Positions 1-32,352 of a stretch of DNA of 32,352 bases are shown here, piece after piece; the first letter of the stretch is position 1, and every line of letters starts with the position of its first letter. The notes under the pieces are model-generated. The model ran no database searches. It was not told the DNA's origin and was given only the letters and a program-made list of their open reading frames with translations. The translations under genes and the position numbers were made by a program. Source of the DNA: a virus; the IMG/VR virus record IMGVR_UViG_3300028392_001411, positions 1 through 32,352 of that record. One strand, 5' to 3'.

Positions 1-78
1 GAACGTATGGAACCACTTTATCGTATGGTTAAACAATACGACATAGAAAAGAAAGAACAAAATGAAAATCGGCCTTAG
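1..78 (+). CDS. 3' end of a truncated upstream gene
   Basis: The first frame is open from the window edge to a TAG at 76-78 and gives 25 residues rich in charged side chains (it contains RMVKQYDIEKKEQ). It overlaps the next gene's ATG at 62 by 17 bases, in line with the overlapping style of this genome. The other two forward frames stop at about 34 and 45, which favours this one. Too little is present to name a family. Confidence 0.4.
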   Translation, partial: ERMEPLYRMVKQYDIEKKEQNENRP

Positions 79-487
79 TTATAGTAGATGTGTCCTTGAC
101 ATTGTTGAAGAACGAGTAGATATCAACGATGTATTAGTAATTATTGCCCGTACTAAATTTGATCCCAATGATGACGAGCAGTGGAAAGGCATTTGGGAAG
201 GTTACTGTTATGGCGGAATGAGTACTCCAGAATGGGGACATTATAGTTTTAACAGTAAAGAAGATGAGGCTAAATTCCGCAGTGTAAGTTGTGATCTTTG
301 GGATCAAGGTAAACTACATCAACCTCGTAAATTCGGAGCACATCCACAACGTCGAGATGAGTTTTGGTTAGAGACTTGTTTGCCAAGTAGTGAGTTAGAA
401 CGTAATCCAGCGGCAAAGATTGCTTGGGATAAATTCCAAGTAGTAGCAGGATTAACCAATGTAAAATTAGACAAGGATTATCAATAA
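62..487 (+). CDS. Conserved T4-like phage protein, unknown function (141 aa)
   Basis: A soluble 141-residue protein with no signal peptide or membrane segment. It starts MKIGLSYSRCVLDI and has a tryptophan- and glycine-rich centre (WKGIWEGYCYGG at about residues 41-52) followed by KLHQPRKFGAHP. From memory, this arrangement matches an uncharacterised protein family of aquatic T4-like phages; no catalytic motif is visible. Its TAA shares a base with the ATG of the next gene (TAATG at 485-489), so the two are probably translated in a coupled way. Function unknown. Confidence 0.75.
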   Translation: MKIGLSYSRCVLDIVEERVDINDVLVIIARTKFDPNDDEQWKGIWEGYCYGGMSTPEWGHYSFNSKEDEAKFRSVSCDLWDQGKLHQPRKFGAHPQRRDEFWLETCLPSSELERNPAAKIAWDKFQVVAGLTNVKLDKDYQ

Positions 488-942
488 TGAACACGCAAGA
501 TATTAGAAAAATTATCAACATTGTAGAAGGCACCGGTATTAATGACGACTGGTTTAAAACAGGATCGTTTATTGCCGCTAAGATTTCTAACAAGATCGAA
601 CCTTTTAGGATTTTGAAAGAACCTGAAATTATTAACTCATTAGAGAACGAAGCTTTACCAGGAAGAGTTGGCGATTACGTTATTACTGGACCCGAAGGTG
701 AAGAATATCTTAATGATCCTAAAACTTTTCATGAGTTGAAAACAGACAACGGTGATGGTACTGCTAGTCCCAAGTCTATTCCTAAACAGGTAAAACTTGC
801 GGATCACGATGGTGTGCTACACACAACGTGGGGAGATCTTACCTATACAAAAGGTAATGATTATATTGTACGTCATGGTACAGGCGATTACGGTGCTGTG
901 AAGAAAGAAATCTTTCCACAGACCTACAAAGAAGTAAAATAA
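487..942 (+). CDS. PGDYG-like protein, candidate head-packaged protein (151 aa)
   Basis: A 151-residue protein. Residues about 58-75 (LPGRVGDYVITGPEGEEY) and the end (HGTGDYGAVKKEIFPQTY) resemble the small PGDYG family, whose role is unknown. The first 14 residues, ending I12-V13-E14 before G15, look like the short capsid-targeting leader of T4 internal proteins with a prohead-protease site ((I/L)-x-E). The same VEGTGI string recurs at residue 936 of the giant protein at the end of the window. Head packaging is an inference; it could equally be an ordinary cytoplasmic protein. It is translationally coupled to the preceding gene. Confidence 0.65.
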   Translation: MNTQDIRKIINIVEGTGINDDWFKTGSFIAAKISNKIEPFRILKEPEIINSLENEALPGRVGDYVITGPEGEEYLNDPKTFHELKTDNGDGTASPKSIPKQVKLADHDGVLHTTWGDLTYTKGNDYIVRHGTGDYGAVKKEIFPQTYKEVK

Positions 943-963
943 GAAAATATTAAAAGGTAAAAT

Positions 964-1551
964 ATGTCTTTAATTCCATTTGTTATTGAAAAAACCGGAC
1001 AAGGAGAACGATCATTTGATATTTTTTCTAGATTACTTAATGAAAGAATTGTATTCATTAATGGCCCAATACATACTGAAATGGCCCATATAATTGTAGC
1101 ACAGATTCTACACCTAGAAAGTTCTGATTCTGAGAAGGATGTTCATGTTTATGTAAATTCTCCTGGAGGAGAAATTACTGCCGGTATGGCTATCTATGAT
1201 GTCATGCAATTTGTTAAACCAGATGTCTGTACCTATGTTATGGGGCAAGCCTGTAGTATGGGCAGTTTCTTGGCACAGGCAGGTCATCCTGGCAAGCGTT
1301 ATATGTTGCCACATAGTCGTCATATGATACATCAACCAAGCGGCGGTGCTCGTGGTATGCAAAGTGATATTGAGATACAATACAAAGAAATCACCCAGAT
1401 GAAAACTATGTTAACCAAATTATACGTCGAACACAATACAGCAGGAAAAACCTATGCTGACTTTGAACGAGATATGGATCGTGATACATTTATGAGTGCT
1501 GAAGAAGCATTGGCATATGGCCTGGTTGACAAGATCGTTGAGAAGCGTTAA
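964..1551 (+). CDS. clpP: ClpP-like serine protease, ATP-dependent Clp proteolytic subunit
   Basis: A full-length ClpP (195 aa; bacterial mature forms are about 193-200). The catalytic triad is visible and spaced as in E. coli: Ser98 in GQACSMGS, His123 in HMIHQPSGG and Asp172 in RDMDRDTFM. The handle-region start (VNSPGGEITAGMAIYD) is also present. ClpP forms a 14-mer that degrades proteins fed in by an AAA+ partner. It has no long propeptide, so little processing would be needed. The start follows AAAGG at about 952-956. A ClpA-type unfoldase lies 22 kb downstream in the same phage, so this may be half of a phage-encoded Clp machine. It could also replace or dilute host ClpP. In other T4-like phages ClpP has been suspected of roles in virion maturation. 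Confidence 0.97.
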   Translation: MSLIPFVIEKTGQGERSFDIFSRLLNERIVFINGPIHTEMAHIIVAQILHLESSDSEKDVHVYVNSPGGEITAGMAIYDVMQFVKPDVCTYVMGQACSMGSFLAQAGHPGKRYMLPHSRHMIHQPSGGARGMQSDIEIQYKEITQMKTMLTKLYVEHNTAGKTYADFERDMDRDTFMSAEEALAYGLVDKIVEKR

Positions 1552-1566
1552 ACTAAATATTATTAC

Positions 1567-1632
1567 ACCGGCCTTCGGCGTTCATCCCGGTATACAAACT
1601 CTGCCGCCTATGCTATAACATAGGAGAAAATA
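1567..1632 (+). promoter_or_regulatory. Structured leader before queD (stem, possible pseudoknot, SD hairpin)
   Basis: The gap between clpP and queD holds a 5-bp stem ACCGG/CCGGT (1567-1571 with 1587-1591). Its loop carries CGGCG (1576-1580), which can pair with GCCG/CGCC at 1603-1608, giving an H-type pseudoknot. A second perfect 6-bp hairpin, CCTATG/CATAGG (1607-1612 with 1619-1624), covers part of the Shine-Dalgarno AGGAG (1622-1626) of queD. The SD-masking hairpin and the pseudoknot partner compete for 1607-1608. This is the layout expected of a translational switch. I cannot match it to a known preQ1 riboswitch consensus. Confidence 0.4.
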
Positions 1633-2109
1633 ATGGCAAAGAAATATTTTAGTACAAAAACATACAGACAAATTGGTCCTGTGGCGTATCGTCAATGGCG
1701 AGCTGATAGTCATTGTAATTTAATTCACGGATACGCAATGAGTTTCCACTTTGAATTTGAATGCGATACATTAGACGCACGTAATTGGTGTACAGACTTT
1801 GGTGGACTAAAACCACTAAAGGCAAATCTCGAAGATTGGTTTGATCACACATTGCTTGTGGCACAGGATGATCCAATGCGTGAACACTTATTAGAGCTTG
1901 GTAGACTTAAACTGGCCAAGATCACAGAAGTAGAAAAGACCGGATGTGAAGGACTTGCCGATTTCTTATATGAATACGTTAATACAATATTCTTACCAAA
2001 TTGCGGTAGTGAAGAGTCCAAACGTGTTTGGTGCTGTAAAGTAGAGGTACGTGAAACTGATAGTAATATGGCGGGTAGACAAGGACATCGTGAAGACAAT
2101 GAGTTTTAG
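1633..2109 (+). CDS. queD: QueD-like 6-carboxy-tetrahydropterin synthase homologue
   Basis: A 158-residue member of the PTPS/QueD fold. QueD converts dihydroneopterin triphosphate to 6-carboxytetrahydropterin, the second step of 7-deazaguanine (queuosine, preQ0) synthesis. Visible: His27-Cys28, His32-Gly-Tyr34, the beta-strand FHFEFECDTLD, TDFGGLK (54-60) and the Asp71-His72 pair in WFDHTLL. The usual second His of the HGH zinc motif is Tyr34 here, so the metal site is altered, or His39 substitutes. No other 7-deazaguanine gene is in the window. In phages this pathway often serves DNA base modification or protection. A strong SD (AGGAG) lies in a hairpin. Confidence 0.88.
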   Translation: MAKKYFSTKTYRQIGPVAYRQWRADSHCNLIHGYAMSFHFEFECDTLDARNWCTDFGGLKPLKANLEDWFDHTLLVAQDDPMREHLLELGRLKLAKITEVEKTGCEGLADFLYEYVNTIFLPNCGSEESKRVWCCKVEVRETDSNMAGRQGHREDNEF

Positions 2110-2116
2110 GATTAAA

Positions 2117-2395
2117 ATGAACGCTAAAGAAACAGAAGTATTGGATATTCTCCAAGAAGAATGTGCTGAGGTTATACAAGCGGTAAGTAAGATTAGACGC
2201 TTTGGTGCTGATAATGTTAAACCAGGCAAGCCTAAAACTAATCGAGATCATCTTGAAGAAGAACTAGGTGATATGCTGGCCATGATTGACATTATGCTAG
2301 AATTAGATATAGTAAATATAGATAATCTTGAAATTGCAAAACACGCCAAGATCGAAAAACTTAAACAATGGTCTAACATTTACCTACCACTATGA
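2117..2395 (+). CDS. mazG: MazG-like NTP pyrophosphohydrolase (92 aa)
   Basis: An all-alpha MazG-type nucleotide pyrophosphohydrolase. The metal-binding motifs are E15xxE18 (QEECAEVIQA) and E49xxD52 (EELGDMLAMID). These enzymes cleave (d)NTPs to monophosphates; phage MazG has been proposed to act on nucleotide pools or alarmones. I chose the ATG at 2117, preceded by AGG at 2108-2110 and giving MNAKETEVL. The upstream in-frame ATG at 2051 would add 22 non-homologous residues lying inside queD. The stop overlaps the next start (ATGA at 2392-2395). Confidence 0.88.
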   Translation: MNAKETEVLDILQEECAEVIQAVSKIRRFGADNVKPGKPKTNRDHLEEELGDMLAMIDIMLELDIVNIDNLEIAKHAKIEKLKQWSNIYLPL

Positions 2396-2991
2396 TTCCT
2401 ACATTTATATCCCCAAGTCCGACCATGAATAAAAGAGTTCATGTTGTTGATGATTTTTTTGATGACCCTTACGCTGTAAGAGAATTTGCATTACAACAAG
2501 AATTCTTTGATGACCCTGGCTATATTGGAAATAGAACAAGAAAACAATTTTTCATTCCGGGTACCCGAGAAGCTTTTGAAAAAATAATGGGTATAAAAAT
2601 CACAGGATGGACCATGGAGGATAATTGGGAAAGATATGGAATGAATGGCAGATTCCAATATAATGTAGCAGGCCAATCATTGGTTTATCACTGTGATAAT
2701 CAAAAATGGGCTGCAATGATATATCTTACACCCGATGCTCCTGTATCATGTGGTACAAGTTTTTATGCTCATAAAAAAAACAGAGTAAGACATAACGGTC
2801 AAGAGGGAATAATGGACTGCTTTAATCATGGAACATTTTTAGATCCCACTCCCTATGAGCCTGTGGATGTTGTAGGAAATGTGTTTAATAGATTGGTAAT
2901 ATTTGATGCCGGACTAATTCATGCTGCATCTGGTTATTTTGGTACCAGTAAAGAGAATTGCAGATTATGGCAAATGTTTTTCTTTGATTAA
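2392..2991 (+). CDS. 2OG-Fe(II) oxygenase-like protein (199 aa)
   Basis: A 199-residue protein with the arrangement of 2-oxoglutarate/iron dioxygenases: His100-Cys-Asp102 (YHCDNQKWAAMIYL) as the HxD pair, distal His177 in AGLIHAASGYFG, and Arg191 as the likely 2OG-binding residue. It recalls the DUF6445-type proteins found in phage and bacterial glycan loci. It opens the glycosyltransferase cassette and overlaps mazG by 4 bases (ATGA), so it could hydroxylate a sugar, a protein or a nucleobase. The substrate cannot be read from the sequence. An in-frame ATG 33 bases downstream, at 2425, is an alternative start. Confidence 0.75.
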   Translation: MIPTFISPSPTMNKRVHVVDDFFDDPYAVREFALQQEFFDDPGYIGNRTRKQFFIPGTREAFEKIMGIKITGWTMEDNWERYGMNGRFQYNVAGQSLVYHCDNQKWAAMIYLTPDAPVSCGTSFYAHKKNRVRHNGQEGIMDCFNHGTFLDPTPYEPVDVVGNVFNRLVIFDAGLIHAASGYFGTSKENCRLWQMFFFD

Positions 2992-2994
2992 ATT

Positions 2995-3873
2995 ATGAAA
3001 ATTATTGATTGTTTTCCTTATTTCAACGAGAAAGAATTGCTCGAACTAAGAATTTCATTGTTATATGATGTAGTTGATCAGTTTATAATTTGTGATGCAG
3101 ATCATACACATAGTGGTGTTCCTAAAGAATTATCGTGTCGTAAAATAATCCAAGAGCTAGGATTGCCCACAGATAAAATTAAAATTATAGATGCAGAATT
3201 ACCCAGTTTTGAAATAGAACCAACTAATTTAAAAAGAGAAAATTTACAAAGAGATATTGCCGCAAAATATGTAGATAAAGACTCTGTAATTTTTTGTAGT
3301 GATTGCGACGAAATTATTGATCCAAATTTTGTAAAATATTATGCATGGTTGGCAGAAAATAACCCAAATAATATTCTTCGAATACCAATGGTTCTGTTAT
3401 CAGGTAGAGCAGACTTTCGTGTACATGACCTTAATGGAAATCCAAGGCCGTGGTCTGCCGGATTTGTTTGTCTTACACATCATTTAAATGATTGTACTCT
3501 AAGTCAAATTAGAGAAGCATATACAATGAATTTAAAGAATATTGCCTACGATGATATATTTGCCATAGATGATGGCAAAGTTATAGAAGCAGGATGGCAT
3601 TTTACTTGGATGGGGGATCAAGAGCGTCTTAAAACAAAAGCTACATCTTTTTTACATTCCTATGATTATATTAATGGTGCAGCTAAAGGTAAAGGTAGTA
3701 TTGATGAAGTTGTTAAATTTCTAGATACCTATGTTCCAACCGAAGGCGAGACTGAACCACTTGGTAGACAAGATCATATTCTTAAAAAATATCCATTGGA
3801 TAAATTACCTGCTAAACTATTTGAATTAAAAAGAGTACAAGAATTTTTATTAGGCAAGGTTCGTGTCTTCTAA
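2995..3873 (+). CDS. Glycosyltransferase family 17-like protein
   Basis: A 292-residue GT17-type glycosyltransferase (the family of beta-1,4-GlcNAc transferases, widespread in phages and bacteria). It begins MKIIDCFPYFNEKELLELRI, the typical family opening. Asp103-Cys-Asp105-Glu (CSDCDEII) is the likely metal/nucleotide-sugar site, and H202-F-T-W-M (GWHFTWMG) is a conserved family motif. No membrane segment. It starts 3 bases after the oxygenase stop and overlaps the next glycosyltransferase by 11 bases. Probable role: building a glycan on a virion protein, a modified base or the host envelope. The acceptor is unknown. Confidence 0.85.
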   Translation: MKIIDCFPYFNEKELLELRISLLYDVVDQFIICDADHTHSGVPKELSCRKIIQELGLPTDKIKIIDAELPSFEIEPTNLKRENLQRDIAAKYVDKDSVIFCSDCDEIIDPNFVKYYAWLAENNPNNILRIPMVLLSGRADFRVHDLNGNPRPWSAGFVCLTHHLNDCTLSQIREAYTMNLKNIAYDDIFAIDDGKVIEAGWHFTWMGDQERLKTKATSFLHSYDYINGAAKGKGSIDEVVKFLDTYVPTEGETEPLGRQDHILKKYPLDKLPAKLFELKRVQEFLLGKVRVF

Positions 3874-4858
3874 GACTATTATATTTCATGAAAATTCTTT
3901 GGGTCTTAGAGGCACCACTGTGGCCATATATGATTATGCATTATACTGTGAAGAATTATTAGGATTGAATCCAATCATTTGTTTTGATTTAAAAAATAAG
4001 ACAAACAAAAAAGTATTGCAGAACTTTAAAAAAAGATTTCGCACAATCCCCTATCTTAATTTTAACGAAGTACAACAATTAGTTGACAAGAATAATATTG
4101 ATTATTTTTATACTCAGAAATTTGGGTACCAAGATAATATAATTGTTCAAAATTCAAAAAATCTCATACATTCAGTATTTGTGCATAATGCAAATCATAA
4201 ACACGGAGAAGTTTATGCTGTGACATCCGAATGGATGAAGATGCAATCTGGAAATCAATTGCCATATGTTCCATACATGGTTAACTTTCCAGAAACGGAT
4301 TTAAACATAAGAGATGAATTAGGCATACCCAAAGAGGCTATCGTACTAGGAAGATACGGTGGCTATGAAACATTTAATGTAGATTTTGTACCTGCTACTG
4401 TAGAAAAAATACTCAGTGTTAGAAAAGATATGTGGATTGTACTAGTTAATACAGAAAAAACTATAACTCATGAAAGATGTATATATTTAGACCATCTTGT
4501 TGATTTAGAAGATAAATCTAAATTTATTAATACCTGTGATGCATTTTTGCATGCCAGAGATTATGGCGAAACATTCGGAATGGCTGTGTTAGAATTTGCC
4601 TCTAAAAATAAACAGATATTATCATATGATAATGAAGAATTACAAACAACACATCCATTGGGCGGTAGGGCTCATTTTTTACATTTAAAAGACAATGTAC
4701 ACAAATATAAAAATGAATCTGATCTTGAATATATACTTTTAAATTTAGAAAAAGTAAATCCATTCAACACAGAATATCTAAATAATGATTTTTCTCCAAA
4801 AAATGTGATACATACATTTGAAAAAGTGTTTTTAAAAGATAACATAACACAAATATAA
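3863..4858 (+). CDS. GT4-like glycosyltransferase (331 aa)
   Basis: A GT-B glycosyltransferase of the GT4 kind. The C-terminal donor-binding segment HARDYGETFGMAVLEFA (from residue 230) carries the E-x7-E motif as Glu236 and Glu244. The N-terminal part (FHENSLGLRGTTVAIYDYA) is the typical acceptor-side opening with a glycine-containing loop. It starts with GTG at 3863, inside the end of the GT17 gene. The following 18 bases hold only a short SD-like purine run before the decarboxylase. Donor and acceptor are unknown; the adjacent UDP-xylose-making gene suggests a pentose donor, which is inference. Confidence 0.82.
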   Translation: MSSKTIIFHENSLGLRGTTVAIYDYALYCEELLGLNPIICFDLKNKTNKKVLQNFKKRFRTIPYLNFNEVQQLVDKNNIDYFYTQKFGYQDNIIVQNSKNLIHSVFVHNANHKHGEVYAVTSEWMKMQSGNQLPYVPYMVNFPETDLNIRDELGIPKEAIVLGRYGGYETFNVDFVPATVEKILSVRKDMWIVLVNTEKTITHERCIYLDHLVDLEDKSKFINTCDAFLHARDYGETFGMAVLEFASKNKQILSYDNEELQTTHPLGGRAHFLHLKDNVHKYKNESDLEYILLNLEKVNPFNTEYLNNDFSPKNVIHTFEKVFLKDNITQI

Positions 4859-4876
4859 TTTTAGAAAGAGAAAAAT

Positions 4877-5809
4877 ATGAAAAAAATACTAGTAACAGGC
4901 GGCGCCGGATTTCTCGGCAGTCATTTATGCGATCGTTTAGTTAAAGAAGGACATCACGTACTTTGCGTGGATAACTATTTTACTGGAAGTAAAACAAATA
5001 TTGAACATCTATTAGATTACAAAAACTTTGAAGTTATTAGACAAGATATTTGCTTGCCTCTTTATGTTGAGGTCGATGAAATTTATAATCTTGCCTGTCC
5101 GGCTAGCCCATATTATTATCAATGGGACCCAATCCAAACTATGAAAACTAGTGTAATTGGAGCATATAATCTACTAGGTCTGGCCAAACGTACAGGTGCT
5201 CGAATCTTACAAGCCAGTACCAGTGAAGTATATGGCGATCCACACGTTCATCCACAACCGGAAGAGTATTGGGGCAATGTAAATCCAATTGGTATCCGTA
5301 GTTGTTACGATGAAGGCAAACGTGCTGCTGAAACATTGTTTATGGACTACTATCGCATACACGGTGTTCACTCTAAGATTATGCGTATTTTCAACACATA
5401 TGGCCCAAGAATGGCAGAAAATGACGGCAGAGTCGTCAGTAATTTCATTGTTCAAGCACTACAAGGCAAAGATATTACTATCTACGGCTCGGGTCAACAA
5501 ACTCGTAGCTTTTGCTATGTTGATGATCTGTTAGATGGTATGATGGCACTTATGGCCACAGAAGATGATATTGTGGGTCCTATTAATATAGGTAATCCAG
5601 GCGAATTTACTATGTGGGAATTGGCTGAAAAAGTTATCCAACTTACCAGAACTGATAGTAAGATTCTCCAAATGCCACTACCGCAGGATGATCCAAAACA
5701 ACGTAGGCCCGATATTACCAAGGCCAAACAATTACTGAATTGGGAACCAAAAATTAACTTAGAGCAAGGGCTGATCAAAACGATTGACTATTTCCGCAAT
5801 ATCATGTAA
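4877..5809 (+). CDS. UDP-glucuronate decarboxylase (UDP-xylose synthase)
   Basis: A 310-residue extended SDR. The NAD-binding motif [10 protein letters not shown] lies at residues 7-16, STSEVYGDP is the catalytic-Ser segment, and Tyr144-x3-Lys148 (SCYDEGKR) is the SDR pair. NTYGPRM and [15 protein letters not shown] are signatures of UDP-glucuronate decarboxylases (UXS), which convert UDP-GlcA to UDP-xylose with internal NAD+. It follows two glycosyltransferases and has its own SD (AGAAAGAG at about 4863-4870). It probably supplies the nucleotide sugar for that cassette. A dTDP-glucose 4,6-dehydratase is less likely, because the RSCYDEGKR motif favours UXS. Confidence 0.92.
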
Positions 5810-5818
5810 AATAATAAC

Positions 5819-5935
5819 ATGAGATATACTATTTGCTGGCAACAATCGTATCATAATTGGGAACCCATTGAATTTCCAATTACTGATTTTACTCAAGCAC
5901 TAGCAGTTATTAATATGATCAGGAATAAACTATGA
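5819..5935 (+). CDS. Small hypothetical protein (38 aa)
   Basis: A 38-codon frame from ATG 5819 to TGA 5935 encoding MRYTICWQQSYHNWEPIEF followed by a short helix. It fills the space after the decarboxylase and ends in a 4-base ATGA overlap with the next small gene, the coupling pattern seen elsewhere here. No motif recognised. The upstream bases are A-rich with no clear SD, so expression is uncertain. Confidence 0.5.
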   Translation: MRYTICWQQSYHNWEPIEFPITDFTQALAVINMIRNKL

Positions 5936-6111
5936 CTACTACAGCAACATCGTGGACAGTTACTTTAGAAGAAGCAGAGGATGGTAGCGGCGATCTTGTC
6001 TTGCCCTTGCCGCAAGATCTTTTGGATTTGCAGGGTTGGCGAGAAGGTGATACGCTAAATTGGGAAGAAGGCAACAACGGTTCATGGACTCTATCGAAAG
6101 CTGAAAAATGA
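5932..6111 (+). CDS. AbrB/MazE-type small DNA-binding protein (59 aa)
   Basis: A 59-residue protein with the swapped-hairpin AbrB signature: a central run GDLVLPLPQDLLDLQGWREG and then DTLNWEE, matching the LPLPxxxLxxLGWxxGD pattern of AbrB/MazE/SpoVT domains. Such proteins bind DNA as dimers and act as regulators or antitoxins. No toxin-like partner flanks it: the next gene, overlapping by 4 bases (ATGA at 6108-6111), is the UV endonuclease. A regulatory or accessory DNA-binding role is more likely than toxin-antitoxin. Similar stand-alone proteins occur in T4-like aquatic phages, from memory. Confidence 0.75.
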   Translation: MTTTATSWTVTLEEAEDGSGDLVLPLPQDLLDLQGWREGDTLNWEEGNNGSWTLSKAEK

Positions 6112-7145
6112 CTAAACGAATTGGCTGCTTGGGATTTGCTTGTAAATGGATTGACAACGCAGATCAAGTCAATGGCATCAAACCCACCGATGATGCTAAA
6201 AAGTATAATACAGGTAGTACCACTGTTGCCTGGTTAAATAGACAAACAAAGGATGTTGCAGAGCAAAAACTCTGGGACCTAATGGTAGGTAATATTGAAA
6301 GCACTAGACTACTAGTGGAAAGAGTAGGACAACTTGATGAGAATCTTAGGATGGTTCGCCTTAGCAGTGATTTGCTGCCTGTTTATACCCAATCTGATTG
6401 GGCTTATTTCTGGCGCCGTAATGATGTGCGCGATTATTGCGAGCGCAATTTTCTATCTATTGGGGACAGCGCTCGCAGCCGTAATGTACGTCTTAGCTTT
6501 CATCCTGGTCAGTTTACTGTGCTTGCCTCTGATAATCCTGATATTGTCAATAGGAGCATAGAAGAATTTGAATACCACGCAGACATGGCTCGCTGGATGG
6601 GTTTTGGCCAACAATTTCAAGACTTCAAGATTAACGTCCACATATCGGGTCGACAAGGCCCTGCGGGCATACAACGAGCACTTACCAGACTCAGTACAGA
6701 AGCAAGAAACTGTATTACCATTGAAAACGACGAAATCAGTTGGGGAATAGATTCAAGTATTGAACTAGCCAACGATCTTGCTTTGGTGTTAGATATACAC
6801 CACCATTACATACACACAGGAGAATACATTGAGAAAACTGACGACCGTGTTAAGAGGATTATTGATAGCTGGCGCGGCGTGCGTCCTGCTATGCATTACA
6901 GTGTATCTCGCGAAGATATACTCACAGGCCATTCCACAACACAACTACCCGATCTTAGCACCCTTTTAGAAAGCGGCCATAAAAAAGGAAAGCTCAGAGC
7001 ACATTCTGATTTCTACTGGAATACAGCAGTCAACGAATGGGCACTGAGCTTCTTAGATCAATTCGACATCATGTGCGAATCTAAAGCCAAGAATTTAGCC
7101 AGCTTCGCATTACACGAAGAGGCTAAACAATTAGGCTTTCTTTGA
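6108..7145 (+). CDS. uvdE: UV damage endonuclease (UvdE/UvsE family)
   Basis: A 345-residue TIM-barrel endonuclease that nicks DNA 5' of UV photoproducts, starting an alternative excision repair path. Visible active-site elements: HPGQF (132-136), IENDE (205-209), DIHHHY (229-234) and HSDFYWN (299-305), which together supply the His/Glu/Asp ligands of the metal cluster. The N terminus MTKRIGCLGFACKW is the usual family opening. It is coupled to the AbrB-like gene and ends inside the convergent gene's 3' end (15-base overlap at 7131-7145). It would repair phage DNA in sunlit water, in place of the T4 DenV glycosylase. Confidence 0.95.
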   Translation: MTKRIGCLGFACKWIDNADQVNGIKPTDDAKKYNTGSTTVAWLNRQTKDVAEQKLWDLMVGNIESTRLLVERVGQLDENLRMVRLSSDLLPVYTQSDWAYFWRRNDVRDYCERNFLSIGDSARSRNVRLSFHPGQFTVLASDNPDIVNRSIEEFEYHADMARWMGFGQQFQDFKINVHISGRQGPAGIQRALTRLSTEARNCITIENDEISWGIDSSIELANDLALVLDIHHHYIHTGEYIEKTDDRVKRIIDSWRGVRPAMHYSVSREDILTGHSTTQLPDLSTLLESGHKKGKLRAHSDFYWNTAVNEWALSFLDQFDIMCESKAKNLASFALHEEAKQLGFL

Positions 7146-7595
7146 TCTAGTTTTCTTTTCAGCTTTAACAACTGTCAATTTAGGAGCCTTGGCTTTTGCT
7201 GGGGCTTTTTCTTTGACCGCTGTTTCTGCCTTGGCAGCACGTGGTTTACGTGCTTTCTTTTCTGGTTCAACAGCTAACGCAGAACCTTCAGCAGCATTAA
7301 CTACTGCTACTTGATCTACCACAGGTGCAGATGAAACAATGTTGTTGGCCGCAATAAAATCAGCTACATTTTGAGCAGTAAAACTTTTGCCATATTGACT
7401 GTTAATTTCAACAGCAATTTGCTCAGAAGTTTTACCAGCATCTACTCCGGCCTGTGCTAGTTGAATAGCCTGTTGATGTTCGTCTACAGGTGGTTCTACT
7501 TTGTATGTAGTTGGTGCTTCTACTTTGTAGGATGCAGCAGGTGTGCTTACTTCTACGGGCTTACCTACGAAGAATTCTTTAATTTTTTTAAACAT
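7131..7595 (-). CDS. Ala/Lys-rich protein with histone-like basic tail (154 aa)
   Basis: A minus-strand gene read from ATG at 7595 with a strong SD (AAAGGAAA) just upstream. Residues 1-40 are basic then Val/Pro-rich (MFKKIKEFFVGKPVEV). Residues 40-90 form a small helical segment (DEHQQAIQLAQAGVDAGKT). About residues 110-154 are a low-complexity Lys/Ala/Pro tail resembling histone H1-like proteins, which suggests nucleic-acid binding. The string NAAEGSALAVE contains possible prohead-protease sites, so packaging as an internal head protein is conceivable. It is one of only two minus-strand genes. Function unproven. Confidence 0.75.
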   Translation of the reverse strand: MFKKIKEFFVGKPVEVSTPAASYKVEAPTTYKVEPPVDEHQQAIQLAQAGVDAGKTSEQIAVEINSQYGKSFTAQNVADFIAANNIVSSAPVVDQVAVVNAAEGSALAVEPEKKARKPRAAKAETAVKEKAPAKAKAPKLTVVKAEKKTRSKKA

Positions 7596-7628
7596 GATTC
7601 ATTTCCTTTAAGAATTAAATGATACTAT

Positions 7629-7636
7629 TATTTATC
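7629..7636 (-). promoter_or_regulatory. Candidate late promoter (GATAAATA, minus strand)
   Basis: On the minus strand these bases read GATAAATA, one base off the T4 late -10 box TATAAATA. They lie 33 bases before the ATG of the basic-tailed protein at 7595, and back to back with the plus-strand late motif at 7639, so the gap would be a divergent late promoter pair. Confidence 0.4.
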
Positions 7637-7638
7637 TC

Positions 7639-7646
7639 TATAAATA
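7639..7646 (+). promoter_or_regulatory. T4-type late promoter (TATAAATA)
   Basis: An exact copy of the T4 late-gene -10 element TATAAATA, 24 bases before the ATG at 7671. T4-like phages read such promoters with a late sigma factor (gp55) and the sliding clamp, without a -35 box. It heads the block of small and tail-fibre genes. Confidence 0.72.
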
Positions 7647-7670
7647 CCTAGTTAATAAAAAGAACATATA

Positions 7671-7871
7671 ATGATCAATGATGAAGAAGATTTTAGTGAT
7701 GAAGAATTCGAAGAAGGCGATTATGGATTTATAATAAGTCCAAATGGAGAACTGAAAAGCATGATGTTTCCAGAAGATTTAATGGAAGATCCTCCTAAAA
7801 CAATTAAAAAAATATTAAAAATTTTTGGTATAACTGATATAAATGTAATTACCGAAAAAACACTACATTAA
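7671..7871 (+). CDS. Small acidic conserved phage protein (66 aa)
   Basis: A 66-residue protein whose first 20 residues are mostly Asp/Glu (MINDEEDFSDEEFEEGDYGF), followed by IISPNGELKSMMFPEDL and a short helix ending IFGITDINVI. I recognise the pattern from small uncharacterised proteins of marine T4-like phages. No enzyme motif. It sits directly behind an exact late promoter and before the tail fibre gene, so it is probably expressed late; a structural or assembly-accessory role is inferred. Confidence 0.7.
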   Translation: MINDEEDFSDEEFEEGDYGFIISPNGELKSMMFPEDLMEDPPKTIKKILKIFGITDINVITEKTLH

Positions 7872-7885
7872 ATAATTACTTAGGT

Positions 7886-7893
7886 AATAAATA
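7886..7893 (+). promoter_or_regulatory. Candidate late promoter (AATAAATA) of the tail fibre gene
   Basis: AATAAATA, one base off TATAAATA, 28 bases before the fibre ATG at 7922. The spacing is similar to that at 7639, and the same octamer recurs before the next structural gene. Confidence 0.4.
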
Positions 7894-7921
7894 CATTATC
7901 ATAATATGAGAGAAATACCAC

Positions 7922-10900
7922 ATGCCAATTAGAGCCGAACTGAATACATTACCAGTAATTCCCGGGGCCACGCCCTCTTCTGCTCAATTTATCATAAAAA
8001 ATGACGGTATAGAGGGATTATTACCAACCAATATAGCAAAACAATTACTTGGAGTTGCAGGATATACTGGTAGTATAGGTCTACAGGGTGTTCAAGGAAG
8101 TCAAGGTACACAAGGAATTCAGGGTGTGCAAGGTACTCAGGGTGCTCAGGGCTACCAAGGAGTACAGGGAGCTGGTGTTCAAGGTATACAGGGTGCCCAG
8201 GGTGCTCAGGGTACACAGGCAAGTCAAGGTGCTCAAGGAGCCAATGGTGTCCAAGGCTCACAAGGTGTACAGGGCGCTAGAGGAGCTCAGGGACTTCAGG
8301 GTGTACAAGGCGTTAAGGGTAGTCAGGGTGTACAAGGACCCGCTGCGGCAGCGGCTGCATCGGCTAATACAGCAACTAATCTTGCAGGTGGCGTAGCAGG
8401 AAGTATTCCTATTCAAAATGGCACAAGTTCAACTACTTTTATTACTACAGGTAGTAATGGAAGCATTCTTCAATATTCTGGATCAACTGCTACCTGGGTA
8501 TCTACTTCCACATTATTAGTTGGAAAAGCTGAACAAGTAGGTATTACCAATGCTACAAGTTCGTTAGGAAATTGGTATCTTACCATGGCTAGTGGTACTT
8601 CTAACTACTATCCATTAAATAATTCCGGTGATTTAGCCTATAGCACTACTAATAAAAAATTATCAGTACCTAGTGTAAATATTACCACATCAACTGCGGC
8701 AGTATCCACTCTTACCGGAGCATTGATTGTAGCAGGCGGTGCTGGTATTAGCGGTGATTTATATGTTGGTGGTCAGATTGTTGCAGAGAAATTGGTAATT
8801 CAATATACAACCATAACTACAACATTGGTTAAAACTGATGATGTAATTCAAACATATAATACAACAAATGCAACATCCACTTTAAGTGGTGCAATGGTTG
8901 TAGCAGGTGGATTAGGCGTTGGTAGAGACATTTATTTTGGTGGAAATTTATATCAAAATGGTGTGTTATTTACAGGTAGCGGTGGAGCTCAAGGTATACA
9001 AGGTGTACAGGGCGCCAGAGGTACACAAGGTAATCAGGGTGTGCAAGGAACACAGGGAGTTCAAGGCTCACAAGGTGTACAAGGTGTACAAGGCAATCAA
9101 GGTGTACAAGGTAGAGACGGAACAGCAGTTTACCAAGGTGCTCAAGGTGTACAGGGAACACAGGGGGCTCAAGGAGCTCAAGGTTCTGGAAGTCAAGGTG
9201 TCATTGGGGCACAGGGTATTCAAGGATCACTAGGTGTCCAAGGTGCTCAAGGTGTACAGGGAACTGCTGGCATTGATGCACAAGGTGTAATGGGATCTCA
9301 AGGTCTTCAAGGTAGTCAAGGACGTCAAGGCGTTCAAGGTAGTCAAGGTGTTAAAGGTTCTGATGCAACTGCTCAAGGTGTACAAGGTGTACAAGGTTCT
9401 TCAGGAGCGCAAGGTAATCAAGGTGTACAAGGTGTTAAAGGTTCTGATGCAACTGCTCAAGGTGTACAAGGTGTACAAGGTTCTTCAGGAGCGCAAGGTA
9501 ATCAAGGTGTTCAGGGAGCCAATGGCAGACCTGGATTAGATTCAACAGCTCAAGGTGTACAGGGCATACAAGGATCATTTGGTACTCAGGGTAATCAAGG
9601 TGTTCAGGGAGCCAATGGCAGAGCTGGATTAGATTCAACAGCTCAAGGTGTACAGGGCATACAAGGATCATTTGGTACTCAGGGTAATCAAGGTGTTCAG
9701 GGATCCACTGGCAGAGCTGGATTAGATTCGACAGCACAAGGTGTACAGGGTCTACAAGGTACAAATGGTGCTCAAGGCTACCAAGGAACACAAGGTGCTC
9801 AAGGTAGTCAAGGTAGAGCCGGATTAGATTCATCAGCACAAGGGTTGCAAGGTGTTCAGGGTCATGTTGGTAGTCAAGGTGTACAGGGATCCGGTAGTCA
9901 AGGACCTCAAGGTATACAAGGACCGCAAGGTGCTCAAGGCTACCAAGGTGTACAAGGAGGTGGTACTCAAGGTTATCAGGGAACTCAAGGTACCCAAGGT
10001 TATCAAGGTGTACAAGGACCTCCTGGTAGTGGGTCCGGGTCTGTTGCTGGATCACAGCAGGTTATATATAATAATGCAGGAGCATTAACAACCGATGATA
10101 ATTTAAGATGGGCATTAAACGGTAATTCTGGAGCACAAAGAACATTATATCTCGGTGGTGGTGCTGGAACTTATGGTACAGGTGTATTTGCTAAAACACA
10201 TAACTTTGCTACAAATAGTTCAATCTCTGATGCAACTGCTACTGGAACGAGATTAGACTTTACCGTAAATTCGGCAGCAAGTATGGTTCTAACTTCAACC
10301 GGTCTTGGCATTGGTGTAGGCGCAGGTAGTCCAAATTACAAACTAGTGGTTAAAACAGCAGCCGACGGTGATACCGCTGCATTATTCTATAAAGAATTTA
10401 GTGGGGCTGAGTCAAGTAATAGCAGCAATCTTCTAATATCTCCATCAGTAACCGCTGGACTATATTCCGGAATTACTCAGGCTAGAGATGCGGCCATTGT
10501 ATATTCTACCTCAACAACTTATGGTGGATTATTCATTGGTCCTAACAATGTACAAAATCAAGGTTTACGATTAGATAAAAATGGTGAGGTGTATGTAACA
10601 GGGTCAATTACAGCAGGTACTACGCTGACAGCAGCCGGTGGTGGTATTACATTAAAGAATTTCAATACCAGCACCGTCTCAGAAAGTGGTTTAATAAGAT
10701 TTGGAACCGGACTCACTCACTACTTTCTCTATAGTGCTGAAACTCCTGCATTGTTTGGTGCTGTTGGTTATTATTTGTCCAACGCTGATATGTATTTCGG
10801 ACAGGGTGGAACTTATAATCTAAGTGTTACCGGAGATGTTATTGCATATTCTGCATCTGACCAAAGATTAAAGACTAACATCAAACCTATTACCAATGCG

Positions 10901-11152
10901 GTTGATAAAATTAATAAATTAGACGGCATTACATATAATTGGAATGAGTTGGCTAGAGATAGAGATACCACTCTAACAGAAGCAGGGTTGCTGGCTCAAC
11001 AAGTTGAAGCAGTATTACCCGAAGTAGTAACTACTAGAGAAGATGGATATATGGCTGTTAAATATGAAAGAATTGTTCCATTATTAGTCGAGGCTATTAA
11101 AGAACTTTCTGCAGAGGTTAAAGAACTCAAGAAACAATTGTCTAAAATTTAA
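7922..11152 (+). CDS. Collagen-like tail fibre with C-terminal S74 self-cleaving chaperone (1076 aa)
   Basis: A large virion fibre. Residues 1-46 are a probable attachment segment. Residues 47-142 and 352-706 are collagen-type triplets, mostly Gly-X-Gln (GVQGSQGTQG), expected to form a triple helix. Residues 160-350 hold beta-structured repeats (TGALIVAGGAGISGDLYVGG and a second similar copy). Residues 707-970 are a beta-rich shaft or tip. From about 977 comes a peptidase S74 intramolecular chaperone: SASDQRLKTNIKPI, with Ser979 and Lys984 spaced as in the endosialidase catalytic pair. This domain trimerises the fibre and cuts itself off; the C-terminal coiled coil (VEAIKELSAEVKELKKQL) belongs to the released part. 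It is likely a receptor-binding or long fibre protein. Near-perfect DNA repeats inside the collagen block could let its length vary. Confidence 0.93.
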   Translation: MPIRAELNTLPVIPGATPSSAQFIIKNDGIEGLLPTNIAKQLLGVAGYTGSIGLQGVQGSQGTQGIQGVQGTQGAQGYQGVQGAGVQGIQGAQGAQGTQASQGAQGANGVQGSQGVQGARGAQGLQGVQGVKGSQGVQGPAAAAAASANTATNLAGGVAGSIPIQNGTSSTTFITTGSNGSILQYSGSTATWVSTSTLLVGKAEQVGITNATSSLGNWYLTMASGTSNYYPLNNSGDLAYSTTNKKLSVPSVNITTSTAAVSTLTGALIVAGGAGISGDLYVGGQIVAEKLVIQYTTITTTLVKTDDVIQTYNTTNATSTLSGAMVVAGGLGVGRDIYFGGNLYQNGVLFTGSGGAQGIQGVQGARGTQGNQGVQGTQGVQGSQGVQGVQGNQGVQGRDGTAVYQGAQGVQGTQGAQGAQGSGSQGVIGAQGIQGSLGVQGAQGVQGTAGIDAQGVMGSQGLQGSQGRQGVQGSQGVKGSDATAQGVQGVQGSSGAQGNQGVQGVKGSDATAQGVQGVQGSSGAQGNQGVQGANGRPGLDSTAQGVQGIQGSFGTQGNQGVQGANGRAGLDSTAQGVQGIQGSFGTQGNQGVQGSTGRAGLDSTAQGVQGLQGTNGAQGYQGTQGAQGSQGRAGLDSSAQGLQGVQGHVGSQGVQGSGSQGPQGIQGPQGAQGYQGVQGGGTQGYQGTQGTQGYQGVQGPPGSGSGSVAGSQQVIYNNAGALTTDDNLRWALNGNSGAQRTLYLGGGAGTYGTGVFAKTHNFATNSSISDATATGTRLDFTVNSAASMVLTSTGLGIGVGAGSPNYKLVVKTAADGDTAALFYKEFSGAESSNSSNLLISPSVTAGLYSGITQARDAAIVYSTSTTYGGLFIGPNNVQNQGLRLDKNGEVYVTGSITAGTTLTAAGGGITLKNFNTSTVSESGLIRFGTGLTHYFLYSAETPALFGAVGYYLSNADMYFGQGGTYNLSVTGDVIAYSASDQRLKTNIKPITNAVDKINKLDGITYNWNELARDRDTTLTEAGLLAQQVEAVLPEVVTTREDGYMAVKYERIVPLLVEAIKELSAEVKELKKQLSKI
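9347..9514 (+). repeat. Two tandem 84-bp repeats within the collagen-like region
   Basis: Two adjacent copies, nearly identical at DNA level, of a 28-codon unit (it includes KGSDATAQGVQGVQGSSGAQ). Identity at synonymous positions points to recent duplication or ongoing gene conversion. Confidence 0.75.
9522..9800 (+). repeat. Tandem 93-bp repeats (two close copies plus a diverged third)
   Basis: A 31-codon unit (NGRPGLDSTAQGVQGIQGSF and onward) repeats at about 9522 and 9615 with few base changes, then as a more diverged copy from about 9708. Each unit has one D-S break between Gly-X-Gln triplets. The array continues the 84-bp repeats and could expand or contract by recombination. Confidence 0.7.
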
Positions 11153-11155
11153 CCC

Positions 11156-11163
11156 AATAAATA
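11156..11163 (+). promoter_or_regulatory. Candidate late promoter (AATAAATA)
   Basis: AATAAATA lies 22 bases before the GTG start at 11186. It is the same octamer as before the tail fibre gene, and in the short gap between two structural genes. Confidence 0.38.
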
Positions 11164-11185
11164 ATAAAAATAATCGGAGTTAACA

Positions 11186-11917
11186 GTGGCAAGTACAATT
11201 ACAAATTATAGCGATGCTATTAATATCAATTTTCCAATACCCGGAGTTGATAATGATAGTCAAGGATTTAGAACAAATTTTGCCAAAGTACAATCTGCAC
11301 TAGCAGTGGCCAGTACGGAAATTAGCAATTTACAATTAACCACAACCAATACCAGCGATCTTACATTAAATAATCATACTTCTAGTGAACTGTATAACTT
11401 AGGTGATGTAAATGATGGAACTATAGTGTGGTTAACTGATGTTAACAAACCAGCATATTATTTTGGTAGTACATGGTATACATTTACCGGAACATCTGTA
11501 ACTTTAAATGGTAATTCAGTAACAGACACTGGAGATATCAATTGCCCGGGTATTCTTACAACATATGGGTTAGGAGTATCCGGAAATACTATTATTCAAG
11601 GTACACTAGCTGTTCAAAGTAGTGAAGCGTTGACCAATGGTGGTGCTGCTAGTTTACAAAAAACTTCAAGTTATTTTACCACTACAAGTTCGGGTTGGAC
11701 CTCTACATTGGCAGCAGGTGATCGATCTGGGTTAATTAAAACTTTCATGATGGCGGGCGACGGTGGTGGTGATATGGTTATCACTATTACCAATGCCGGT
11801 TGGAAATCAAGTGGTGCAGGAACAATTACATTTAATGATATCGGTGATGGATGTACACTACAATATATTAATAGCAAATGGTATTGCGTAGGACAAAACG
11901 GTGTGGTGTTTGGGTAA
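11186..11917 (+). CDS. Phage structural protein, probable tail-fibre/baseplate-associated (243 aa)
   Basis: A 243-residue protein starting with GTG and preceded by CGGAG. The N terminus ITNYSDAININFPIPGVDND and the following SQGFRTNF are a module seen at the front of structural proteins in T4-like aquatic phages. After it come a Thr/Ser-rich beta region (40-180) and a C-terminal beta domain (GDGGGDMVITITNAGWKS). No signal peptide or transmembrane segment. It sits directly behind the tail fibre gene, so it is probably a fibre component or adhesin. The exact place in the virion cannot be read. Confidence 0.75.
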   Translation: MASTITNYSDAININFPIPGVDNDSQGFRTNFAKVQSALAVASTEISNLQLTTTNTSDLTLNNHTSSELYNLGDVNDGTIVWLTDVNKPAYYFGSTWYTFTGTSVTLNGNSVTDTGDINCPGILTTYGLGVSGNTIIQGTLAVQSSEALTNGGAASLQKTSSYFTTTSSGWTSTLAAGDRSGLIKTFMMAGDGGGDMVITITNAGWKSSGAGTITFNDIGDGCTLQYINSKWYCVGQNGVVFG

Positions 11918-11920
11918 TAT

Positions 11921-12166
11921 ATGTTTAATCCGCTGTTGCCAGATTTGTCAACATTAAAAAATGATGATGTTGATAATAAAATAACTGAGTTAATGCAGAA
12001 ATATTTTATAGCATCAAGATTTGGCCAAAGCGGCGTTATGCAACAAATTTCAGTGATATTGCAAGTTTACAAAGATGAACAATCTCGTAGACAACAAGAA
12101 GCTAATAAGAAACTGATCCAAAATAGAAATCAAGATTTAGACGAATTTATTAAAATAGATCGTTGA
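11921..12166 (+). CDS. Conserved small phage protein of the fibre locus (81 aa)
   Basis: An 81-residue, mostly helical, charged protein: MFNPLLPDLSTLKNDDVDNK, then a helix with SRFGQSGVMQQISVILQVYKDE. I recognise this pattern as an uncharacterised protein common in marine T4-like phages near tail genes. It starts 3 bases after the preceding gene. An assembly or chaperone role is plausible but not shown. Confidence 0.7.
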   Translation: MFNPLLPDLSTLKNDDVDNKITELMQKYFIASRFGQSGVMQQISVILQVYKDEQSRRQQEANKKLIQNRNQDLDEFIKIDR

Positions 12167-12191
12167 CAAACTCCAGTTAGTAGTATAAACT
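12163..12191 (+). promoter_or_regulatory. Candidate sigma70 promoter overlapping a small hairpin
   Basis: TTGACA at 12163-12168 is followed by TAAACT at 12186-12191 (17-base gap), or TATAAA at 12184-12189 (15-base gap). The -10 region lies in a GTTAGT/ACTAAC hairpin (6-bp arms, 7-base loop). It would drive the DnaE-fragment gene at 12198. The -10 is weaker than at the two clear promoters downstream, and no U-run follows. Confidence 0.35.
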
Positions 12192-12197
12192 AACAAA

Positions 12198-12722
12198 ATG
12201 ACAATAAATGAATACGGTGCTATATTTTTAAATGCCAATGAGCTATTTGATAATATCTATGCTGGTAAAATAAAATCATTTAAAAATATATATTTGGATC
12301 AATCTACGGTAGATCAATTTAATTCTGCCAAGGATTTAAACAGAGATAATTTTGATTATTTGGACACATATAAAGATCCAAATATGTCATTAAAGAAGTT
12401 TGATGTAAGTTTACAAAACAATTGGTTTATGCCCGAAGAGTATAAATCTACATCATTAAATATAGTAGAACATTTGCTATCACTGTGTAAAACGGATGTG
12501 GAAACTAATAGAGTATTAGAAGAACTGGAATTATTTGTCCAGTATGACATGATTGAGCTACTAGGTTATCTTAAATACTTAGTAGACACCATGAGAGAAA
12601 ATAGCATAGTATGGGGTGTAGGACGTGGTAGTAGCGTGGCTAGTTATTGCCTATACTTGCTGGGTGTTCATAAAATAGACTCAATAAAATTTGAGTTAGA
12701 TATAAGAGAATTCTTAAAATAG
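12198..12722 (+). CDS. DnaE-like fragment (DNA polymerase III alpha, PHP-to-palm junction only)
   Basis: A 174-residue protein whose last 110 residues resemble one stretch of bacterial DNA polymerase III alpha. The WFMPEEYKS segment matches the FPxPxGY region, a helical linker follows, and G140-V-G-R-G-S-S146 plus LLGVHKIDSIKFELDIREFL matches the GPGRGSGAGSLVAYxLGITxIDPLxxxLxFERFL block. It stops exactly where the catalytic DxD motif would begin, so it cannot polymerise. The next gene is in another frame and unrelated, so this looks like a stable small gene and not a recent frameshift. Possible roles: binding a primer end, a clamp or the host replisome. The gene has no visible SD. Confidence 0.68.
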   Translation: MTINEYGAIFLNANELFDNIYAGKIKSFKNIYLDQSTVDQFNSAKDLNRDNFDYLDTYKDPNMSLKKFDVSLQNNWFMPEEYKSTSLNIVEHLLSLCKTDVETNRVLEELELFVQYDMIELLGYLKYLVDTMRENSIVWGVGRGSSVASYCLYLLGVHKIDSIKFELDIREFLK

Positions 12723-12731
12723 GAGAAAAAT

Positions 12732-13025
12732 ATGGTACATAGATCAATGCAAGGTAAAGTAGTTGACATGGATAAATTAATGAGACAAAATGAACTCATG
12801 CCTGCTATCGGTAATGTTAGAGTAAATGCTCGCGGAGACGAATTAGGACCCGGTGGCAAAATTATTAAAAAACGTGAAGATGCAATGGCAGAATATTATC
12901 AAAGCAATAATAAAATTATTCCAGATACTCCACAACCTGTAGAACCAAAACCGGCAGCGGCTCCAAGAACCGTGGTTGATACTAGCACACCAGCAAGAAA
13001 GACAAAGGTTTCAGATGAAAGTTAA
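12732..13025 (+). CDS. Conserved phage protein of unknown function (97 aa)
   Basis: A 97-residue protein with a conserved core, VHRSMQGKVVDMDKLMRQNE then NVRVNARGDELGPGGKIIKK (to about residue 48), and a Pro/Ala-rich tail. I recognise the core from small proteins of marine T4-like phages; no function is known to me. SD AGGAG at 12721-12725. It overlaps the GroES-like gene by 11 bases, so the two are probably co-translated. Confidence 0.75.
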   Translation: MVHRSMQGKVVDMDKLMRQNELMPAIGNVRVNARGDELGPGGKIIKKREDAMAEYYQSNNKIIPDTPQPVEPKPAAAPRTVVDTSTPARKTKVSDES

Positions 13026-13350
13026 AGGTAAAATTATTCCTATCAAAGACAATGTTATTGTTTCTGATATGGAATTTGGTATGCAGAAAACTTCCGCAGG
13101 AATACTAATTACCAGCGATAACGGTAAGGCAGAAGGAATTTATCCACGGTGGGGCCGGGTATGGGCTATTGGGCCAGAACAAACCGATGTTCAAGTTGGA
13201 GAATGGGTTTTAGTAGAACACGGCCGGTGGGGAAGAACCGTTGAACTCGAATTAAACGACAACGATATAATTGAACTGCGGCGAGTGGATACTAAGGCAA
13301 TACTTGCCACTGCCGACGAGAAACCCGAGGGTTGGATGAGAAGAGCATAA
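13015..13350 (+). CDS. GroES-like co-chaperonin (111 aa)
   Basis: A 111-residue GroES-fold protein: IPIKDNVIVSDMEFGMQKTS, AGILI as the mobile-loop region with its hydrophobic tripeptide, GRVWAIGPEQTDVQVGEWVLVEHG as the barrel core, and NDNDIIELRRVDTKAIL. T4 replaces host GroES with gp31 to fold its capsid protein in GroEL; this is probably the counterpart. I start it at ATG 13015. The in-frame ATG at 12976 lies further inside the preceding gene and adds 13 unrelated residues. A terminator follows directly. Confidence 0.85.
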   Translation: MKVKGKIIPIKDNVIVSDMEFGMQKTSAGILITSDNGKAEGIYPRWGRVWAIGPEQTDVQVGEWVLVEHGRWGRTVELELNDNDIIELRRVDTKAILATADEKPEGWMRRA

Positions 13351-13374
13351 AAGGGCTTGACAGGCCCTTTTTTT
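13349..13374 (+). terminator. Intrinsic terminator after the GroES-like gene
   Basis: Arms AAAAGGGC (13349-13356) and GCCCTTTT (13364-13371), loop TTGACAG, and a run of seven T from 13368. The left arm overlaps the GroES-like TAA. The loop is exactly the -35 box of the next promoter. Confidence 0.85.
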
Positions 13375-13385
13375 ACGACTATAAT
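13357..13385 (+). promoter_or_regulatory. Consensus sigma70 promoter nested in the terminator
   Basis: TTGACA (13357-13362), a 17-base spacer and TATAAT (13380-13385): a perfect host-type promoter. The -35 box forms the loop of the terminator, and transcription would start near the ATG at 13391, giving a very short or leaderless first mRNA. Confidence 0.85.
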
Positions 13386-13390
13386 ATACT

Positions 13391-13594
13391 ATGAAAACAC
13401 GTGAACAAATTATTACCAATATGTGTCTTACTGTTAGGCACGATTATGGTTTAGACCGACATCCTGACGATGCCGCTTTTGTCTCAGGTATGACAGGGTC
13501 TGAACGTAAGGCATTATGGAATCAAATGGCAAAGATATTTGATAACAATATTTGGCCACATATGACATTTAGAGACGAGGATGATTGGAAGTGA
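13391..13594 (+). CDS. Small hypothetical protein (67 aa)
   Basis: A 67-residue acidic protein (MKTREQIITNMCLTVRHDYG, then GLDRHPDDAAFVSGMTGSER) with no recognised domain. Its ATG lies only six bases after the -10 box of a consensus promoter, so its mRNA may be nearly leaderless. Its TGA overlaps the GTG of the next gene (GTGA), so it may serve as a coupling leader gene. Confidence 0.65.
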   Translation: MKTREQIITNMCLTVRHDYGLDRHPDDAAFVSGMTGSERKALWNQMAKIFDNNIWPHMTFRDEDDWK

Positions 13595-14055
13595 TATTCA
13601 ATAAAATAAAACAATTAAAACAAGATGGACTTAAAGTTGGAATTGTATTCAGCAGCTTTGATCTATTCCATGCAGGCCAGGTAGCTATGTTAGCAGAGGC
13701 TAAGAATCATTGCGATTACCTAATTGCAGCATTGCAAACTGATCCAACTATTGACCGTCCTGAGAGTAAAAATCCACCAATCCAAAGTATTGTAGAACGT
13801 CAGATACAGGTTAGTACAAATCGTAATGTGGACGAAGTAGTAGTGTATCAGACTGAAAAAGACCTCGAAGACCTCTTGCTTATTTTGCCTATAGATGTTA
13901 GAATATTAGGTATAGAATATAAAGACAAAGATTTTACAGGTAAAGATATTTGTCTTAAACGTGGAATTGAAATTGTCTATAATGGACGAGATCATTCTTT
14001 TAGTAGTAGCAGCCTACGCAAACGTGTGGCAGAAGCAGAAGGAAATAAAAAATGA
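13591..14055 (+). CDS. Cytidylyltransferase-like nucleotidyltransferase (154 aa)
   Basis: A HIGH-superfamily nucleotidyltransferase similar in size and layout to glycerol-3-phosphate/RfaE-type cytidylyltransferases. Visible: GIVFSSFDLFHAGQVAMLAE, where the HxGH motif reads HAGQ, a central IDRPESKNPPIQSIVERQ loop, VRILGIEYKDKDFTGKDI, and the C-terminal SSSSLRKR replacing ISSTxxR. The last His of HxGH, important in catalysis, is Gln, so activity is uncertain, although some family members tolerate changes. I prefer GTG 13591 (GTGA overlap, GAGG 10 bases upstream) over an in-frame TTG at 13585. It might activate a sugar for the glycan genes. Confidence 0.82.
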   Translation: MIFNKIKQLKQDGLKVGIVFSSFDLFHAGQVAMLAEAKNHCDYLIAALQTDPTIDRPESKNPPIQSIVERQIQVSTNRNVDEVVVYQTEKDLEDLLLILPIDVRILGIEYKDKDFTGKDICLKRGIEIVYNGRDHSFSSSSLRKRVAEAEGNKK

Positions 14056-14333
14056 ACTGGTTAAAAAGACGACTACGTATTTGGGCATTTAGTTCTGATG
14101 CAAATGAAAATGCATCACAAAGCAGAATTGCTATAACATCAGAGGGAGAATCTCTTAGCACAGAACCATTGCGTCTAAGCGTCTATCGTGCTAACGGTGG
14201 AACTATTGTTGAGACTCGTGTTTATGATCGTCAGAAGGATCGTAGTCAAAATCAACTACACATTGTAGGACATGATCAAGATCTTGGACATAGCATAGCA
14301 AAGATTATTACTATGGAGTCATTGCGTGGATAA
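14052..14333 (+). CDS. Hypothetical phage protein (93 aa)
   Basis: A 93-residue basic protein with a Lys/Arg-rich start (MNWLKRRLRIWAFSSD) and a beta-rich middle (PLRLSVYRANGGTIVETRVY). It overlaps the preceding gene by 4 bases (ATGA) and the next by 8. No known motif. Its position between nucleotidyltransferase and clamp loader genes does not define a role. Confidence 0.7.
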   Translation: MNWLKRRLRIWAFSSDANENASQSRIAITSEGESLSTEPLRLSVYRANGGTIVETRVYDRQKDRSQNQLHIVGHDQDLGHSIAKIITMESLRG

Positions 14334-14502
14334 TATTGAAGTACAACCTAAAGATACAAGTCGCGGACATTTTTATGTTAGCCTTGTAAAGAGTGCTATC
14401 CGCATCGTAGCAGGTGCTTGCTTAATTGGAGGAAACTTTTTAATGGCAGGATATTGTCTAATCATAGCAGAAATGCTTGGTATTGTTGAGGAACTAGTAT
14501 GA
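14326..14502 (+). CDS. Small membrane protein (58 aa)
   Basis: A 58-codon frame starting with GTG at 14326 and overlapping the previous gene's end. After a polar 20-residue start it has a hydrophobic stretch (IRIVAGACLIGGNFLMAGYC, then LIIAEMLGIVEEL), enough for one long or two short membrane segments. The TGA overlaps the clamp loader ATG (ATGA at 14499-14502), so it is translationally linked to replication genes. Function unknown. Confidence 0.6.
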   Translation: MDNIEVQPKDTSRGHFYVSLVKSAIRIVAGACLIGGNFLMAGYCLIIAEMLGIVEELV

Positions 14503-15419
14503 TTGAACTCTGGGTAGAAAAGTATCGTCCAAGAAAGGTCAGCGATTATGTGTTCAAAGATGACGCACAACGTCGTCAGGTACAATCGTGGATCAAAGAA
14601 GGCAGCATTCCACATCTGTTGCTAAGTGGTGCTGCCGGTATTGGTAAAACTACATTAGCCAAAGTATTGTGTAATGAACTAAACATTGAAGAATACGATG
14701 TACTTGAAATCAACGCAAGTCGTGATAACAATGTAGATACTGTACGTGATAAGATCATCAACTTTGTACAGATGATTCCATTTGGTCCTTTTAAGGTGGT
14801 ACTATTAGATGAAGCAGATTATCTCACGCCTAACGCACAGGCAATCCTTCGCGGAGTTATGGAGACCTATAGTAACCATAGTAGGTTTATTCTTACTTGC
14901 AATTACCCAAATAGAATTATTCCTGCTCTTCATAGTCGTTGTCAGGGCTTTCATGTGGACAAGACCGACCAAACAGAATTTACTGCCAGAGTAGCAACTA
15001 TTCTTGTAGAAGAAAATGTAGACTTTGATCTTGATGTATTGGATACCTATGTTAAACTAACTTATCCCGATTTGCGTAAGTGTATCAATATGGTACAACA
15101 AAATGTCAATGGTGGTAAATTATTAACTCCTAGTGCCGGAGACGAAGGTGTTGCTGATTATAAAGTTGATATGGTTGAGCTGTTTAAGAAAGGCAAGATC
15201 AAAGAAGCACGTACATTGTTATGTGGTCGTGCCCGCCCTGAGGAAATGGAAGAACTTTACACATGGATGTATACCAACTTAGATTTGTTTGGCAAGACTG
15301 AAGAACAAAAAGATCAAGCATTGTTGATCATTAAACAAGGATTAGTTGATCACACATTGATTGCTGATCCAGAAATCAACCTTGCGGCAACTTTGGTAAA
15401 ATTAGCACGTTTACAATAG
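14499..15419 (+). CDS. 44: Clamp loader AAA+ ATPase subunit (T4 gp44 / RFC-small type)
   Basis: A 306-residue AAA+ clamp loader that opens and loads the sliding clamp (gp45) at primer-template junctions for the replicative polymerase. Visible: WVEKYRPRKVSDYVF opening, Walker A GAAGIGKT (44-51), EINASRDNN, Walker B VVLLDEADYL, the arginine-finger motif HSRCQ, then the lid and collar helices. Length fits T4 gp44 (319 aa). In T4, gene 62 (the small subunit) follows gene 44; here a glycosyltransferase-like gene follows after one base, and I see no gp62 nearby. In T4-like phages the clamp also couples late transcription to replication, which fits the late promoters in this window. Confidence 0.95.
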   Translation: MIELWVEKYRPRKVSDYVFKDDAQRRQVQSWIKEGSIPHLLLSGAAGIGKTTLAKVLCNELNIEEYDVLEINASRDNNVDTVRDKIINFVQMIPFGPFKVVLLDEADYLTPNAQAILRGVMETYSNHSRFILTCNYPNRIIPALHSRCQGFHVDKTDQTEFTARVATILVEENVDFDLDVLDTYVKLTYPDLRKCINMVQQNVNGGKLLTPSAGDEGVADYKVDMVELFKKGKIKEARTLLCGRARPEEMEELYTWMYTNLDLFGKTEEQKDQALLIIKQGLVDHTLIADPEINLAATLVKLARLQ

Positions 15420-15420
15420 A

Positions 15421-16116
15421 ATGAGAGTAGCAATATTATTTTCAGGACAACCTAGATTCAGAAAGTCATTAGACGATCTAGTAAAGAATATAATCGGATA
15501 CGACCAGCTAGACTGGTATTTTTATCTTTGGAATAATAGCTATCATAGATTACACTATGAACCAATTCCCTTGGTTCCTCCACCGTGGATGAATATAGCT
15601 AGTAGAGAGTGGGCTGTAGAAACTATCAGAAATAAACTACCATGGCCCCCGAATATTCTTGCAGGATTAGATGTTAGCGAATTGGTTTATAAAGATCCAT
15701 TGCTATCTCAATTTAGCAGTCTATATAGAGCAAACCGTATGAGGCAAGAATGCGAAAAAATACATGGTAAGTATGATTTGATTATTAGAGCAAGACCCGA
15801 TGATTGTATTAGTCATGTTAATTTAACTGATATAAAACTGCATATAGATCAAGAACCAAATGTAATCTATACTCCTTCAAAAAATAAACATCATATACAT
15901 GGATACGGTATGAATGATCATCTTGCAATCTCATCATCTGAGAATATGACAATTTATACAGATTTAATAAAGCATATAACATTTTATATGGAAAATGGTT
16001 TTTCTCCGCATGCCGAGGGATTACTAGCCTACCATCTTAGTTTAAACAATATGAAGTTAGTTGAAACATTAGACTATGAAGCCTATCCTGAATCATGGGA
16101 TAGTATCTGGGAATAA
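15421..16116 (+). CDS. Glycosyltransferase-like protein (231 aa)
   Basis: A 231-residue protein beginning MRVAILFSGQPRFRKSLDDL, with KYDLIIRARPDDCIS (about 117-131) and HGYGMNDHLAISSSENM. GQPR, YDxIIRxRPD and DHLAxxSSE are shared with a group of nucleotide-sugar-transferase-like phage and bacterial proteins, with RPDD as the probable metal site. It starts one base after the clamp loader stop and ends at a strong terminator. The acceptor is unknown. Linked to the glycan genes at 3-5.8 kb by function only. Confidence 0.65.
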   Translation: MRVAILFSGQPRFRKSLDDLVKNIIGYDQLDWYFYLWNNSYHRLHYEPIPLVPPPWMNIASREWAVETIRNKLPWPPNILAGLDVSELVYKDPLLSQFSSLYRANRMRQECEKIHGKYDLIIRARPDDCISHVNLTDIKLHIDQEPNVIYTPSKNKHHIHGYGMNDHLAISSSENMTIYTDLIKHITFYMENGFSPHAEGLLAYHLSLNNMKLVETLDYEAYPESWDSIWE

Positions 16117-16158
16117 AAAACCGCATAGTCGATTGCAGGTCAAGTACTATGCGGTTTT
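16117..16158. terminator. Bidirectional intrinsic terminator
   Basis: A perfect 13-bp stem, AAAACCGCATAGT (16117-16129) with ACTATGCGGTTTT (16146-16158), and a 16-base loop. It has T-runs on both strands and lies between convergent genes (the glycosyltransferase-like gene on plus, PhoH on minus), so it can stop both. Confidence 0.9.
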
Positions 16159-16178
16159 AGTCTAGTTGTTTAAGTTAG

Positions 16179-16940
16179 TTAATTGTCTGTTTCTTCCTTA
16201 TAGATTTTTAACACTTCTTTAACGACCGGGTGTCGTTCAATATCTTGAGTTTCAAATCTCGCCATTGCAATCATTCGCGAATCACCTCCTTGTCCGAACA
16301 AACTGCAAAACTCTAGGAGACCGTTTTCACTAGGACGGTCGGCTTGGTTTAAATCTCCAGTAACTACCATTCTAGAATTATTGCCAATTCTAGTTAATAA
16401 CATCTTCATCTGACTCGGAGTAGCATTTTGCATTTCGTCAGCAATGACAAAAGCATTCTTAAATGTTCTCCCCCTCATATATGCCAGTGGACTGATCTCA
16501 ATGGATCCATCTTCTAACATACTTGCTATCTCTTTAGGGTGATAGTATTCTTCAAAGACGTCAAATATAGGTCTAGTCCAGGGTGCCATTTTGGCGTTTA
16601 AATCCCCGGGCAAAAACCCATGTTCTTCATCAACCGATACAGCGGGGCGGGTTACTATTATTTTAGTAATAGATCCTTCCTTATACAATTTAATTGCCAT
16701 CTGTACGGCTAACATCGTTTTACCCGTGCCGGCTGGACCGATGGCTAAAACAATGTATTTCTTGGGGTTTTTTAGCAATTCAAGATAGTTCTCTTGGCTT
16801 AGGTTTCGTGGAACTATATTGACTTGCTGGCTTCTTTTCAAATATGGCTTAATTTGAATTAAGTTGTTATTTGATTCTTTATGGAATCTAGGATCTCGTT
16901 GTTCACTCATATCCCTGTTCTTTCTATTGGCTCTAGGCAA
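16179..16940 (-). CDS. phoH: PhoH-like ATPase (253 aa)
   Basis: A PhoH-family P-loop ATPase, very common in aquatic phages. Walker A GPAGTGKT is at residues 68-75 and Walker B FVIADEMQNA with a QNATPSQMKMLLTR sensor segment follows. It belongs to the compact single-domain type. Its role is uncertain (putative RNA-processing ATPase; host phoH is phosphate-regulated). The start is TTG at 16940, five bases after AAGGAGGT, the strongest SD in the window; an internal ATG at residue 11 is the alternative. A weak late-type TTTAAATA lies upstream (16975-16982, minus strand). It ends at the bidirectional terminator. Confidence 0.93.
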   Translation of the reverse strand: MPRANRKNRDMSEQRDPRFHKESNNNLIQIKPYLKRSQQVNIVPRNLSQENYLELLKNPKKYIVLAIGPAGTGKTMLAVQMAIKLYKEGSITKIIVTRPAVSVDEEHGFLPGDLNAKMAPWTRPIFDVFEEYYHPKEIASMLEDGSIEISPLAYMRGRTFKNAFVIADEMQNATPSQMKMLLTRIGNNSRMVVTGDLNQADRPSENGLLEFCSLFGQGGDSRMIAMARFETQDIERHPVVKEVLKIYKEETDN

Positions 16941-17058
16941 TTTTACCTCCTTGGTGAAGATTGACCTGCACTAATATTTAAAATTTATTTCAAAATACTT
17001 GCTCAAAGTACCCTTTTTTGGACCCCTGTAATTTAACATAGTATATCGATCAGTTATG

Positions 17059-17066
17059 GATAAATA
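17059..17066 (+). promoter_or_regulatory. Candidate late promoter (GATAAATA)
   Basis: GATAAATA lies 19 bases before the ATG at 17086. It overlaps an in-frame upstream ATG (17056), so an mRNA starting from this element would exclude that start codon. Confidence 0.42.
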
Positions 17067-17085
17067 TTTGATAAAGAGAAAGCCT

Positions 17086-17613
17086 ATGCACGACATTATA
17101 GACGTTATAAAGAACCTACAAACACTTAGTGAAAATAATAGTGCGTTTAAAGTATTAAAAGACTTTGAACGTGTAATCGATGAACTAGATGTATATGTGT
17201 TTAAAAATTGGGAAGAAGGCGAATTAATTGCTGGACCTAAAGTAAATCGCTATGACGTGGAATGTAAATTCATGTGGTCACGTGAAAATATGCCGGACCC
17301 TAAAGGCGGCAAACGACTTGTAGACTACGGCTGTCAAGTAGTGTTTGCCAAAGAAGTAGTCATGCTACCACGTAAGATTAAAGATCCCGGCGATTACAGA
17401 CCTGGCACTAAAAAAGGTAAAATTGATGCACATCCTATTTGGACCGTAACTATTATTATGCCTAAGAAATTAATGCAGGATGTGTATGTGGGCAAAGAAA
17501 ATAAAGATAACAATAGAATGGCTGAACTAATGAAGTATAGTAATAATTCAGCCGAAACAGAAAATGTTGCACAAGAAGAACCAATGGAGGCTCCAGCAGA
17601 TGCCACAACTTAA
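17086..17613 (+). CDS. Conserved T4-like phage protein, probably virion-related (175 aa)
   Basis: A 175-residue protein with a recognisable core: FKVLKDFERVIDELDVYVFK, NWEEGELIAGPKVNRYDVEC, MWSRENMPDPKGGKRLVDYG, then KIKDPGDYRPGTKKGKIDA and HPIWTVTIIMPKKLMQDV, ending in an acidic tail. From memory it matches a family present in most marine T4-like phages and lying beside the next gene; no function is assigned to it as far as I know. I choose ATG 17086 over 17056, because the latter is part of the late-promoter octamer. Late expression suggests a structural or assembly role. Confidence 0.75.
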   Translation: MHDIIDVIKNLQTLSENNSAFKVLKDFERVIDELDVYVFKNWEEGELIAGPKVNRYDVECKFMWSRENMPDPKGGKRLVDYGCQVVFAKEVVMLPRKIKDPGDYRPGTKKGKIDAHPIWTVTIIMPKKLMQDVYVGKENKDNNRMAELMKYSNNSAETENVAQEEPMEAPADATT

Positions 17614-18340
17614 TGAAGGACTACGATCCGGAGATCTTAGAAGCTATGTATCAGAGCTGTTCACCGTTGATCAATATAAAAGCAAGATGGGCGAGGACGG
17701 AGACGTAATTGTATTAGGCTTCCGTGTACGTGAAAAGAATCCAGCTATTGATATGATGGAATTTATTGAAAAAGGCTATGACTTTATTCTTGATGCTGAT
17801 ATGAGTGCTGGAGAAGAAAACGATGGTCAATATCAAGTATTTGTAGAAATACAAAGAACTCCAGAATTAAAAACACAATTGAAAGAATTGCTAGGTGGCG
17901 TTGGACAACTATGTGATTGCCGTGAATGGAAATTTCGTTATCAAAAGGCACCAACTAGCCTCGAATTTAATGAAGAAAATATTACAGAAGCAATCCCAAT
18001 GACCAAAGAAGACTACGAACGTAAAGTAATGGAAATTAAAAATACCGATGTTAGAGAATTCTTTGACCAAGGTATAGTGGATGTTGCCCTCGAATCAGAT
18101 AATAATTTAATATTCAGCAAACCATATGCTGGCGATATTAGTGCTAAATTTATTGCCATTGGCGACTACGAAGATGTTAAGAAAACAGTACCTGGTCCAC
18201 TTTCGTTAGATGAAAGCAGCCAGAGCCAAATGTTCTTCTTAAACAAGTATATGGGCAATTACGAAATTAATAAAATTGGTAAACAATTTTTAATCAGGAA
18301 CGGCAACAAGGCCGTGGTTATAGAAAAAGACAGGTGGTAA
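17600..18340 (+). CDS. Conserved T4-like phage protein (246 aa)
   Basis: Starts at ATG 17600 behind GGAG (17586-17589) and overlaps the previous gene by 14 bases. The earlier in-frame ATG (17564) lacks a good SD. Visible: SELFTVDQYKSKMGEDGDVI, VLGFRVREKNPAIDMMEFIE, KGYDFILDADMSAGEENDGQ and QVFVEIQRTPELKTQLKELL, a pattern I know from aquatic T4-like phages, always next to the family encoded upstream. Residues about 12-110 look like a globular alpha/beta domain. The remainder has no match that I can name. The pair is probably co-expressed late. Confidence 0.75.
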   Translation: MPQLNEGLRSGDLRSYVSELFTVDQYKSKMGEDGDVIVLGFRVREKNPAIDMMEFIEKGYDFILDADMSAGEENDGQYQVFVEIQRTPELKTQLKELLGGVGQLCDCREWKFRYQKAPTSLEFNEENITEAIPMTKEDYERKVMEIKNTDVREFFDQGIVDVALESDNNLIFSKPYAGDISAKFIAIGDYEDVKKTVPGPLSLDESSQSQMFFLNKYMGNYEINKIGKQFLIRNGNKAVVIEKDRW

Positions 18341-18343
18341 AAT

Positions 18344-19084
18344 ATGTGGCAAATCATGTGGTTGCTGTCGTTTTTACCCGATATATTCTGGCATTTTTTA
18401 ACTATATGTGGTCTAATTGCGGTATTATCTTCACTGATTTTAAAACGCATTCCTTTCATTAGTACATATAGGATTCCATTACAATACGGTGGAGTTCTAG
18501 CATTATTACTTGGTATATGGATGGAAGGCAGTATTGCCAACGAAGCAAAATGGCAGGCTAAAGTTAAAGAAATGGAAGAAAAAGTAGCCATAGCAGAGGC
18601 AAAAAGTCAAGAAGTAAATGTACAAATAGTCACTGAAGTTGTTGAGAAAACTAAAGTAGTACACGAGCGTGGGAAAACTATTACCAACTATATAGACCGC
18701 GAAGTTGTTAAAGATAAAGAAGTGGTTAAGTTTGTAGAAAATTGCCCTATACCCAGTATCATTATTAAAACACATAATGCTGCTGCACTGAATCGACCTA
18801 TTGAAATTCCTAAAGAACCCGAGTCTGCACCAGCCGCACCTGAAGTAAAAACAACACCACAGGCTCAAGCAGAAGTACAACAACCAGTTGTGATAGCAAC
18901 TGCTACAGTTATTACCTGGGCTAACATCAGACCGACTAAAAATAGTAAAGATGAAAAAATGGAAAAATTAACACCAGGCACACACTTGGATGTTTTAAAA
19001 ATAGAAAATGGATATGCTTTTGTTAAAGGTGCTAAACAAGGTTGGGTGAGTGTAGAATTTCTTACGGTAATAAAGAAGGCATAA
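18344..19084 (+). CDS. Inner-membrane spanin-like protein with C-terminal SH3b domain (246 aa)
   Basis: Two hydrophobic segments (about 10-33 and 45-60) are followed by a coiled coil (KWQAKVKEMEEKVAIAEAKS, to about 125). The Rz-like string VENCPIPSIIIKTHNAAAL (about 129-147) comes next, then a Pro/Ala linker and a C-terminal SH3_3-type domain (ATVITWANIRPTKNSKDEKM to GWVSVEFLTVIKKA). i-Spanins span the periplasm and fuse the inner to the outer membrane at lysis together with an outer-membrane lipoprotein, which here is the next gene (no gap). An SH3b fold, usually a peptidoglycan binder, fused to an i-spanin is unusual. The family call rests on layout and the CPxPxxxxxxHNxAA string. Confidence 0.68.
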   Translation: MWQIMWLLSFLPDIFWHFLTICGLIAVLSSLILKRIPFISTYRIPLQYGGVLALLLGIWMEGSIANEAKWQAKVKEMEEKVAIAEAKSQEVNVQIVTEVVEKTKVVHERGKTITNYIDREVVKDKEVVKFVENCPIPSIIIKTHNAAALNRPIEIPKEPESAPAAPEVKTTPQAQAEVQQPVVIATATVITWANIRPTKNSKDEKMEKLTPGTHLDVLKIENGYAFVKGAKQGWVSVEFLTVIKKA

Positions 19085-19354
19085 ATGAAAAAACTATTAA
19101 TAATTTTGTTGGCATTATTTCTTACAGCTTGTTCTACTACCGTGCCTGTGGTAGCTAAGTTTCCTGTTGCACCTGATGTATTAATGGAAAAATGTCCACC
19201 ACTAAAAACCATAGAAGGCGAAAACATAAGTATTATTGATTTTACAAAAACAGTTACTGCCAACTATACATTATATCACGAATGTGTAATTAAGAATGAG
19301 TCATGGATGACTTGGTATCAGAAACAAAAAGAAATATTTGACAATATAAAATAG
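19085..19354 (+). CDS. Lipoprotein, probable outer-membrane spanin (Rz1-like, 89 aa)
   Basis: A type II signal peptide with lipobox LTAC: MKKLLIILLALFLTAC, lipidated Cys16 and Ser17, which favours outer-membrane sorting. The mature part is 74 residues with two further Cys (EKCPPL, YHECV) and no enzyme motif. It lies directly after the i-spanin-like gene and before the endolysin, the position of an o-spanin. Unlike lambda Rz1 it is not nested in the other gene's frame. It could instead be a superinfection-exclusion lipoprotein, but the context favours lysis. Confidence 0.72.
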   Translation: MKKLLIILLALFLTACSTTVPVVAKFPVAPDVLMEKCPPLKTIEGENISIIDFTKTVTANYTLYHECVIKNESWMTWYQKQKEIFDNIK

Positions 19355-19364
19355 GGAGAACATT

Positions 19365-19484
19365 ATGTTAGAAACATTATTTTGGTTAGCATTAGGAGCA
19401 TTTATAGGATGGAATTTTCCACAACCTGACTTTGCTAAAAACATTCAAGCGAAAGTAGTTGCTATGTTTCGCAAGGGGGAATAA
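19365..19484 (+). CDS. Small one-TM protein before the endolysin (39 aa)
   Basis: ATG 19365 after GGGAG, stop TAA at 19482-19484, 39 residues. It begins MLETLFWLALGAFIGWNF, one hydrophobic helix, and ends with a basic tail (MFRKGE). TAATG coupling joins it to the endolysin. Size, topology and position suit an accessory lysis protein (pinholin- or antiholin-like), but no homology is claimed. Confidence 0.6.
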   Translation: MLETLFWLALGAFIGWNFPQPDFAKNIQAKVVAMFRKGE

Positions 19485-20107
19485 TGTCAGATTTTATTTT
19501 ATCACAAGAACAATTAGCACAATTACTTCCAGGTAATCAATATCTTGATCACTGGTATCACGCATTAGAGCAAGCGTTGCCTGATTACGATATTAACACT
19601 CCTAACAGAGTAGCAGCATTCCTTGCCCAATGTGCTCACGAAAGCGGTGGTTTTGTATTCTTAAAAGAAAACTTAAACTACAGAGCAGTAACCTTACGTA
19701 AAGTATTTCCTAAGTATTTCCCCAATGACGATATTGCTAATGCATATGCAGGCAAACAAGAAATGATTGCTAATCGTGTATATGCAAGTCGTATGGGCAA
19801 CGGTGATGAACATAGTGGAGAAGGTTACAAATATTGTGGGCGTGGATTAATTCAATTAACTGGTAAAGATAACTATACCCGTTTTGCTGAAAGCATAGAA
19901 ACACCTGTAGAAGATATTCCAGAATATTTGGCCACATTTGAAGGTGCTGTACAAAGTGCTTGCTGGTTTTGGGAAAACAATAATCTAAACAACGAAGCAG
20001 ATGCCGGTGATATTAAAACAATGACACGCAAAATCAACGGTGGATATATTGGATTAGAAGATCGTGTTAAACACTACGAACACGCATTACACGTATTAGG
20101 AGCATAA
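19484..20107 (+). CDS. GH19 chitinase-like endolysin (207 aa)
   Basis: A glycoside hydrolase family 19 lysozyme-like endolysin that cuts the peptidoglycan glycan strand. Visible: AAFLAQCAHESGGF with catalytic Glu53, ENLNYRAVTLRKVFPKYF, an acidic pair in RMGNGDEHSGEGYKYCGR for the second catalytic acid, GLIQLTGKDNY, and the C-terminal TRKINGGYIGLEDR. There is no signal peptide, so release depends on a holin. SD GCAAGGGGGA lies upstream. It sits in the lysis block after the spanins. Confidence 0.95.
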   Translation: MSDFILSQEQLAQLLPGNQYLDHWYHALEQALPDYDINTPNRVAAFLAQCAHESGGFVFLKENLNYRAVTLRKVFPKYFPNDDIANAYAGKQEMIANRVYASRMGNGDEHSGEGYKYCGRGLIQLTGKDNYTRFAESIETPVEDIPEYLATFEGAVQSACWFWENNNLNNEADAGDIKTMTRKINGGYIGLEDRVKHYEHALHVLGA

Positions 20108-20108
20108 T

Positions 20109-20246
20109 ATGACACCAGAAGAAGAACAACAAAAGATCAAAGAAGAGTTAGCTGATGCGGTTAACAAAATTAACAAACTAGTTAAAGAAGCAGCAGCCGC
20201 TGCCGAGGCCGCTGCTGCACAAAATAAAAACTCAGAAGGAGAATAA
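20109..20246 (+). CDS. Small charged helical peptide (45 aa)
   Basis: A 45-residue frame, MTPEEEQQKIKEELADAVNK then an Ala run (KEAAAAAEAAAAQN). It looks like one long amphipathic helix or coiled coil. It starts one base after the endolysin stop and ends just before the next small gene, with AAGGAG serving that gene. Function unknown. Confidence 0.55.
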   Translation: MTPEEEQQKIKEELADAVNKINKLVKEAAAAAEAAAAQNKNSEGE

Positions 20247-20247
20247 T

Positions 20248-20364
20248 ATGGAACCAATTGTAAAAGTTTTAAATGGATTGGTTGAAGGTGAAGATACTGA
20301 ATGGGTAGAGGATCCAGAAAGACCGGGAGTATTTGTTTTACAAAAGAAAGAAAGAACTGAATAA
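20248..20364 (+). CDS. Small acidic protein (38 aa)
   Basis: A 38-residue frame with a good SD (GAAGGAG at 20235-20241): MEPIVKVLNGLVEGEDTEWV, ending FVLQKKERTE. It contains LVEG, which resembles a prohead-protease site but is too common to weigh. No family recognised. Confidence 0.5.
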   Translation: MEPIVKVLNGLVEGEDTEWVEDPERPGVFVLQKKERTE

Positions 20365-20387
20365 ATTAACACACTAAGGAGCGTAAG

Positions 20388-20924
20388 ATGGCAGACGAGG
20401 CAAAACCTTTATCACGTAGCGAACGTGAAGCACAGATCAAAGACAAAGCAGGATTAGTTATTGTCTTTATGGCATTATTTTTAGCAGGTAATACCTACCT
20501 TGCTAATAACTTTAGCGGCATTGCACAAACTAATTTGTTAAAAGCCAGCAATACTTATGGTTTTTATCAAAGTAAATCTATTAAGCAAACTATTGCTGAA
20601 GGTCAATTAGAAGATGCTAAACAAGGCAAAGATAAAGAACGTATTGCTAAATTAGAAGCAAAGATTGCTCGATATGAAAGCGATCCTGAAAAAGGTGAAG
20701 GCAAGAAAGAATTGCTAGCTAAAGCACAGGCGCAAGAAGCGGCTCGAGAAGAAGCAAGATTGCACGGCCCTTGGCTAACATTTGCAGGTATGTTATTCCA
20801 ACTTGCTATTGTATTGCTGTCAGCTAGTATTTTAGCAGTTAATAATAAAATGTACAGCACCAGTTTAGGTGTTGGTGCATTGGGTCTATTGCTAATGGCG
20901 CAGGGCTACTGGCTTTGGATCTAA
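20388..20924 (+). CDS. DUF4337-like membrane protein (178 aa)
   Basis: A three-TM protein: one segment at about 22-42 (GLVIVFMALFLAGNTYLANN), a cytoplasmic or periplasmic coiled coil (IKQTIAEGQLEDAKQGKDKE to about 122), then two segments at about 127-146 and 155-175. The NTYGFYQSKSIKQT string resembles the DUF4337 family (NxWxxYQAKSIK), function unknown. In the lysis block it could modulate the membrane or exclude competitors; this is inference. SD AAGGAGCG upstream. Confidence 0.72.
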   Translation: MADEAKPLSRSEREAQIKDKAGLVIVFMALFLAGNTYLANNFSGIAQTNLLKASNTYGFYQSKSIKQTIAEGQLEDAKQGKDKERIAKLEAKIARYESDPEKGEGKKELLAKAQAQEAAREEARLHGPWLTFAGMLFQLAIVLLSASILAVNNKMYSTSLGVGALGLLLMAQGYWLWI

Positions 20925-20950
20925 CTTAAATACCCACTTAACTTCCTAGT

Positions 20951-20980
20951 TTGTTCCTTTAAATAATAGTACACTATTAT
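20951..20980 (+). promoter_or_regulatory. Candidate promoter with 8-bp inverted repeat (operator-like)
   Basis: TTGTTC (20951-20956), an 18-base spacer and TATTAT (20975-20980) form a possible promoter before the gene at 20992. ATAATAGT (20963-20970) and ACTATTAT (20973-20980) are perfect inverted arms with a 2-base gap, covering the -10. A dimeric repressor site is one reading; the weak hairpin has no T-run. Confidence 0.35.
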
Positions 20981-20991
20981 GGAGCAGACTA

Positions 20992-21234
20992 ATGTGGATA
21001 TTCAAACCCGGAATCATGGCGTCCACATTAGTGGGGTTAATTCTCACATCCTCGTCGGATCCTCAAAACTATCAACACTGGCAGAAATTAGACAAAGTCT
21101 GCGAACAACGTTGCCCAGTTGATGGCAAGCCAGTTACCTACGGCATAAACGAGTTTGTTGAAGGTAAAAACGGTAGTTGTTTTAAAATATGTAAATGGTC
21201 ATTAATACCCTATTGGCCAAATAGTCGAGGCTAA
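20992..21234 (+). CDS. Hypothetical small protein with N-terminal hydrophobic segment (80 aa)
   Basis: An 80-residue protein: MWIFKPGIMASTLVGLILTS could be a signal anchor or signal peptide, followed by a Cys-rich part with four Cys (KVCEQRCPVDGK, GSCFKICKW) that could form disulphides in the periplasm or bind metal. SD GGAG at 20981-20984. Not recognised. Confidence 0.6.
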   Translation: MWIFKPGIMASTLVGLILTSSSDPQNYQHWQKLDKVCEQRCPVDGKPVTYGINEFVEGKNGSCFKICKWSLIPYWPNSRG

Positions 21235-21236
21235 TA

Positions 21237-21719
21237 ATGGATCCGTTGACTATCTATGCTGGAGCACAGGCCACTATAGCAGGTATTAAAGGTGCTATTG
21301 CCTTGGGCAAAGATATAAACGGCCTAATGGGCGATTTTAGTAAATTCTTCCATATGGCTGATCAAGTTCACGTAGCCAGCACACAAAAGAAAATAGAAAG
21401 TATTAAAAAAAGCGATAGTAAAATTGCTGCTGAAGCACTGGAAATTGCCTGGGCATCAAAGAAGTTGCGCGAAGACGAGCGTTATCTAAAAGATATGCTG
21501 ATTATGACCGGCAATGCAGATGTGTATTTTGAAATGCTTGAAGAACGTACCCGTATGAAAAAAGAACGAGATGCGCTGGAAAAACAAGAAGAAGAACGTA
21601 GGCAAAAGGACAGAGAAGCAATAGGTGGTTTTGTAATGAATATATTATTGTTTATTGCGGGTGCATCTGCTATTGTACCAATTATATTATTAGGTTGGCA
21701 ACTATTGTTTGTTAGATAA
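21237..21719 (+). CDS. Phage protein with coiled coil and C-terminal membrane anchor (160 aa)
   Basis: Residues 1-35 are Ala/Gly-rich (DPLTIYAGAQATIAGIKGAI). A long charged coiled coil spans about 45-127 (KKERDALEKQEEERRQKDRE). The C-terminal segment IGGFVMNILLFIAGASAIVP and onward is a membrane helix. Similar tail-anchored proteins occur in aquatic T4-like phages, in my recollection, with no known role. It lies between lysis genes, 2 bases after its neighbour. Confidence 0.68.
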   Translation: MDPLTIYAGAQATIAGIKGAIALGKDINGLMGDFSKFFHMADQVHVASTQKKIESIKKSDSKIAAEALEIAWASKKLREDERYLKDMLIMTGNADVYFEMLEERTRMKKERDALEKQEEERRQKDREAIGGFVMNILLFIAGASAIVPIILLGWQLLFVR

Positions 21720-21723
21720 AATG

Positions 21724-21731
21724 GATAAATA
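21724..21731 (+). promoter_or_regulatory. Candidate late promoter of the holin gene (GATAAATA)
   Basis: GATAAATA lies 24 bases before the ATG at 21756, the same distance as the exact TATAAATA at 7639. Late timing is what a holin would need. Confidence 0.45.
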
Positions 21732-21755
21732 TCAGTACACTTAACGGAGCAACCC

Positions 21756-22349
21756 ATGGCAGACGAACAAGAAGAAAAGATGAGCGCGAGCGAGAAGAAA
21801 AAAGAAGATTGGATGAACAGCAAATGGCGTCCAATGATGGGTTGGATGTATATGCTAATCTGTACCATGGACATGGTAGTATTTCCAGTTCTATGGAGTT
21901 TATTACAAAGTCTCAGTCACGGTGCAGTTAATTCACAATGGCAACCACTGACACTACAAGGAGCAGGATTGTTCCATATTGCTATGGGCGCTGTACTTGG
22001 TATTGCTGCACATGGTCGTACACAAGAAAAATTAAACGGTGCTAATAACGGCGGGTTGGGCCAACCAGGATTAGGAACAACGTATGTTCCACCGGGAGCA
22101 CAAAACACAGTTACAGTAGGAGGATCAAATAATGGCGGATTCAATTCACCAGCAGGCGGCCCAACAGCATTTGGCGCTTCGTCAGCAGGAGGCTTCGGCA
22201 ACTCCGGCGGTTTTGGTTCACCAGCACCAGCATCAACAGGCTTTGGTGGTGGTTCAGGATTTGGAGCGTCAACGGGTGGCTCCCCAACAGTCGTAACAGG
22301 GTTTGGCGGCAAGCCTGCTCCGGTACAACCACAACAACCAATGTTATAA
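21756..22349 (+). CDS. Holin, GTA/3-TM type, with Gly-rich tail (197 aa)
   Basis: The N-terminal half has SKWRPMMGWMYMLICTMDMV (about 27-46), typical of the 3-TM holin family first described for gene-transfer-agent release, followed by FPVLWSLLQ and a further hydrophobic segment (LFHIAMGAVLGIAAHG, about 73-88). Holins form lesions that let the endolysin cross the inner membrane. Residues 95-197 are a Gly/Ser/Pro/Phe-rich disordered tail (GFGNSGGFGSPAPASTGFGG), unusual for holins. It has its own late-type promoter and SD (GGAG). Confidence 0.83.
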   Translation: MADEQEEKMSASEKKKEDWMNSKWRPMMGWMYMLICTMDMVVFPVLWSLLQSLSHGAVNSQWQPLTLQGAGLFHIAMGAVLGIAAHGRTQEKLNGANNGGLGQPGLGTTYVPPGAQNTVTVGGSNNGGFNSPAGGPTAFGASSAGGFGNSGGFGSPAPASTGFGGGSGFGASTGGSPTVVTGFGGKPAPVQPQQPML

Positions 22350-22361
22350 AGGAACATTAAA

Positions 22362-22586
22362 ATGAAAAAACTATTTGCAGCATTATATATTGTCGGAATC
22401 TATTCAGTATGCCTTGTAGCTACTACAAGCATAGCCTATGCAGAAGCCGAAGTAAAAGAAGTATGTAAAGATAAATTAGACAAGGCTGGCAAGCCTGTAA
22501 TGAAGGCCGGAAAACCGGTTCAAGTGTGTAAAAAAATCAAAGTGCATAAAAAGTTAGAGGGCACCGAGGTTCCAGTTAAGAAATAA
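22362..22586 (+). CDS. Small secreted basic protein (74 aa)
   Basis: A cleavable signal peptide (MKKLFAALYIVGIYSVCLVA to AYA, cut after about residue 27) and a 47-residue mature part rich in Lys with two Cys (KEVCKDKL, VQVCKKIKVHKKLEG) and a doubled KAGKPV. It would sit in the periplasm, where its charge suggests contact with the cell wall or membrane. I recall similar small proteins in aquatic phages. Last gene before a terminator. Confidence 0.68.
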   Translation: MKKLFAALYIVGIYSVCLVATTSIAYAEAEVKEVCKDKLDKAGKPVMKAGKPVQVCKKIKVHKKLEGTEVPVKK

Positions 22587-22592
22587 AATCTC

Positions 22593-22621
22593 TTGACATT
22601 ACCTAAAAGGTATAGTATAAT
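22593..22621 (+). promoter_or_regulatory. Consensus sigma70 promoter nested in a terminator
   Basis: TTGACA (22593-22598), exactly 17 bases, TATAAT (22616-22621). It drives dnaJ, deformylase and clpA. The -10 box lies across the left arm and loop of the terminator hairpin, so a transcript starting near 22628 carries only the right arm and would not terminate. Confidence 0.87.
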
Positions 22622-22637
22622 TTACTATACCTTTTTT
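22605..22637 (+). terminator. Intrinsic terminator before dnaJ
   Basis: A perfect 13-bp stem AAAAGGTATAGTA (22605-22617) with TACTATACCTTTT (22623-22635), a 5-base loop and T-run to 22637. It ends the lysis-block transcript while hosting the promoter of the chaperone block. The stem is A/T-rich, so it may be leaky. Confidence 0.82.
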
Positions 22638-22654
22638 CTATTAGGGATATAATT

Positions 22655-23473
22655 ATGGATCATTACTCAACTTTAGGCGTGGATAGAAACGCCGGACCAG
22701 ACGACATTAAACTTGCTTATCGCCGAATGGCTAATCAACATCATCCAGATCGCGGCGGTGATAAAGCTAAGTTTCAAGAAGTACAGGCAGCTTACGAAAC
22801 ATTAAGCGACCCTCAACGAAGACAACAATACGATAATCCTCAACCACAGGGATTCCACTTTGGTGGACCCCAGGGATTTGAAGAAATGTTTCATCATGCA
22901 TTTGGTGGTGGACATCCGTTTGGAGATATATTTGGCAGACGGCCACCACCTATGCGAAATAGAAATCTAAATCTCCAAACTCAGATTACACTCGAAGAAG
23001 CGTATCACGGAAAAGATCTTATTGCCAATATAACATTACCATCGGGCAGAGATCAAGTATTGGAAATTAAGATACCAGCAGGTGTTTCTGATGGTACAAC
23101 ATTACGATTGGCAGGCATGGGCGACGATAGTGTTCCTAATTCTCCCAGAGGTGATATACATCTTTCAGTACATGTTATGCCACATTCTGAATTTCAACGG
23201 CAAGGTGATGATTTAGTTAAAAATTTATATGTTAGCTGTATAGATGCCATACTTGGTAAAAATATTCCATTTACTACTATAGACGGGCGCTCATTAGAAG
23301 TAAACATTGCACCTGGTACACAACATGGGCAAACATTGGCTGTACAAGGACATGGTATGCCAAATGTATCTAACGCATATATGAAAGGTAGATTGCTATT
23401 AAACATTAATATTACCATACCAACCAATCTTAATGAATATCAAAAACAAATGCTTAGACAAATCAATTTGTAA
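22655..23473 (+). CDS. DnaJ/CbpA-like J-domain co-chaperone (272 aa)
   Basis: A type II (CbpA-like) Hsp40. The J domain covers residues 2-62 with HPD at 30-32 (ANQHHPDRGGD), then a Gly/Phe/Pro-rich linker (67-110) and two C-terminal substrate-binding beta domains (LNLQTQITLEEAYHGKDLIA; GTTLRLAGMGDDS). There is no zinc-finger domain. J proteins stimulate host DnaK ATPase and hand over substrates, so the phage could steer DnaK. It is transcribed from a consensus promoter just upstream and followed after 8 bases by deformylase. Confidence 0.94.
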   Translation: MDHYSTLGVDRNAGPDDIKLAYRRMANQHHPDRGGDKAKFQEVQAAYETLSDPQRRQQYDNPQPQGFHFGGPQGFEEMFHHAFGGGHPFGDIFGRRPPPMRNRNLNLQTQITLEEAYHGKDLIANITLPSGRDQVLEIKIPAGVSDGTTLRLAGMGDDSVPNSPRGDIHLSVHVMPHSEFQRQGDDLVKNLYVSCIDAILGKNIPFTTIDGRSLEVNIAPGTQHGQTLAVQGHGMPNVSNAYMKGRLLLNINITIPTNLNEYQKQMLRQINL

Positions 23474-23481
23474 ATAATATT

Positions 23482-23985
23482 ATGTTGACACTTGTAAAAT
23501 TTCCTGACCCGATACTTAGGCAACGTATGCCTGAATTTGACTTTGCTAATCCTGTAATGGATCCAATTGAACTTGAAAAGGCAATGTTAGAAATAATGTT
23601 TGCTGCGGATGGCATTGGACTTGCCGCTAATCAAGTGGGCATAAATGCCCGTGTGTTTGTTATGGGACACAGAGTAAATCCAGAGGCTGCTCAAGCATTC
23701 TTTAATCCTGTTATTATTGGCAATACAGAAGAAATTGCTGATATGGAAGAAGGTTGCTTGAGTTTTCCAAGAATATATGTTAATATTAAACGACCTAAAG
23801 CAATTAAGGCTCGTTGGCAGAATAGTCAAGGAGAATTTGAAGAAGGTGAGTTTGATGGTTATAACTGTAAGTGCTTCTTACATGAATATGACCATCTTGA
23901 GGGAATTACATTCCAAGATCGAGTCAGCAGCCTTAAATGGGCTATGGCAGTTAAGAAAACTAAAGTAAAGAGAAAGTACAAATAA
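23482..23985 (+). CDS. def: Peptide deformylase (167 aa)
   Basis: Removes the formyl group from new proteins' N-terminal Met. All three motifs are intact: GIGLAANQVG (44-53), EGCLSFP with metal ligand Cys92, and H134-E135-Y-D-H138. It is a full-size deformylase (about 167 residues; E. coli 168). Phage deformylases are usually shorter and lack the C-terminal helix, but here a Lys-rich tail (SSLKWAMAVKKTKVKRKYK) is kept. TAATG coupling to the clpA-like gene suggests joint expression. Confidence 0.95.
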   Translation: MLTLVKFPDPILRQRMPEFDFANPVMDPIELEKAMLEIMFAADGIGLAANQVGINARVFVMGHRVNPEAAQAFFNPVIIGNTEEIADMEEGCLSFPRIYVNIKRPKAIKARWQNSQGEFEEGEFDGYNCKCFLHEYDHLEGITFQDRVSSLKWAMAVKKTKVKRKYK

Positions 23986-26261
23986 TGCTACAACCAAACA
24001 AAGACCTAGAAGACATTTTCAATTCAGCCGTTGGATTTGCCAACGAACATCGTCATGAATATGTTACTCTGGAACACTTCTTGTACGGTATGATTAAAAA
24101 TGAACCATTTGCTAAACTATTAACTAACTTTGGTACAGATGTTAATTCAATGGTTAAGGATTTAGAAAAATATATAACCATAGATCTTAATGAGATTGTC
24201 ACTAACGACCTTGATCGCCCTAAGAAAACTGCCACTGTTGATCGTATGCTACATCGTGCATATCAAACAGCATTGTTTTCAGGTAGACTACTTATTGAAC
24301 CAGTAGACTGCTTTGTTAGTATGTTTGCTGAAAAGAAAAGTCACGCATTTTACTTTGTACGCAAGGCAAATATTGACAAAGATAAGTTTCTAAGCTACGT
24401 ACAGAAAGAGTTTGATAAAGAAGAACAGGAAGAAGAAGTTGAGAAACCTGTAAATCCACAAATTGAACGTATGCTCAATCAGTATTGCGTTAATCTATCT
24501 GCTCGTGCTAAATCTAAAAAGATCGATCCTGTTATTGGACGCGAAACAGAGATTGAAGAAGTTCAATTAGTATTGGCACGTAGGAATAAAGCTAACGTAA
24601 TGCTCATTGGTGATCCAGGTGTAGGTAAGACTGCTATTGCAGAAGGACTAGCACGTAAGATCGTCGAAGGTAGTGTTCCTAAGTTTATCCAAGATAATAC
24701 TGTTTATAGTCTAGACATTAGTGCTATGCTAGCAGGTAGTAAGTATCGTGGAGACTTTGAAGAACGTTTAAAGATGGTATTGGGTGCTCTAGAAAAGAAA
24801 AAGAATTGTATCTTGTTCATTGATGAGGCACACATGATGAGTGGTGCTGGTGCTAACAGTGGTAGCAGCAATGATATGGCAAATATGCTTAAACCTGCAT
24901 TGAGCAAAGGTACTATTAAAGTTGTAGCCAGCACAACCTGGGAAGAATATCGCAAACATTTTGAGAAAGATCGTGCATTGATGCGTCGATTCCAACGTGT
25001 TACTATAGATGAGCCTAGTGAAGCAACTACTATTAAGATTCTTAAAGGTCTACGCAAGTATTACGAAAAACATCATAATGTTAAAATCACTAACCAAGCA
25101 CTTACAGACGCAGTAACATATTCTGTCAAGTATATGAGTGATAAGAAATTGCCAGATAAGGCCATTGATCTTATTGATTGTGCCAGTGCTCGCTTTAAAC
25201 TCAAAGATGAAGAAAACGGCGTAGTGGATCACGACGAGATTATATTCGAAGTAGCAAAGATTGCCAATCTTCCACTAGATCAAATTAGTGCTAAAGAAGG
25301 TTCTAACCTTGCAGGACTTGAAAAAAGTATGCGTGGTAAAGTGTTTGGGCAAGAGAAAGCAATTGAAACACTACTGGATAAGATCTTTATTGCACAAGCA
25401 GGACTAAAAGCATTCAATAAACCAGTAGGTAGCTTCTTGTTTGTTGGTCCAACTGGTGTAGGTAAGACAGAAGTTGCTAAACAACTTGCTGGCAATATGG
25501 GTATTAAACTGGTTAGATTTGATATGAGCGAATATCAAGAGAAACACAGTGTGGCTAAGTTCATCGGTGCTCCTCCTGGATACGTGGGATTTGAAGATAA
25601 TGCTGGTCAGCTAATTACTAATCTACAAGAACACCCTAACTGTGTTTTATTGTTGGACGAAGTTGAAAAAGCTCATCCAGATGTGCTTACTGTTATGCTA
25701 CAATTAATGGATAATGGCTTTATTACTGGCAGCAATGGTAAGAAAGCAGATGGACGTAATGCTATTATCATTATGACCAGTAACTTAGGTGCTGCCGATG
25801 CTGAAAAGAATGGTGTTGGATTTGGTAGTTTAGAGCGTGATGGTGATCCTAAGGATGCTGTTAACAAATTCTTTGCACCTGAATTCCGTAATCGTTTAGA
25901 TGGTATTATTAAGTTTGGTAAGTTAGATCACACAAGTATGACCAAAGTTGTTAAGAAGTTTGTTGACGAACTTAACGCATTGATCAAAGACAAGAATGTA
26001 CACGTTAAACCCAACGCAGATACTATTGAGTATTTGATTAAGAAAGGGTTTGATAGTAAAATGGGTGCTCGTCCTCTACAACGTACTATTGATGAATACA
26101 TTAAGAAGCCATTAAGCAAGGAAATCTTGTTTGGTAAGCTGGTTAATGGTGGCGTTGTTGAAGTATCTGTAGAAGATGACAAACTTAAAATCAACATCAT
26201 TGAAGTATTACCTGTAGTTAAGGTAGAAAAAAATGCAGATACAGAAGCTACCATCCAGTAA
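23985..26261 (+). CDS. clpA: ClpA-like double AAA+ unfoldase (758 aa)
   Basis: The same length as E. coli ClpA (758). It has an N domain (1-145; PNKDLEDIFNSAVGFANEHR), D1 with Walker A GDPGVGKT (209-216) and Walker B LFIDEA (276-281), and D2 with Walker A GPTGVGKT (488-495) and Asp558-Glu559. The C-terminal D2-small domain contains SKMGARPLQRTIDEYI. No ClpB/ClpC middle coiled coil is visible. Val611-Gly-Phe613, in the position of E. coli IGL617-619, is the ClpP-docking tripeptide, so this unfoldase should feed a ClpP such as the one at 964. The pore loop appears as KYRGDFEER in D1 and GYVGFED in D2. Likely targets: host regulators, or phage proteins for turnover. Confidence 0.95.
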   Translation: MLQPNKDLEDIFNSAVGFANEHRHEYVTLEHFLYGMIKNEPFAKLLTNFGTDVNSMVKDLEKYITIDLNEIVTNDLDRPKKTATVDRMLHRAYQTALFSGRLLIEPVDCFVSMFAEKKSHAFYFVRKANIDKDKFLSYVQKEFDKEEQEEEVEKPVNPQIERMLNQYCVNLSARAKSKKIDPVIGRETEIEEVQLVLARRNKANVMLIGDPGVGKTAIAEGLARKIVEGSVPKFIQDNTVYSLDISAMLAGSKYRGDFEERLKMVLGALEKKKNCILFIDEAHMMSGAGANSGSSNDMANMLKPALSKGTIKVVASTTWEEYRKHFEKDRALMRRFQRVTIDEPSEATTIKILKGLRKYYEKHHNVKITNQALTDAVTYSVKYMSDKKLPDKAIDLIDCASARFKLKDEENGVVDHDEIIFEVAKIANLPLDQISAKEGSNLAGLEKSMRGKVFGQEKAIETLLDKIFIAQAGLKAFNKPVGSFLFVGPTGVGKTEVAKQLAGNMGIKLVRFDMSEYQEKHSVAKFIGAPPGYVGFEDNAGQLITNLQEHPNCVLLLDEVEKAHPDVLTVMLQLMDNGFITGSNGKKADGRNAIIIMTSNLGAADAEKNGVGFGSLERDGDPKDAVNKFFAPEFRNRLDGIIKFGKLDHTSMTKVVKKFVDELNALIKDKNVHVKPNADTIEYLIKKGFDSKMGARPLQRTIDEYIKKPLSKEILFGKLVNGGVVEVSVEDDKLKINIIEVLPVVKVEKNADTEATIQ

Positions 26262-26931
26262 GTTATTCTATAACAAATGGCCCTACAAGATAGAATGCTA
26301 TATCAGTGGTGCCAGTAGATTACGCTGGGCCGGTGTTGATCAAACTAAAGATTTCTGTCTTGGTGAACCGGCTCCTGCTCTATGGCGTTGGCAAAGTAAT
26401 GATAAATTGAGCAAAGAAAACAAAGCCCAGTTATTAGCATTTACTACAGGGTTAGAGCCGTTTCTAGCATTGAGAGATCAGCTACAAACTCGTGTAGAAG
26501 GTAAGCATTATAATATCTTTTGTAAAGATCCTGTATTGTTGGAGAATATCTACAAAGCAGTTGCACCTTGGGTAGAAAGAATATCTGGACCTACTACAGA
26601 AGAAGAACTTAATTATATGCTAGATAATGGGCATAAGAAGATTCTGCGTGATATATTGCCCAAGGATGGATACAAGTATAAGGTTTATCTTAAAGAATCC
26701 TGGTCTACAGAAAGTAGAGCAGCGTTTGCTGAGTGGGCTGCTAAGTTTCCTAACACTATTAACATTAGTAAAAGTTCTAAAAAGTGGTTAGATGGTGGAC
26801 AAAGATGGTTATACAATCCATTTATGTATGTTAAAGATGAAAAAACTTTGACTATGGTAGGCCTATTTGCCAGTGGAAATGTTAAACGAGTAGAAGAATT
26901 CATACTGCGGGAGAACTTAATGACGGCATAA
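26233..26931 (+). CDS. Conserved T4-like phage protein (232 aa)
   Basis: Overlaps clpA by 29 bases. Contains WPYKIECYISGASRLRWAG, TRVEGKHYNIFCKDPVLLEN, ELNYMLDNGHKKILRDILPK and MVGLFASGNVKRVEEFI, a pattern I recognise from uncharacterised proteins of aquatic T4-like phages. It is a soluble alpha/beta protein without a catalytic signature. Coupling to clpA makes an adaptor or regulator of the Clp machine conceivable, but the family also occurs without clpA, as far as I recall, so I would not assign it. Confidence 0.75.
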   Translation: MQIQKLPSSKLFYNKWPYKIECYISGASRLRWAGVDQTKDFCLGEPAPALWRWQSNDKLSKENKAQLLAFTTGLEPFLALRDQLQTRVEGKHYNIFCKDPVLLENIYKAVAPWVERISGPTTEEELNYMLDNGHKKILRDILPKDGYKYKVYLKESWSTESRAAFAEWAAKFPNTINISKSSKKWLDGGQRWLYNPFMYVKDEKTLTMVGLFASGNVKRVEEFILRENLMTA

Positions 26932-26941
26932 ATACTTTATT

Positions 26942-27394
26942 ATGCCAGCATTAAGCCAAAACCTTGTTTTCAAAATCACCAACGGTAATACTACTACAAA
27001 TTCTGTACAGGTAGATTACCCAAATACTGCTACTACCGCGCTGATTTATCAAAGTGAACGCATCAAAGGTGATGGTTACTTTGGCAGCAGCGATGGGTTA
27101 CACACTGTATTTTGGAGCGTAGCAGATTTCATAGGTACCATTGAGATACAAGGTACACTAGCATCTGCGCCTGTCGACGATGATTGGGCTACAATCACAC
27201 TTACCTCACCCGGAAACAGATATGTTGTAGATAGTACTGGCGCAGTGTCTGTGGCAGGAGTTGACACTACTCGATATACCACAGAAACTACTGCCAACAA
27301 ATCTTATAATTTCACTGGAAATTTTGTTTGGATTAGGGGGCGTATCAGTGAATTTACACAGGGTGTAATGAATGGTATAAGCATAAACAGGTAA
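26942..27394 (+). CDS. Phage structural protein (150 aa)
   Basis: A beta-rich 150-residue protein: LVFKITNGNTTTNSVQVDYP, YQSERIKGDGYFGSSDGLHT, FIGTIEIQGTLASAPVDDDW and a C terminus GNFVWIRGRISEFTQG. The family is common beside tail or neck genes in aquatic T4-like phages; a tail-fibre or decoration role is probable. There is no good SD, and CATAAATA at 26927-26934 lies only 7 bases before the ATG. Confidence 0.7.
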   Translation: MPALSQNLVFKITNGNTTTNSVQVDYPNTATTALIYQSERIKGDGYFGSSDGLHTVFWSVADFIGTIEIQGTLASAPVDDDWATITLTSPGNRYVVDSTGAVSVAGVDTTRYTTETTANKSYNFTGNFVWIRGRISEFTQGVMNGISINR

Positions 27395-27404
27395 TGGAAT
27401 CACT

Positions 27405-28238
27405 ATGGCAAAACAAACAATAAATGTAGGATCAGGGGAATATACAGGTGATGGAGAAAGCCTACGTTCAGCATTGGTAAAGACCAATGATAATTTTGAT
27501 GAAGTTTACACAAATTTTGATAGCATTATTAATGCAGGATACTTAACTGCAGGTACATTACCACCATATCCCACAGTACCTACTAATGTTGGTGATTTTA
27601 ATAACAATGTTGGCTACTTAACCACAGATACATTACCACCTTATCCTATAGTAAAAACAGACCAACTAACATCTGGTACCGCAGTTTTAACACTAACCAG
27701 TGATGGTAATCTAACATTACCCGCAAGCGGCAATATTAGAGATGCAACTTCTAACATTAGTGTATTAAAAACTCGTATAGGCGATACCTACGCATCAGGT
27801 GCTTTCCAGCAATTAACAATAGTACGAGATGAAGGTAAATTGATCACTATTGCTGGAGGGAACAGCCTCTTTAGATTACCACAACTAAATTCAGATTTGT
27901 TGGGTGCTGAATTTGAGTTTTATTTCTCCGGGGTTGCCGGACAAGTTTATATACAGAGTTATTATACAGGTGTTAGAGCAACCACCGATGTCTTTAGAGG
28001 TTCGATATATGTCGGAGTAGACAACGCAACCACTGGTAAGTTGCACACAGCCACTGCAACAACTTCAACGGCTTGCAATTTATTTCTTGGACAACATCAT
28101 GCCAAGGCCGGAAGTTATATTAAAGTTAAGGCTATTGCTTTTGATGTTGTAGGCACCTGGATGTTCCAAGGTATGTGTGTAGGTGATACCGGACAGACTC
28201 CTAATGATTCAGACCATCCTTTCCAAGATTATAACTAA
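27405..28238 (+). CDS. Tail-fibre-like structural protein (277 aa)
   Basis: The N-terminal module NVGSGEYTGDGESLRSALVK then TNDNFDEVYTNF is a frequent start of fibre or adhesin proteins in these phages. Two related short repeats follow (AGYLTAGTLPPYP and VGYLTTDTLPPYP, about 43-80). The C-terminal part is a beta domain (KLITIAGGNSLFRLPQLNSD to FQGMCVGDTGQTPND). No enzyme motif. Position between other structural genes supports a virion role. Confidence 0.75.
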   Translation: MAKQTINVGSGEYTGDGESLRSALVKTNDNFDEVYTNFDSIINAGYLTAGTLPPYPTVPTNVGDFNNNVGYLTTDTLPPYPIVKTDQLTSGTAVLTLTSDGNLTLPASGNIRDATSNISVLKTRIGDTYASGAFQQLTIVRDEGKLITIAGGNSLFRLPQLNSDLLGAEFEFYFSGVAGQVYIQSYYTGVRATTDVFRGSIYVGVDNATTGKLHTATATTSTACNLFLGQHHAKAGSYIKVKAIAFDVVGTWMFQGMCVGDTGQTPNDSDHPFQDYN

Positions 28239-28244
28239 AATATT

Positions 28245-28604
28245 ATGAAACTCACAGAATTCTTTAATCAGCCTATACAAATAAGCAAACGTGGACAAGA
28301 TACCGACGAAGATAAACGTGCCGACGAACTTTTTTGGTATATCATTGATCACGATAAACTACACAAAGACTACTTCCATCCCATTGCTCGTAAGGTAAAG
28401 AGTTTAGATGAATGCACGCCTGAGCAAGTATTAAAAATGTATATGCCCATGGTCATAAAAGGTTGTAAAGAATACTATCACGATAATGAATTAAAAGGCA
28501 AGTTAGGTAAAGAGTTTCCCGAAGAAATGAGACACGATATGTGCCATAGACTACACGATCACTATCGTGAAGATATTAAAAAAGACAAATATAAGTTAGG
28601 ATAA
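28245..28604 (+). CDS. Conserved phage protein with MKLTEFF leader (119 aa)
   Basis: A 119-residue helical protein: MKLTEFFNQPIQISKRGQDT, then DEDKRADELFWYIIDHDKLH and MRHDMCHRLHDHYREDIKKD, with many His/Asp. I recognise this pattern from T4-like aquatic phages, function unknown. Its first ten residues match the opening of the next, giant protein in the pattern xxL(S/T)E(L/F)Fxx(P), which resembles T4 capsid-targeting leaders, so both may go into the prohead. That is inference. It ends 4 bases before the next start. Confidence 0.72.
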   Translation: MKLTEFFNQPIQISKRGQDTDEDKRADELFWYIIDHDKLHKDYFHPIARKVKSLDECTPEQVLKMYMPMVIKGCKEYYHDNELKGKLGKEFPEEMRHDMCHRLHDHYREDIKKDKYKLG

Positions 28605-28608
28605 CGCT

Positions 28609-31600
28609 GTGAACTTATCTGAACTATTTAGAAATCCTAAATTAGCATTATCCGAAGGTGGCAATGTATCTAGCCAAAGTCCAGGCTGGCAAGGGGTACC
28701 AGGTGATCATCAAGCACAAGAATTAGATCTACATGTTCATGACCGTAGTTATGTACAAGATGTAGTAAGTCAAACGCTACATTCAATTAATAATGCGTTT
28801 ACTCAGCAATTTAAAGAACCGCTATGGCATGAAAATTCTGTAGAGACTCAAAAGTTTCTAAGCGGCAGTACTTTACAATTTATGGATAAGAAAATACCCG
28901 ATGAAGAATTTGTCCGAGTCAAACCCAAAGTTGGTGATATTGATACACAAGCAACTGACAAACATGCTGAAACAATTAGACAATTCTTACAAAATAACAC
29001 AGGTAAAATGTTTGGCAATGCTATGTTGTTGGGATTTACTCCAGGTAATAGTCAATGGGTTAGCCTATGGGAGATCAAATTAAAAGATTTACCTGTTAAA
29101 ATTCAAATTGACTTTGAATACGGAGCACATGAAGCTGAAACGGGATTACCCACAGAGTGGCAATCATATAGTCATAGCAGTTCGTGGGATGACATATCTC
29201 AAAACATTAAAGGTGTATTCCACAAATTTTTAGATCGTGCATTACCCTATTCTCAGGCCAGTACCAAATATGTTGCTCGTGTATTAAAGAAAAGTACAAA
29301 GATATCTGATACACCTATAACTGATAGTGATTATAGTTTTGCTGTTAGCGGTCCAAGCGGTGGTGGTGTAAGTCAGAAATATGTTCCTTACATGGATCCT
29401 GCTACTGGGCAACCTATGGAAAAGGATGGCATTCCTGTAATGCAATTACTCGAACCCAGTGCAAGACAATACATACAAAATCTTGGTCAACAATTTGAAA
29501 TCTTCTTTGGTAGAAAACCCAAAGGCAATGATCAAGAACTTAAAAATAGTTTTGTCGGTACAGTACAACTGATTGCCAAATATCTTGACGAACAAAAGAA
29601 AGAAGAAATAGCACAACGTTTCTTTAGTATATGTTTTGAACCAGGTAGTCAAATGATCACCAAAAATGATCCGGCAAGAGACCGCGATATTAAATTTGCT
29701 GCCATAGATTGGATGTTGGAAAATATGAAGTTAGCCAATGCTGCTAGTTTAAGAAAACAAGCAATTGAAATGGCTACTACTTATGCTGCTGCATTTCAAA
29801 ACAAGGCTGTTAAACCATTAAAAGAAGAAGCACAGGTCAAAGCACAATTCCGAAAAGGTATGCCACACTTACACGATCTTAAGCCTGCTGATTTGTTAGA
29901 TTTATTAGACGAAATTCACGACGGAAACGGCAATTTTAAACTACAAAACATTCCTTTAAACGTCAAAGTAGACGGGTTCGGTGGCAGATTTGGTAAGAAT
30001 TCTGAAGGTAAGCCTTTCATGGGCACCAGTAGAACAGAACCCAGATATACTCCAGGCTTTGTAGCATATCATCAAAAGAAAGGTACTACTGATCCAGAAG
30101 TATTAGGTCGTGCTCAACTATTTGATGAACTATTTGAAGAAATGATGAATGCTGTCAAGTTAGTTGATAGCAAGTTAGGTCCTGGATTCTTAGTTAACAA
30201 ACAAGTTACCTGTGAAGTATTGTATCTACCATTTGCCACAGAAACTCCAGAAGGTAAATTAAAATTTGTAGGCATACACTACGACAAATTACCAGCAGGC
30301 GTTAAACTTGCATTGGTTCCATTCCGTATCACAGATGCTACCACAGGTGATGATTTACCTAACTCAAACAAAATTGTTCAAGAGCTAACCAGCGTAGGAC
30401 AATCAGGCAGTGTTATGTTTATTGATAATAGCCTAACACAGAATGAAGCATTAGATGTTACCGCATTAGTTCCACCTGTTGAGAACATTGATGAACTAAA
30501 AGCCATGTTAGCCAGCAACAAGTTAGAAGCCCGACGTCAGGTTAAGGCAGCATTGGAACCTGTGGCCGCAGCATTAGAGAAAGCAATTATCAATGACCCT
30601 AACATCATTGGCAAAGATATGTTGGGCAAAGACTACGAAGGTATTGTTATCAATAGTCGCCTAGGTCCTATTAAAGTTACCAGTCAAGAACAACGTGATG
30701 TTATCACTGCTAAGAATGCTGCTAAGGTAAATGCAAGAACAGAACGTCCAAGAGGAGATGCTAAGACAGCGGTAGTTGCTATTGGTAGTTTTGTTGGACA
30801 TATTGGTCATGAGCAATTATTTGATTACACATTAAAGAAAGCCGCAGCAGTAGGTGGGGATCCATATTTGTTTATTGGCAATGCACAGGGTAAAGATGAT
30901 CCAATACCACCGGCAGTTAAAGTACAAACTTGGCACAAACTATATCCAGAATATGCTAAGAATATTAGTACCGTGAATGAAGCAGGTGGATCATTACTAC
31001 AAAAGATCAAGCACGAATTAATTAATCCACTACCAGGCAAGCCGCCGCGCTATGATAATGTTATTATTATGGTTGGTGAAGATCAAGCAGGTCTTACTAT
31101 GCCACAGGCATTAATGAAGGGTGTTAATAAATTTTCAGGCTATGAACATGTTAAAGTAAGTTTAGAAATAACACCACGTGGTACTGGTATGAGTTTTACT
31201 AAACTACGAAATATATTAAAAGATCCTAACGCCACTGAACAACAGCAATTAGCCGTTTGGAGCCAAGGATTTGATGTACAAAAATTAGGTGTTAATTGGA
31301 TTAAACACCTAATGGATTTAACAAGGGAAGGTATGGGAATACAACAACCAAAGGCACCTGTGCCACAACCAGAACCTGCTCCTATAGCAGAACAAAGAAT
31401 ATTAAATGCCCTAGTAGAAGGTACCGGTATTGACAGCACACTACGATCCATTATCAACGACATCGGAGAACCTATTACCAATGTCTATGAAACAATGAAA
31501 TTCCAGGCTAAGAAGTATATGGAGAATCATGGCGAACTAGGTCGTGGCTTTAGAATGGTAGCAGCAGGGGTTGGTGGCCGTTGGGTGCAAAATATGTACA

Positions 31601-32352
31601 TAGGTAGACTACACAATGAACTACACGACCTATGCAAATACAATACTCGTAGAACCGTAGATTTACGTGACTTCTTACGTGGAGAAGAAGCAGACGGCGA
31701 ATTAGAAATGAAGAGATCATTTGGCAACATCTCTAATAATCTACCTCCAATATTGGCCAAGTTAGGCGAACAAATCAATGCTCCACAACTGACAAGAAAT
31801 GCTCGTCGTTGGATGCAGAATAAAGCAGAATACGAAAGATACTTAATGGATCTTGAAGCAGACAGTGATGAGCAGGATGAGCCAGCTATTAAGCCACCTA
31901 AAAGTACAGCAGTAGGACAACAGAATGCACAGGTTGATCAGATTGTTAATGATGTATTAAGTAAGATTCCAAAGAACGTTGCCGGGGAGATCCGTAATGC
32001 TATTGCTCGTGCTCCAAACAAATTAGCAGCATTGAAACAAGAGTTGGATAGACATCACGTTAAAATGGCCGAAGGTGTGGCGGAAGGCTCCGAGAACAAT
32101 AACCCAATAGCAAATAAAATATTCTTTGCTCGTAGTAATAAAGCACCCAAAGAATGGAGTTATGACCATGTTGGATTTATAACTCAAGATGGAAAACAAA
32201 TTCAAATGAGTGGGCATAAAGGCAATGACGTATATGTCACTACCGATGTGACTGATGATCCGGAGTTTCCTAAACAAAATATCAAAATTGTATCATTATC
32301 AAAACCAGTATCGGTGCCTACAACCAACTCAGTAGGAGCAGAAAATTGTGGA
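28609..32352 (+). CDS. Giant multidomain protein with three nucleotidyl-transfer domains, probable packaged head polyprotein (at least 1248 aa, cut by window end)
   Basis: Open from GTG 28609 to the window end without a stop. Residues 1-16 (start, then NLSELFRNPKLALSE) look like a capsid-targeting leader ending at a prohead-protease site. About 30-230: pol-beta-like nucleotidyltransferase, G86-S87, D110-I-D112 (KVGDIDTQ), D168 (IQIDFEYG). About 430-700: covalent ligase-like domain, K453-V-D-G (motif I), E536 (CEVLYLP), E677-G-I-V (motif IV), K689 (IKV, motif V). About 718-900: HIGH-type nucleotidyltransferase, H731-I-G-H734 and S862-F-T-K-L-R. After LVE937 comes a helical region. From about 1165: YDHVGFITQDGKQIQMSG ... 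AENCG, like a permuted NlpC/P60 (LRAT/YaeF) domain. Further VE/AE-G strings at 928, 937, 1155 and 1159 could be cleavage sites. Function unknown; RNA/DNA end repair or tagging after injection is one idea. Confidence 0.85.
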   Translation, partial: MNLSELFRNPKLALSEGGNVSSQSPGWQGVPGDHQAQELDLHVHDRSYVQDVVSQTLHSINNAFTQQFKEPLWHENSVETQKFLSGSTLQFMDKKIPDEEFVRVKPKVGDIDTQATDKHAETIRQFLQNNTGKMFGNAMLLGFTPGNSQWVSLWEIKLKDLPVKIQIDFEYGAHEAETGLPTEWQSYSHSSSWDDISQNIKGVFHKFLDRALPYSQASTKYVARVLKKSTKISDTPITDSDYSFAVSGPSGGGVSQKYVPYMDPATGQPMEKDGIPVMQLLEPSARQYIQNLGQQFEIFFGRKPKGNDQELKNSFVGTVQLIAKYLDEQKKEEIAQRFFSICFEPGSQMITKNDPARDRDIKFAAIDWMLENMKLANAASLRKQAIEMATTYAAAFQNKAVKPLKEEAQVKAQFRKGMPHLHDLKPADLLDLLDEIHDGNGNFKLQNIPLNVKVDGFGGRFGKNSEGKPFMGTSRTEPRYTPGFVAYHQKKGTTDPEVLGRAQLFDELFEEMMNAVKLVDSKLGPGFLVNKQVTCEVLYLPFATETPEGKLKFVGIHYDKLPAGVKLALVPFRITDATTGDDLPNSNKIVQELTSVGQSGSVMFIDNSLTQNEALDVTALVPPVENIDELKAMLASNKLEARRQVKAALEPVAAALEKAIINDPNIIGKDMLGKDYEGIVINSRLGPIKVTSQEQRDVITAKNAAKVNARTERPRGDAKTAVVAIGSFVGHIGHEQLFDYTLKKAAAVGGDPYLFIGNAQGKDDPIPPAVKVQTWHKLYPEYAKNISTVNEAGGSLLQKIKHELINPLPGKPPRYDNVIIMVGEDQAGLTMPQALMKGVNKFSGYEHVKVSLEITPRGTGMSFTKLRNILKDPNATEQQQLAVWSQGFDVQKLGVNWIKHLMDLTREGMGIQQPKAPVPQPEPAPIAEQRILNALVEGTGIDSTLRSIINDIGEPITNVYETMKFQAKKYMENHGELGRGFRMVAAGVGGRWVQNMYIGRLHNELHDLCKYNTRRTVDLRDFLRGEEADGELEMKRSFGNISNNLPPILAKLGEQINAPQLTRNARRWMQNKAEYERYLMDLEADSDEQDEPAIKPPKSTAVGQQNAQVDQIVNDVLSKIPKNVAGEIRNAIARAPNKLAALKQELDRHHVKMAEGVAEGSENNNPIANKIFFARSNKAPKEWSYDHVGFITQDGKQIQMSGHKGNDVYVTTDVTDDPEFPKQNIKIVSLSKPVSVPTTNSVGAENCG

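What the first reader, a model, noticed from the sequence alone, without database searches (positions are those of the whole stretch)
28609..32352. One protein joins three unrelated nucleotidyl-transfer domains
Seen: an uninterrupted frame of at least 1248 codons contains, in order, GS(86-87)...DID(110-112)...D168 (pol-beta-like), KVDG(453-456)...E536...EGIV(677-680)...K689 (covalent ligase/capping type) and HIGH(731-734)...SFTKLR(862-867) (HIGH cytidylyl/adenylyltransferase). Each set has the right order and roughly the right spacing for its superfamily. Known: these folds carry out nucleotide addition, end joining or adenylylation, and NMN/CTP-type activation respectively. I do not know of a described protein with all three. 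Inference: a one-polypeptide nucleic-acid or cofactor repair and tagging machine.
Basis: partly seen in the sequence, partly recalled or inferred. Interest (0 to 1): 0.9.

Follow-up and report, generated by a model that had tools for sequence, protein, structure and literature searches.

The report
Protease-cut phage enzyme polyprotein
A T4-like phage gene makes one giant protein that carries three real nucleotide-transferring enzymes, but sequence signals suggest that the phage's capsid-maturation protease cuts it apart inside the virus head so that the enzymes can be injected into the next host cell along with the DNA.

Summary
The frame 28609-32352 is open and runs off the window. All the named motif residues are exact, and nearly all are invariant in 42-50 diverse relatives. 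AlphaFold models give a Pol-beta fold, an ATP-dependent ligase-like fold and a HIGH (PPAT/NadD-like) fold. The 'one machine' reading needs changing. In relatives, the N-terminal leader ends [LIV]-x-E|GGN, the T4 gp21 prohead-protease rule (L/I-x-E|). A second such site lies between the Pol-beta and ligase domains (45 of 46 relatives, 10 expected by shuffling). None lies between ligase and HIGH (0 of 46). Homology between related proteins stops exactly at a later predicted cut. The 221-kb contig with the 89%-identical copy carries gp21 and a T4-type capsid gene block. Where the parts are separate genes (Vibrio, Campylobacter, Stenotrophomonas, Xanthomonas phages), gene boundaries match the predicted cut products, and three of these groups start the Pol-beta protein at M-GGN, the predicted mature end. 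Best reading: a capsid-targeted polyprotein, cut by the prohead protease into a Pol-beta enzyme, a ligase-HIGH enzyme and swappable modules, packaged and injected. Repair of broken nucleic acid, probably tRNA, is the likeliest job, but inferred. No virion mass spectrometry or assay was available.

The parts
28609..28656 (+). Residues 1-16: leader ending L-S-E, predicted capsid-targeting propeptide; predicted cut after Glu16
   Evidence: E at P1 in 45/45 and L/I/V at P3 in 45/45 nonredundant relatives, P2 free (12 residue types)
28657..29826 (+). Residues 17-406: Pol-beta-superfamily nucleotidyltransferase (GS 86-87, D110, D112, D168)
   Evidence: invariant motif residues; AF2 pLDDT 94; VIA Z 8.6 to pol mu
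29818..29829 (+). Residues 404-407, L-K-E|E: predicted second cut between NTase and ligase (LNE|A in many relatives)
   Evidence: 45/46 relatives have a site in this linker against 10.0 expected; P1' Glu here is atypical
29827..30759 (+). Residues 407-717: ATP-dependent ligase / covalent nucleotidyltransferase domain (K453, E536, EG 677-678, K689)
   Evidence: invariant residues; Foldseek archaeal RNA ligase prob 1.00; standalone homologue L139 8124-9011, hhalign E 2e-46
30760..31341 (+). Residues 718-911: HIGH-superfamily nucleotidyltransferase (H731, H734, SFTKLR 862-867)
   Evidence: phrog_3041 'cytidyltransferase' E 1e-11; VIA Z 13.4 to PPAT, about 12 to NadD/NadM
31384..31422 (+). Residues 926-938: candidate cuts PIAE|Q and LVE|G after the HIGH domain
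   Evidence: sequence; a site in the 70 aa after HIGH in 41/46 against 17.8 expected
31420..32073 (+). Residues 938-1155: accessory module of unknown function, also found behind a HIGH domain alone in L025 and L026
32065..32085 (+). Residues 1153-1159, MAE|GVAE|G: predicted cut and module-swap point
   Evidence: blastp homology of the 100%-identical copy L002 to L006 and L003 ends at L002 residue 1158, the P1 Glu (window residue 1155)
32086..32352 (+). Residues 1160-1248: start of the next, unassigned module; frame open at window end
28245..28604 (+). Upstream 119-aa gene, relative of a region that in L071/L072 is fused to the NTase through ...KYKLME|GGN
   Evidence: similarity seen by eye between the related gene in L006's contig, G002 69882-70241, and L071/L072; window copy ends DKYKLG, stop

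Best explanation
The gene encodes a capsid-targeted polyprotein of a T4-like phage. The short N-terminal leader directs it into the prohead core. The phage's gp21-type prohead protease then cuts after [L/I/V]-x-E, first behind the leader (leaving an N-terminal Gly-Gly-Asn on the Pol-beta enzyme), then between Pol-beta and ligase, then behind the HIGH domain, and again between further swappable modules. The products are a free Pol-beta nucleotidyltransferase and a two-domain ligase-HIGH enzyme. They are packaged with the DNA, enter the next host with it, and act in the first minutes of infection. The most likely task is mending host or phage RNA ends, such as tRNAs cut by host defence: Pol-beta restores lost nucleotides and the ligase seals through K453-AMP. 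The HIGH domain makes an activated nucleotide or cofactor (NMNAT/PPAT-like) used with the ligase. Shown: domains, motif conservation, site statistics, gp21 in a close relative, co-occurrence and separate-gene versions. Inferred: cutting, packaging, injection, substrates.
For: (1) Leader site P1=E 45/45, P3=L/I/V 45/45, variable leader length and P2; NTase-ligase linker site 45/46 against 10 expected; ligase-HIGH linker 0/46, which serves as a negative control. (2) gp21 rule L/I-x-E and short CTS propeptides in T4 (PMC9026906). (3) gp21 (PF03420) and gp23 (PF07068) in G002 and G006, the contigs behind L006 and L019; CTS-like N-termini 9 against 2.0 expected in G002, including core/capsid proteins encoded next to gp21. 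(4) L002 homology to L006 and L003 stops exactly at a P1 Glu. (5) In L008, L062, L071, L072, L112 and L120 another region precedes the NTase and the [LI]-x-E|GGN junction is kept. (6) Separate-gene versions match the products: 21 of 21 Vibrio/Campylobacter phage records have an NTase gene and a ligase-HIGH fusion gene; X1 and Stenotrophomonas phages have three separate genes. NTases of Va1, X1 and YB07 begin M-GGN; CP220 and L139 keep leaders ...ILE|GGN and ...LNE|GGN; the L139 ligase gene has its own leader MGFEKYLQE|AE. (7) A HIGH 'cytidylyltransferase' was found in cyanophage S-CREM2 virions by MS (PMC10665884). (8) Precedent for Pol-beta with RNA ligase in phage tRNA repair, RlaP (PMC7824862).
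Against: No mass spectrometry or cleavage assay of this protein. The window's own second site is LKE|E, with an unusual P1' Glu. gp21 was sought only in relatives' contigs; the window itself is a 32-kb fragment. Vibrio, Stenotrophomonas and Xanthomonas versions have no leader, so packaging is not universal. RNA rather than DNA or a small molecule as substrate is not tested. Pfam gave no RlaP match. hhalign did not link this ligase-HIGH to the Vibrio/Campylobacter one; that parallel rests on domain content and order.
Confidence: 0.7

Rival explanations
1. A stable multifunctional enzyme: the three domains stay together and work as one repair machine; the [LIV]xE stretches are ordinary linkers.
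For: 75 of 80 related loci keep the three domains in one frame; fusion often signals joint action; co-occurrence when separate.
Against: Sites conserved only where units separate, none between ligase and HIGH; homology stops exactly at a site; separate genes split at the same points; more modules follow the same kind of sites.
Confidence: 0.15
2. The polyprotein is packaged and cut as proposed, but the enzymes serve NAD+ or other cofactor replenishment or small-molecule tagging, not nucleic-acid repair.
For: HIGH part is PPAT/NadD-like; NMNAT-like proteins reported in cyanophage virions with a proposed NAD+ role (PMC10665884); the Va1 HIGH domain hits phrog_3462 NMN adenylyltransferase.
Against: Does not explain the constant partnership with a Pol-beta enzyme and a ligase-type enzyme with complete motifs K453/E536/EG/K689.
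Confidence: 0.3
3. A polyvalent protein in the sense of Iyer et al. 2017, injected as such and processed by a built-in peptidase.
For: Multi-domain, mosaic, phage-borne; Pol-beta NTases are among polyvalent domains (PMC5512222).
Against: No peptidase family found by Pfam in the tail regions of ten relatives; cut sites follow the gp21 rule; [quoted passage not shown]
Confidence: 0.12
4. A DNA rather than RNA end-joining set that protects or circularises the injected genome.
For: Foldseek also finds ASFV and human DNA ligase 1 for the ligase part; the NTase is closest to DNA polymerases mu, lambda and beta; a protein with possible nuclease-like residues lies between NTase and ligase in X1 and YB07 (by eye).
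Against: The best ligase match by rank is an RNA ligase; T4-like genomes have terminal redundancy and their own DNA ligase (background knowledge).
Confidence: 0.25

Closest known systems
T4 internal/ejection proteins IPI-III and Alt (capsid targeting sequence plus gp21 cleavage)
   Same: Short N-terminal leader ending L/I-x-E, gp21-type protease and T4 capsid genes in relatives; predicted injection at infection
   Different: T4 proteins lose propeptides at the ends; here several folded enzymes in one chain appear to be separated from each other
Polyvalent proteins (Iyer et al. 2017, PMC5512222)
   Same: Giant mosaic multi-domain phage proteins thought to be delivered with the DNA
   Different: Domain set not among those described in the passages read; separation appears to depend on the capsid protease instead of a built-in peptidase
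RlaP Pol-beta NTase with phage RNA ligases (RNA repair, PMC7824862)
   Same: Pol-beta nucleotidyltransferase that keeps company with an ATP-dependent ligase
   Different: No Pfam match to a known NTase family; additional HIGH domain; predicted packaging in the capsid
Phage cytidyltransferase families phrog_3041 / phrog_395 / phrog_455 and DUF6267
   Same: HIGH enzyme beside or fused to a KxDG protein in cyanophages
   Different: DUF6267 shows no detectable homology to this ligase domain by hhalign

Membership tests
Pol-beta nucleotidyltransferase superfamily | hG[GS] ... Dh[DE] ... h[DE]h catalytic motif | tested here: met
   G86 S87, D110 x D112, D168 invariant in 50 sequences
Pol-beta nucleotidyltransferase superfamily | Pol-beta fold | tested here: met
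   AF2 pLDDT 94; VIA Z 8.6, rmsd 3.7 over 177 aa to pol mu, top rows almost all family X polymerases; Foldseek E only about 0.01
ATP-dependent ligase / capping superfamily | Motifs I KxDG, III E, IV EGhV, V K in order | tested here: met
   K453, E536, E677 G678, K689 invariant in 42 sequences
ATP-dependent ligase / capping superfamily | Ligase fold | tested here: met
   Foldseek 5d1o archaeal RNA ligase prob 1.00, E 2.4e-3; the VIA list was filled by the HIGH part, so it gives no second test
ATP-dependent ligase / capping superfamily | Lysyl-AMP formation and joining of RNA or DNA ends | not testable with these tools
   needs purified protein
HIGH nucleotidyltransferase superfamily | HxGH and ISxTxxR-type motifs, Rossmann-type fold | tested here: met
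   H731 G733 H734 invariant, S/T/LR conserved; Z 13.4 to PPAT; FAD_syn profile in 37 of 42 members
T4-type capsid-targeted, gp21-processed protein | N-terminal propeptide ending L/I-x-E | tested here: met
   45/45 relatives, with V at P3 in 4; window LSE|G at residue 16
T4-type capsid-targeted, gp21-processed protein | gp21-type prohead protease in the same phage | tested here: inconclusive
   present in G002 (221 kb, 89% identical gene) and G006; the window is only a 32-kb fragment
T4-type capsid-targeted, gp21-processed protein | Cut form present in mature virions and injected | not testable with these tools
   needs virion mass spectrometry
RlaP (RNA ligase-associated Pol-beta) | Match to the family profile | tested here: inconclusive
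   no RlaP-named family among Pfam matches of 50 members; presence of such a model in the library was not confirmed
Polyvalent protein | 2-15 domains in one polypeptide of a phage or plasmid, delivered with DNA | tested here: inconclusive
   multi-domain and mosaic; delivery not testable
Polyvalent protein | Built-in (metallo)peptidase that releases domains, common in the class | tested here: inconclusive
   no peptidase family found by Pfam in ten tail regions; several tail modules remain unassigned

The most novel reading that the evidence does not exclude
A large group of freshwater T4-like phages uses its capsid-maturation protease as the processing enzyme of modular effector polyproteins. 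Enzyme modules are swapped between phages exactly at gp21 cut sites, and the cut set, always including a Pol-beta enzyme and a ligase-HIGH enzyme, is injected as an early counter-defence kit with a ligase-HIGH chemistry not yet described.
Probability: 0.5. Interest if true: 0.87.

Novelty: new variant of a known kind. Interest (0 to 1): 0.73.

Why it matters
Head proteases of tailed phages are known for trimming head proteins. If they also split enzyme polyproteins, that is a virus-protease logic familiar from RNA viruses but not found for tailed phages in the papers searched here, and [LIV]xE|G sites become a way to find injected effectors and their true ends in metagenomes. The constant trio Pol-beta / ligase / HIGH, all unannotated or vaguely annotated in cultured phages of Vibrio, Campylobacter, Stenotrophomonas and Xanthomonas, marks a conserved enzyme pathway that can be tested in culture now.

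Tried and rejected
Single-sequence searches were weak: Pfam gave only FAD_syn at E 0.06 and PDB phmmer nothing; profiles and models were needed. Rejected: chance motif matches (invariance in 42-50 relatives); that the three-domain fusion is unique (75 of 80 related loci have it); that gp21-like sites are enriched everywhere in the genome ([LIV]xE[AG] is not enriched overall in G002: 122 against 113 shuffled; only their placement is informative). hhalign of this ligase-HIGH against the Vibrio/Campylobacter ligase-HIGH, DUF6267 and the YB07 HIGH protein was not significant. No Pfam domain with confidence in the C-terminal modules. A scan of one genome per species found a single relative, in an Anaerolineae MAG contig, probably a phage. 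Papers: no report of a gp21-cut enzyme polyprotein found, but the library holds open-access papers only. Supplementary Table S2 of PMC3322345 (Campylobacter phage IBB_35 virion MS) could not be read. Attempts with wrong coordinates failed and were repeated.
Full report
THE OBSERVATION. The window is a 32-kb virus record. The frame 28609-32352 is open for 1248 codons and leaves the window. A contig carrying a 100% identical copy (L002) continues it to about 1590 residues and is itself cut off. In 50 sequences (relatives 38-79% identical) the Pol-beta residues G86, S87, D110, D112, D168 (and E170) are invariant. In 42 sequences the ligase residues K453, D455, G456, E536, E677, G678, K689 and the HIGH residues H731, G733, H734 and R867 are invariant.

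FOLDS. AlphaFold2 on residues 17-401 gives pLDDT 94. Foldseek is weak (best E 0.011, alarmone synthetases and Pol-beta members), but VIA-align places family X polymerases on top (pol mu, Z 8.6, rmsd 3.7 over 177 aa). For residues 411-910, pLDDT is 88 and pTM 0.65. The HIGH half matches PPAT (Z 13.4) and NadD/NadM (about 12), and the ligase half matches an archaeal ATP-dependent RNA ligase (Foldseek E 2.4e-3, prob 1.00), ASFV ligase and human ligase 1. So all three named folds are supported. I could not inspect the pockets atom by atom.

WHAT SURROUNDS IT. Complete relatives are about 900-1780 aa and mosaic. Of 80 viral loci with the NTase, 75 have NTase, ligase and HIGH in one frame. Before the NTase there is a leader of varying length that ends in [LIV]-x-E followed by G-[GS]-N. 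In 45 nonredundant cases P1 is Glu 45 times, P3 is Leu 31, Ile 10, Val 4, and P2 takes 12 different residues. This is the published rule of the T4 prohead protease gp21, L/I-X-E (PMC9026906), and the leader length fits the T4 capsid targeting sequences (PMC9026906). In six loci another region stands before the NTase and the same junction is kept.

SITES AND UNITS. The linker between NTase and ligase has a [LIVM]xE site in 45 of 46 relatives (10.0 expected from shuffling; strict form 38 against 4.7). The linker between ligase and HIGH has none in 46. The 70 residues after HIGH have one in 41 of 46 (17.8 expected). Further down, QGVAE|G repeats separate modules that differ between phages; GVAE occurs 20 times in the polyproteins against 0.3 expected. 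The 100%-identical copy L002 and L006 are 89% identical up to L002 residue 1158, the Glu of MAE|G, and share nothing detectable beyond it; the alignment with L003 ends at the same residue. In the window's own second site the residue after the cut is Glu (LKE|E), which is a weakness.

THE PROTEASE. A gp21-type protease (PF03420) and gp23 are present in the 221-kb and 166-kb contigs that carry relatives L006 and L019, and gp21 also in Xanthomonas phage X1. In the 221-kb contig, nine ORFs have CTS-like N-termini against 2.0 expected; these include core/capsid genes beside gp21 and the polyprotein.

SEPARATE-GENE VERSIONS. This is the strongest comparative evidence. Among 50,697 phage records, the NTase is found in 15 Campylobacter and 6 Vibrio records and X1. 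A search with the Vibrio ligase-HIGH protein likewise finds 15 Campylobacter and 6 Vibrio records (IBB_35 is split over two records, so its two genes lie on different contigs); in CP220 the two genes lie some 60 kb apart. X1 and the Stenotrophomonas phages (NTase in 16 records; gene order read in YB07) have NTase, an intervening protein, ligase and HIGH as neighbouring genes; the YB07 NTase and ligase are homologous by hhalign (E 3e-17 and 4e-12). The NTases of Va1, X1 and YB07 start M-G-G-N, exactly the predicted mature end of the freshwater proteins. CP220 keeps a leader ILE|GGN. A contig from an Anaerolineae MAG (L139) has a separate NTase gene with leader FLNE|GGN and a separate ligase gene with its own leader MGFEKYLQE|AE (ligase homology E 2e-46). 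The gene 28245-28604 just upstream of the window ORF ends DKYKLG; in L071/L072 the like sequence runs on as KYKLME|GGN into the NTase. Gene boundaries and predicted cuts therefore coincide repeatedly.

VIRION EVIDENCE FROM ELSEWHERE. A HIGH 'cytidylyltransferase' was detected by MS in virions of the T4-like cyanophage S-CREM2, and NMNAT-like proteins in three other cyanophage virions (PMC10665884; its authors caution about co-purification). This supports, but does not prove, packaging here.

FUNCTION. Pol-beta enzymes that accompany phage RNA ligases (RlaP) are thought to restore nucleotides before ligation of tRNAs broken by host defence (PMC7824862). The constant partnership of NTase and ligase here fits that. 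The HIGH domain is the open point: PPAT/NMNAT-like by fold, kept with the ligase, fused or adjacent, also in cyanophages beside the KxDG protein DUF6267, though DUF6267 is not detectably homologous to this ligase. NAD+/cofactor supply or nucleotide activation for the ligase step are both possible. My estimate is 0.8 for capsid targeting and cutting, 0.65 for injection, and 0.4 for an RNA-repair task.

VERDICT. The three-domain observation is right. The single machine is better read as a protease-cut, capsid-packaged polyprotein. This is a new variant of the T4 internal-protein theme, and it is testable in cultured phages.

Noticed in passing
L006 12018-13766; L017 10246-12840; L024 2440-5034: A second family of mosaic ORFs (start MNNEF..., leader YVLES or YTLES) a few genes downstream carries up to 7 GVAE sites and may be another cut polyprotein.
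   Followed up: partly
L140 3103-3939; L030 6999-8003: The gene between NTase and ligase in Stenotrophomonas YB07 and Xanthomonas X1 shows D...xVxxK-type residues reminiscent of PD-(D/E)XK nucleases (by eye only).
   Followed up: no
L005 after residue 950; L023 270-470: A module starting DVGGNYLYHATGG...KILSTGRIFPAHGP follows the HIGH domain (in L023 before the 938-1155 module); it looks like a possible ADP-ribosyltransferase-type domain, not tested.
   Followed up: no
L132 3727-5513 (Synechococcus phage S-H9-1): DUF6267 has a KWDG ... EGYV ... K ligase-like motif set and its gene overlaps a HIGH cytidyltransferase gene; the DUF6267 protein is matched in 372 phage records and has no known function.
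   Followed up: partly
window 23985-26261: Clp-type ATP-dependent protease/ATPase (phrog_4871, E 3e-251).
   Followed up: no
window 7922-11152: Long tail fibre-like protein with matches to collagen-like tail families.
   Followed up: no
L134 1579-3013: In Campylobacter phage IBB_35 the ligase-HIGH gene is annotated as two CDS, possibly a frameshift or sequencing error.
   Followed up: no
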